From the NCBI GenBank assembly GCA_950295325.1, contig OX485803.1, forward strand, positions 69,951,554 to 70,015,553: DNA of 64,000 nucleotides, in the 5' to 3' direction. The DNA comes from Polytrichum commune. Lineage: Eukaryota > Streptophyta > Polytrichopsida > Polytrichales > Polytrichaceae. The translations under genes were made by a program, and so were the position numbers. The notes under the pieces were generated by a model. The model was given only the letters and a program-made list of their open reading frames with translations, was not told the origin of the DNA and searched no databases. Below are positions 1 through 64,000 of this stretch, one piece after another. The stretch's first letter is position 1. Each line of letters begins with the position of its first letter.

Positions 1-1401
1 ACCAAAAACTCCGAAGGCCAAATAGAAGGAAACACTGCAAGATCGGGAGTATATAGCCCTAACAACAACACAAAAATCTCAGAAAGATTACCAGGCTACC
101 AAAACATACTTAGAGCCGAACTCAATGCAATTCTTATTGCCGTTAAAAATATACAACTCACTAAAATAGACACACACATATTTACAGATAGCCTTAACAG
201 CATATATCTAATTAACAACCACATCCACCGCCCAACATCACAACACCACCACCCAGACAAACTACTCATAGCAGCAATCGTACGACATATATACTAGACC
301 CCACACAAAATACACATACACAAAGTACGGGCTCATACAGGCATCACCGGAAATGAAATAGCAGATGCACTAGCAAACGAAGGAACTACCAAAGAAAAAC
401 CGAATACCACCCCACGTATACACACTGCCCACTCGACCCCATACTGGCTAGCAGGCTGCCCAACAGCCACGCACGACGGAGCCATCCGTAACCTACGTAC
501 ATTCATAACCAAAGAACACGAAACAAATGAAGCAGATCTAGCCAAACATAAATTCCCATACGTAGACAAATGGCTATCCAATACCCAAATAAACCAAAAA
601 CTCTCCAACCATTTTTGGCAAGACGAGAAAATCCCGGATACCCAAATCACCCAAACACTCAAATTCAGATACGCCCAATATATGGGTAACCACAGGAAAA
701 ACATATTTTGGCCTATCACACACCCAAACCCCAATTGCACGCTATGCCATAAAAATGAACGTGACACATGGCCTCACCTACTATCCACATGTGAACACCC
801 ATTCCTTAAAGGACTTAGAATTGCACGACACAACAAAGCAGTACATCTCATCGCCCAAACATTACAAGCCAACAAAAATACCAGATTCTTTACACTAACA
901 AACGCAAGTCACTTTAATAACCAACCACAAGAACAAACAGTACCGGAATGGCTGCTCCAATGCACTTGCCACCCAAACCCATGCCAATGCCTCGCCAAAC
1001 TAAGACCAGGCATCCTATGCATACTCGGAGCACCAAAACAAATACAACCACCTATATCACCCGCCCCCGAACATAAGATCCAATTCATTGAATTCACATA
1101 CTGCCATGATAGATTCCCAGAACAAGCCATCACACACAAACATGTCAAATATGACCCACTAAATAACATCATCCAAAACAACGGTTGGAAAACCAACCCC
1201 CTCATAACTATCACGGCAGGAGTAAGAGGAGCCATACACGAACACTCCATTGAAAATCTCACAAAAATAAACATCCCAAAATCAAACATCAAAAAATTGA
1301 TGAAAGACATACACCAAAACGCCATCAAATACCTCACCTACTTAGTACTAAATAAAAGAAAACTAGACAACAAACAAAAACCCGTACCCCCTCCTAATTA
1401 A
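1..1401 (+). pseudogene. LINE ORF2 C-terminal part: RNase H domain and Cys/His tail
   Basis: Frame 1 is open from the window edge to TAA at 1399-1401 apart from one TAG at 295-297. An RNase H fold can be read: the acidic residue in AELNAI, the Asp in IFTDSLNS, and the block HTGITGNEIADALANEG, which carries the His and last Asp of plant LINE RNase H domains. The first catalytic Asp would lie upstream of base 1. About 100 residues later comes CTLCHKNERDTWPHLLSTC, a C-x2-C...H...C arrangement typical of LINE C-termini. The TAG falls just before the His block and probably replaces a Trp codon, so this copy cannot make a full protein. RNase H would remove the RNA template during target-primed reverse transcription. 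Confidence 0.75.
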
Positions 1402-1462
1402 AGATAGCTTGTTTGTATTAAAACCCCAGAGCCCACCTCCCCACATGAGGCATAAAACCATA

Positions 1463-1536
1463 CACTGCATCACGGAATACCGTGATCAGTGCATGGCTAA
1501 CGGGCTCGCATTCACGCCGGTATCATATACTGGCGT
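1463..1536 (+). other. Tandem RNA hairpins in the LINE 3' UTR
   Basis: Hairpin 1 (1463-1491) pairs CACTG and ATCACGG with CCGTGAT and CAGTG around an AATA loop, with one bulged C. Hairpin 2 (1514-1536) pairs ACGCCGGTA with TACTGGCGT around TCATA, with one G-T wobble. In stringent LINEs a 3' stem-loop is recognised by the reverse transcriptase, and the position fits that role. Confidence 0.6.
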
Positions 1537-1565
1537 TACTTTTTCTTTTTCTTTTCTTTAAAAAC

Positions 1566-3718
1566 AATTTAGATGGATTAAGAGAAAAGACTTCCAAATA
1601 CACGTTCAAATATTTTTGAAGTTGTTACAAATCACTTGAAGGTTTCATCCATATGGTTGAAAGCTAAATTCAACATATTGATGCGCCTAAAAAACATGCA
1701 TAGAAAGGTATTACTAAATAAAGTTGCATCTCAAGGTTCACATTGATTAGTATGTAAATTCATAGTATAGAAAGAAAAGAACAAGCAATCATTGTGTAGA
1801 AATGGTGGCTAGAAATTATAGATATTACATTTAATTGAATGTATCGCATGTATTTAACTTGTAAAATTGTTAAGCAAGATTTTTTAACATATGTAAGATT
1901 GCAAATGTAAGCTTGCAGATAGAAAATGGGTAATAAATAAATAAATAAATTATCAATATAGGAAGTCGAGGGCATGCCGCTTATGTTTAGTTTGTTCTAT
2001 TAAATGACATTGAAATTTTTAATTTCTTCTATATTTGTTGATGGAAGTAGTTCCAAGAGAGGCTTCTACATTATCAACGTCGAGTCTTTTTTCATAACCT
2101 GAAGTAGGTGGAGTACTTGAACTTGCTTCTATTTCACTCAATAGTGAATCTCCTATACTCACAATACTATCTATATTACAATTGGTAGGAGTCAAATTCA
2201 TATCTCATCCATATCTCCTTCAAATCCATTCAAGAATGACGTAGAGGTTGACCAAAATGTCCCTTTAATTCGAAAAGAATTAAGGATCTTGATTTGTTGT
2301 TTTCTTGATAGATTGAGAATTTTTTATTACGACATTTGAAGAAGGATTTGAAGTCATGGGCCTTCAAGATACATTGCAACAACTTTGGTAGATATATCAG
2401 TAGTAATCTTTGCTCAAAGGTAGGTATGTTTTAATAACATATTGAGGATTGTAACACAAATCACAATAAAACCTTCCTTTTCAACAATGAGGTTGGGGAG
2501 GTGACATTTTGTACGACTATATATGTAAGAGGCCACTGGTGGACTAATATTTGACATTGTTCCATAAACCTACATAAAACAAAATTACACATTAAATTTA
2601 AATTTAAATCACAATATATTTAATATTATTGGTATGATATACATTAAAAGAATTGCATTTATGGAAGAAGTTGATGTTGTGGAACATAACTTATTATGAA
2701 TTTCTATCGACTGCAACCGAATAAAGTCATCCACCACAGTTGATATGATGGAACTTGCTTCAATACCTAAATATCAATCTCCTTATTGGGTTATGCCAAC
2801 ATTCTTGAACAAAATCATGACACATTGTCTATTGCTAAATGCCTTAACAATTTGATTGTATTCTTTGATATAATGAGGACCAAGGCCCACAATTGTCATT
2901 TACAATGTATCCGTTAGCTAATACTAATTAGTCAAAACGTTCATAAATGCCTTTGAACAATTGTTGCTAGTGTCCATTGCTCATGTAAGTATTTTTGCAA
3001 CTCAACAATACTATCGTTGTGATTGGATTTATGAATGAACCCATTTTGACCCCCTTTAATGATATACACACACATGTAGACAACACCTTCCATACAAAGG
3101 GCATAGCACCTTTCTCAAACACTTTGTCAACCTTACTTACCACTCCAAAGTTTTCAATAAAAATATATGATCCAACATGCAGTTTTAATTTGTGTTGATT
3201 AATATGAAGATTCATCAAACCATATTGATGGTTTATATCATGCTTTATCAATTAGATCATAATGAAATTATTGATGTTTGTGACCCTTCTTTGGTAAGGT
3301 CGTGATTTCCATATCAAGATAGATTTTTTCCTTCGAATGCTACAGGTCTGCTACCCTCACTAATATTATCAACATGTGCCATTAACCTTGGTCTAGACTT
3401 GGTGACAATAAATACCATTGTTATGAAGACAAAGCTCTTATGAATATGCAATACATTAAAATCCTCTAAAACATGCCCCGTCTATATAATATGTATGGAT
3501 ATCGGGTCATGGATATTGGGTAGGTATTTTATGGAGGGTATTTGGTGCTCTTGGGTGAATTTTTGGACCCCTATGCCCTTGGGGGTTTGATTTGTTCAAA
3601 ACCCACATGTGTATTTAGAGATAAAGATATACTATAAGCAACTACATACCCAAAGTTCTCAATCCCCACTCGTATCTAAATAAGCCACAAAGAGTATGAA
3701 AATCTTTCCCACCCATGG
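1566..3718. other. AT-rich intergenic DNA, possible transposon remnants
   Basis: No convincing gene. On the minus strand, 2967-3251 has a 94-residue open frame and 2019-2201 a 60-residue one. Both have protein-like composition, but stops break the region between them and I recognise neither. They may be remnants of one old element. From about 3480 the text contains degenerate forms of the TTTGCAAAATTCACACCCC-type unit that forms the minisatellite at 4278. Confidence 0.4.
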
Positions 3719-3726
3719 CACCAGGG

Positions 3727-4269
3727 CACGGGTAGGTCACTCTAAGGCATTTTTGTGCACTACGTGCGGCTGGGGGTTTTTTGTTTTGGGGCTATTTACC
3801 TTCAAGGGATGAATTAAAGCCTCCCTATAATTACTTAAATTTCAAAAATGGCCCATTTGTTTGCACCCTTCCATTACTTATATTGTCCAAGTCACTGCAA
3901 TTTTTTGTACTCTATATTCCTTTTAAGTGTTAAAAGCTAATCTACTTCCTAACGCATTGATGAGTGTTAAGGGAAACCATGGAAACAAAGAAGGGTGCAA
4001 ACAAAGTTATGAAGAAAACACATAGGAGACCATAGCAAACATACTAAACATATCTTCTAGGATCCTTATCTTCAGCTCCTATATTAATTTTACAAAAAAA
4101 TAATGGCCCACATTTTATGTCCATCTAACTTACTTATAATGGGATTGTCTACATTTAATGGCCCCTTCATTATTTGGAATTCCTTTATAATTTTTATTTC
4201 AAATGATTTTAATCCTCTCTATATTATGCCGCACATCGTTTTTAAAATGCACTAAGTGACCTACCCGTG
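3727..4269. mobile_element. Non-autonomous DNA transposon (hAT-like MITE), 543 bp
   Basis: The ends are inverted copies: CACGGGTAGGTCACT at 3727 matches the reverse complement of the right end for 15 bases, then imperfectly for about 44 bases (both reach a TGCGGC block). It is flanked by the exact 8-bp direct repeat CACCAGGG at 3719-3726 and 4270-4277. An 8-bp duplication is the hAT hallmark, although the terminal bases are not the common hAT CAGGG. There is no coding capacity. The flanks on both sides belong to a minisatellite, so the element inserted into that array. Confidence 0.75.
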
Positions 4270-4277
4270 CACCAGGG

Positions 4278-4588
4278 GGTCTGCAAAATTCACACCCCAC
4301 CTCATTAAGCAACAAGGGGCTTGGAAATTAACACCCCATGAGGATAGGATTATGAAATATTCACACTCATGGACGCATGGGTTTGCAAAATTCACAACTC
4401 ATTGACACAAGGGGTCTAAAAAACTCACCCATCAATGGGCATACAGATTTGCAAAAATCACACCCCATTGGCACAAGGAATTTGAAAATTCACACCCCAT
4501 GGGGATAGGGGTTTGAAACATTCACAACCATGGGCACATTGGTCTACAAAATTTACACCCCATTGGCATAAGGGGTTTGAAATTCAGA
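4278..4588. repeat. Degenerate minisatellite, period about 32 bp
   Basis: About nine units of the form TTTGCAAAATTCACACCCC plus ATTGGCACAAGGGG follow one another. Unit lengths are 30-40 bases with many substitutions. Similar text (ACCCATGGCACCAGGG) precedes the MITE at 3727, so the array was split by that insertion. Confidence 0.75.
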
Positions 4589-4683
4589 CTCTATAACCTT
4601 CAACTCTATAGAAGATCTAACATAACTAAGAATAGAAACTATGTCTAAGTAATGTATGTTCAACTAGGCTTAATACACTTGAT

Positions 4684-5066
4684 CAAATTTAATCACAATT
4701 AATTCATTTGAATGTGTATGAATACTTGTGTAAGTAGAAGGACTTATCTATCTATCTATCTATATTTAAAGAACACATTAATATAAGTCACATTTAAACA
4801 AAAAAATTAATATAAGAACGACAAAAACCCTTTCAAATGGTAAGTCACATAAATTATAAGGTCCTCAATGATAATGTGGATTTTGTAATATTTTTGACTT
4901 GGATGTTAATTAAATGCTTTATTGGCGGTTTCACTTTGCAAATGAAATCCCAATCAATTGCTTGTTTTACAAGGGGTAAGAGAACATTTATATTGGAATT
5001 TGAATCTTGAAGGTGAAGTGCACTCAATATGGGTTTTGTGGACAAAGTGGCCTTCAAGAATGCAAT
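4684..5066 (+). repeat. Dispersed repeat, copy 1 (copy 2 inverted at 23373-23717)
   Basis: From GTGTATGAATACTTGTG near 4712 to GGCCTTCAAGAATGCAA ending near 5066, this stretch matches the reverse complement of 23373-23717 with scattered changes. It includes a TATC microsatellite at about 4745-4764. Neither copy shows terminal repeats or coding capacity, so the family is unknown; a MITE or an LTR fragment is possible. Confidence 0.65.
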
Positions 5067-6904
5067 GGCAAATTATTATTATGAAGGCAAGCATGACAGG
5101 CAACAATTTTCAATTGAGACTAAAAAAATGATATTTTTATGGTGGGGTTGTCAGACTGTGGGCCCTTGTCCTGACACCCCTTCCCTAAAAGTTCGTAAAT
5201 ATATGATGGGGTCATGGCTCAACAAGTGGGGCCCATGTCAAATGGCATGAGCTCTAGCCCCAACCCACAATTAACTTTTGGCTCTTTATATATCAACATA
5301 CTATACCTCCCTTGATGCCAACTTGCAGGGATGAACATATGTGCTTACTATTGTTAATATTTCTATTCATGTGTGGTCCTCACCCATGATACAATATAAT
5401 AAATAAACGGTTGTGAAATTTTGAAGTGATAGATGTTGTACGGTGATCCATTAGAACTTCAATACAAAGCTTCTCAAAAGATCCAAGGATTCATCTTCTT
5501 TGTTATGTCCAAACATGTTTGTGAGTTCAAAATTTAGCCAAAATTTTGGTCTATTGAAGTTGATATTACAAACTCATAGAAGTTTTGTGGTAGAGCAACA
5601 AATTCATTCCATTTACAAAAATGTTTCACCATTATATAAAAATATTTTGACACCTCACTATGTGATCATCAATGGTTTTGCAAAATCAAGATTGCACCTA
5701 TAGTCAAATCTCATAATGAGTAATGACAACAAATATGGAGATATTATGTTGAAGCTCGGTCTAATTTAAATACAAACCTCGCATCTCCTCACATGCATTG
5801 TCACTCCTTGATGCATTTCTATTTATTAATATTGGCTACACAACATGGCATGTGTGTGTTGTACTCCAAAATGGTCAAAGTCTTCATGAATCAGTTTGTC
5901 ACGTGAGGTGACATCGGGGGCTAAGTTACGTCAATTTAGGAGTAAATGGACTCCATTAGGAGTCCATGTGTGTTGGGATGAGTAACGGACTCCATTGGGA
6001 GTCCTAGTTAGTTGTTCATCCACTCCATGGATGAACTCCACATAGGATTGGGGTTGTATGGAGAGGAAGGCCTCTTGACTTGCCATTGTTGTCAAGTCAA
6101 GTCTTGTGAGTGTGTTTTGAGAGAGAGAGAGCTTGTTGTTGCTTTCTCATGGCTATGGTGTAGTAGATTATGAGTAAAGCCTTTGCATTCTTTCTCCACC
6201 ACTTGCACTCTTGGATTCTCCCTTCGTGGAGTGAGAGATAGCTTGACTCTTGTGTGTGAATTTTAGAGTTTCTTAAGCTTTGTAAGGAGACATTTTAGTT
6301 TCTTAAGCTTGGAGAGAGAAACTCTCATCTTGAAGAGGTGGTTGTTTAGCATTTTAGTTTGCTATTTTATTTTGCTAATTGATGTTGACAACGACACTCG
6401 ATCTGTTGTGTTTAACGATCTTAGTTTACACGACAAGTTGAACCAATTGGAAATGTTGGGCATGCCTACAAATTGTCCTTTGTGCCCCATCCAACCATAT
6501 TCAAAAGATGAGTTTCTCCTTCCAAAAAATATATAGCCATCCACATAACCTATACAATCTCATTCTTGAATGTGATATTAGGTGAAATATCCCCACATTG
6601 TAGATGATATAAAATCCATTGTTTTTCCACACATCTATGGTGACTCAGAGTTGTCCTCTTGCTGAGTCCTCATCTACAACCTCTTTTGTTGTCATAAATT
6701 GGGTTGAAATTTCCCTCCATCCATGCCAAATAACATGAAGCATGCCACCTTGGCACAACTTCTTAATATGAGGTAATGTGCCATCTAGCCCCGGTCATGT
6801 CATCTTGCAATAGGTTTGGATTGTGGCTTAAACCATCACCATTGCAACCATGTCTTGTGAACTACCTCAAAGTCTTATTCTTACAACTATTGAGGCCCAT
6901 CTAG
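5067..6904. other. Intergenic, no supported gene
   Basis: Two 18-base palindromic blocks (GGACTCCATTAGGAGTCC near 5949 and a close copy near 5990), a GA-rich run near 6120 and repeated TTTTAGTTTCTTAAGCTT-type text near 6270-6310 resemble the R/U5 part of an LTR. No LTR ends or target duplication could be identified. The short open frames look random. Confidence 0.35.
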
Positions 6905-7271
6905 CTACACTAATATAGTCCTATTAGTGTGAGTGAAACATTAGTGTGAAAAAAAATAGTGTGGGCCACACCAATTCTTTGGTCATGGTGGAAGTAACGT
7001 GGGTCCAAGACCCCATGTCTTCCCCTAAGTCTTCATGAAAATTTATGCCCAATATAATAAATATTAGTTATATTACTAAAGTAGCACAAAATCAAATAAC
7101 CATTCACATTTGTTTTACATAAAAACAATTGATGTGGCCCATGCTAATTTTCTACTATAAAATATAGCAAGGGTTGAAGATTAATGTGACCTAGACTAAT
7201 TCTAATTATGATGACTAGCGTGGGCTCTAGAAAGTTACAACAACACACACTAATAAGATTATTTAGTGTAG
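6905..7271. mobile_element. MITE with CACTA-type ends, copy 1 (367 bp)
   Basis: The left end CTACACTAATATAG and the right end (reverse complement CTACACTAAATAATC) are imperfect inverted repeats of about 31 bases, both continuing into TATTAGTGTG. The interior shares GGCCCATGCTAATTTTCTA with 57720-57868. A related element of almost the same length lies at 14657-15027. The target duplication is unclear. No coding capacity. Confidence 0.6.
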
Positions 7272-8400
7272 CATCTTCAACTTTCATCTAGTTTATGAAC
7301 AATTCATTCACCGTTATCGTTTGTCACCGACCCAATGCCCTATGGTTTGGGGTTGGATTTCAAGGTGGTGGGAGGTCTAGAGTAAGTGTTTATCATTTTA
7401 AACTTTAGAATGGTAGTTGAGTTGGCTACACTGATATTCATGGTAGGAATGGGGTAAGAACCAATTTGTACAATTTACATCCAATAGATGGAAGAGTTTT
7501 CCAAAATGTTTGTGAGCCATAATGAAGTAGTTTTGCATACAAATATTAGAGGCTTATTTTTTGCAAGTATTTTTCACATATGTGTGTGTGTGTACACTAT
7601 GCTATGTCTTAGCTATAAATTTCTATGTGTATTGTTTTTTTTGTCCATTGTAGCTAGGGGTATTAAATTGATGATGACCCACGCACTTAACATATGTTTT
7701 TTCGTGAAAGATTCAACCCCTAGGACAAATATGAGGTCTTTGATACTAATTCCAAGGTCAAATCTATCTTTGAGAACAAGTTCAAACTGAAGGGGGTTGG
7801 AACCAACTCACATGACTCCCACAAATCCTTAACCCGTAATTTTATAATTAATTTGAAGTCGTGGCAATTTAGAAACGGATCACATTGTGATGATGCAATT
7901 CAAATTGAAAGATGAAGCTAAAATTAAATTCAAAATGCTAAAGTGTTGAGACTGTTTGTCTCAGTTTAGGCCACGAGCACGAAATGCCAAAGCTAATATA
8001 AGCTTGAATAACTACCCTAAGTGCTAATGCATAGATGTTATTTGAGCAAGCAATGAAACTAATGATTCACTAGAAGGCAATGTAAAGACCTGGGCTGGAC
8101 GTCCTCTATGATATGAGGTATCCTTACTTTGTATTGTACACCCAACATATTTCGAAGTGCATTATATATTTGGACAAGACATTGTATTTCTCCAACCAAT
8201 TAGAGCCGCTGAAATCCATCCTTGGGCCTTTACGTTTGGTAATGCATTCGGAGGAGTGCATGGCCTATTACGTAAGCAATGAATAATAAGCTACTTTCTG
8301 GAAGTAACTTGTTCTTGGAACTCAGGGCTTGCCACGTGTGTTGGCACCTGGAACTTATGAGACAAACTTGTGACGGGAGATAGGACGCGGTTTTTGGATG
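7272..8400. other. Intergenic, nothing recognised
   Basis: AT-rich DNA with a short TG repeat near 7580. No open frame here has recognisable protein features. Confidence 0.5.
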
Positions 8401-11257
8401 AACGTCTTTCATCCGACTGTGGATGGCTTGTTGTGGAATCTTCGGCGGTCGACCTTCGACCTTTGGATAATTATTAGTTACCGCAAATTTTAGTCTTGTG
8501 GTTTCAATTCGTTTGCTGTCCGACGCTCCGCTTCGATCAAATCACTGCCACGGTATTCGATTTAGTGCATCCGTGTCATATGTGAGCGACAAGAAAATCA
8601 TTTACATCGTTGTATGGCACACTCTCGAGGACCGGAAACGCGGACAAAGCTTTGCATGTCGATTGCTGTCGATCTACAACGTCCTCGGCCCCCATTCTTG
8701 GTAAGACTTGGTCCTGGCCGTGATTTCTCAGGCTCTGATGATCTTTTGAACGGATTGCTCTGATGTGTGAGGCTGTCAAAACGAGAGGACGCAAAGGTTC
8801 TACAAACCAAACATGGGAGTGGTGGCCAGGGAGGGGAAGTGGTCAATCGGGTTTGATATTGTGGTTCTGTTTTCGAGGATTGGAGCTTCTTCACGTGGTA
8901 GGGTTGCTTGTTGTTCGCTCTCGATCCCGAGAGCCGAGCGTGTTTACTGGACATCATCATTATCATTTTGACGCCCTCCCCTCCGGAAATCGAGGGCCTC
9001 GCTAGGGAGAGGGTTATGCTATGGGGAAGTCGTCGTCTTCCTTAATCCCGAATCTCCATCTCAAATGCGAAATGGTTATGCTTAAGGGGCTCTGCGCTGC
9101 GGCGACATGGTGCCAGTGATTATACACTCTTTGATTTGTGTTTCCTTTCTGTAGAGTATTCTGTCCTTTACAGATTCAAAACTCGGGCAAACCATTCCGG
9201 AAGGACCGGAAATGAGTTTGGTGCGTTGGTTATGGACTAGGTGACTCGCGAGGGCAGGGCCGAGCGGGGCTACTGTACATAACCGTTTCGACGGCCTTTA
9301 CTCTGGACCCTCCGCTCATGACAACTGGCGGCCTAGGTTGAGGGTGCGTGAGGGAGAGGGTTATGCTACGGGGAAGTCAATCTCATCTTCAATGCCGGAG
9401 CTCAACCTTAAATGCCCAATGATTATGGTTGAAGTGTCTGCATTCGCTTGCGGGGTATGGTTCTAGGGTTTATAAACTCGTCAAATAGTGTTTCTTTTTT
9501 ACAGAGTACTTTTGTCCTTCATCATAAATTCAAACTCGTACCAACCATCTACTCGAGGACCAGGAAATTGCGCTTGACGTTACACTCATTGCTGTGAGAA
9601 AAGATCATTTAAGTCATCTTGCTTCTTGTAGAGTGCTGCAGGGGGAGTCTATCTCTCTCTGCCCTTAGTTTCTCCGGGTAGGTCACTTGCAAGTAGGGTC
9701 TTCAGAAGCCGTCATGCCGCCCAGGCTGTCCTGAATTATTAAAGGTCAACTTTACTTGTTTAATCTTCGTCTAATCAAGGTCTATGTATCTTGTTGTTCG
9801 CTGTCGAGTTTGGTCCCTTGGTTATGTTGAAGGGTTTGGCGTTCGCGTGCGGGGTTATGGTGCTAGCGGTCATAGACTCTTGAATTGTTTTTTCTGTCGC
9901 AGAGTACTTTTGTCTGTCTTCACAATTCTAAAGTCGGACAAGCCATCTACTTGAGGACCAGGGAATTGCACTCGATGTTGCACTCGTTGTAGTGGAAATG
10001 CCTCATTCGAGCCATTTTGCTTCGGGTAGAGTGCTGCAGAGGGGATCCAATCTCTCTGCTCTTAGTTTCTTGGGTAAGAACGCTCATGAGTAGGGTTTGC
10101 AAAGTCCTGTTAAAAAGCTCTCGCAGGAATTTGCAAGTTAATTCCGCCTGCTTGAGTACTTCTGCCCATGCTTCCATCGAGAAATGTATGTGCAAAAGCT
10201 CTTTATCTAAAAATCAAAATGTTTCTGAATTGCATTCCTTGTTTCAAGGCAGTCATCAAAACATGCACGCAACCCAGCTTATTTTAATCTAGTAGAAACA
10301 TGTGGCCGCTTCCAAACATCACTGACTATGATAGTATAAGTTCTCACCACTATAAGTTCGACAAAATCTTGTCCAGATCTTGGGGTGACGCCAAAAGCAA
10401 TTAATTCATACGTGTCTTCCACTTACTTCTTGAGGACCTGGATGCGTAGCGTTACTTCCAGTTTCTGAAATGAAAGTAGGCTGCTGCAAGTGATCTATTC
10501 TGACTAGTAGTATATATCCTCAGCGATGTTCACAATCCCTTACCAGTTGCCTACGGTGGAGTTTGTTGATTTGTATCACCTCTGATGAAGTGGGCTATGT
10601 TGTCTTGTGGCTTAAAATTGATGGGTGAGGTACATGTGTTATTTGCGTGCAACCTTGATTGCAACCTTGATATAACATCAACATTCTGTTGGTTGCTCAC
10701 AACTTTATCCAACTCAAATATGATGTGTAACTATGGTATCCTACAAAGTTAGCCCTTGACAGGAAAATATTGTTGTTTGTGAAAACAACTCACTGGTTTA
10801 CTCACCTCTGTTACAGGGTATCTAGATCCGGGAGTAAGTTGATAAAGTGAGGAAAAAGATGCAGCACTATCTAGTATCCTACTATTAGCAATCACAAGTA
10901 TTAGGTACCCTTGTGGGGTTGCTGTGAGATAGACTCTTGTCTTGTTCATGCTAATTGGTCTTGCATCTCAAGAAATAGATATGTCCAGTGACAAAGTAAT
11001 CATATGGTGGATTGAGTTGCTGGAGTCTGGCTATGCCTATTGGAATGAAGCTGATGATTATTAAGCAACATAAGATCATCAACAACCTTTGATTGCAGTG
11101 TCATAATTACTTTGGTTAATATGTGCCATGCACTCAAGATGTTGCTTGGAAATACAAGACTTGTTTCACACTCTCTACTTATCCTCTTGGCTTGTATTTC
11201 TGAGGAATTTGTTGTTGGCCTTGATCAGATCCTGAACGCCAATAAGAGAGCAGCATT
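8401..11257 (+). repeat. GC-richer upstream region of the kinase gene with tandem 350-400-bp repeats
   Basis: Blocks recur in the same order at about 9004-9250, 9350-9720 and 9815-10120: GAGAGGGTTATGCTA, a TGCGGGGT-like block, (T/C)AGAGTACTTTTGTC (9154, 9504, 9902), CGAGGACCAGGAAATTG and TAGAGTGCTGCAG. A partial copy with CGAGGACCGGAAACGCGGAC lies near 8625. The copies are diverged and carry stops in all frames, so they are more likely promoter or leader sequence than coding exons. One block (GAGAGGGTTATGCT) also appears alone near 16479. 5' untranslated exons of the kinase gene may lie here. Confidence 0.55.
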
Positions 11258-13332
11258 ATGCCTTCCTACTTATGCCGTGCTAATGAAGCAATGGAAAAGC
11301 TCATGGTGGTTGACAAGAAAATCAATGATATTCAGCTCAATAATAAACAGGTGGAGTTTTTACGGCATATTATTGAGGATACCATTCAGATAAAAGCACC
11401 AGCTGTTTCAAGTCAAGATGATCAAGTGAATCTGCGAGAGCTTTGTTTTGCAATTGAGCGTGCTGAGGTTCTTATGAGTTGTAGCAAGAACTTGCTACAA
11501 GGTGCTCTTCTGCAGACAGACCTCACTGAAGAAATCTCTACACTTGTTTCATTCTTCTTGAAGCGTGACACTGTGAAGTCATTTGACAAGGACCTGGATG
11601 AGAAATTGCAACATGATCTTATTGAGTTGCGGAAGAAATTGGAGGCGAGAACAAAGGCATCAAAAGGACAGGAAGGTGATCTTGCAGCCTACTTACTGGG
11701 AAGGTTATTTCAGGGTGACAGTAATTGTCGTAATCCAAAAATCCCGTCAAAGGAAAATCATTGGGAAGTAGAGACAAGCACACTGGGAAATGCTGGGCAC
11801 TGTCTGGGTAAAGGTACGTCTGGGTTTGTGTATGAGACGATGTGGCTGGGAGAGAGTTTTGCTAGAAAGTTTTTCCCAGGGACAAACAACCCTGCCTTTG
11901 AGAAAGAAGCACCTGCACTTGTAGACCTCCGGCATCTGAATGTTGTGCACACATTTTGCTGGTCTAAGGACAGACGGAGCTACTCGCTTGTGATTGAGAA
12001 TTTTGGTACTGATCTTCAGACATTCTTGCAAAGAAAGAAGGGGTCACTGGGAAGGAAGAAAGAGGAGGACAACTGTGAAGTGCCTTTTGGAAGTGAGAAA
12101 TGGCTGCTTGAAGCAGTTCGTATAATGCTGCAGATTGCTGCAGGCATGGAGTACTTGCATGAGAAGGGGGTGGCACACGGAGACCTGGAGCCAAATAATG
12201 TACTGGTTAAGGCTGTGAATCCTCAGAGGGAAGGCCATTTGCATGTGAAAGTGGTTGATTTTGGGCTATCAAGGACAAAGTTGTGGAGGTCAAGATATTC
12301 AGGTGAGAGGCAGGAAAGAGGCTTTGGAATACGATGGAAAGCACCAGAGCAGATATCTTGTGTCCATTTCTTGGAAAGTTCAGATACAGACACAGACTCA
12401 GAAGAAGAGGAAATGGCATCAAAGGATGATTCAAATCAAGAATTTGGGACATTAGCAGTTGCTGATGTTTACAGTTTTGCTAACATATGCTCATACATTC
12501 TGACTGGGGAAGTTCCGTTCCGAACTTCTCACACCCCGAAGGACTTGCAGGATGATATCAACTCTGGGAGGACACCAGACCTTCCCCTGCTGTGTCCTCT
12601 ACCCCTCAAGAATCTTCTACAGAGATGTTGGAATAAGAAAGCTGCTGACCGACCTTCCTTTAGTAAGATTTGTCAAGAACTGCGATTTCTCATCTCTCAT
12701 GGTGAGTTGATCCTTTTTCAATGTCATACATTGTTGTGTCTGCTTGTTGTGTTGGCAACCTTTGACAGAACAGTGAAATTAAGTACTGAATCTGTATCAA
12801 AACTTTTATTGCACAGAAGGATGCGATATAGTTCATTTTGTCTTGTTGATGACATTTCAGTATCTGTTATCAAGGGTGAAACAGCCCTCAAAAAAATCCA
12901 CCTATTGTGACATGGATGTGATGAATTGCATCTAGTCTAATATTACAAGCTTTCAGATGGTGATTGCAACAACAGGCTAGTCTCTTTGTGTGTTAATATG
13001 AAAGGTTTTTTGCAGAGTTGGCAGATTCCGAGAGTTCTAGGATGCAGGAGGCACTGACTGGCTCATGTTTGCTGCCTACAAAGCAATCAGCAGAAGATAT
13101 GGACTTGGAGTCTATGAAGTCGACGAAGAAGTCATTGGCATGTGAGTCTAGGGTCCAAGGCATTGAACAAACACTTGTGCCTACCTGGTATTTGGGGACT
13201 AAAGGCTGTCAACAGCGGTCTGTGCTGCCTCCTGTAGAGTTGGGTACCTCAAAGTGCTCTAGAAAGGTTGAAAGGTCAAAGGGTCAAACGCGCAGAAGGG
13301 CAAAGCGGCAAACAAGGCATACGAGTGAGTAA
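11258..13332 (+). CDS. Protein kinase with N-terminal helical (DUF1221-like) domain, two exons
   Basis: Exon 1 is 11258-12701 and exon 2 13016-13332; the intron 12702-13015 has GTGAGT and TTTTTTGCAG borders and keeps the frame, giving 586 residues. Residues 1-130 are helical and resemble the N-terminal domain of plant DUF1221 kinases. The kinase domain is about 180-480: glycine loop GKGTSGFV (184-191), Lys204 in FARKFF, Glu215/217, HGD at 307-309, Asn314, DFG at 334-336, APE at 362-364, and DVYSF near 403. The Lys expected two residues after the catalytic-loop Asp is Glu311, and HRD is HGD, so this is a non-RD kinase with possibly weak activity. An acidic Ser/Asp-rich loop (374-392) interrupts the C-lobe. 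Exon 2 adds a basic, low-complexity tail. A TAA lies just upstream in frame, so ATG 11258 is the first possible start; an upstream spliced exon is not excluded. Confidence 0.8.
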
Positions 13333-14656
13333 GTAATGGACCCATGTTTCTGATTTATGTATCAAAGTGGAAGACAGTTCTTATTGTTGAGGTAACTATG
13401 GCATAGTTTCTTGATTTTTTCATAAGAGCTTGCTATATGTGGTCTCCTAGACTAGTTCCATAACACCTTTGTAATTTATAGGTTATTTGAGAAGATTGTG
13501 GTCACTTCTTGGCCCTTTTGTACAGAAGTATACAGCATCTTACTGTGATGAACAGAATGTGCATAAGCTTTTTCAAGAACCTTGTTCAGGGAGACTCCCA
13601 TCAATGCAATGCCATCAAAAGAGTATCAACATTGTTGTGAAATGTGATTTCCACACTTAAAATAAAGTTATCCATGAATCTAATGGGACTTTTCGTTGGG
13701 AGTTGGTCTCCTATGATATTCTACTGGTTGGTTTGCATACAATATCAATCATTTCTTTCCACTTGTGCATGCTCAGAGGTGGTGTTTGAACTTGAATGAA
13801 GAGAAACCTATTGCAGTTCATTGAGGGCCAGATTAGTTTCCAACTGACATATAATTTAGGCGTTACATTGCTTGCACTTCGAGATAGAACTGTCAGCACT
13901 GAGTATTTGTTTTGTCTAGCTTCTGTCACTATGGTGACAACAGTATAAAGAACAGAATTTTCTGCATGTAGAGGTTAGTTATCGCTGTGGAATATTTGTG
14001 ATCTGCCCTTCAAACCAATATTGGTGTTTTCAAGCAAGGCTCCTTTTTGCACCCGTCACAAGCAAAAAGAAAGGCATATAGAGTCTGAAATTAATTTTGC
14101 CTGTCGAAAGAAAAGTGATAATGAAAAAACGCCCACCACAAGGAAAGGCTAAAAAAAAGAGAGCCAGTCAAAAGAAAGGTTCCCTCAATAGTTACTTGTC
14201 AACCATTTCCCATAACTATGGGCGAACAATTTTGTACTTTGTAATATATTATAAGTCATGATTTGATATCACATTGACTTAGGAGATGCAAGTCAGCTTT
14301 TGCACCTGTAAGTTTTTTGCACCTTGTACAAGTTTCCTCTGCAATTTCCTAATCTGCCCCTCACCGATTAAATCCTATATCTAAGATTCTCATATCCACT
14401 GCATTTAAATAGCATTGACCATGTAGAGATTGGAACAATATATGCAAGGAGTGTTAAAAAAAATGTTTATCTAGATTCATGTTTGCAAAGTGTTTGCAAA
14501 CATTTTGTCCAAGAATAAAATTGAATTCTATGAAACATTTAATCTTTCTTAGGTAGGGGGGTTCCATCATTCGTTACGTGTCTAATCAATAAATAATTAC
14601 TTGCCCTTCTACTGTGTCAGAGTGGGTGTTGTGTGCCTTTCTACACTGGGAAAAGT
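13333..14656. other. Kinase 3' region and intergenic DNA
   Basis: Probably the kinase 3' untranslated region (AATAAA-like text near 13662) followed by AT-rich DNA. No other gene seen. Confidence 0.45.
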
Positions 14657-15027
14657 ACACTAAATATGATATTTAGTGTCACCAATTCTAATTGTCTTGC
14701 TCAATAATAATTGTAAACCACAATAAAGTGTCACCAACACTAAATGTTAACCCAACATTATTTGTCATTCCTTGTAATTTTTTGGGTATTATAGATTTAC
14801 AATGTTGCAATTACTATCACTTACCAAGTGATTTTTCATCTAAATTTCAATCATCCATGACAATATTTCATCACAAGTTGCTGACAAGAGAAGGTAGGTT
14901 TTGGTCAATAGATGAACTCATCCATCATCCATGACAATATTTGTGCACTTATTTATAAGAAGTGTCATCCAGAAAGTTACCATAGTGACATTAAATATCA
15001 TATGGCACTAAATATCATATCTAGTGT
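14657..15027. mobile_element. MITE with CACTA-type ends, copy 2 (371 bp)
   Basis: It starts ACACTAAATATGATATTTAG and ends with the near inverted copy (reverse complement ACACTAGATATGATATTTAG). Each end contains its own small palindrome. Length and terminal text resemble 6905-7271. No coding capacity, and no clear target duplication. Confidence 0.55.
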
Positions 15028-18000
15028 GGCTGATGAGTCTAGTATCTTGTCACTTGTTGTGACAAAAGTATAATGTTTAGAGTAGTTGTTCGAGGTAGTT
15101 GTGACTTTGAATCATGTATGGGGGTTTCAATAGACTGAGTGAAATTTTTTTCTTTGCAACGGACAAAGAAATGCACATGTATTTGTATGGATGTGCTGTT
15201 AAAGATACCTAATTGGTGTATGGGTTCATATTATGTCCAAAAGTAGAGGTCCACATAAAGATACCAAGTTATTATACATTATTGCATATTAATTTTTTTC
15301 TTTATCAAATTAGATTATCAAATCAACCTCAACATGGCATCAAGAAGTAATTCAAAAGTATGCGAAAATTGTCAATACATGTCCACAAGAAAAATGATGT
15401 TCACAAATCCATGGTGGCTAGATGGAAGGCTCTTCATTTTCTTCCAACTAGTTCGGTTGTTATTACTTGTCATGTATGTATAAGCAATATTGGATAGCTT
15501 GAACGAAAGGTTTCTCGATTTACCGATGAAGAACTTTGTATAACTATGTTAAAACAATGGTTGGAGAAATTCATCATAATATTTGGATTAAAGGCGGTTG
15601 ATAGCGATGCAAGTAGAGCTAAGTTGCTTAAGTTTGTAGAAGTTGAGGCATGAATGTGAAAAAAAAAAATTGTATGAGGCATAGCAATTTTGTGGGGACA
15701 TCAACGAGTGGTATATACCAATTGGCCACATCTCATGAAACTTTGGCAAAAATATTTGTCATTCCCTCAAGTATTGCAATTTATAAGATGGGATTTTGAC
15801 AACAAAGTGCTATCAAGAGCCACTTGCGAGCTTCATTGAAGTTGGGACACTTTGGATGCTTTGATGCAAGTATCATTATGTGAGATAAAGTTGGAGAATA
15901 TGAATTGGAGGGCAATATTTCAATTGTGGCACAACATGAGGAATTGGAGAATCCTTTGTTTGGACTAATTATTGTAAGAAGTTTAAACTTCTTTACATTT
16001 TTTTTTGAAAGAATATGATTTGATCTTGAATTTTTGGTGAGAGATTAAGATTTTCTCAACCTATCATTTGAAAGGTGGTTATGAAGTTGTCCGTCACATT
16101 GAAAGGGACCAAAAAAAAGTAACTCATCACATGAAATGAAGGTGCACCCGTCAAGATGAACCATTGTTTTTAGGCTTGAGGAATCAAGAAATATTTGTGT
16201 TCTCATTGAAGCATTTGATTTGAATCAGAAAGATGTGGTAGATTATAGTGTACTAATGTTGACATTTAATTTCATTGTGACATGTGCATCCCAATTGTAC
16301 GCAACTTAATTATGCCCTAAAATAACAAGCAACAATAAAGTCAATAGATATGGACTAGGTAACCTCTGAGGCCTGGGACCGCCAAGGGGGGTAACTATTT
16401 TTTTGTGGCCTCTCCTCCCCCCCTTTCCCCCTTCGATCATGAAGATTGATGGCTGGGAGTGAAAGCATAGGAAGGAGAGGGTTATGCTCTATGGAAGGTG
16501 CCCACTTCTCCAATCCAACAACCCTACCTGAATGCACTCAAAAATTCATGTCTTATCAGTGCTCCATGGACTAGACAACTACCGATATGAAAGTGGATGG
16601 CAAGCCGTTGATGAGATAGCTTGACAAGATTTAACATACATGACCCATCGCTTATTCAAGAGCAAAAGGGGTATTAGAACTTATTGTAATTTTCATCCGT
16701 ATAGGCATGATATCATCCATGTAACTTCTCAAATTTTGTTCACAAGCTAATCAATTATGATCGATACCAACTCGACTAAGTGGATGACCCACTGATCCTA
16801 TGCTTTGTTAGCCACTCTCCTCTTATTGGTTATCATTTCCTAGTTTCAAGAACTTGAACTTAGGCAGTGGGCAATAGCATAGGTTATAGTGTTGTAGCAA
16901 TTGTTCTAGTCTCTTTCATTAGATAGTTATGAGCTAATGTCTTTAGGTTCGATATTCACTCCTCTTAACAACCATCAAATCTCTCACGAAATTAATTCTC
17001 AACAAAAGAAGATTGGAATTCCACCAGCTCCTTATACTACCCACCTAAACAATACCCCAAGGTTATACTTTACCACAATATGCCCACAATAACCCAACTA
17101 GCAATCACATGGATAGACAACTGGGATTGATCCCAACACACATTGAAATTAGTGTAACCACCTTGCCAATGTAACATCCAACACCCAAAGTGATCGCATG
17201 AACACACAACCTACTTAAATACCACCTCCAATGTGAGGTGGTAGCACTTGTCCCATAGCCTTGCATAGTTAACCCACTTCGGGTTTACGTAAGAGCTTGT
17301 GGCTATCATGATCAAAGTGAAGCATCCCTCATCCACACTAGCAATGTTAGTGTCATCTCTCTTGGTGTTTGAAGTTCGGAGCTTGGTCTACTTACTGCTA
17401 TTAGTTGGACTCTGACACCGACATTGTTCACAAGCATTGTGACTGTAAAAAATATGTTTCAGCCATCCTCATCTTAGATTCAGACTGAAATGGGGGATTT
17501 ATGTGAAGCAATAGTAGTTGATGCTAGAATTTTGGGGACTAGGTGTTGGCCCCACCAAACTCATTCCACTCATGCATGAGTGGGGTGAGAGATTTGATCT
17601 TCAACTCACACAATTATTCGCTTGAGAATTTGATGTGTTTCAGGTTGCGCTTGGAACTAAAAGATTATGCGAATCTACAAAAATCGTGCACCCAACACCC
17701 ATATTCCGACACAAGAGAAATTTTCTTTAGGTCCTCCTCACCGTTGTCCAAACTACCTATGCGAGCTTGCCATTATTGGGAGAATTTGACCTTCACTTGA
17801 GCGTGACAAAGGCGCATAGGAGTAAGAGCTGACATATTATGCATCAAAAACTACAGGTAAAGAAGGTTGAATCTCATCAGTTGTGCTGGAAATATCAGTC
17901 GGAGGACCCACAGGTTGATAGTGAAGAATATATAATGGCATCTTTAGCAAAGATATACTTCAACGTTTACTACACAAGGATCAAAGTATGAGGATTATGC

Positions 18001-18525
18001 AATGAGGTACATTATACTTTAAGGAAAAAGGGTATATATTATAGATTTTTAACTCAAGTGAAACATGCAAAAAGATGAAATAGAACAAAAACAGAAGGAA
18101 TAAGGAGACTAATGGTCTGTTGACCCTTTCCACAACGAGGTCCACAATAGATTTTGATCTATAGTTGCTGAATACTTACAATCCACCTCAATCTTCATAC
18201 GTCCTGATTAATTGCTGCTCATTTTGAACCGTGTTGGTACTGTTATAAATGCCAGTCTCCAGTTACATCCATAGGACCATTGCAACATAATTCTAAGCAC
18301 ACAAAATAGCATTCAAAAGATGTGAACACGCAATCTCCCTCAAAACACATCTCTTTCATATTTTGCAAACAATGACAATGATGTCAACTCTAAAATTCCA
18401 GATGTCTGGGAAAAGAATGTGATATCGATTAAATGCAACAACCTACACGTGTCACTGACTCACTCCATCCCTCGATGCGGTCCCTGCTTCCAAGGCCCCG
18501 CCTCACATCTGCAGACCATCAATGG
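15028..18525. other. Intergenic, no supported gene
   Basis: AT-rich DNA with a poly-A run near 15660 and a GC-richer patch at 16360-16500 that shares GAGAGGGTTATGCT with the kinase upstream repeats. Text at 15690-16060 reads like degraded transposase DNA, but no frame stays open. Confidence 0.4.
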
Positions 18526-19041
18526 TCATGACCTGCAAGGGAACAAGGTATCCAGTAAGTGTCCCGTAAATAACAAGACACTACAAATATCACCATTCAG
18601 ACCGCAACCAGCACAGCAGAGCACGACATCGCACAATATCGTGCAAGAACTTGAATTTACCTGGATCTAGCGTAGGTCAGGATGAAGCCGGCGGAATCTG
18701 GCGAAGGGGATCGCCCCCATCGCTAACGAAGGTTATGGTGGCCCCATTTCCAGTCACCACTGACGTTCGGTTTGAACCAAATCCAATCAGCTGTTGAATC
18801 AAAACTTTGTCTTGGCTCACTGTCACGAAATCCGGGTCATCGTATCCCAGAGTGACTTTTTGGAAGGTGAGCTTGATACAGTTAGCCTTTGTTTACTAGG
18901 AAATTCCATTTGCAGACCTGAACATTCGCACCTTGGGCCTCGCAAATGCCTGTTGCACTCATGAGTGAGACCACCAGAACCAAAGCCACATGCAGTGCAT
19001 GCCATGGTGAGGCAACCCGCCTTCACCCATGGTGTCTTCAT
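18526..19041 (-). pseudogene. Secreted CUB-like domain protein, frameshifted, two exons
   Basis: On the minus strand an ATG at 19041 leads, after a frame change, into a signal-peptide-like hydrophobic run (HVALVLVVSLMSATGICEAQ) and VCKWNF. A second frame then reads CIKLTFQKVTLGYDDPDFVT...LIGFGSNRTSVV..GNGATITFVSDGGDP, and a third GFILTYARSR. In this order they form the pattern of a CUB domain (C-x-W start, I-x-L-x-F, D-x-V-x-V, GNGA-T-I-x-F-SDG, G-F-x-x-x-Y). A clean intron (18533-18660, GTAAAT...TTGCAG) is followed by a stop four bases into exon 2. At least two frameshifts make the copy non-functional unless the assembly is wrong here. The region is clearly richer in GC than its neighbours. 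CUB domains are common in animals and uncommon in plants. Confidence 0.5.
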
Positions 19042-20339
19042 GATGAGTAACTAACTTGCTGCACCAGATCACAGCTCACGCCTTGCAAAACCTATGATCG
19101 ATGATCTGAACAAGTGATCGATCAAGACTTCAGGAGGAATCAGGTGAGGTCATGAGACCGTAGTAGAAACCCTCTGGCTAGGAGGTGGAGGCAGATGGAT
19201 CCACTTCACTACAGAATGAAGCTTTGCATAACGTTATTAAGCGGTGTGTGTTCGTTCATGTGAGTCCTGAGAATATAATCATGGGATGTCCCAACCTAGT
19301 GTAGATTCAATCTTCTTGAGTCCTTCTAAGGGCATGATTCCATGTGCATATGGTCCCGGCGAAGAGAAATAGAGATTGTCAACATTAGCGAAGTTTACAT
19401 CAAAATCTCCAAGCATCTTAACGGCCAAGCACTTGAGAACATGTGGAGTAAGGTGGCCAATGTATGAGAGAGTAGAATTGTTTTTTTTGTCCAACATGCA
19501 ACTTGGAATGTGATAGTCCTCACACTTAGCCATTTTGAATGTTGCATGACTAAATTGATTGAACTTTATATCTTGAGATGTAAGAAAAATGAGAATGAAT
19601 GCAAAGTTGTGAAACCCTTGGGAAAGATTTTAATAGTAATAATATGGCAACATGACAAACTTTCTAAAGTGTAAAATATGACAATCTTGGGACGACACCA
19701 ACAAGTTAATGAAAATTGAAATTTTCATGCTCAAATGAAATTCATTTTCTAGAGTTCTAGAGAAAAGCTATAGTCAAGTCCCCTTTCTCAAACTTCAACT
19801 ATCTCGCCCCTACCTAGAATTATGCCAACCCTTCACTTTTGTTTGCCAGGGAGAATTAGCGTACACTTCCATGTGAGGTAAGTGGGTCTAGTAAAGACCT
19901 AACCACCAATAAATTTGTGGTTAATCTATCTCAAGTGTGGGTCCCTATAACCAATTCGGAGCCTTTAGTGCTAATTCATGAACTCCAAATGAACTTCAAA
20001 TCAAAAATTGCAAGTTGTAATGTAATTGGTCATTGTTTTTCCACCTTGGGGAACATTATTGGGGTCCATGTAAGTTAGGGGAAGAAAAACCAACACAAGT
20101 TTTCATAGAAGGCAAAGAAAATGATTAAATTATCTTATATTTGTTGGTTGTACAATCCAACCTCTTTAATGCGACACATGATAGGTATCAAAATGGTAGG
20201 TAATGTCAACCAATAAATTAAATATAAAAATATTACAAAGAATCTTAATAGAAAAAATGAAAAACTTGAAGTCTTAATTAGGTGAACTGAAAAAATATTA
20301 GGTGATGGCTAGGAAACTAAAATCTACTACTAATTCTAA
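19042..20339. other. Intergenic with one unrecognised open frame
   Basis: 19279-19533 (minus) is open for 84 residues with protein-like composition (ends ...GLKKIESTLGWDIP). I do not recognise it and see no splice sites that extend it. The rest is AT-rich and featureless. Confidence 0.35.
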
Positions 20340-21223
20340 GCACTGCCATGTGTGAAGGGTTGAGCAGGTCATGCGAGGGCTTCATCTCAATACTCAATCT
20401 CCTTGGATTTCTCCACAACAATCCTCAAGAAGCCGTAGTAATAGTGCCATTGGAACTCACCATCTTGGAGTCATATTTAATTAAGTAATAAAGCAAAGAA
20501 TCTCAATAATTGTAAAAAAAATGAAAGCTCTTTTTGTTGACATAATGAATGTAATGAAGACTCAGTTGAATGCTAATATTGTACGGATGATGGCCAAGGA
20601 ACTAAACTCTACTCCTAATTCTTGGTCATGTGGTGTGTGAAGGGTGTTAAATCCTAGAATCTACACATGCCAAGACATAATTAAGGAGGACTTAACTACC
20701 TAGGTACACTTGGAATATGTAAGCTTTCAATGGAATGATTTATTACTTGGGAAATGATCCCTTTATATAGTACATCAATGGATGTGACCTTGCAAGCCTT
20801 ATTGATTTATAAAGGGTCATGCTCCTTCTACCTAACTTTTGATACTCAAAGGGTTGATCCGTGTCAATAGACACGTACTTGTATACTTACCTGTATCTAC
20901 ATACATATTGTATTATGTAGCCTGAATGACACACTACATTTCTACAAAGGGTTGAGTAGCTCGTGCGAGAGCTTCATCCTCATACGCAATCCACTTGGAA
21001 TTCTGCACATGATAGATGCTAGGGAAGCCGCAGCAATACTGGCATTGGAACTCATCATCTTGAGATCGATCATAAATAAAGTACATTGACAAAGAATCTC
21101 AATAGGAAAAATAAACTCAACTCTAAAAAATGCAATCTCTTTCTATTGGCATGATGGTGAATGTTATGAAGACTCAATTGCATGGTTATGTTGTACAAAT
21201 AACGATAGGGAAACTGAACTCTA
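20340..21223 (-). repeat. Degraded tandem copies of the prenyltransferase 3' end
   Basis: The last coding stretch of the UbiA-like gene (KSKQIAYWDEALAQVAQPFTH at 21240-21330, minus strand) recurs in diverged form at about 20950-21010 (WIAYEDEALARATQPF) and 20350-20420 (EIEY, stop, DEALA), each followed by the same roughly 250-bp downstream sequence containing CAAAGAATCTCAATA. The end of a further copy lies at about 20235-20340. The unit is about 300 bp. One copy is split by the solo LTR at 20645-20946. The copies carry stops and are non-coding. Confidence 0.7.
20645..20946. mobile_element. Solo LTR, 302 bp
   Basis: It begins TGTTAAATCC, ends TTTCTACA and is flanked by the exact 5-bp repeat AAGGG (20640-20644 and 20947-20951). 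The neighbouring repeat copies read through this point as GTGTGAAGGGTTGAG, which shows the empty site directly. TG...CA ends and a 5-bp duplication are those of an LTR retrotransposon. A TATA-like CTTTATATAGTAC lies near 20771. Confidence 0.85.
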
Positions 21224-21354
21224 CTACTTTTTGGTAGCGTTGTGTGTGAAGGGTTGAGCAACTTGTGCGAGAGCTTCATCCCAGTACGCAATCTGCTTGG
21301 ATTTCTGCACAACATCAGCAGCGTTGACCTTTGGGTTAAACACATTCTCCAGGT

Positions 21355-23050
21355 CAGGGCATAAATTTGAAGGGTTGCTTGTATTTCATAGGGAAGGGTA
21401 ACTCAAAATTTTCCCTTTCAAAATGAAGGGTTACCTCAAAAATTGCCCTTCATGTATGTATTGAAGTTTTTGTTGAAAGTGCACATTATCATGTTTATCA
21501 TTTAAGCGATGTTGAAAAATATAATATAAGTGAGACCAAAGAACACACATGGTGAAAAGATAGAACTATTTCATTAATGAAACATTGATGTTTGAGTATA
21601 TTGAAATGGTAATGACATCTCAACATATTGGCATCAATGATAATCTTGAGGACAACAAGAAAGCAATAGTAGTAAGATATAAGAAACTCCAAACTCACAA
21701 TCTAAATCATTCTTGAAATCTTCTATCCTTCACACTCATCCACCTTTCCCAAATATCTTCAAAATCAAGAGACTCCATAAGAATCTTCGCCATCGCAATC
21801 CTTATCAAAGCGTCCAAGGTGGTGATATTTAGAGTACATCTCCCATAAGATTTGATAAGATTTTGAGTTGAGAATCCCCTCTCACAACTAGCTGTGCTTG
21901 CAGGAAGAGTCAAGATCACTTGCCACAATTGTGTAATGTGTGGAAATCTGCTCAAGTAGTCTTCGGTAGATGCAAAAATTGCCCATGCATGGTGCATTTT
22001 TAATCCTGCACAAGCTACTTGAAGAGTATATACAAAACTCTTGAGCTCAGAAATATATCCATCATGATTTACAAGTTTGCATCCTTCTAAACAAAAGTGA
22101 TTAAGCAAGACTTGTAACCATAAGTGTGCATTCCGATATAGAAGTGGCAATTCCATAGGATAAGAAATAGGGCTAAAATTTTTGGTGGCGTTGAATACCC
22201 GCATATCAGGGAACCTGGCATGTAAGGAATCGATAACAACTTGTACATATTCTTTTGCCAACCTCTTGCAAGCATCAAAAGTATAGCCCGAATCTCCACA
22301 ACTTAGAATTTCTTGGAAAAACAAAGTATGGCTGTGAATGGTACCGGTTTTATCTCTATATTCAATAATTCCATCTTCGGCAACCTCCATGAAAGTCTTT
22401 ACATACTTCGAATCACCACCAAAGTTCTCGGCATCTAAGAACATTCGAGTCAATGACCTTGTTGTTAATTCAATCTGTGCCCCAAGCTGACTGAGATCTA
22501 CATTCTCAGTTTGAAAATTTTTGCAGGTGCAAGCGATCTCATTTTACCTTTGCACTCGTAAGTACTGAAAGTCATCTCCAGATTCCAAGTTTTTTTGTTT
22601 GACAATGAAGCACCACTTTGTGACTCTTGAGTGTCAAATCTATAACTTGCTTACGCTGAGACTCCTATGCATCCAGCTTGATTTTTGCAGAATTGGGTGA
22701 GAGAGAGGTGCAAGGCTGCAAGCGATCTCATTTTGTTGGCCTTTTTTTTTCCGTGACTTTAGGATCCAAACTCTCTCGAGTCTCCACCTGTCTCTGTGAG
22801 GCCATACTCTCTCAGACTCTCAGTTTCTACTGCAATTTTGTCAGGCTGAGGGGTGACAGATGTGAGATGAGCAAGTGATCTCATTTTTCTCAAAGTATTA
22901 TTAGGGAAGGGTTACTTTTTTTTGCCGTTCATTTTGAAGGGTTTATAGAAAATTAACCCTTCCTTTTTGAAGGGTTGCAAAATATTTTGAAGGGAAAGTG
23001 AAGGGCTGGACCCCAAAATAAGGGTAATAGCCCTTCAAATTTACTCCTTG
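21355..23050 (-). mobile_element. hAT transposon inserted in the prenyltransferase gene, 1696 bp
   Basis: The left end CAGGGCATAAATTTGAAGGG and the right end (reverse complement CAAGGAGTAAATTTGAAGGG) are inverted repeats matching at 17 of 20 positions. The exact 8-bp repeat CTCCAGGT flanks it at 21347-21354 and 23051-23058. CAGGG ends and an 8-bp duplication identify hAT. Inside is a 249-residue transposase C-terminal fragment (minus). Several AAGGG-rich blocks near both ends may be subterminal transposase-binding sites. TGCAAGCGATCTCATTTT-type text repeats three times at 22527-22885. Confidence 0.9.
21707..22453 (-). pseudogene. hAT transposase C-terminal fragment
   Basis: This open frame of 249 residues ends with the hAT dimerisation region: LPASTASCERGFSTQNLIKS followed by LDALIRIAM. 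Upstream lies LHARFPDMRVFNATKNFSP, as in plant and animal zinc-finger-type hAT proteins. The frame is open about 60 bases further upstream of the first start-like codon. The BED finger and most of the catalytic core are absent, so this is an internally deleted transposase. It is unlikely to act alone, though it could still dimerise with a full-length hAT transposase. Confidence 0.8.
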
Positions 23051-23372
23051 CTCCAGGTTCCCATTGCACCATCCTTTCCACGTCCGCCAGGTGAACTGTG
23101 CGAGGAAGTAATAAACCCCAAGCATACGCAGGATGGACAGCTTGCTCCAAATGGGGCGTTGCTCATCGCTCCAAACCAATCCGACCAAACCCAGCATGAG
23201 CATGAATCCATGGTGCTGGGTGGCCACATAAGGCAGGGCAGACATTAAGTCCCCCCATACGAACTTTGGGGGGTGTCAGATCCGGGTGGGGGCAGCCTCC
23301 TAGGAATTTTTTGAACCCGACCGAAAACTGCTGCCCGCCCCGCCCAACTTCAAAAAAAATATTGCTCTTGCA

Positions 23373-23717
23373 TTCTTGAAGGCCGCTTGACTACAAATCC
23401 CATATTGAGTGCACTTCACCTTCAAGGTCTAAAATCCAATATATATGTGCACTTCCCACTAGTAAATAACAATTCATTGCCCGGAAGTGAAACCATCAAT
23501 GAAGCATGTAATTAACTTGGAGGTCAAATAAAATTACAAAATCCTCATTAACATTAAGGTTATAATTTTTATGACTTACCATTTGAAATTGTCTTTGTCA
23601 TTCTAAAGTGAAACCTAAATTTAGTGTGCTAATTTAGTATGTATATTTTACAATTAATTTAGTAATGCTATCTACTTTCACAAGTATTCATACACACTCA
23701 AATCAATTAATGTAATT
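23373..23717 (-). repeat. Dispersed repeat, copy 2 (inverted relative to 4684-5066)
   Basis: It matches the reverse complement of copy 1. In addition, GGAAGTGAAACCATCAATGA at 23482 (plus) reappears inverted at the exon-1 edge of the prenyltransferase (23729-23760) with one change, so the intron edges can fold on each other. Confidence 0.6.
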
Positions 23718-24487
23718 ACTGGAATTAATTAATTACATGCTTCATTGATGATTTCACTTCCTGCTTGCGCATCGCCCACCACATCCGCCATGTTCATCAC
23801 CATCATCCGCACAAACTCCACCAACGCGGCAGGGATGGTACCCCACAAAAGACAGGGGGAGGATCCGTACTCCTCATTTCGGAACAACATGTATCCAAAC
23901 AGAGGTACCAGCAAGTTGAGCACCAACATGACGTCCGCCTCTCCCAACCCTCGCGTGAGCAGCTTCAACGGTGGAGCTGAGTAGCCGATTGAGAAGATCA
24001 CTATCACAAGCATGATCAACCTCGTTCCAGCGTCGGCATCTGGAATGCCCGCACACAAACCCAAGCTCACCACACTCAATGCGCAACCGAGGTAGAACGA
24101 GGTCATGGGAAGCACTCTGCCGCTCATCAGCACCCGGCTTCCACCCGTCCACGGGGACGGAAACTCATGTAGCTGATCGGCCTCGTAGTCGTAGTACTCG
24201 TTGAAGAAGTGGGTGAGCATGTGTGTGCAGCTGACGAACAACTGCCCCAACAAAAACAGCGGCACTGAAATCATGAAGCCTGCTGGGTTTGCATTGCTGT
24301 AATTGTCAATGTTGTCGATGTTGCTGGAAATCGTGGCGCAGGTGACGCCCACAGCGAAGGCGATCGGAGAGTATACCAGAAACCTCACTCGGCCAAGCTC
24401 AAGAAACAACATGACCTTGTTCATCAGACCTCTTGCACGTGCTAGTAGTAAGTTTGGATCTTTAACAGTACTGGCCATTGTGCACAT

Positions 24488-24914
24488 GGTGGTGATCTAG
24501 TCAAGATAGATCGCTTGCATCCAACTAATGTTTCCCAATGTTCATGGCAGCGTGCAAATCCTATAACGGTACACTCTCTGGACAGATCTTTGAAACTTAA
24601 GTTCTACAAAACCAGCCCCATTTTAGAACTTATTTTGCTTCAGAACTTATTTGAAACCTCCATGAGTCCTCTACAGAGTATGGGAAATCGTTCTACGCGA
24701 ATCCTCCGTGAATCCTGTACAGAATATGGGAAAATGTTCTACGTGAATACTCCATCACAAGGTGCATTTGGGAAATTCCCGCATGGGAAAAGGGATGGTT
24801 TTCCCCACTTTGACATAATTCCCTCCTTTTGAAGGGAATTCTTACGTTGTTTCTGCACACAAGAGGGAATTGTGCCAAGAGGGAATCCTGTACAGAATAT
24901 GGGAAAACGTAGTA
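24488..24914. other. Prenyltransferase upstream region with direct repeats
   Basis: AATCCTGTACAGAATATGGG occurs near 24711 and 24882, and a related form (CTCTACAGAGTATGGG) near 24669. No coding features. The prenyltransferase promoter would lie here. Confidence 0.45.
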
Positions 24915-27529
24915 CAGTCCAACCTCGTTGTTAGGACACTGGTTTATATGACACCCTTAATATTACGACACTTTTTTGTGCGACCAAAGTTTTTAGTTCA
25001 AAACTCCCTCTTTTATACGACTACAACACTCGATAATACGACATTTAGATTATCAAAATGATTAAAGAGGGAATAAATGCTGAAATTCCTTTCATCCATG
25101 TTATGTACATCTCAAATACATTCATTTTCATTTGGGAACTACTTGAAAACTTCACTTATCATTGGGAACTTAATGATAATTAGGGTCACTAATGTAGAAT
25201 GGACATGGTTAGGGTTAGAGTGGCCTCCTGCCTAGTATGTTGCCTTGTACATGGGTGAGATAGTATCTTTGTGCACTCTCTTGGATTCTTGCAGTTCCCC
25301 AATTTTATCTTCTCCAATCTCCAATTCAATCTTGCAGTATTCCAAACTAGTCGCGCTCCAATCTTGCTTCTTGATCCGTGTAGCAAATGTTCCATCTCCT
25401 AAGCATAGCCTAATTTTTTTAATTTAATTTAATTTAATTTTTTTTTCTACTGGTGGCTAGCCTAATCTGTAAGCATTTCAATCTTCTACTGAGCTCAATC
25501 GACTATTATCACCGTATTCATAGTTTCTCTTCTCCTTACATTTGAATAGGATCTGTGCTGCTAAACCTTATCTCTAATGACATCCACATTGCTCAATGCT
25601 GCATAGCGATCTCTTGAGCTAATCAGTGTGTGGGCGGTTCTTGGTTTTCTTGAAGCATTACTTGACAAAAGTTCTTTAATGCAGGTAGAAGCTCTACGAC
25701 ATCCTTCTTGTGGTATTGGAATTTTGGATGTAGCTTGGATCCGATGTGCTATTCCATTCAATTGTCAATGTTGTAGAGCCTGAATTTGTAAGTAAGCTCG
25801 TTTGCTAACCGTTCTATTGAAGCTTGATGTAGCGAACCGATGTAGCTTGAATTGTTCTTCATCTGCAAGTTGATGTTAGGGTTGAAATTTTTAGTAAATC
25901 GTATGTAATTCTTGAAATTGATGTGTTGCAATCATTTTTTCCAGCAATTATCGCATCTGGCCAAATTTGATTGAGGCACTTCTAAGTCTGAGTGTCTGTC
26001 GTGACGATTCCATGGCAGCTGCTTTAGAATTTTGCAAAATGGCCTTTGAGTCTGGTGCACATGGCAATCTGTAATACATTGCGGAATTTATGTTGAACTT
26101 GGCTGAAACCTTCTAAGCAAATTCAGGAGGAGAACTATGTGAATGCGCTCAAACTTTGGCTATTGGAGTCGGTGATTGCTGTAGTTGAAGTGCATTTGCT
26201 CCAATTTCACACTCCTCATTAATGCTCATCTTTCATTTAAGAGTTTCTGTGAAAGATCTTCACATTCTTGTACTAATTTTCAGGTTACATTACTGATGTT
26301 CTATGAGAGTGAAAATTGCGCCCTAGAATCCTTCACTATGCATGTATGTCCTCACTTAATGGAGGTTGTTTTAATTTGACTCGTGATCATCTATTGATTG
26401 GCTGCTAGGTTGGGGATTGTCCTACAATTTGTAAATGAAGATGAGTAATAAGAGAAAGAGGACTGGTTTGACAATGGAGGACATGAGACAAATGCTCATC
26501 ATTTTCAAGGATAACCCTAGTTGGAGTCAACAAACAATTGCTGATGAATTTAACAAGAAATTTTGTAAAGAGGTGAAGAGGAACACAGTATCTTAGATCC
26601 TCGGCTCTTCTAACAAAATTGTGGGTATTCAAAGTGAGGCTACCAAAGATGTCCAGAGAGTCAGAGACCCAAAGTACCCAAATCTTGAGAATGCCTTGAT
26701 GACATGGTTCAATCAGGTGTGGATTTCATTGCAATTTGTATATGCTTGCTAATGACTTGTTTTTGTTCTTCAATTGATTACATAAACATTGAAATATTAA
26801 AGGAATTCTATTCACTTCAAGTAATTTTGATCTTTTTAATTTTGTCAAAAGGTGAGAAGTAAAGATGGGGCATTGACTGATGAGATGCTCATGCGAAAGG
26901 CTACAATTCTTCGGGAATCTTTTGTGACAAAACTTGCAATGATCCAATCAAGGTTGAAGAGTACAAAAACTTCAAGATTTCAAATGGTTGGTTGGATAAA
27001 TTCAAGAATAGGAACACTATTGCAAGGTAAATATTGAATATGTTTCATTTTTATTATTTGATTATGCAAGTTCTCATTTTATCTCCGGAAGGCCACACTA
27101 AGTATTGATCATGTCTTGATTACAATTATCCTCACACTATTGTACATAGTGTATCTACATGGTGAAAATGTTGATGTTGATGCTGATGGAGTTGCCCAAG
27201 CAATAAGTCAACTTCCTATTATTTTATCAAATTATGAGCCTGAAGATGTTAACAACATGGATGAGATTGGATTGTGATTTAGAGCATATCCTAATAAAAC
27301 ATTAGCACAAAGGAAGGTGAAGGGTCAGAAGTTACAAAAAGAATGTGTAACACTTGCTCTTGTTAATTCAACTGGGACTGATAAGTTGTAGTTGCTTATG
27401 ATTTATAAGTCTAAGCAACCACACGATATTTTGGAAGGTGGCAACCTCATGAGTATGTTCGGTGGCACTCAAATAAAACATCTTGGATGAAGGGGGATAT
27501 ATTTGAAGCTTGGATTTTGCAGCTCAACA
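24915..27529 (+). mobile_element. pogo/Tigger-like DNA transposon, 3' part missing
   Basis: The left end, TA then CAGTCCAACCTCGTTGTTAG (24913-24934), followed by GACAC...TACGACA repeats, is the classic pogo/Tigger terminal pattern with a TA target. A CENP-B/DDE-type transposase reads on the plus strand from 26435. The element stops abruptly at 27529 inside the DDE domain, where the CACTA terminal repeat begins. Its right end is not in the window. Confidence 0.75.
26435..27529 (+). pseudogene. pogo-like transposase (CENP-B DNA-binding plus DDE domain), truncated
   Basis: Exon 1 (26435-26716) encodes a basic start (MSNKRKRTGLTMEDMRQML) and a pogo-type helix-turn-helix, with a TAG at 26594-26596. 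Exon 2 (from 26852) gives VRSKDGALTDEMLMRKA and, after a one-base frameshift near 26920, NFKISNGWLDKFKNRNTIAR, the CENP-B-type second DNA-binding motif. From 27160 comes the DDE part: NNMDEIGL holds the first catalytic Asp, then KVKGQKLQKECVTLALVNS, and after another frameshift NKTSWMKGDIFEAWILQLN, where the CACTA element starts. It would have cut and pasted at TA sites. It now has several stops and no C-terminus. Confidence 0.8.
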
Positions 27530-28154
27530 CACTACAACAAATTGGGTATTTTGTGACTAGGGAAATATGCCTGGGGATGACTGGTGACTACATGCAGTCA
27601 CATTTTGCCAGGCCTCGACCTTTGGGGGGTACGAAATTCAAAAATATGACTCGCAGTCATATTTTATTGTTGTATTCGGCAAATGTACTATATACAGCGT
27701 ATGGGAACAATGACTGCCTTTATAGGGAACGACGGGGAACGTGTCTGGTGGACGCCCAGTCATATGTGGCAGTCACATTCTGACTAGGACCATTTTTTTC
27801 CTTTTTTTGGACAACCCTTGATAATTCAGGCTGCCCTAGACGGGCCTCTTGTGTTTTTGCCCCATGACTCATTATCTAGTATTATGGTTTGGAGTATTTA
27901 TTTAATAATGACAAATTTTGGTCAAAATTAAGTACTTTGTGTGTTATAGTATGAATGGCAATGAAAATTGGGAATGGCCCATGTTTATTTATTGAATAAT
28001 TAATTGATTGATGTTTTAGGGAGTATAGGGGGGAAATTGGGGAGGAAATTTGAAATTTACTATTGCCAAGAGACTAATTGAACATGTATATAATTGAACT
28101 TAAATATATACCCACCTAAGTTTCATTTATACAACTTTTTGCTCGGACGGGAAG

Positions 28155-31100
28155 TCAATCACCGTCCGAGTCGCAATACTCGGAGTCATCTACCGATGCG
28201 TCGTCCGGTCCCTCTAGACATTCTAATGCCTTAGCAACCACTCCTGGCCCCACTTCCACTGCATCGCCCAATATGGGTGTCTTCGGTACGATATCATCAT
28301 ATAAGGCCGTCACTTGTAATCCGGGAAAATCATAAGTCCTACCTAGTGTTATGCATTGTACTTCATCCGTTCTTTGTTGTTTGGAGAATACCTGAACCCT
28401 TCTCGGTTCCTTGCGCAAAACAACTTCCCATCCACACTTCGTTACGTCGGGTGCAAAAAAAACTTGTTCGATGTGGAAAGGAAAGGCAAATGATTGTACT
28501 GAGTAAGGAATCAATCTGTCAAAGTTTACAATGGTGAAGCCATAGTCATCGCGCTTCATCGTGGCCCCATCTCCCTTAATGTTTGCGACGACCCAATTAC
28601 AATAGAGGACCACCTCGCAGCGGAGTTGGAGTACGTGGGTTGGGTGGAGGAAATCCTATGGCGCGCATCACTGCTTTTGGAAACCAAATGTGAAAATCTT
28701 CGTCGCGCAACTCCGCTGGGTACATTACCCGTGCCTTCCGCTTCTTGCGCCTGTATTTGTGCCGCTCACATTCCCACCGTGACATGTCATCCTCGTGTTT
28801 CCTGCATTTTGGATACAACCCAACATATCATTACCCGTGACTTGCTGAAATCACTAAGGGCAGTCATAATTGCATACAACAGTAGTCGTAGTGTGTCGCG
28901 ATAACTACAACGAAATGCATATTTTACGACTACATTTTATAATTATACTTAGTCATAAATCCCAAAATATGACTGAGTGTAGTCATAAATTTTGGTCACA
29001 AAAGATGCGTTTTGTTGTAGTTCGTATGGACTGGACTGTTGTTCTAAGAGAGGTGGTGCATTTAAGGTTCTTCCACTAAAATATGAACTCACCTCCTCTA
29101 CTCCTCCAGTGGTGCCGCATTGTTCACCACGAACTCATGTATCCATTGTCGAAGGTCGGATGGGAGATAACGCGCCCGCACGCCACCTTCGAGGATCTCA
29201 TCATACATTGATGGGTCTTCTTTGTCATCCCACACTCTTCGAGTGGTGACTGTATATTCTTGCATATACTCCGTACAAAATCCCAATGCCTCTACTATAG
29301 CGTAGCCTTCAACCATGCAACCCTCTGGCCGAGTACGGTTTCGGACGTACCCTTTTAGAGTCTTCAGGTACCTCTCTATAGGGTACATCCAACGTGTATG
29401 TACGGGTCCACAAATTTCCACTTCCTCCACGAGATGCAGGACCAAATGGCTCATGATGTCAAAAAATGATGGCGGGAATTCTTTTTCCAACATGCATAGT
29501 GCTATGGCCGCTTCACACCTCATCTCCTATATTGTTGTGGGATCAATGGACTTAGCACACACCCTCCTGAATACACGGCTCAACATTATTATTGATGTCC
29601 GCACTTCCTTTTCCATTGTGCAGCGCACACATAGTGCCAACACTTGCTGCATGAGGACATGGTAGTCATGGGATTTCAGGCCTTTTATTTGCCCATCCAC
29701 GTTTACGCGCTTCTTCAACTATCCCACATAGTGGGTGGGGGTTCGCAATGCACGCACTTGCTCCACAAAGACTTCACGCTTTTCTTTCGTCATAACGTAC
29801 GAGGACCGAGGTAGAATCACGTTACCGGATTTTGTTCCTGCTACGGGCCAAAGATGCTTGCGTATACCCGCCTCCTTCATGTCCAGACGAACTCCAAGTG
29901 TGTCCTTCTCTCCAAATATGGTTTTTATCACATTCTTAGCGATGTTTTTCTCACAGTGCATAACATCCAATGTGTGTCGAATTAGAAGATCCTGCACAAT
30001 AAATCGAGCCAGTGAGAAATTTGCCGGAGCGAATCACAATATCACTACGTGCAATCATGTGACTGTACATGACTACATCTACTCACATAATACTCATAAA
30101 TAATATTACTATATGCAATAATGTGACTACGTCCACTCCCTTAATTCTCATAATAACATACACGTACTTTCCAGTATGGAAGGTCATATAGACATGTCCT
30201 CCTCTTCACTCCGTGATCGTGTACGGGGTCTGTCGTTTGCCCAGTTTGGTTTCTGTAGTGTTTTTTCGTGCACTCTTCTCGCTTGTTCGCATATCGCAAT
30301 TGCTCTCGACCACTCATCCTTCTTGGCGGTGGTCTCATCTCGGGCTGCCCATCAAAATTGGACCTTTGTCGTCTCCATTGGTGGGTCATTGGCAGTTGTC
30401 GTCTATGCCCAAGGTAAACATTTTTTTTCAACGCTTTGGAACGCCATGTTGCCACGTTGGGGCAAGCCCTATGTCCTTTTGTTACTTGCCCGGAAATCAA
30501 ACCGTACGTCGGGAAGTCATTCACCTTCCACAAAAGCATGCCATGTAGCTTAAATGTTTTCTCTTTGGAGTTTCCGTGCGATCCGTCCAGGCAGTCGACC
30601 CCTTTTCAAAGCTCTTGGAGCTCCTCAATCAACGGTGCCATGTACACATCCACGTTCCTGTCCCTCACACTCTTTTTTCCTGGTATGATTAGCGCAAGCA
30701 TCATGAAGAAGTTTTTGGTTACTAACCAAGGGGGGAGATTGTAGTTCAGCATGACCACGGGCCAAGTAGAGTGGCTGAGACTTTGGTTCCTAAATGGATT
30801 TACGCCATCCAGTGCAAGGCCAAGCCTAACGTTCCGTTCATCTTCCGCAAACCACGGCCACCTATTATTTACGTGGTCCCAAGCCTTCGAGTCCACCACG
30901 GACCTCATCACCTTGTCCTTACTTTTCCCACCTACATGCCACTTCATTAGCTCCGCGATCCGTGTGCAGTTGTACATCCTTCGCAAACGAGGAATCAAAG
31001 GAAAATGTCTCAAAACTTTGACTGGAATTGTTTTGGAGTTCTCTACAAAGCGCGATTTATGGCATGTTGGGCACTCCGTTGCATCCTCCAATTCTTTCCG

Positions 31101-31600
31101 AAACAAACAACATCCATCTCTACACGCATGTATTGAGTTGTAGGACAACCCCAACTTCATCAATAAGCCTTTCGTCTCGTTAAATGATTTCGGTAGTGTG
31201 TTGTCCTTGGGTAAAATTGTCTCCTTCAACAACTTCAACAACTCATTTACAAAGTTGTTTGGTACGGCGAAGGTGGTGCAACACAATAGTATTAAGAGTG
31301 TCGATGTGAGACGGTTCGAGGGGCTTCCCTTATAAAGTGGAGTTCCAGCTTCGCATAAGAGATTCTGGTGGTCTACCCCACTGGGGTCCTCATTGTTCAT
31401 GGTACTCCCTCTTGTTTCTATGGGGTCATTCATTTCTTCCCTTTCCCCATCGCTACCTTCAGTGTCGTTCATTGTGAAACCATCCTCCCTTTCATCGTCT
31501 TCAACCAATGCATCCCCGAGTCCCTTATGTATGGTGGCTTCGGTTTCGTGTCCGTCAAAATTGAGGCCATCGTACTTGCCGAAGCACCCTGCCACCATAC
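28155..31600 (-). pseudogene. CACTA transposase (Tnp2 plus DUF4218 and DUF4216 domains)
   Basis: The reading starts near ATG 31598. Residues CTTFAVPNNFVNELLKLLKE, a Cys-rich CPTCHKSRF, WHVGGKSKDKVMRSVVDSKA and LALDGVNPF form the Tnp2 core, continued by LLWKVNDFPTYGLISGQVTK and GHRRQLP. An intron (29992-30167, GTACGT...GTGCAG) joins PYWK to DLLIRHTLDVMHCEKN. DUF4218 follows at 29098-29523 (LEKEFPPSFFDIMSHLVLHL, GPVHTRWMYPIERYLKTLKG), and DUF4216 at 28155-28820. In-frame stops lie at 30606-30608 (TGA where relatives have Trp), just below 29719 and at 29524-29526; a 120-bp MITE sits at 28903-29022. This is the catalytic protein of CACTA elements; this copy is dead. Confidence 0.85.
28903..29022. 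mobile_element. 120-bp MITE nested between transposase exons
   Basis: AACTACAACGAAATGCAT at the left end and the reverse complement AACTACAACAAAACGCAT at the right end form inverted repeats that continue for about 10 more bases. AGTCATA motifs fill the interior, as in the host CACTA element, so it may be a deletion derivative of that family. Confidence 0.5.
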
Positions 31601-32234
31601 GTAGAACCTCAACTTCTCCATCTTGTCCATCGTTTGTGTTAGGGTATGTCTGGCTTCTTTACCCACTCCGGGGTGCATGGGAGAACAAGTCAATCGGGCT
31701 GTACTCGTCCTGCAGAGAGTGATAAATTTGTGCGCACGTTATATATTTTCGCTTGGCAGAAACATACGATAAGGACTCATAACAATGACAATCATAGAAC
31801 ATGGATTGTATATAACATGGACATATTATATACAAATGTATGAAAACGACAAGGAGCAATCACAAGTAGTCTTGTATCACATGGATGAGTCATAAATTTG
31901 TGACTTCTGTGTTACGGGATTCTGTCATAAAATGCGCGTTGTATCTAACGAGAGGCAATAATAAAACGCCGAATATAACATAAACGTGTAACATGCGTGG
32001 GGGGGATGTCCACCGATTATGAAGACTGGAGTGTGTAAGATAAAAGAAATCTCATGCAACACACAAATACAAACAATGGATGTGGAAAAATGGTCATATT
32101 CCACATACACATGTATACCGTGGTCAGGACATGTATACAAAATTTTATCAAAACAAAACATGACTTAGTGTAGTCATATTAGTGAACACATGGCGCACTT
32201 TAGTCATTCCTAATATGGACTAATGGGTGTCAGC

Positions 32235-32758
32235 CTACAATGCAGTGTGCGGGTTCAAAGAGTAGTGTGCATACAACTCTTCTCCGACTAAAATGTCTTT
32301 TATGGCTATGGTGATTACATACCCCATTCCTGTTTGTTCCAGGGTTTTGGCAACATGCGAAATTCCCACACCACATTTCCTATTTCTTTGCGTCCTATGT
32401 AACTATTTATGAAGCCAGCAACATTCCCCTTCATTACATCTCCATCGATGTACAAGTCCGGCTCAATTTGCATCACATATGACTTCACTCGAGGTTGTGT
32501 CTTCTTCAAAGCTCTATATTCTCCCAAGATGTATTGTGGTCCTACAAATGGAAGCAGTTCCTCTCCCTCTTTGGCGGGTAGAAGTGCAAAGAGACCCCAA
32601 CCCATGAATGGGAAGTTGGACACCCTTACTTCCCATTCTCTATTCTAGTATGAAAACTTTATAAGTTTTAGGATGGGCCCGTCACACCACTGTCCGTCAT
32701 ACACGTTTGACCCCCATGTCTGCAAGGCTCGTACTCTTGCAGACGTTGTGTTTGGCAT
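32235..32758 (-). pseudogene. SET-domain protein carried by the CACTA element
   Basis: From ATG 32758 the frame reads a short N-terminus (VYDGQWCDGPILKL), a TAG near 32647, then FPFMGWGLFALLPAKEGEEL (the G-x-G-x-F/A opening of SET domains), LYIDGDVMKGNVAGFINSYI (the IDG...GN.A.FIN block), WEFRMLPKPWNKQEWG and, after a one-base frameshift at about 32316, IAIKDILVGEELYAHYS, the GEEL..Y end of the domain. SET domains methylate lysines with S-adenosylmethionine. The usual N-H-S after the GN block is N-S-Y here, while the closing Tyr is kept. No pre-SET or post-SET Cys cluster is visible. It lies between the divergent transposase and TNPA-position genes, well inside the element. The domain identity is from motif order only. 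Confidence 0.65.
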
Positions 32759-33682
32759 GGACTGTGAAGGCGTTTCGTGAAGCAGCTGCTGCTGGAGTTA
32801 CTTCACCTAGTCATATTTTGAGTCATATGACTTCACCTAGTCATATTCTGAGTCATATAAATACACTAAACTTCACAGTCATATATTGGCCGGTTTTGGT
32901 ATGTTTACGCATTTTTCATGGATCCACAGTTGCTCCTTTCACAGGCCGCAGATTTAGAGCGGCCCCTGACGCAGTTGGAGGTGGAAACCGAGCTAGCGAC
33001 ACCTGGGAAATTAGGACGGGGCCGGTCGTCATCGTCCAGAGGGCCACTCCCAAATGCAAGAGCGGGAGATAGAGGCCTCGTAGTTACGCGGAGCGAGTTG
33101 CACGACTTCCAAGATAGCATGAAGGGGGAGTTGGAGGATGTGAAGGCTATGGTGAAGGAGCTGCTGCTGGAGGTGCAGAAGCGAACGACGGCGCCCATGG
33201 AACCGCCAGCCACGGCGGAAGCGGGAGTCGACATGATCCAAGTAACCGCCGAAAAGGTTGCGTCTGTATACCCTCTGGTACTCGCTTCAAGTACATGTAT
33301 GGAACACCTTTGCTTCAGCAATGTTGTATGTCATGTAGAAAGATCATTTACTAATACACGCGTCATGTGGATCATTAGAACATGTAGGCAACTGGAAAGT
33401 CGGCGGAATCCGGGCATACTGAGTCGACTGCGGCATCGGAGCCCCTGCGTAACACCCTAGCGGATATGGGTAGCCAACCCGACATTCGAAAGAAGAAACC
33501 CATAGCCAAGAAGAGGAAGGGCGAAGCGGAGAAGCTATTGGTGGAACGCGATGCACGGTCTACCCGGCGTGCAATGGTTCGACAAAAAGAGGTTGGCCTT
33601 CATGCCATATGTTCATCATACTTATCGGATAGTTATATTTACGTGCAAGCTTCATGTCTTAGATTTGGCCTCAACATTGGAC

Positions 33683-33832
33683 AGTCATATGACTATGTCA
33701 CATAATATGACTATAGGCAGTCATATAATATGACTCACTGCAGTCATATAATATGATTCACTGCAGTCATAAAACATGACAAGTAGTAGTCATATAACAT
33801 GACATGAGGTTATCACAAGCAGTCATGCATGA
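33683..33832. repeat. AGTCATA/TATGACT motif array, intron 2 of the TNPA-position gene
   Basis: About ten close copies of CAGTCATATAATATGACT-type text lie in 150 bases, in both orientations. The same motif is dense in the terminal 700 bases of the CACTA element and is its probable transposase-binding motif. Confidence 0.65.
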
Positions 33833-35539
33833 CAGGGCCGACTCGGGAGGTGCACCTTTCATTAAAACCTAGAATCACGTGCGTTCACTGCATACTCTTA
33901 AAACCCCCTATATACAAGTTATTTTTTGTAAAATGAAGTAATATACATACAATTGCAACAATAAATATACAAGTGACAATATGTATACACAAAAAAACAT
34001 CCAATCATATATAGTCATTAATATAAGTATACAAATATACTTTTGAACAATAATCAACCCCTATAATATGTTTAACAAAATATCCTAGCTTTCATCAGCA
34101 AAGTCGTTGAAAACTTTTTCATCTCCCGGATGTAGCTCATAAACATTTGATTCACTAATATATGTCATTGTAGCCAATGCAATTATTGTCTCTAAGTCTA
34201 CCATCAAATGATCAGTAAGATCATATGTCCACTTGTTGTTAGCCCCTTTTTTATACCAACATAAACCAATCTCCATGTTTGATGGACGGTCCATCAAGTC
34301 AATTGGATCCCTATACTCCACCCAACGATTACAAAACTTCCTCCGCATCCAATATGAAAACTTATGATATGTGTATAGTAACAGTACCATACAAATACAA
34401 TTATTGTATATTTTTTAAAGGCCTTCCATATATGTACGTAACTATAAATTATAACATGTATACCATATGTATACGTAATACGGCAAGGTCCAAATCAATA
34501 CCCCTCTTGTGCACTCACGTATACTCGTACATGTTTAGTACAGTACACCCCCCGAGAGGGCCGAGTCATAATCTAACGCTAAAGTGTTACTGGGTCGTGA
34601 CGCTCCAGGTTATGACGTTTGGAGCGAGTCAGGAACAACCCGTGGAATTGTAGGAGGACGAGGACCATGAGGAGCCTGCGGCGAAGAGGGCGGCAAAACG
34701 GCCACATAAAGAAGGCAGTCCACAGAAGAAGAAGAAGAAGGCTGCCAATGCTCCGAAGATCCACCCGTTAGCCGCGAAGGTCCCCTCGGTAAGAGTGTCG
34801 GACTCCGGGTGTAGGAAAATTATAGTGTTGAATGTCGTAGGACTTCTTTGCGATATCAGTCCTCTGCACGATAGGAAAGAGTGGGGCCCGGATCTAGTAA
34901 TCTACCACGCTAAGGACCTGAATGTAAAAATAAAAAAAAGAACTGATTACGACAAATTTTTGTCGATGTTGTGCTTTAATTTTGATGTCGGGATATGGTC
35001 CCCCGTAGAGCAGACCGTACTAGAGGTTGTAGCTGCATTTCTTGCAGTGGGAACAACAGCTCAATGAAGTTTTTTGTGGGGGAGGTCCTATCTCCTCCAG
35101 AACCCAATAAGAGACCTCTGTAATCTATTTAGTATGATTTTAGACCCCACGCACGGCTCAACACGATGTCTCCAATTTGATTGGGATGCAACGGCGATGG
35201 CGCGTTCCCCCCCTCAAATGTCCTAAACTTTCCGCAATGGAATTTCCTAAACCTCAACGATGACTTCCTCCGCGGAATCTGCGGGCCATTCGAAGCATTG
35301 GCCCGCAACCAAACCGACATTGAATATTGTTTGGCGTATCTGATCAAAGAGGTTCATCTAGGGTCGGTACCTGCAAACCTGGTAGGTTCATCGACACAGG
35401 TAAGCTTCTCTTGGATATTTTTTGTTTATATTTGGTTCTCACTCCAATCGCAAACAAGAAAAATGTTGATAACATATGTCCACATAGGTATGTCACTCCA
35501 CGAAGTAATATGAGGATCCTAGACGAATATGTTACTTAT

Positions 35540-35720
35540 TGTAGTCATACAATATGACTTTGTCCAGTCATATGACTATGGTCAATCATAGGAAATATGA
35601 CTATGTCTAGTCATATGACTATGATCAGTCACAGGTCGTAATTATATTACTCATTGTTGTCATATCTAATGACTACGGTGTATTATATGAGTATCACCTG
35701 TCATATTATACAATCATAGC
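35540..35720. repeat. AGTCATA/TATGACT motif array, intron 4 of the TNPA-position gene
   Basis: Repeated TAGTCATACAATATGACT and AGTCATATGACTATG units fill the middle of the clean 410-bp intron between exons 4 and 5. Confidence 0.65.
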
Positions 35721-36190
35721 CTACTGTGAAGTTATATATTGAGTATTGAAGCAGTTGTAACTCCATGCGGATTTTTTTTGTTTGTTGACAATTACGTTTT
35801 CTGTTGCAGACACATGTAGAGGAGGTCACTCCCGTATTGTCGGAGACGGCTAATGCATTGGTGAAGGACGCACCCTTGCCGTTGGCCACGGGGTCCAATG
35901 TCAAATTGTTTGACTTGGACAAGGAGAACAAGGCCAAGGCGAACGTAGTGGCGCAAGGCATCATTGTGAGCCTTGCAAAAGGCTCACTCCACGGGCGACT
36001 CATTGAGGAGGGCAACGTATCAGTTTGCGTGTCCTCAATCGAGCCGGGAACAAAATCCGTGTTGCTGTTCGAGGGCAACAACGACGACGATCCTCCGATG
36101 TTGCATGTGGACGATGCACTGAAGTCCATCACCAAGTGGCCATTGGAAGCCCTAAAGGCTATCCTGCCGGAACCTCAACAAGCCACTTAG

Positions 36191-36766
36191 AATTCGGTAG
36201 TTTACGCATTTAGGGAATATGTGGGAAAGATGAACACATTTGGATATGCTTGGAGACATGGTGTCGCGTAGCTCATGGCATGGTGATTCTAGAATGCTCA
36301 AGATCACCTCAATCAGAGGTGTGAGCTAAGAGTTATGGCAATTTGAGTGGGGCGCTGTCCCAGGACAGCGCCCTGGTACAGCAGTGCCTGGGAGTGATTC
36401 CCGGGACTGCCAAGCTTCAAACAGGCATAACTTCCTCAATACTTGCCCGAATGGGGCAAGTGAGGAGTCCATCGGCATCTACGTGAAGTGTAGATGAAGA
36501 AAGAGTGGTTGGTTGTTAGCATCAGACATCATACAAGGAAGTTATGATGGTCTGAAGCTGCTGGGGGCTTCTAGGCCCAGCGGCTAAGGGAAAGTGTCCA
36601 CTTGGCCCCAACTCTTGGTAGAGAGACAAGAGGTTCCTTGACGGTGGGGTAGGGGCCCCGTGTGGAGTCCTAGAGGCTTATATGGGTGAGGTGGTGTGGC
36701 CTCACCCACCCGAGGCCGAACGGCACGGCCTCCATTGGCATTGGCCTAATGTGAGGCCATAGTTGC
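36191..36766. other. GC-rich non-coding part of the CACTA element
   Basis: It contains a strong palindrome (GGGCGCTGTCCCAGGACAGCGCCC near 36351-36374) and no open frame. A related GC-rich piece follows the nested element at 37413-37680. Origin unknown. Confidence 0.4.
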
Positions 36767-37412
36767 CTATCGTAGACATGCTACTAACCGTGCAGCACCA
36801 CTTACTGTGCATATCACAATACTCCACCATGCCACTTACCGTGTACTTATAATCTCGGCCGTCAAATTATATCACATGCAATCTCAACCGTCTGATGTCT
36901 CTCAAACTCAATCATGACCGCGCCAATGACCTAAAACATCACTGTCAACTCACACTCATCATGGAGTTTCCTTCAGTCGAATCACATAGCAAGGTGTAGA
37001 TGTAGCAATTTGATGAAGATGAAAAGAGCAGACCTTGCCATGGCCAAAAAAGAAGCAAAAATTTCAACAACAACTTGAGAAGAAAATGGCTATACAAGTC
37101 AAAAGGACAATATCAAAACCTCATCAATTTCCTATGCCTCCAAAGAAGAGGGCAACATTTGTAGCTCCTTTAGTGAAACCTAACATGCACGGTTAGTGAA
37201 TGGCACATTGATCACACATTGATACATATAGTTGTGAACTTGATTGTAGAAAGGTTACAACTTTTCAAATACAATTGTCATTTCATTTTACCACAATACT
37301 CTCATCTCATTTACTAATTACAAATTTTAAAAAAATTAAAAAAGATTTAACCCACCTTGTGGAAAACCATTTGAAACCCAAATATGCACGGTTAGTAGCA
37401 TGTCTACGATAG
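36767..37412. mobile_element. 646-bp non-autonomous DNA transposon nested in the CACTA element
   Basis: The ends are perfect 28-bp inverted repeats beginning CTATCGTAGACATGCTACTA and continuing ACCGTGCA. TTACCGTG/CACGGTTAGT motifs recur just inside. The interior is AT-rich and non-coding. The flanks CATAGTTGC and TATGGTTCG are only partly alike, so the target duplication and superfamily are uncertain. Confidence 0.7.
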
Positions 37413-37679
37413 TATGGTTCGGGTTGTTGTAGTGTTGCTCCGGCAACGCGATGATCAACATAAGATTGGACTTCTATGGATGGAAGTCCACATCTAAGGA
37501 TTGGTTACCGATTAAAGGGGTGAGTCCCGAAAGCAAAGTAGGAGGGTTGGGTCCCCTCCTATGAACTATAAGGTCCGGGGTGAGAGGAGCTAACCCCGGA
37601 TGGCGGTATGCGAATGGTTAGCGCTCGTAACCTTTGCTAGGAAATAAAAATTGGCAAGATGGTCAAGGAGGGCTAGCAA

Positions 37680-38442
37680 GGGTTGCGACACATGGACTAC
37701 ATAATATCATTCAAGTTATTTATATTTATCTGCTCAATTTGTGTGCTCAATTTCTTACTTGGCTCAGTCATGTAACGCATGACTTGAATGTGTCGTCATT
37801 GCTTGGAATGTGCCCAGAAATGTGACTGACATTCAGAATTGCATGTAATATGAATCTAATTCAATACAGTTACAACAACGCACAAAGAACTACGCAATGT
37901 GACTCTCCATCTACGCGAATATCACTCCATCATATCACATTGTGCATCACATATTACTAAGAATATGACTATAGAACGTCATATAATAATGTCATCCCCG
38001 TAGAAAATGCGACTAATACCCCAAAAAACATGCCTACAAGTAGTAAAAAACTAGCAGTCACATTCCACATGGCCTGCCACGTCGGCAAAATTATGACACA
38101 TGCAAGTCATATTACACGTCAGCAGAAAACATGACTACATGGAGTCACATGCCACGTCGGATTGGTATTTTTTCTGCCCGGGCAGGTCAAAAAAGGGCAC
38201 AGACTCCAAGGCTAGTCAAGGTATGCCCCACGTGCTGTGGGGATCGTAGAATCTGTCATTTTATACGCCCCCACAATCGTATATATTCATATGACTCATG
38301 TTCGAAGCGACTCGTCAGTAATGACTAGACCCAGTCACCGCGCGCGTCATCTTCATTCGGAGCCTCGTCAGTCATATTCTGGGATTTTATGACTTAAGGC
38401 AGTCATAAATTGCAGTCACAAAATACCCAATCTGTTGTAGTG
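37680..38442. repeat. Right subterminal region of the CACTA element
   Basis: Many AGTCAT, TATGACT and GTCACAT motifs in both orientations, ending in the terminal repeat at 38414-38442. No coding. Confidence 0.6.
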
Positions 38443-38996
38443 GGTGAGGGGTTTGGAGAGCAAGTTGTCTTTTCGCCTGAGGGTGTGGATTTATGACTGG
38501 AACTTCAACCGCAACATCACATGATCGGAGCATTTGTGTCTATGACAACAACATGACAAAATGATATAAAAATCCCTAGGATGAAGAAACAATTGCAAAA
38601 ATGCATTCAAATGGAAAATGAATTACCTTAGGACATGGTGACGATACTTCGGCGAAGTCTGCATTAGCATCTGGAACATGTTGTCGACGAGGTGGAGTGG
38701 GAACATGATTCTTGGCATGTATATGCAATGGGAAATGTTGTTAGGATATATGGAGGTTATTGCATGCAAGAAGGACATTATGTGAAGCAGGAGCCCACGA
38801 GCGATGGCCTGTGGGGAAGTTGAACAAATGTAGCAAAAATGGAATATAGCCCAACGAGTCAGAAATATTAAACCCTAATAATAAATAGAAGGACCGTAAA
38901 CGCAACTAACTAAGTCCAAGTGGTCTAACACAATCGTCACATCAACAATATGCTTGCCACGGGGGAACGCCTGCGGGACGATGACAAACAAATACC

Positions 38997-39774
38997 CAGG
39001 GTTGTCTATCCCGCCGTTATGACGGTGTCGTGCCGTCATGACGTGTCGTGTCGTGACGGACCCCTCCGTCACGACACAATAGGGTCCACGTAGGGTCAAC
39101 ATAGGGGGAACGGAGTAGGGTGGGTAAAATACTTACCTTCTTGCCAAGGTGGCGTCCTATGTGGCAGAAAACGCCGACATGGACGTGGATATGCCTAGCG
39201 CCAGGTAAACCATTTTGCCATTCTGTTTACCATTTTGTTAAAATCAAAGTAGTAAAAAACGACTAAGGAGGGTGTGGGGCGGACGGGGCGGACGGGGGGG
39301 AACGTGGGGCGGGAACAGGGGCGGACGGGGGGGAACGCGGGTGGGAACGGAGCGGACGGGGGGGAACGCGGGGGCGGACAGGTGGGAACGCGGGGGCGGA
39401 CGGGTTGGGAACAGGGCGGGGAACGGGAGCGGAGGGGGGGGGGGACGGGGGGGGGACGGGGGCGGACGGAGGGGGGCGGACCGGGTGTGGGAACGGGTGG
39501 GAACAGGGTTGGGGACGGGGGCGGACGGGGGTTGGATCGGGGGCTAGTAAATTTTTCCCCACTTTACCTCTACTTTGCTGACATGTCATCACACGTGGAC
39601 ATCTTACATCCTACGTATCCAAAATGGGGTAATGTAATTACACACAAAATTCGGTAAAATTCAAGTCCGTCAGGATAAAGACAGCATCCGGCATAATGTC
39701 GTGACGGATACGTGTCGTGACGGCACGACATTATGCCGAGATTAGCCTCCGTCACGACACAATAGACAACCCTG
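38997..39774. mobile_element. hAT-type MITE with G-rich core, 778 bp
   Basis: It begins CAGGGTTGTCTAT and ends with the inverted copy ATAGACAACCCTG; the exact 8-bp repeat CAAATACC flanks it (38989-38996 and 39775-39782). This is a hAT signature. GTCGTGACGG or its complement occurs repeatedly near both ends, probably as transposase-binding sites. The core (39270-39545) is an irregular GGGCGGACGGGGGGGAACG-type minisatellite. Confidence 0.9.
39270..39545 (+). repeat. G-rich minisatellite inside the MITE
   Basis: Variant units of GGGCGGACGGGGGGGAACGC run for about 275 bases on a strand with almost no T. The many runs of three or more G could fold into G-quadruplexes. The long open frames here are by-products of base composition. 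Confidence 0.85.
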
Positions 39775-40028
39775 CAAATACCCAGTGTCGCAAAGTATTA
39801 GACTTGCATGACATATATTCAAGTTTAGATATTTGTGTCAATACAACAACCTTACATGAGCAACAACAACAAAGCCAAAACACATTTCAAGCGAAGTGCT
39901 CAGCCAATACAGTTTGAGTTCCACATAAGTCCAATAAAAAATACAGCTTGAAGAAATGTACACTATGGCAAGACTCCATTTGCATGTCTACATAGACATC
40001 TGCACCACTGGAATCCTATGGTCCTAAG

Positions 40029-40773
40029 TCAGCATTCTATGTCTAGCCAACGCATGCTTAAATACATTTGTGAATTTGGTAACTCTAGATTGAAGGGTCC
40101 TTGGCCTAATGAATAAGGGTTGCTCCCCACAAAATCCGGGACATAATGTTGAGAATTCAAGAGATTCTGCAGGTAATTATGGAGAGTATCCAAGCTCTGG
40201 TTTGAAAAAAAAAGGGGGGGGGGGATTAATGTAGCTCCCTGGAGGATTCGGGATGCATTTGTAAAGGGAGTCATCAACAAGTGATGTAATTCTATGAGTG
40301 GGTTGCTTCGAATGCGGCACTGGATGCATTCGGCTCCACTCAAAAAATGCGCACATGTCCTTCATGAAGCTTGAATTAGCATTCATAGGACTAGGAAGAT
40401 TTTGTCCATTCTCATCGCCCAAAATGTGACACATCTCTTGCCCAAATACAAACTCAGGCTGCCTACAACCTTTGAAGAAGTGATGGACAAGTGGTTTGAA
40501 ATTCTTCAGAAGCTTCGACAACCAGACGACAACATGGAAGTTTGAAAGCACAAAGCGCGGAAAGCGTCCCAATTCTTTCCTAGGTATAATGACACTATGT
40601 GGGAGAAATAGTGGAGCCACCTCCTCACTTATCATGGGGCTATGTTGTGATTCAAGAGCCTTCCTAGTGTTGGCATTGTCGCACTTTGCTGACCTCACAA
40701 GAATCCCGTTAACATCCAACACTAACCATATCTTCTCTCTCCGATGATCAACCGTACTTGGAGAGGTAAGAAT
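40029..40773 (-). pseudogene. FCP1/HAD (CTD-phosphatase-like) domain exon
   Basis: After a CAG acceptor at 40774-40776 the frame reads REKIWLVLDVNGILVRSA (HAD motif I position), NFHVVVWLSKLLKNFKPLVH (motif II region), FVFGQEMCHILGDENGQNL, ITSLVDDSLYKCIPNPPGSY (motif IV-like VDDS) and, after a frameshift at an A/G homopolymer near 40205-40225, YVPDFVGSNPYSLGQGPF. This is the order found in FCP1/NIF-type protein phosphatases. In motif I the second Asp of DxD is Asn (DVN), which should impair phosphoryl transfer. It is preceded by disordered exons at 41101-42939. A second, more degenerate domain of this type lies on the opposite strand at 34800 in the CACTA element. Confidence 0.65.
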
Positions 40774-41100
40774 CTGGTGATGACAAAATTGAAAATCATT
40801 CTAAGGTTTATTCATTTAATGAAACAATAGTATGGGTAGATATGAGTAATGCATATGTAAGATGGAAAAGTAATGACACATTCAATTTGTTTTGCGAATT
40901 CTGACAGAATATCATACCGTAGAAGGCACTTCATCCTCTTTCAAATGACCTGTGACCACATCCACACACAGTTTCTAGAGTACCATGTGGTCAAACTCAA
41001 GCTCTCCCACGGGTAGAAGTACAAACAAAATGATTGGAGTGACAATTGAAAAGCTTGAACCAGTGGCCCCACGGGCGTTCACCCGTGGGACCAACATCTT

Positions 41101-42939
41101 TCACATTACACAATATAGTATATTTTGAGTTTGGGGGCCAGGAGGATTTGCCGCATGCTTGAGGCGGACATGAGAGCTTGTTGGAGAACCATGAGGGCTT
41201 GAGGACTCAGCAACTCCAACATGAACTTCACGGCTTGGAGATTCTTGTACACCACTAATGTCAATTATCTCCAAGGTAGAATCCACAACACTCTGAGCTT
41301 GCGCAACCGTTGATCCCTGAAATTGATCTTGTCATTGACGTTATCTTGGAGCTTCAAAGGTTTTCCATCTCTTTCGCATTTTCTATAATGAAGCGGCATG
41401 AAGAATATGTTTCACCTTAATTGCTTCAAAAAATGCTGGAGTAGATAGATAAACAAACATCTTGTGATAATCATATGATTTGTACATGTGCGCCATGTTC
41501 AATCACACATTCTCAGGAACCTCCGATAAATATTTGTCCACAAATGGAGCAACATACACCTTGTCCTTCTCATCTGATTCTTTTCCCTTGTCCTTGTCCG
41601 ATGCATTCGGTGGAGGTCTTCTAGCAAAAACCAGGTGTGGATCACCAACGAAGTTGAATTTCATCATGTTATACCTAGGTTTACCGTAGTCTTCATACTC
41701 CGAATTGTTTGTCATATAGTCGGCAAACGTTCCCCGAACCCGATATGGAACCCGGTTTTTTACCTTCACCCTCACATTTAATTCCACGCGTCTCTCAGGC
41801 ACATCATCATCACTGTCCAAGCAAATGACTTCGGTCCGAATGACCACCTTTGCCTCTTTGGACGGTGACGCGGCTGCAGGCTCCTCCTCCACCACAACTG
41901 CAGTGGGCTCCACATTTGGTTGCCTTTGTCCTAGAACCTCGAGAACGGCAACAACAACCTCCTCCATAGGTGATAACACGTTCAAATCAACTCGTCCCCC
42001 CTCCGCATGCACAAAATCGGACCTCTCCACCTTTGCCGGAAGAACTTCCAAATTTTGAGACTGAGTATCAATAAGAGGGACATCGCCTACATTGTCATCC
42101 TCAACTCTAAGAACTTCACCAGACTCACCCTCGACATCTTGACTAGTAGGTGCGATATCCTCCAAAGAACGAAAAACCTCTCCACCCCTAGCAGGTCTGT
42201 GGGATTTTCTTCCCTTTCGAGTAGCCTTTACTTTCTTCCGAGCAGTTGGTTTTGATGTAAACCTTGTAGTAGGCAAACCCTCTTGTGGGGCCTCTTGTGC
42301 TGACTCTGGTGTACCAGTTGGCCGTTGTTCCTCTTCATATTCTTCTTGTTCTTCGTTTGTTCTAGTTGTATTATAATGTCGAAACCCGCGCCCCGGTGTA
42401 GGTGGAAACCCAAATGTAAATTCTTTAGGGAGAAGGAGGCTTTAATCCAATTCTGGACCAACAACCTTATTTCCCCCATGTCCCTTCCCAATTCCCACGG
42501 GCGATCGCCCATGGGAGGGTCTTCCATCCCCCACATCCTCAATATCTCCCACAGACGATCGCCCGTGGGGGACATCTTCATCCTCCTCCCCTTCCTGACC
42601 AGACTCTTTTTAATCATGCAATGGATCACGAGGTGGCGTATGCTGCTCCTCATCCTCCTCCTCGTACTCTTGTCCACGAGGATCCTTGTGCTCATGTCCA
42701 TGATCCTCTTCCTCTTCCTCCTCCTCCTCCTATGTGTCATTGGCATGCCTCTTTTTCCTCTCGCGATCAATATCCGAGTCCACTTTGTTATCACCATCTT
42801 CATCTTCGATATTGTCGTCTGATACCTTCCCTTCTTCATATCACCTCTGTAGGCTCCAGTCAACAACCGCAAATATTTTCGCCTTGGAATTCTCAACAAC
42901 ATCCACATGCACAATATTGACAACCTTCATACCCAATGT
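41101..42939 (-). pseudogene. Disordered acidic/basic region upstream of the FCP1/HAD-like exon
   Basis: From a TTTTTGCAG acceptor (42940-42942) one frame reads KVVNIVHVDVVENSKAKIFA, then a long acidic stretch (runs of Glu/Asp with HGHEHKDPRG) broken by at least three stops, then a basic block (ARKKVKATRKGRKSHRPARG, a likely nuclear signal) and VICLDSDDDVP, which fits a SUMO-interaction motif. From 41503 down the same frame continues past a TGA into MAHMYKSYDYHKMFVYLSTP, and a Ser/Pro-rich part follows at 41101-41340. I do not know the family. A nuclear, scaffold-like role is an inference from composition. Confidence 0.45.
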
Positions 42940-43039
42940 CTGCAAAAATAAAATAAGGGCACTATATGAATGATGAAAACATACATATTGCCAAGGCAGT
43001 AATGGAAACCAAAAACTCAATAAATATTAAAGAAAAAAT

Positions 43040-44989
43040 GTTGTAAATACTAATATGTGTCACGATATGGATATTCTTTCTTCCACAAATATTCAAAAAA
43101 ATTGTGCCCTATAAACATGAAGGCTTCATGATGTCAATGTATGTCTGCATCCTCAACTCCCCCTTGAATATGTATCTTGACGACTTATTAAGATACGCCC
43201 TTTTCACTGAATATCTTCTATATTGTCCCGGGTCATGCATGTCTTACATCTTGCGACCTCCGCAAAGCCGCACAACAACCTCTAAGCTAAACCCGCCTTT
43301 ATTGGAGAAAATGCAAGTCGTAATCCTTAAAGCATTTTCTTTGAAGAAGCAATCACGGGATGCATTTTTTTCCTCATTGCAACCATGGTAGAAGGCTTCA
43401 CAAAATCTGATGTTGCTCGGGAGGTACTTCTTCAGATACTCCGAAACGACTGTCCACAATTGGGGGCTTCCAAAATACTGGGAAAATCTCGATGAAGACC
43501 TTGTAGAGTGCCATCAACAACCTTTTTATTTTTAAAGCCACTATCGACTCCCGCCTAGAGTCCCAAAAGAAATCTTGTGTCCATAAGAGTATGGGTTATT
43601 GGCCCGAAAGATTGGCCCACACCACTGCAATGATAAGTGTTATTGATGGACAATACTATATGATCCTCCGAGACTTTACTAACCGTAGTGACTAGTATAT
43701 TTCTGACGCCCTCCTTAAACCGTCCATGAATAGGCATTTTCCTCTTCGCGGGATTCAAAGCAGCAGCAAGGTAATCCACTTCCAACAAGTCCAGAAGTCG
43801 TTCTCTCTGTAATCGACCAAAATTATTCATCTGCTTCCATGTTTTCCATTTATTTTGGTCAATGGTCTTCTTCTGGTCATGTTGAACAAGATAAGGAGGG
43901 ATGGGGTTTAGACACTCTACCATTGCAATATATGTCTTGTTCTTCTTCTTCTTATTGAACGTCCACTCGCCAATAATTTTCAATGTATGCCAAGGGTGCT
44001 TTGCACCTTCTCTGGTGACTAGACATTGATCTGTTGCCATGTCAAACTCTACCTCTGTCAAGCCGCGAATGTGCTTCAAGTCGTTTTTCACAACGTTCCC
44101 GGGCTTATAACATTTTTTGTCCTTCATGAGACCGAGGGTCTTCGTGCCTATATACTCACCCCTCTAGAACTCTATGAATATTCGCTCCCACTTAATGTAT
44201 AGTTCATCATTCAACGCAGAGAAAACGTGCTCTATGGTGAAATTGGACTCCTTTCCCACACAAAAGGTCCACATGAAGCACATCAAGAAGTCCTGCAAAA
44301 TAGAAGTCAAAAAATGAATTGTGCATACAACGATATTTCCCCTTCCAAATTAAAGAGGTCATTCTCCGTCCGGTGACGCCTGTGGGTGTCACTGCAACTA
44401 GACTTTTATTGCACAAAGGATAAAAAATATTGGTTGGTTCAAATACATTAGTTGTTTCAAACATATTTGTGGATTCAAACAAATTAGTTGATTCAAACAT
44501 ATTTGTGGATTCAAACAAATCAGTTGATTCAAGCATATTTGTGAATTCAAACAAATCAGTTGATTCAAACATATTTGTTGCTTCAACATAATAGTTGATA
44601 CAAACATATTAGTTGATTCAAAAAGAAGGATTGGAAAATACCTTCCACTTCTTGAAAGCTTCTGAGTTGCTTGTTTTCTCTCGCATAGTTTGAGGTGGTC
44701 TTCCTCGTCTAATTCATATCTTCCTAGCATGCTGAATGCACTCCACCCATGATGGAAAGTGCTTTCTATATTCATTATCCAAGTTAAAAACGCCAGAAAA
44801 GAGGAACAAAAGGTCATCATTGCCTTCGAGAGCCCAAACCACATTACATGGCCATTTAGAAAAAAACTCCTTCACCTCTTCGGTGTTGTTAGGATCATTC
44901 ACGTACTTCAGGCATGCTACCAACGTGTGTTGTCTATGGACAATGTGAAATGATTTGTCTTTAACTTTATCACTCACACACAAATTCAC
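43040..44989 (-). pseudogene. Unrecognised conserved-looking multi-exon gene, broken
   Basis: Exon 1 (about 44989-44642) reads FHIVHRQHTLVACLKYVNDP, FFSKWPCNVVWALEGNDDLL and FPSWVECIQHARKI, a TGA, then RRGRPPQTMREKTSNSEAFK to an AAG/GTATTT donor. The intron 44293-44641 ends TTTTGCAG and keeps phase 0. Exon 2 (44292-43555) reads DFLMCFMWTFCVGKESNFTI, a TAG near 44166, YIGTKTLGLMKDKKCYKPGN, WKTWKQMNNFGRLQRERLLD and FGPITHTLMDTRFLLGL. A further part (43459-43040, other frame) has SEYLKKYLPSNIRFCEAFYH. The clean splice sites and matching frames show it was a real gene; the stops show it is now dead. It may be the 5' half of the same transcription unit as the FCP1/HAD-like exon. Confidence 0.5.
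44428..44622. repeat. 18-bp minisatellite inside an intron
   Basis: GATTCAAACATATTTGTG and GATTCAAACAAATCAGTT alternate for about ten units within the 349-bp intron of the minus-strand gene. The apparent FEST-repeat protein on the minus strand comes from this array. Confidence 0.75.
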
Positions 44990-44999
44990 TTAATTACTC

Positions 45000-46064
45000 A
45001 CACATACTCAGTCACTTAGCGAATCGGTGATTCAAGATTTTAAGCGCTCGTAAACTTAGAAATTGGAAACTTGGAATGCAAACTCGTAAACTTGGAAGAA
45101 TCGGAAACTCAGAAGTTGGAATGCAATCTGCGGTGACTGTGTGAGTTTGTTGAATTGCTCCACCCTAAACCACAACCTAAAATTAATCCAACGGCGATGA
45201 TGAGAATTGATGGCCCAAAATGAGCTAGGTTGCCAAGGTTCTTTAGTAAGTCGATATTTTGATTGATGACCTCAAGGCTCAAGCCAGCAAGGCAACGGTA
45301 ACTCCAATTATGCATAGTATTAATTTTTTTTCCTAAAAAGTATATGTCTGGTCGGTTGCCCATCATGAGAAATGCCTCTCAATCGGTAATTTGCCATGGA
45401 TACTCCTAAGATAGCTCGTCTAAATGCCGGCATTTTTTTTTTAATCGGTTCATTTTCAAAAACCTTGATTTTTCTTCCGAAACCCCTTCCTAAATATTTC
45501 TATTTCATTAGGAAATTCTCAAAATCAACCGGCTAGCTTGTAACCAACCGCCGGCACTCCCCATTCATTGCTCATAATGCATGGGAAGTCAATCCACTGA
45601 CAAGGGTGAGGAACCAGTAACCCTATAGATCAGAAGAGGAGCGCATCCAACGCTGACATAGTTAGAACTTCACCACGTCCGTGGTTGCTTTACCTTGTGC
45701 TCCCAAGAGATGAATGGCAGCATCTGAAGTTCTATTCTTTTCTCTGCAATTCTCTTGCACCCACTAGTAGTTGAGGAGCTTTTAACCTCTTGTTGCTGTC
45801 GATAGAGAGGGCTTGATGTGGTCTCCGTTATTCTGTTTTGTTCACAGAGCCACATCGAGAATTCCGACGACATATCAAGCTTGAAGGCTCGACGTATAGA
45901 GGTTGGCTGGTCTCCTGCGATGAATATGGACAGTGCGCAAAAGTTGGAGGAAACGGCACTTGTGGGCGCTCAAATTCCTCCAGTTATGCAACTCCAAAAG
46001 CCAGTATGTCGAACTATCTTTCCACTAGTCAAAAACCCCTGCAAGATGTGAAAGTTTTAATGAA
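45000..46064. other. Region between the minus-strand gene and the copia element
   Basis: 45400-45650 shares CAACCGGCTAG...CCGCCGGCACTCCCCA-type text with 59105-59160. From about 45818 to the copia insertion point the plus strand has overlapping open frames, such as AQKLEETALVGAQIPPVMQL, that may be an exon of the PGG-like gene at 51.8 kb, now separated from it by the copia element. Confidence 0.35.
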
Positions 46065-46069
46065 CTGTC

Positions 46070-46315
46070 TTTTGTAAACGAAACACACAGACTACACAAC
46101 CCATAGACAACTCACAATCTACTCACAGTAACAGTGTATACAAAGTGCATGTATTGCAGGAAAGAAAGGGCACATTACAGAGCTACAGTGCTACAATATA
46201 TAGTCTATCATTCTACTTGTTTAGTGACTGTCAATGTACTAATGTTTTCTAGAAGCTTCTACCATTAACTAATCGCTGTATACTAATTCTAGACTAATAA
46301 CTAACTAATCCAAAA
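46070..46315 (-). repeat. copia 3' LTR (left in the window)
   Basis: 246 bp, TTTTGTAAACG...AATCCAAAA on the plus strand; it lacks a 4-base insertion (TGTC) present in the other LTR. Confidence 0.9.
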
Positions 46316-46369
46316 CTCCCACTCATTGACAAGTCACTAACAATGAATTGATAGACCATGTCTCCCACT

Positions 46370-49300
46370 TCAATGCATTGTAGTGAGTGTCAATAGATCT
46401 CGAAGGCGTCGGAATTGATCTGGTGTGAGAGCCTTAGTCATGATGTCAGCAATCTGTTGTTGAGTTGGAAGGTATTGAATATCAATTGTGCGAAGGACCA
46501 CCTGTTCACGAAGAAAATGGAATTTGACATCCACATGTTTAGTTCGCGAGTGGAATTCGGGATTGACAGCGAGTCGCATGGCGCTCTGACTGTCCGTGAA
46601 GATTGTGGTAGGTTTGGTTTGGAGGATGCCAATACTGGCAAGAAGCCTGTGCAACCATATAACCTAGGTAGCAACAGCATAACAAGCGATATATTCACTG
46701 TGGGTGGTACTTGTTGCTACACACGGTTGTTTCTTGGATGCCCAAGAAATAGGGTTTCCATCGAAGAAGATGACATACCCAGATCGAGATCTCCTGTCTT
46801 CAATTGCTGCTGCATAGTCGGCATTTGCGTAAGCTGTTAGGGTGAATGAAGCATGACTGCCTCCGAGTGGAAGGCGGAAATCGGAAGTCCCTCGAAGATA
46901 CTTGAGAATTCGCCGAACTGCATTGCAGTTTGCAGTAGATGGGTGATTTTTGAATTGGGCTGCGTTGTTCACTGCATAGGCTATATCTGGCCGAGTGGTA
47001 AGAGCAGCGAATTGGAGACTGCCTATGATTTGGGCAAAAGGAAAATTGGGTTCCAATGATTCATCAAAATTAGTACTGATTGGCCGAAGATGAGCGCCTG
47101 GCTCAGCAGGTGTAGAGACCGCATGACTGTCATTGAATTTGAACTTCTGCAGCATGGATTTGATGTAGAGTTCCTGGTCGATGTATATAATGCGATTAGG
47201 GCGGTCTCTTTGAAGATGAATACCCACGTAGAGTTCACGATCCATTGTGACCTTAGTGATGAAGACGTCTTTCATGAAGGTGAGGACAGAATCCAGTTGA
47301 GCAGGGCAGTTTGAGATCATTAAGCCATCATCGACGAAGAGCATAATGATAAGACGTCGTCCAGCATGGTTAGAAAAGTACACACAGCTATCTGCTGGGG
47401 ATTGTGTGAGTTTGAAAGCTTTGAGAAAAGCATCAAGTCTCTGATTCCACTCCCGATTTGCTTGTCGAAGGCCATAGAGTGCTTTCTTCAAGAAACAGAC
47501 CAAATGTTTCTGTAGGAGGTCAACGTAGCCAGGTACCTGGTGCATGTATAATTCAGTGTGAAGTAGAGCATTGAGGAAGGCGGTAGTAATGTCAAATTGA
47601 CGTAGTTCCATCTGAGTGGTTGCTGCCACTGCGAGTGCTAGACGAATACTTTCATACTTCACTGTGGGGGAAAAGGTTTCGTGAAAATCTGTTCCAGGAG
47701 TTTGACTGTAACCTTTAGCCACAAGTCTGGCTTTGAAACGGTCTAAACTACCATCAGGCTTTGTCTTGTATGCATACACCCATTTGCATTTGATAGGTTG
47801 TCGCCCTGGAGGGAGGGGGCGAAGTTCCCATGTGTCGTTTGCAATCAGAGCATCAAACTCTGCATCCATTGCTGCTTTCCACTCCTTAGCATGAAGAGAA
47901 TTGATAGCTTCTTCGTATGTTTTTGGTACAGGGAGTAATGTACCTGCCATTGCTGTGAAGCTGTAGTGCCAATCTCCATATCTATTTGGTGGATTGATAG
48001 GTCTAGGACCAAGAGTGTCAGACTGAGTAGTGGAATTTTCAGGTATAGGGGGAACTGATTGTGGAGAAGTATCAGAGTGAGAATCTGTTGAATCTGTAGA
48101 ATGTTGATTTGTAGGAGAATCAGCATTTGGTAGAATGACAGGATGAATGGGAATTTCCACAATAAGCTGTGGATCTGATTGTGCTGTTGAATTAGTGGAT
48201 GGTGAGGTAGAAGAAGTAGAGGTAGTATTTGGAAGAGTAATATTTGGTGAAGCTGAAGAAGCAGAAGATGAAGGGGGAGGGATATTTGGAAGATGAGGAG
48301 GAGAATGAATGTTAGGAATGAGAACCTGAGAAGGAGAAGAAGTAGTGAGAGGAGGAACTGTGGAAGATTTCAGGATCTGTAAGAATGCTTTTTCATCAAA
48401 CACTAAGTCCCTGGTGGTAACGACTTGTTGCTTTGTCGAATCCCACACTCTATATCCCTTACTCTCTTCGGAATAGCCAAGAAAGATTCCACGATGACTC
48501 TTGGCATCGAGTTTCTTTCGGAGTGGAGCAGGGATGTAGACATATACTAGACAGCCGAAGGGTCGAAGATGGGATAAAGACGGCTTAATACCTGTGTAGA
48601 GCTCGAATGGCGTATGCTGTCCATGAACCCTTGAGCAAGTTCGATTAAGGGTTTAAACAATGTAGACAACCGCTTCTGCCCAGAAAGCCATCGAAAGTTG
48701 AGAATGATATAAAGAGCTTCGGACCCCTTCCATAATTGTTCAATTAGCTCTTTCAACAACAACATTCTGTTCAGGTGTATAGCTGGTGGTAAGTTCTCTG
48801 CGGATGTTCTGTTCGGAGAGATAATTCAAGAATGCGATGCTGCTGAACTCACCGCCACGATCGGTCCGGAGTGTTTGAATTGTCCGACCTGTGTCGCGCA
48901 ATATAGTTTTGAACACCTGTTGAAAGTAGGTTAAAGCTTCAGATTTCCGAGTAATGCAGAAAACGAATCTGTAGCCCGTAGAATCATCCTGATAGAGGAC
49001 AAAGTAGAGATCCACCTTTAGAGGGTGTACTCATGGGACCACAGATGTTGCCATGTATGAGATCTCCAGGGTGAGAAGCATAGGTGCGAAAATGAGTTTC
49101 CGGGAAAGATTGTCTCTTCATCTTTCCAAATTGGCAGGCAGGGCATAATTCTGATGGTGCTTGAGTTGTCAGGTGAAGACCTGTGACAGCACCATTGGTA
49201 GCCATTTTCTTGATCATATCAAAATGGAGATGCCCAAGACGATGATGCCAGAGTTGAAGGGTCTGATATTCTTCCTTAACCGGTATGTTGCCATACGCTG

Positions 49301-50873
49301 CAGTGTAAAGACCTTGGACCGGTGGCAGAATGACAGTGAAATCAAGAATGTACATATCTTGAATAAGACGGCCAGTAAAGAGGACTTCATTGTTCTTGAC
49401 AAAATGACAGTGGGTTTGTGTGCCAATGAAGTGTATGGAATGTTTAGTGGCCATGAGAGTAGTGGAAAAAAGATTGCACTGAAGACCAGGAACGTATAAG
49501 ACGTTTTCAAGAAGGATAATTTCAGCCTTATGGGGTAGTTGAACAAGTAGTTTGATAGTGCCTGTTCCAGCCACATAGCATTGATGGCCAGCTATGGCAG
49601 TGATAGGCCATGAGGTTTCAGAGGGAAGTGGTGTATAGGAGGAAAACCACTGGAAATTGTGAGACATGTGTTTGTTAGCACCGCTATCTGCTATCCAAGA
49701 ATTTTGAATATCCAAAGATGAAATATTAGAAGTCATGTAAGCTTTGGTAAGAGCATCAGGTGTAGAAGAGGATTCAGAAGAGAGTTGAGAGAATTCGGGA
49801 TCTGTGAAGTGAACATCAGAGGGAGGATCTTCAAGATCCAAAGCAGAAAGATGAGATGAGAAGTGTGTGAAATCATCAGGAGAAGATATTTGAGGCATGG
49901 GAAAGGCCTCTGCAAGACTTGCTCTAGTTGGACGATTTTGGTCTCTTTCTGGACATTCTTGCCACCAATGTCCGATGCGACCACAACAATTGCATCGAGT
50001 TCGGGACTTGAGATTTCGAAGTTCCAGAGCACGATTGGAAGTGTGTGTGGAACCTGAAGAGGGAAAATATGGAGTCTGACGATCCCCGTAAGATGTGCGG
50101 GGAACTAAGTTTTGTGGTCGAGAGATATGCTGAGGGCCGGTGGATTGATAACCACGACCAGGAGTGCGTGAATGAACAGATGAGTTAGAGCTCCCACTGT
50201 TTGAGAGGCGCATGTGAGGAGCAGAGATGTTGGGATGTGCAGAGTAGGACCTGTTAGAGTAATAAGCCTTTGTGTCAGGAGTGACATGTGCTGTAATACG
50301 GTGTTTCAATCTAGCTTCCTCTTTGTAGAGGCGTTGTTGTAAATTTGGAAAAGTACGATCCTCTTCAGGGGTACTGTCCCAAGCAGTAAGGAAAGAATCA
50401 AAGCCCTCAGGTAAGGTGCTTGTTAATTTGGAGATTAGAGAATCCTCAGTGAATGTCTCATCGCCAATGTCGACGAGTTCACTGAGTATCAGCTGAAGTT
50501 CCCCGATATAGTCAGCAAGGGACTGTTCGGGTTGAATTTTTGCGTTAAAGAAACGCCGCTGGAGTTCGTGCACATCAGCACTGGACTTGTGCTCATAAAT
50601 GGAGAGAAGAGTGGTCCAAATCTCATGAGAGGTGGTACATTGTAGAAGCGGTGTTAGAACACGACGTTCTACAGAATTGCAAAGAAGAGTGAAAGCTGAG
50701 TACTCTCGAGCTTGCCAATCTTCTTTGTCAATGGCATCTTCAAGAGTTTCAGTACCATTGACAATGGTATGAATCTTCTTGTATTGTAGTAATGACCGCA
50801 TTTGCCATTTCCAGATGTGAAATTCATCACCATTGAACCTAGCAATACCGCTAAGTTCTTTGTCAAGGGACAT
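46370..50873 (-). pseudogene. copia gag-pol polyprotein
   Basis: From ATG 50873 (MSLDKELSGIARFNGDEFHI) the order is: Gag with UBN2-type text, a CCHC knuckle (CNCCGRIGHWWQEC), protease (WIADSGANKHM), integrase HHCC (LWHHRLGHLHFDMIKK, CPACQFGK), a frameshift near 49000, integrase core (TDRGGEFSS, TPEQNVVVERAN), a TGA near 48741 and TAA near 48655, reverse transcriptase (KCKWVYAYKTKPDGSLDRFK, ALYGLRQANREWNQRLDAF, FVDDGLMI in place of YVDD), and RNase H (ADYAAAIEDRRSRSGYVIF, TAG at 46661-46663, DSQSAMRLAVN, TKHVDVKFHFLRE). It cannot make an active polyprotein, although its RNA could still be mobilised by related elements. Confidence 0.9.
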
Positions 50874-51120
50874 TTTGAAGAAATCAAGATTCCAAGAAGA
50901 TCAAGAAAATCAAGAAAAAGGTGTCAGCAAGAAACGTTGAAGTTATTAAGAATGGTGGCAGAGCGAGAATAGCAAGAATAAAGATGATCAGTAAGAAGAA
51001 GTTAGCGAAAGTGAATAGCAAGTTTTTCGACCATATGAGCAATATGACGAGATGAGCGGTGTCAGACAGACAGAGTGAACTGTAGTGGCAGAGGAAATTG
51101 CACGAGAAAGGCCCATAACC

Positions 51121-51370
51121 TTTTGTAAACGAAACACACAGACTACACAACCCATAGACAACTCACTGTCAATCTACTCACAGTAACAGTGTATACAAAG
51201 TGCATGTATTGCAGGAAAGAAAGGGCACATTACAGAGCTACAACGCTACAATATATAGTCTATCATTCTACTTGTTTAGTGACTGTCAATGTACTAATGT
51301 TTTCTAGAAGCTTCTACCATTAACTAATCGCTGTATACTAATTCTAGACTAATAACTAACTAATCCAAAA
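51121..51370 (-). repeat. copia 5' LTR (right in the window)
   Basis: 250 bp; it carries the promoter for leftward transcription and is followed on the minus strand by the primer-binding site at 51110-51120. Confidence 0.9.
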
Positions 51371-51787
51371 CTGTCTGCTTAGGAACTACTAGTGGCTACA
51401 TATACAAGTCCTGATGTTGAGGCTGCATCCTTGTAGGACTAAAAATTCTAAGGTTTTTTTATTAACTGTTCTTCGAAGTGAATCAAATACCTTTGGTCTG
51501 GAAGGTTACCCCTGCTTTAGAACATTGTTTCCAGGTAGTTCGTTACTTTTCTAATTCAGACAGAAAATGGTCTCAATAGATTCCTCTCAATGAGAGCCTC
51601 TTTCCAAGCATGTTGCTTCCTCTTTGTGAAATGACAAATCATCATTCATTAGAAGCATTAGAAGCATCACAAGCATTCAACAGAAATAGGGGATAGTTGT
51701 CACCTCAGAAACTTATTCTTTCAGCATGTTACGTCTGCTCTACGCAATTGGCATCTTAATACCACATCACTCACTAACCGAATTTAT

Positions 51788-52391
51788 TTGAATGTGGAAC
51801 AGGAGGTGGATTCAACCATGGAATTCATATCGTCAATGCAAGCAGCTGGATCAAGTGATCAGGCCCTGGCGATCATTTCGGCCATGGTGCTTGCCATCAC
51901 GTTTCCTGGAGGAAGCTATCGTGAGCAATCACAAGATATCATGGCGACTAAGAGATTCACTTCGGAGATCATCCTCTGCATTTTCCTGCCCATTGATAAG
52001 TCTGTTCATGGGTGTGATGGTCATAATCAGGTCGCAGTCCATTGTAAGTCCATTGTTTACAAACATTGCCGTGTATAATGATACTTCGGGCCAAGGTAAC
52101 GATTTCAACAACAACAATATTATGAATGACCAGAATCCGGGGTTTCTACGGGAGGAAATCATGCTACGGAAGTGGTATGTCTTAGTGAGTTCTCTGCTGA
52201 TCCTCGTCTCCACAGTCCTTCTGGTCATCGGAGAAGTGTTGGATCTCGTGGCCATCTCCTGCGGGCGACCCGACTCGTTAGATGAACTTTGGTTTGTCCT
52301 TATCACGTATCCTATCTACACTGTTCTGGGTGTTGCTTTCCTCTTATGGATCACCAGATGCACAGCAAAGAAGAAGCCTGCAAGTGTTTGA
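51788..52391 (+). pseudogene. PGG-like membrane protein, frameshifted or spliced
   Basis: One frame reads SSDQALAIISAMVLAITFPG followed by GSYREQS, which fits the PGG domain of plant ankyrin/ACD6-type membrane proteins (variable helix, then a PGG turn). Around 51960-52000 the frame changes, and the second frame supplies further membrane helices (SLFMGVMVIIRSQ, WYVLVSSLLILVSTVLLVIG, WFVLITYPIYTVLGVAFLLW) and a basic tail (CTAKKKPASV) with stop at 52389-52391. No GT-AG pair obvious to me explains the change, so it may be a frameshifted pseudogene. Ankyrin repeats, if any, would lie upstream, possibly across the copia insertion. Confidence 0.4.
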
Positions 52392-52722
52392 GCAAATTGG
52401 ACCATGCCATATTGCAGGGACAATTGGGTAGCTTTCCTTCTTTCCTATGAAGACAACGGAAAACACAAACTTAAATTTCACAGCGATGCATGTTGAAACT
52501 AGAAGTCCAATGGGACCATTATGTTTTACAGTACCATGCCGCCCAATTAAGTCCTACCAATGTAAGGATTTACTCCAAATCTTTTTTGATAGTAATTGCT
52601 TTGTGCGCTGTACATGTCCATTTTGCGCGAATCCTGCATGCAGGTTCTCATAAGCAACAACTACGAATACCACACTGAGCTGGAATTACAAATGGAAATA
52701 TTTGTACTGATTGGAGATGTAA

Positions 52723-53523
52723 TTACAAATGGAGAAATTCGTACTGATTGGAAGGGATGTTAACTGTGCTCACATACTTGCAGAAAATGGAGATGGGCTC
52801 AATTTCCTGTCTATGTAATTGCATCTTGACCATCAGATATCTGCAAAGCCGACGCATGAGCTGAATATGTTGATCCACAATGGCAACACACCTTTCCCCA
52901 ACCCATCCCCCAAGGTCGCAGTGCAATAGAGTATTGTTACTGCAGACTTCAGTCTGATACTCGTTCAACCCGAACTCAACCCCGGGAAGGTCTCCGGTAA
53001 CCTCCCACTGTGATGTGAGAGAGTCGAAGACTTCAGTTTTCCTGGAGAGATTGACCTGATATCCTTCATTCCTCAATCCCGCACTGCCGGCAACGATAAC
53101 TCAGTAGGAAGTCCCCCTGGTATCGACCAACACGTGCAAGAGCACCGGGTTTCGTGGGAAAGTGAGAGGTGGCAAAACCCTTGCATGTCGTGTCATAGGG
53201 TTACAAACGACCAGCACTTCATTTTGGGGAGATTTGGAGACACTGGATACGAAAAGAAGCCCGCCCCCTGCAGAGACGAGCAAAAGTGGATCTGGATGTG
53301 GAAGGAACCCCACAAGAGTCGGCAATGGCGTCCATTTCCTCAGAATTGTATCAAACCCTGACCATTGAAGAGTCTGAAGACCTCCGTCTTCACGATGCAA
53401 ATACAACGAAGTTAAGGAGCATTGACACGTGGAACTCTCCGTCAGCTTCTTCATTCCTTTTGACATCACTTTCAGTCGGAATATCTCCTCAGGCTCGAGC
53501 TTCCTGAAAAAATGAGGGTTCAT
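52723..53523 (-). pseudogene. F-box/kelch-like protein remnant
   Basis: The minus strand reads FFRKLEPEEIFRLKVMSKGM (like the second half of an F-box), then WTPLPTLVGFLPHPDPLLLV, GLLFVSSVSKSPQNEVLVVC, RVLPPLTFPRNPVLLHVLVD, a TGA at about 53101, VIVAGSAGLRNEG and TEVFDSLTSQWEVTGDLPG. The last two blocks are kelch-type (VIVAGS...VFDS-T-W). The family targets proteins to SCF ubiquitin ligases. The N-terminal half of the F-box is missing or in another exon, and the TGA breaks the frame. Confidence 0.55.
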
Positions 53524-53526
53524 ACT

Positions 53527-53874
53527 TTATTGTTTGAACATGCCATACAAAGTCATTTGCAGTGAATGCATGAAATTTTTACACTTGACATTCAATGTCA
53601 GTTTGTTGACGTTTTGTTGAAACTTCTCAAACGATCGTCGTAGTTCATCATACATCTGTCCAACTTCTGTTTGAACACCGGAGCAAAGCAATTGGTCGTC
53701 GATGTTAAGGACAATGTTGTGTAGAGCTTCAAAGCCTTTGAAGTCGGTGGCATTTTCAGATTCAACAAATGTTTCGATAGGCTGGATTTTGGTCAAGCAG
53801 GTTGCCTCACGTTTCATCCGTTTGCAATTCATCGAATCAAAAGGTCTAAAAAGCGATATGAGTAAAGTACGCAC
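53527..53874 (-). CDS. Unrecognised helical ORF, possible exon
   Basis: 115 residues (FVESENATDFKGFEALHNIV, YDELRRSFEKFQQNVNKLTL), helical in character and open to the stop. It lies directly upstream of the F-box/kelch-like remnant on the same strand. It could be an exon of a neighbouring gene or a short independent gene. No domain recognised. An inverted pair AAGTACGCAC/GTGCGTACTT flanks its upstream side (53868-53931). Confidence 0.3.
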   Translation of the reverse strand: MRTLLISLFRPFDSMNCKRMKREATCLTKIQPIETFVESENATDFKGFEALHNIVLNIDDQLLCSGVQTEVGQMYDELRRSFEKFQQNVNKLTLNVKCKNFMHSLQMTLYGMFKQ

Positions 53875-54772
53875 CTACCAACTAAGTGCGCACCAACGGC
53901 TCTGGTTCAAAGTGCGTACTTAAGCGGGAGATTACTGTAATATTCGGTCTCGGGACATGGACTTTGCGTGGGTGAAGAGGTTGTGCACAGTGCGAAACGG
54001 TTGTTTGCTACATAAGGGACAAACAGTGTTACTGCTGGGTGCAACGACATGGTTTGCCCAATTTGGATACTCGTTAAACCGTTTAACGAACCTTCTCCAA
54101 CTTCTGCTATGGTTGTTCCTTGTCTGGCTCCTGTGGGGAGGAAGTTTCCACTAGATTGTCCTCTTGTATCCGAAAATTCCATGTCTTCTTTGAAGCCGAC
54201 TCGATCACCAGACAACGTTGCTCGTGAGCATGAAGAAACACAAGCCTACGATAGAAACTGTGCAGATATATTCCAAATGAACAATGGTTCATTATATACA
54301 AGTGAGCCCGGCCATGAGCTTGACTAACCTACCTAGAAGACTGTTCCTAATTAAATGTCCACTTAGGGTGAGCGGCTAACACTAATGATCTTACTAGATT
54401 CTCCTGTGACTATTGACTGTTAGAAACAGTGAAGACCGTGCCACGTATACTGAGATTTCTACAGAGCAAGCCCAGGCTCTGCTTTGGGAAGCATGGGAAA
54501 TTTCGGGAAGATTTTCATAGGACGTGTTTGCGAGGGGTACACTATGATTGGAAGAGCGTTTGGTTCTGCTCCACCGGAACTGGTAGCTCCCAGCCTTAAA
54601 TATTGACGACAGCATGCGCTGAGTCACCGTAATCTACCTTGTCTCATGAAATGGCGTCCATCTGAGCTTCTTCGGCTGTATCGTTTGGCTCGTGCATCAA
54701 TTTGTCGGGGTCGGGATCGCTGGTTGGTGCTACGCCTTCGTGTGCTTGTATGTCTACAATTTATTCTTCTTT

Positions 54773-55195
54773 CTATGGGATTTTGGCATAGGATACGCGC
54801 GGTGTGCTAGGCGGTGGCGAGGGTTGAGGATAGTGAATTATTGTTTGCGCGTTGAGCTGCCACGTAAGGTGTTGATTCTCCTCCAGTGCTTTCTGCAACA
54901 AACTTGCCCGCTGCTGCTCCTGCTGCTCAGCGAAGGATACTTGCTCTGCTTTAAATGACAGCGACACCTTTGCGTCCTCTAATTGTCTGCGTAGGTTGGC
55001 ACATTCCCGTTTAATAAACGCTTTTCGAAGCTGTTGAATTTCGTCTACTTGCTCCATTAACTGCTGCTTATGATGAACCTTCTCCAATTCGTGGATACGT
55101 GCTTCTCTCTTGGTACAGAGTAAGTATTGTTGGGTAAGGGTATCCTGTATTACCCAAGGAAATGTGGTGACTTCGCCTAGAGTTCGTGTTACCAT
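54773..55195 (-). CDS. Coiled-coil protein, probable first exon
   Basis: From ATG 55195 the frame runs 140 residues: a short start (MVTRTLGEVTTFPWVIQDTL), then a long heptad-rich coiled coil (KREARIHELEKVHHKQQLME ... ANLRRQLEDAKVSLSFKAEQ ... LLQKALEENQHLTWQL) and a Pro-rich end (PQPSPPPSTPRVSYAKIP). The codon-rich, unbroken frame with a strong predicted structure supports a real gene. It may continue by splicing toward 54.1-54.2 kb, where another minus-strand frame (53907-54215) is open. Function unknown. Confidence 0.45.
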   Translation of the reverse strand: MVTRTLGEVTTFPWVIQDTLTQQYLLCTKREARIHELEKVHHKQQLMEQVDEIQQLRKAFIKRECANLRRQLEDAKVSLSFKAEQVSFAEQQEQQRASLLQKALEENQHLTWQLNAQTIIHYPQPSPPPSTPRVSYAKIP

Positions 55196-55254
55196 TGAAA
55201 CCTTACAACTGAGTTCAATTCTCCCTCAGCTACCAGCCAACCAAAGAAGAGTGT

Positions 55255-55840
55255 CTGAATCGATCCTCACTAACTGACAAGCTGATAAGCTGACAACGCT
55301 CAATGTTATCATCCGAACCTGAAAACAAAAGTTAACCCTAGTGTCAGCGTCTGAGTTCGACCCTGGAGATTAAGAGTGGCAGAGATAGATTTGGTGTCAG
55401 GTTGACATTAGGTTATAATTTCGGTGTGAGGAATTAGAGAGGTAATTTAGTTAGTATTCGGAGGTGACCGGGGATCCAGAAGGTTGTTGGTCAGATTCTA
55501 AAACTCTAATTCTCCTTCCAGTCATTCAATGCAGAGTGTCATCACAAGCTGACAGTCAGTCCACTGTGCAGTGTCAAGTTCAACTGATCGCAAGTGTTAT
55601 GATCTGAAGCTCATGAGAAAGTTTAATCTTATTGCCAGAGTTTGAGTTCATGCGGGGTTGTGTCGGCCTGGAGAGTAAGAGTGGCAGAGATGGACTCCGT
55701 GTCAAGTTGGCAAATTCATTTTCATTTTCATTTTCATTTTTATTTGGTTTCTTCTGGGTGTGGAAAGAAAGGTCGGTGAATTAAGTAGGGATTTTAGATA
55801 GTTTTCCGAGGTGACTGGCAGAGAGCAGGAAGTTGTTGAA
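55255..55840 (+). repeat. Duplicated upstream region of the DREB gene
   Basis: Two diverged copies (about 55255-55495 and 55565-55840) share, in order, GTGTCA...GAGTTC, CTGGAGA(T/G)TAAGAGTGGCAGAGAT, GTGTCA(G/A)GTTG, GGTGAATTA-like text and GAGGTGAC(C/T)GG(G/C)...AGGA(A)GTTGTTG. Copy 2 contains a TTTTCA microsatellite near 55710-55740. Promoter elements of the DREB gene were probably duplicated with it. Confidence 0.6.
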
Positions 55841-55863
55841 CGTTAGTATTGTGGGACGCTGCG

Positions 55864-56678
55864 ATGCTCGGAATGGTGGAGAAGGCAAGTTCTCCCCCAC
55901 TAAATGTGAAGAGAGGAGGGAATTTGCTGAGCTGCTCCTCCGCCATCCTCAAAAAACCGTCGTCAACAAGTCCATGGATCAAGCAGCAAAGAGGCAAGCT
56001 GCCCCTGGCACCCCTGACACCAAAGATCTACAAGGGGGTGCGCATGCGGACGTGGGAGAAATGGGTGTCAGAGATTCGGGAGCCCAACAAGCGAACCCGC
56101 ATTTGGTTAGGATCCTTTTCCACCGCCGAGATGGCAGCACGAGCCTACGACGACGCAGCGGTGGTCTGCTTGCGTGGAGCGTCCGCTTCAGGATTGAGTT
56201 TTCCAGATTCGCCTCCAACGCCACCTCCTGACCTAGACTCGCGGTGCATAACGCCCCGAGATGTGCAAGCAGTCGCCGCTGCAGCAGCCGCATCGTGCGC
56301 AGTCACCACCTCCGCAGATCAGCCTATCCATGACTCGACCAATTCGAACAGCGAAGGCAGCAGCTCCAACGCTGGTATTAATTCAGATGAAGAAGAAATA
56401 ATGCTGGAAGACGCAATGCCACCAGCGCCGGTGCAGAGCCTAGTGACTGTCAACGATGGAGCTATAGATTGGCCGAGGACCGAGTTCGAGGATTCGGAGC
56501 CACCTGATGCATCAATATTCCAGAGCTATTGTTGCAACAACCAAAGGTGAGAGACATGGTGGACCCTCTAATTTACAATGACAAGCTGCTGCAGGGGCAA
56601 CCTACAGTTGATGTTAACTCACCACTAATTGATCACGAGATGGACGGCACAATGATACTCAACGAGCCATACTTATAG
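55864..56678 (+). CDS. AP2/ERF transcription factor, DREB type
   Basis: ATG 55864 is the first ATG in the frame (the frame is open a little further upstream). The AP2 domain is about residues 56-115: [50 protein letters not shown]. Val14 and Glu19 of the domain mark the DREB subgroup, which binds DRE/CRT sites in stress promoters. WEKW replaces the usual WGKW. An Ala run and an acidic region follow ([14 protein letters not shown]). The frame stops at 56548-56550, but the +2 frame continues from about 56515 as [20 protein letters not shown]...ILNEPYL to TAG 56676-56678, which looks like the expected acidic DREB C-terminus. So either a one-base frameshift has shortened the protein by about 45 residues or a small intron is used. 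No introns are expected in this family. Confidence 0.85.
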
Positions 56679-56736
56679 TCCTTCCATTGAGGTCATGATG
56701 CTTCGGAGAGTCACTGCTCCCCAGTGTTTCCAAGTC

Positions 56737-57464
56737 CAACCGGTTACAGGTTGTGATCTTTCAAGTTTTCTTTATGACTTTGAGGTACATTCCACAAGAT
56801 TCCTCTAAAATGATGGGTAATTTTCATGAAGTCTTGAACATCAACCGGTTACAGGTTGTAATCTTTCGGCTTTTCTTCATGAATTTGAGGTACATTTCAC
56901 ACATTCCTCTAAAATGGTGGATAATTTGCCTGAAGTCTTGACCATCAACCTGTTACAGGTTGTGATCTTTCGGTTTTTCTTTGTGAATTCGAGGTACATC
57001 TCACAGATTCCTCCAAAATGATGTCAAATATCCTTGAAGTCTTGAACATCAACTGGGTACAGGTTGTGATCTTTCGGTTTTTGTTTTATGTATTTGAGGT
57101 ACATTTCACAAATTCCTTTAAAATGATAAGTAATTATCCTGAAGTCTTGAAACATCAACAGGTTGTAATCTTTCGGTTATTCTTTGCGAATTCGAGGTAC
57201 ATTTCACAGATTCCTCTATTATGATGGGTAAATGTGCTGAAGTCTTGAACATCAACCGGTTACAGGTTGTGATCTTTTGGTTTTTCTTTGCGAATTCGAG
57301 GTACATTTCACAGATTCCTCTATTATGATGGGTAAATATGCTGAAGTCTTGAACATCAACCAGTTACAGGTTGTGATCTTTCGGTTTTTCTTCATGAATT
57401 TGAGCTATATTTCACAGATTCCTCTAAAATGGTTGGTAATATGCTTGAAGTCTTGAACATCAAC
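56737..57464 (+). repeat. Seven-copy satellite, unit about 104 bp
   Basis: Each unit contains CAACCGGTTACAGGTTGTGA, TCTTTCGGTTTTTCTT, GAGGTACATTTCACAGATTC, CTCTAAAATGATGGGTAA and GAAGTCTTGAACAT. Units differ by roughly 5-15 percent. A lone diverged monomer lies at 58981-59112. The array begins about 60 bases after the DREB C-terminal frame. Confidence 0.9.
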
Positions 57465-58980
57465 GCTCACATGCAATAGAATTAATATTGGCTCATATAG
57501 ATATAATTCAAGTAAAACCAATATGAATGATTCCGCTATAGAAAATGTATACACTCTGGATGAACCAATCTAATTGCAAAAATACCATTTAGAGACAATC
57601 ACATTCATGACTACCAACCACCAATGTTCCATGTGCATTGTGAGAAAATTGTGCGTATTTGAATATTGGTTCAATGACAAAAGTAGCAAAAAAAACAATC
57701 ATCCACATTAATTTTCTGGAAAAGCAATTATTGTGGCCCATGCTAATTTTCTACTAGAAATTTAGCATGGGTCAAAAAGTGATATGGCCCACACCAATTC
57801 TCAGTGTGAGAATTAGCATGCACTCTAGAAAATTAGAGTGGCCCACACTAATATGACAGTTTAGTGTAGTGATACCCACCTAGTACCATTGAAATATTTG
57901 ATTGATCATTAGTACAAAGTTTTATACTAGTCAATAGCTTCTAATATGAGCCAGGGGTGGCAACAACTGGGATACATTGCAAGGGTCCTCAGATAACAAA
58001 ACCATTTGAAAGCTAATAATGGCTTCATAATAATGTATTTTAGAGTTATTATAGAAGTCTTCAAACTAGGAGTTGGAGTGATAAATACTATAATACTTGT
58101 ATAATCTATTACAATACTTAATTTTTTTATAAGATCTTATTATAAGTATTAATTAGGTGAAAAAAATCTTAAGGTCTGGACTAAGACCCCCGTAATATAA
58201 ACACCTCATTACACAACTTTAAACCATTATATTTAACATTCTAGCTTGTCTATTTACATAAATTTTGATACCATTGGATTCATCTTGACTTTCTCTTTAA
58301 CAACATTTAAAAATGTTCAATTAATAATCATATTGATACCATTTCTAAGTGACATTCAATTTAATAATTATGTATTATAATCCCAGCCGTTACCACTCCG
58401 GGAATTTGAGACCATCATTCATAAATGATAATGTGCATTGAGACCGCCGACTCAACATTGGTATACACAGAGCCCTTAGTGTGGCCATTGTTGACATACA
58501 TTCATAATACGATTCATTCTGCAATAATGCATTGTCCCAACACAATGTACTGGAGAGCAACTTGCACATAGGGCTGGAAAATTGAGCTTGTCTCAAGTTA
58601 TACTATATGAACTCAAGTTTGAGTGTACAGTGACAAATTTTCAAATTTATAGAAGGATATCTTTATCTCAGGCTTCAAGTTGCAAGTCTCAAAGAAATCT
58701 TGGCCGATGCATGTCGCATTGACTTACATGATTCCATACATGTGTAGTGCAATAATTTGACCAATAGATGCCTGCCTGATGATGTTGGAAAGTCATGTAC
58801 GCTGGACTTCTCAACCTTGAAAGTTGAGATGGCTCTCTGGAGGGGAGGATTTACTCCTGCTTTAATTTATTCAAGATTGTAGGAATTTGTTGCAGCTTAA
58901 TGCACGATATAAATTGTTGAATCCAAGAGCTAGCCAGTGATCGGGGAGATATTTGGGCATAACCAGTTGAGATTTTAGTG
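57465..58980. other. Intergenic with a MITE fragment
   Basis: 57720-57868 matches the interior and right end of the CACTA-ended MITE at 6905-7271 (GGCCCATGCTAATTTTCTA, ending GTTTAGTGTA). The left end was not found. The rest is AT-rich with no supported gene. Confidence 0.5.
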
Positions 58981-59112
58981 TTTGCAAGTCCAACCGGTTA
59001 CATGTTGACATCTTCCAGTTTTCTTTTATTAAATTGAGGTATATTCTATAAATCCCTCTACAATGATCGGTATTTTTCCTATAGTCTTGAACTTCAACCG
59101 GTTATTTTTCAA
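58981..59112 (+). repeat. Isolated monomer of the 104-bp satellite
   Basis: TCCAACCGGTTACATGTTGA, GAGGTATATTCTATAAAT, CCCTCTACAATGATCGGTA and TAGTCTTGAACTTCAACCGG correspond block by block to the satellite unit, at higher divergence. Confidence 0.75.
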
Positions 59113-61636
59113 ACTCAACCGGTTCATTTGTAACTAACTGTCGGTTCTCCCCGATCATTGGAGCTAGCCCCTTGAGACATGGATTCAACTCCTTCCCCAC
59201 CTGTCCTCAAAGAGACCACCCCTGACAAGGGGCAATAGCCCGCGGTGCATTCAAGGCTTGCTCATGAACACCTCCCGGGCTCATATAAGGTATGTGGGTG
59301 TTATTCAATTTGTTTTTCATATTCTTCAACTTATGCCGATTATATTTACACAACAAGACTTGTATTGCATTAGCAAATCTACGATGAAGCATCAACAAAA
59401 ATCGGATTTTTCCTTACTTAGTTGTGGTTATTGGAAGTACATGTTTGTTGATATTTTGATTGAATACATAGGTCCTCCTAATTGTGTTCAATATTGAGTG
59501 TGCAATTTGTACAAAGCGAGACTCATCTAACTTCAACCACAATCTCAAGCACATGAGCAACTTGTCGTGCAGAGCAGTATATTCCAGTGATTTGATATTC
59601 CTGACTTTAACATGAAACATGTGATTGTTTTTGGCAATCAATATGACCGAGCTGCACATGATGTGCATTACCAGGGCCGAGAGGAATTCTTGCCTTCAAT
59701 TTAATGTCTTCCATGGGGTGCTATAGGACCAAATATCCATGCGAAAGTTGTGAAGGAAAGCATTCAGAAAAACAGAACTTGTCCAACAACGTAAACGACC
59801 AGGCTTGCACCTATATCTCTCAGTACTTCCTCCAGTTTTCTTGAGACCACTTGCAGAAAGTTATTAAGGCTTAGAATAAAGAAAGTTTGGGTCGTGAACA
59901 GAACATAGGCCTGGACCAACTGGTCATCACATGAGACCCGAGCAGGATACCCAAGAGCTGCCAGGACAATTCGTGATGGCGTGTATGTTCGCCAGCGTGA
60001 GTTTATGATACCAAGGAGAGAGAGAAGAAACTTCGATCCCCGGAGGGGACCGACGTGAATGAAGTGTCTGTTCATTCCACCCCTAGCCCTATGATACCAA
60101 GGAGGCATAGACTTAGGCTTATAAGCTTAGCTTCCTAGAGAAACAGTTTGAGCATTCTCTTCTGATCTTCAAAGATTACGTCAGAGATGGAGGGCAAGGC
60201 AGCACCAGGGGCAGGAGAAACTTTGGATAAATTAGTCTGAACTCGTGGCATTGCCAAGCTTGCACAGTATGAGATGGCAATTATAGCCATCGATATGGTT
60301 GCCAGGCTTAAGTAGGTCTTAATTTTGGTTTCTTCTCACGCGGCCATCAGGCGTGCCCACCTAAGTTCCTAATCATGCGAAGAAATTGACAAGGGTGCAT
60401 GAGTAGCAAAAACTTGAGTCAAAATTATTTTCCCAACCTGATTTAGTCAATGTGCAGTTTTTCAAATCACAGGGGGTCCCAATATGAGGTGGGGCCCTAG
60501 AAGTGGAGGAAGAATAGCCTCATGTTGCTTGTGAGGTTCGATTAACCATGTGAAGCACGAGGAGGAAGCACTAAGTCTTCCAAAGTGAATTGAAATGATG
60601 TGTGGAGAGTTGCTTGGAGCGATTTGGTAGGAGGAACGGAGTCAAGGGGGGAGGGGTCACACCAAGGAGCTTCCATGCGGAGACACCAGCTTGGCCCACG
60701 ACGAGCAACGCCATCGTCCCTCGAGGGCGACACATGTCCTAACCGAACGAGCGTTCGCTTCTCCTTGGAGAGGGGAGAGGGCGACGGGGCGTACGCGCGG
60801 GCAACAACTTTGGGGGTGGGTTGTTCATAACGCCGTCGTCGATCCCGATGTCCTGGGAGTAATCCACAACCGAAGCTATGTCCACCACCGAGAATTACAA
60901 TTTCAAATACATACACAAACACATGGTTTAGGGCTTACTGTATATTTAAACAATATAATGTTAGTGGATTTTACAATATTAGAGGGGATGTTGGAAATAT
61001 AGCACATAAAGTTGTACACAATATGAAATTTTGTTCACATGTCATACAATAATAACAACATCTAAACTTTGACAATCTTTGTTGGGTATTGCCATTCTCT
61101 ACAATGTGTATCGCATATCCATGAGGGACATGTGTAGGTGTTGTGTAAACACAGGCAAAACACCTTGTTAGTTAGCAGGCCCCATGATAGAGAGGTTTAC
61201 TATGGGCGCAAATTTCAAGCCAAAACAAGTATTCCACACACATATAACCACACCCGCACATATCAATGCAACACACATTCACACAAAACATAGACAATTT
61301 ATCACTGAAGCTATGATCATTAGGAAGGATATCATTTGGTTTGGTGGGCCATGCAATGATGGGACATGCAAAGCATGTGTATTTCATGGATATGACAATG
61401 TTTATCCATTCGGATCACATGGTGTGAAATGATAACTACACATTGCAAACCATAATGTCATCATGTCTCTCAATGCTCTAGACAGAGAGAAATAATTTGG
61501 TGCAGGAAATGTTTTTGGACATTGGCATACCCACTAAATATCAACATATTCCGTCATTCTAATATTTAAACCCAAGGCTAGCTCATATCATTCTATTTTA
61601 TAATACAAGATAGAGCGCAATTTCTAGGCATCCTAG
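59113..61636. other. Intergenic, no supported gene
   Basis: Open frames at 59764-60108 and 60542-60922 (both minus) are long enough to note. The second lies in a GC-rich patch (60600-60850), and neither has recognisable domains. 60050-60115 repeats CCCTATGATACCAAGGAGGC-like text found at 60005-60020. Confidence 0.4.
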
Positions 61637-62036
61637 TAGTCCATAATAACCCGAGTATGAGATTTTTCTTCCTTCTCTTCATAGTGGTATTACCTTCTAC
61701 ACATATAGTTCATTGGACTTGCTTAGCCTATACCAAGTGCCCAACTTCTAGAATGGCAATCCAAATTCCAAGTCCAAGCTTCATGGACAAAATTGTTATA
61801 GGCAGGAGTTAACCCCATGTTTGGGAGGTTTCATGGTAGTCCATAATTACCTAAGTATGATATTTTTCTTTCTTCTCTTCATAATGGTATTACCTTCTAC
61901 GCATATAGTTCATTGGACTTGCTTAGCCTATACCAAGTGCCCAACTTCTAGAATGGCAATCCAAATTCCAAGTCCAAGCTTCATGGACAAAATTATTATA
62001 GGCAGGAGTTAACCCCATGTTTGGGATGTTTCATGG
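61637..62036 (+). repeat. Tandem duplication, 2 x 200 bp
   Basis: TAGTCCATAAT...GTTTGGGA(G/T)GTTTCATGG is present twice in direct order (61637-61836 and 61837-62036) with roughly ten differences. No coding function is apparent. Confidence 0.85.
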
Positions 62037-64000
62037 AAGTAACATGATAATCTCTTTTCCCTTGAAAATAACACTACATATGGGCCAATTATGCTCTAAT
62101 TTAGTGTGGGTTGCTATTTGAACCAACACAAATTGTGCTAGATATTTTTGCTAAGGATGTCAATTTTTATTGAGTGATTTATTTGTATTTTTGGATGACT
62201 ACATTTTGAATTTTGAAAATTATATATAACATAATAGAAGTTATAGCACATTAACATAACTTCAACTATTCATTCATGTTAATTGCCCTAATCAATGTAT
62301 TGTAAGTTCTAATATTTCCAACAGATTTCCATGATTCTAGTAATATTTGAGGCTTCTTTTCAAATAAATTAAAATATTGTGATATTTTTATCAAAAACAT
62401 CATATTTTGTAAAAAAATTCCCTACACCGTTTATAGCAACATCCCCCCCCCCCCCCTTTAACAAGTTGTTTCAAGGAAAGGGAGGGGTTGTTAGGCTAGA
62501 GCGGCTTTGGACAAGCACAAAGCCTCCACCCCTGCCCAACCATCCACTTTGTAAAAATTGTCTTGCTTGGATCTTAGATGGCCATACTACCTAGTACTTG
62601 ATATCTCATATTGAGTACTCTTATTAATTGAAGGCTTGAAATCCCATATAATTATGTATTGCCTCTTGCAAAACAAGTTCATGGCTAGGAAAAAACACAA
62701 AGCAAACATGAAGTCAAGAATTCTACACGGCTAACTTGGAGATGTGTTAAGAATGATGTCATCAAACCCTCCACAACTAGCCACATTACTTAGCAATCCA
62801 ATATCAATAGACCCCTTATTTGGGCAAACCAACCCATACCCTCATTCCTTGTTGGACGCCTAAACCCTTGGCCCCAAAGAACCAATGTATGGGTTGTTAC
62901 GCCCCAACCATAGACCCCCCTAGTTGAGAGTAAAAGGCACCTTTGAGAATTCATGTAGATTGCATATGATTTTTTTTGGGGGGGGGGGGTTGACTCTATA
63001 TAGATTTGCTAATCTATGAATTTCTTTTGAAAAGTTTTCAAGCTACTTAACCTTCCTGAAATAGAAAAGGTTTCTCAAACTGTTGCTTTAAGGCCTCAGT
63101 ACCTTATGGGTGAATCCTGTGTTCCATATATGTAGACTGTCATTTGTTCCACCGGTGGCTCCTGCTGTTACCAAGTGGACTTTTAGCTCAAATACCATTC
63201 AGCCTCTAGCTTACCACATTCTCCTACATGGGCCTACAAAGAGGGAGAGTTGATATATGTGCTGTTTTCTCCTAAGCTACTTTAAGATCAAAAGTTCAAA
63301 AAGAAAATGGCCTGCATATATAAACAATATATCACTGTGGTACTTTTGCAGTGCTGTGGTGATTCACAAACAGACTGTGTGTCTGGAACAGTAAAACTGC
63401 AGGAGGCCGTGTTTCCTTTCCTTACATTTTGGGCACACAATGCAATTCAAGCCCTGGTAAATACGTCCGTGGAACATCAGATTCTTGGAGTTTCAGACAC
63501 AGCACGAAGTTGTACAACTTTGAAAATGCGGAAAAGAAAATCGTACTGGATCCTGGCTAGATAGTACTATAATCCCCTTGTTCCGTTCTTTCTTCTTTTT
63601 TCTGCTCATCATCCCGAAAGAAGATAACGTTCTGTTACGAGACTATTAGCATGTCCACACTACGACCAACGATTGGTTCACAATAGTGGGGGAGTTTCCA
63701 GCTTGATAGGAGCTCTTGTCTTGTATGCAGTAAAATAAATGAACGAAATTGGAGCACATGATATTCAATGAGGCCACTATGAGTAAAACACAAGTCGCTT
63801 ACTGATGATAAAAAAATTCAAAACAAAGAAAAGTTTCCCTATCAAGAGAGACTTCTCTTGCTGCTAAGGGCCACTTCACACACGAAGACTGAGAGCATGT
63901 ACCAATACATTTCAAGCACTCTCATTGGTGGAAGAGGCAGAGCCGGTCCAAGTTCGCTTCACACTACGCTTGATACATTGGCCACACCGGGGAGTCCGAC
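62037..64000. other. Intergenic, nothing recognised
   Basis: AT-rich DNA with a poly-C run near 62443-62456 and a poly-G run near 62978-62988. A short plus-strand frame at 63307-63564 has no recognisable features. 62080-62140 has TTAGTGTGGGTTG-type text related to the CACTA-ended MITEs. Confidence 0.45.

Follow-up and report, generated by a model that had tools for sequence, protein, structure and literature searches.

Plant transposons are repressed by histone and DNA methylation, and to our knowledge few element-encoded counter-measures to silencing are known in plants. VANC, from the VANDAL elements of Arabidopsis, is not known to be a SET protein. As an accessory gene of a plant transposon it counters host silencing, an effect demonstrated there (PMC10398659, available part), whereas for the family described here anti-silencing is a proposal only. 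Fungal transposons, EnSpm elements among them, encode TET/JBP dioxygenases that edit chromatin or DNA marks (PMC12730594, available part), with 5-methylcytosine as substrate, fungi as hosts and an enzyme fold different from the one considered here. Among oomycete transposons, SET genes have precedents in Helentrons, HarbingerS and MuDR elements. The Phytophthora HarbingerS and MuDR elements are DNA transposons with a SET histone methyltransferase gene, but they have other transposases and belong to another host kingdom, and the available part of PMC12730594 does not describe their SET gene as an alternative exon of a transposase gene. Phytophthora proto-Helentrons and Helentrons, which are rolling-circle elements, bear a separate, intronless, Clr4-like SET frame of ~153 aa, reported for P. 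infestans and, in a supplementary legend, for more Phytophthora copies (PMC4067079, available part). En/Spm produces two proteins through alternatively spliced transcripts and has a large transposase frame within intron 1 (PMC2613891, available part); the term “SET domain” is absent from the main text of that paper, and no description of a SET gene in CACTA elements was found in the literature searched. Like maize En/Spm, Tam1 and soybean Tgmt*, the family analyzed here has CACTA ends, a 3-bp target duplication, a Tnp2/TnpD transposase and subterminal repeats. Unlike En/Spm, it has a SET exon in intron 1 of Tnp2, and its TNPA-position gene is divergent, on the other strand.

The window, a stretch of 64,000 nt from Polytrichum commune (assembly GCA_950295325.1, contig OX485803.1, 69,951,554–70,015,553, forward strand), contains at 27530–38442 a broken, internally deleted family member of the subfamily A type; full-length copies are ~15.7 kb. 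The matching 29-bp CACTA ends recognized in an earlier sequence-only reading are located at 27530–27558 (+ strand, CACTACAACAAATTGGGTATTTTGTGACT, exact match) and 38414–38442 (− strand, one mismatch), and dinucleotide shuffling of the window (100 replicates) gave no terminus match. Genome-wide, the terminus pattern (≤2 mismatches) was matched 57 times in forward and 58 times in reverse orientation, and the reversed control pattern not once. CACTA terminal inverted repeats are present in elements of subfamilies A and B; those of C and D were not found in the pieces examined, outside which the ends may fall. Target duplications of 3 bp flank copies A1 (TGA/TGA), A3 (TCA/TCA) and A4 (TGT/TGT), a short copy (CAA/CAA) and the B element (AGA/AGA), while the flanking triplets differ in A2 (CGG/TAA), and the unmatched flanks of the window copy (ACA/GGT) leave no visible target duplication. 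In copy A3, Pfam identified Transposase_21 over a 565-aa frame (E = 5.9e-73), DUF4218 (E = 1e-37) and, just below the cut-off, DUF4216 (E = 2.3e-6). The motif TATGACT, counted on both strands, occurs 63 times across the whole of A3, ends included, against a mean of 2.3 (maximum 9) in 200 local mononucleotide shuffles.

The association of Tnp2, SET and an FCP1/HAD-like block in one CACTA family, put forward in the sequence-only reading, proved real and no one-off insertion. Among the matches listed, SET and HAD blocks are both present in 25 of 34 terminus-delimited copies, and SET in 26 of the 27 delimited copies that have a listed Tnp2; copies were delimited from the 100 terminus matches listed, of 115, by pairing adjacent ends provided that these lay <60 kb apart. 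SET also extends beyond subfamily A to three more diverged subfamilies (B, C and D), with at least 120 SET places in all. Positions were compared for 120 of 150 SET rows, after removal of the weakest rows and of additional fragments from a place already represented, for 115 of 116 Tnp2 rows and, again without second fragments, for 48 of 55 HAD rows. Within the matches listed, SET lies ≤5 kb from Tnp2 in 76 of 115 Tnp2 rows, in all 76 upstream on the same strand and never on the opposite one, and the identities of SET and Tnp2 to the window copy correlate closely (Pearson 0.965, n = 76). The other 39 of the 115 listed Tnp2 rows, from the same genome, have no listed SET match, suggesting that SET is dispensable for transposition in those families. 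In a Tnp2 tree of 11 rows, the SET-less n18, n19, n21 and n22 group with D and three SET gain or loss changes are needed; shuffled SET labels do as well in 149 of 500 trials. An old gain followed by losses fits this tree, which has long branches and 11 rows only. No viral relatives were found in IMG/VR.

Intron 1 of Tnp2, the transposase gene, harbours the SET block as a terminal exon on the Tnp2 strand, and the first exon, which carries CPCxxC and is transposase-associated-like, is in phase with both SET and Tnp2 (phase-0 signals). An N-terminal fusion of SET to Tnp2 was ruled out because the SET exon terminates in its own stop codon, near-identical in position across the four subfamilies. 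Among the 47 intact SET exons, 45 are preceded by TAG at the acceptor position, and exon 1 could be located for 45, with GT at the expected donor site in 44 (GTGAGT or GTAAGT in 36). Exon 1 is open from ATG to donor in 40 of these 45 and carries a stop or frameshift in four (L032, L046, L081 and A1); together with a GT donor it lies ≤500 nt upstream of SET in 44 of 47. On the Tnp2 side, in-frame CAG acceptor candidates, among which the acceptors were picked by eye, occur in A1–A4, B and C and in the SET-less n18, n19 and n21; the sole one listed for subfamily D sits 31 codons inside the Tnp2 frame, and n22 has none among those listed. The same exon 1 stands immediately 5′ of Tnp2 in the SET-less L018 and L021, and is fused with tnp2 in a single frame in L020. 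This fused frame reaches 30.1 bits against Transpos_assoc (PF13963; cut-off 27.7), below which five short exons score 19.9–21.7 bits; exon 1 of A also matches U-box (23.1 bits, cut-off 21.4).

Pfam SET was matched by one open-frame copy from each of the four subfamilies (E = 8.4e-10, 2.7e-10, 3e-10 and 8.5e-7; 39.5, 41, 40.9 and 29.8 bits), all above the cut-off of 22.4, and comparison of the SET profile with PDB gave a best E of 1.2e-5, the matches being an H3-lysine-4 methyltransferase and ASH1L. G-W-G, N141, N147, G188-E189-L191 and Y195 are invariant in 21 of 21 aligned sequences. The canonical NHS motif is mostly NSS, its histidine being replaced, which makes catalysis uncertain, and no cysteine-rich pre- or post-SET part was seen by eye in the exon. 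The frame is intact in 47 and broken in 21 of 68 copies, a sample drawn mostly from the 120 that favours complete matches, so that 47/68 is not a family-wide rate. Median dN/dS is 0.44 (A), 0.23 (B) and 0.48 (C), and pN/pS in disjoint closest pairs is 0.44, 0.44 and 0.50, respectively (binomial p ~1e-4 each); between subfamilies, dS is often saturated (162 of 342 A–B pairs, 141 of 144 A–C pairs). These ratios indicate purifying selection on SET in all three subfamilies for which they were computed. A recent capture of SET from a host gene found no support among the 16 host SET pieces sampled, which include no close donor (best SET-profile score 17.3 bits); a donor outside this sample is conceivable.

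The minus strand of the window copy carries a DUF4216-like transposase-gene exon at 28155–28655 (Pfam E = 1.6e-5, 25.8 bits, below the cut-off of 30.6), a DUF4218 transposase-gene exon at 29098–29526 (E = 1.4e-35), the start of the DUF4218-bearing exon at 29719–30033 (matched by eye to a 314-aa frame of full copies, with no Pfam match of its own) and the N-terminal part of the Tnp2 transposase at 30606–31658 (Transposase_21, E = 2.7e-37, profile positions 1–102 of 213). For the Tnp2 exon, a putative phase-0 acceptor (ctctctgcag followed by GACGAG) was placed by eye at 31709–31712 (−), the position that it has in full copies (A1–A4 compared). The SET terminal exon survives as a remnant at 32235–32779 (−; Pfam SET E = 2.9e-4) whose first ~63 nt are gone; it ends, by eye, in a stop codon at 32235–32237 and contains an in-frame stop preceding NREWEV and a frameshift near 32315. 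Blastn against A4 locates a deletion junction at 32779–32800, where ~6.4 kb (A4 reverse coordinates 5735 to 12143) were lost, and with them the first exon shared by SET and Tnp2, the divergent intergenic region and the 5′ exons of the TNPA-position gene. On the plus strand, this gene retains a middle exon at 32870–33460 (MDPQLLLSQAADLERP; the same exon in A2–A4), an FCP1/NIF/HAD-like block at 34654–35067 (Pfam NIF E = 0.011) that continues in a different frame at 35181–35513, broken in the window and a single frame in A1, and a C-terminal exon at 35789–36190 that is common to subfamily B (A4 vs B, E = 6e-13). An N-terminal exon of this gene common to A and B, alike by eye, is not claimed (BLASTP E = 0.12). 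Comparison with A4 also revealed two insertions, at approximately 33845–34553 and 36262–37686, the latter containing a 28-bp perfect inverted repeat (36767–36794/37385–37412). The HMM check leaves the SET (21.6 bits, just below 22.4) and NIF (15.9 bits, cut-off 21.8) matches of the window copy below cut-off, whereas open-frame relatives exceed it for SET in one copy of each subfamily and for NIF in A1, and the earlier statement that all genes are broken holds for the window copy only.

Based on these data, we propose, with a probability of roughly 0.6, a CACTA (En/Spm) lineage in which SET serves as an alternative last exon in Tnp2 intron 1 and yields a CPC–SET protein. One promoter would give two mRNAs, exon 1–Tnp2, encoding the transposase, and exon 1–SET, whose product of ~265 aa would join the transposase's CPCxxC N-terminal domain to SET. 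Through the shared N-terminal part, the SET protein would reach either the transposase complex or copies of the element itself, where it would methylate a histone (or another protein), countering silencing or tuning element expression. The CPC–SET protein would probably be a self-directed chromatin modifier. The most specific version, in which an alternatively spliced histone methyltransferase with the transposase N-terminal domain lets the element place an anti-silencing or self-limiting chromatin mark on copies of itself, is put forward tentatively, as a possibility short of an expectation.

Truncated transposase isoforms compete with or modify the full-length enzyme in other transposons, and the SET protein might likewise regulate transposition rather than chromatin, its fold being non-catalytic or methylating the transposase or the TNPA-position protein. 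The common exon 1 with a terminal stop is the architecture of a truncated transposase, and both the replaced NHS histidine and the existence of sister families without SET agree with such a role; a mere competitor, however, needs no SET-fold core, and that core is invariant in all 21 sequences aligned, so we regard this explanation as doubtful though worth keeping in view. It is less probable still that SET forms an independent gene nested in Tnp2 intron 1, with a promoter and a start codon that belong to it alone, the phase match of exon 1 being coincidental. Such a match arises by chance in about one third of introns, the joining of exon 1 to SET rests on splice signals read from sequence, and in-frame ATGs lie 7–42 codons into the SET exon of A (first two at codons 24 and 29), B (15 and 42) and C (7 and 11), making a start inside the exon possible. 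Yet the position of the first ATG varies among the four subfamilies and in D the ATGs come only at codons 75 and 81, the TAG directly 5′ of the open frame stops read-through from upstream, and exon 1 with its donor is almost always close by. Passive gene capture (transduplication), in which SET would have no role, had been allowed for in the sequence-only reading; CACTA elements do capture genomic sequence (PMC13317346, available part), and the window copy and 21 of the 68 are broken. We consider it very improbable: intact frames in 47 of 68 copies and constraint even among the closest copies contradict it, as do the spread over four subfamilies and the lack of a close donor among the host pieces sampled.

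The HAD block, on the strand opposite to SET and part of the TNPA-position gene, was described earlier as having a CTD-phosphatase-like fold. An active phosphatase on RNA polymerase II would be consistent with a NIF match above the cut-off in A1 (E = 2.7e-6, 27.6 bits; A3, with a shorter frame, stays below it at E = 0.0065 and 16.6 bits), with homology to an FCP1-like gene of the host (E = 5e-12) and with a pooled pN/pS of 0.314 over six copies. In all six copies examined, however, motif I is VLNVVG, as against VLDVDG and VLDVNG in two host genes; its first, nucleophilic aspartate is lost, so a working phosphatase is unlikely and action on the polymerase scarcely credible. A HAD match lies ≤20 kb away on the other strand for 32 of the 42 SET copies of ≥75% identity and for none of the 78 below 75%, where a much diverged block could escape the window-derived query, and five frames of the subfamily B TNPA-position gene gave no NIF match. 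SET and HAD are not one module, and a functional pair was ruled out because SET occurs in four subfamilies and HAD was found only beside subfamily-A type SET. The block is real and best explained as something that subfamily A added to its TNPA-position protein; if functional, it would be a non-catalytic binding module.

A CACTA lineage that has retained a SET exon under selection, across four or more diverged subfamilies and with copies that are nearly identical, makes it possible to test directly whether a transposon can write histone marks on itself. If the CPC–SET reading is true, the alternative last exon shows a transposon re-aiming an enzyme via a part that it already owned, and a self-addressed chromatin writer would be incorporated in the transposase gene; a mobile element of P. 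commune may edit chromatin to its own advantage.

In the window (positions 69951554–70015553 of contig C1, in an assembly of 408 Mb and 64 contigs) the CACTA element lies exactly where the sequence-only reading had placed it, at 27530–38442, with 29-bp ends (27530–27558 and 38414–38442) that match with one mismatch; an equivalent match occurred in none of 100 window shuffles. Pfam searches and reading frames placed exons for DUF4216, DUF4218 and Tnp2 in its interior on the minus strand, together with a SET frame; the plus strand holds a divergent TNPA-position gene that matches NIF/FCP1 weakly. Alignment with a full-length copy, A4, at 87–94% identity across the main pieces, showed the window copy to be derived by deletion. 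Relative to A4, ~6.4 kb is absent between 32779 and 32800, a stretch that held exon 1 of SET/Tnp2, the 5′ exons of the TNPA-position gene and the intergenic region from which the two genes diverge. Two insertions are present at about 33845–34553 and 36262–37686. The latter, perhaps a small nested transposon, contains a 28-bp perfect inverted repeat (36767–36794 and 37385–37412). The window SET frame carries one stop and one frameshift, and the flanking triplets do not match each other. Between the DUF4218 and DUF4216 exons lies a 120-bp inverted-repeat unit (28903–29022) with CACTA-like ends and 55-nt arms that are 78% complementary; because A4 aligns straight through it, the unit is older than the split of the two copies.

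The sequence-only reading had called for a search for other elements with these ends. Allowing ≤2 mismatches across the whole assembly, 57 forward and 58 reverse matches were found, and none with the reversed pattern as control. Pairing of neighbouring ends from 100 of the 115 matches delimited 34 elements: 25 hold both SET and the FCP1/NIF-like HAD block, one SET only, five HAD only and three neither. Fifteen of the 25 measure 15.2–15.9 kb. Four of the five HAD-only copies (7.0–7.5 kb) have kept both ends and the HAD block, with Tnp2 and SET not among the listed matches; one of these (C3:45035758–45043358) contains long frames of repeated residues and has a CAA/CAA target duplication. Like that short copy, A1, A3 and A4 are flanked by 3-bp target duplications; A2, the fourth full copy read, is not. 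The motif TATGACT occurs 63 times in A3 versus 2.3 in shuffles, at the ends, inside the element and ahead of exon 1, and is a candidate site for element-encoded proteins.

The SET gene extends beyond the family of the window element, which enlarges the original observation. With the window SET frame as query, at least 150 pieces scored and 120 were entered as separate places. Many of these have identities to the window copy near 93%, 67%, 55% or 50%, and the rest fall between or under these values; the four groups were named A (which includes the window copy), B, C and D. We examined 68 copies (60 fetched pieces, seven from elements and the window), a selection that leaned to complete matches; the full-length frame is intact in 47 of them (18 in A, 19 in B, 8 in C and 2 in D). 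The proposed SET profile search upheld the fold: one copy each from A–D scored 39.5, 41, 40.9 and 29.8 bits against the Pfam cut-off of 22.4. PDB structures of H3-lysine-4-specific, ASH1L, 2A (MLL) and EZH2 methyltransferases were matched by a 21-copy profile, the best at E 1.2e-5. None of the 21 aligned copies varies in the cofactor GxG, the two asparagines or the GE-L...Y end; the histidine of the NHS motif is substituted, mostly by serine. Certain active SET/PR proteins likewise have no NHS histidine, so the element protein may or may not be an active methyltransferase. Three B copies (L045, L046 and L011, on C6 and C4) encode SET proteins 99.5–100% identical on two chromosomes, suggesting recent transposition. 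A complete B element (C4:50099544–50121715) spans 22,172 bp, with an AGA/AGA target duplication and CACTACTACAAAACACG ends. By eye, a 2086-aa open frame near the D copy (L015/L017) and one of 1250 aa near the C copy (L013) resemble LTR retrotransposon polyproteins.

A TAG stands in acceptor position directly before the SET frame in 45 of the 47 intact copies, and in the copies inspected from the four subfamilies the frame stops a few codons past the last SET motif. The first ATG within the SET exon has no common place (codon 24/29 in A, 15/42 in B, 7/11 in C and 75/81 in D). Upstream, also in 45 of 47, lies exon 1, with the motif YxCPCxxC...TIRxHLRxxxRD; of these 45, 44 have GT where a phase-0 donor is expected, and 40 pass a test for an open ATG-to-donor frame, the five failures comprising three stops, one frameshift and one copy with just a missense change in the tested motif. 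The Tnp2 exon follows SET on the same strand, with in-frame CAG acceptor candidates in A, B and C, less clear in D. In two SET-less pieces (L018 and L021) the same exon 1 is followed directly by Tnp2, and in a third (L020) the exon 1 domain and tnp2 share one frame, with Transpos_assoc above cut-off; in SET-less L019 and L022 exon 1 did not turn up in a motif search. Exon 1 thus belongs to the transposase, and SET sits as a terminal exon within the first intron of that gene. SET lies within 5 kb in 76 of 115 Tnp2 rows, upstream and on the same strand in all 76, and the identities of SET and Tnp2 to the window copy correlate (Pearson 0.965, Spearman 0.90, n=76), as expected from joint descent.

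Median SET dN/dS for pairs with dS >0.05 was 0.44 within A (95 of 153 pairs), 0.23 within B (134 of 171) and 0.48 within C (15 of 28), with 0.28 for one D pair; between subfamilies, medians were 0.15–0.31 for finite-dS pairs, many pairs being saturated. Disjoint closest pairs, which count shared ancestry once, gave pN/pS of 0.44 in A (9 pairs), 0.44 in B (9) and 0.50 in C (4), each departing from neutrality at p about 1e-4. Restricting these counts to intact copies excludes stops, but such a filter would not on its own reduce the number of missense changes. Constraint is seen on exon 1 as well (pooled pN/pS 0.20–0.35 within A, B and C), although this exon also serves the transposase. In a small Tnp2 tree (11 rows, with long branches for C and L020), A joins B (support 82/86) and four SET-less rows (n18, n19, n21 and n22) group with D (95/96); clustering of SET labels was not clearly above chance (149 of 500 shuffles as low). 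An old gain with later losses would fit this small tree. Among 16 host SET pieces the highest score with the SET profile was 17.3 bits, so the capture would be old or from a gene outside these 16.

The observation made in the sequence-only reading is confirmed and enlarged, and its interpretation was half right. SET is a conserved part of the element, unusually arranged; the HAD block is a subfamily addition without its nucleophile. The suggested NIF/FCP1 search passed the cut-off in A1 but missed it in A3 and the window copy. The block is related to a host FCP1-like gene (E 5e-12) and is constrained (pooled pN/pS 0.314, six copies). It was seen with subfamily A only; five frames of the B TNPA-position gene have no NIF match, although the C-terminal exon is common to A and B. 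In HAD enzymes the first aspartate of motif I is the nucleophile. Motif I reads VLNVVG in all six HAD-block copies and VLDVDG and VLDVNG in two host genes; because the first aspartate is gone, catalysis is unlikely. The host FCP1-like genes form a tandem pair (L023 785–1795 and 2266–3156, C2:43148600–43152000) with 37% identity to the HAD query, one with each of the two host motifs.

SET genes have been reported in Phytophthora HarbingerS and MuDR elements (PMC12730594) and Helentrons (PMC4067079), and TET/JBP genes in fungal EnSpm (PMC12730594). Our search of open-access literature found no plant CACTA element with SET among the titles and abstract openings listed, and the terms ‘SET domain’ and ‘methyltransferase’ are absent from the main text of a 2026 review of plant gene capture (PMC13317346). 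A study of CACTA transposase introns reported chiefly losses, one clade having gained its first intron (PMC4158355). In En/Spm, alternatively spliced transcripts yield two proteins, and intron 1 contains the transposase frame (PMC2613891). The moss elements would similarly make two proteins by alternative splicing.

The sequences show the anatomy and the constraint. Based on these, we propose that exon 1 is spliced alternatively to Tnp2 or to SET, and that the common N-terminal domain would guide SET to element DNA or to the transposase. The main rival is that the SET protein regulates the transposase. Under the proposed mechanism of a guided SET protein, the benefit to the element would most likely be relief from, or control of, silencing.
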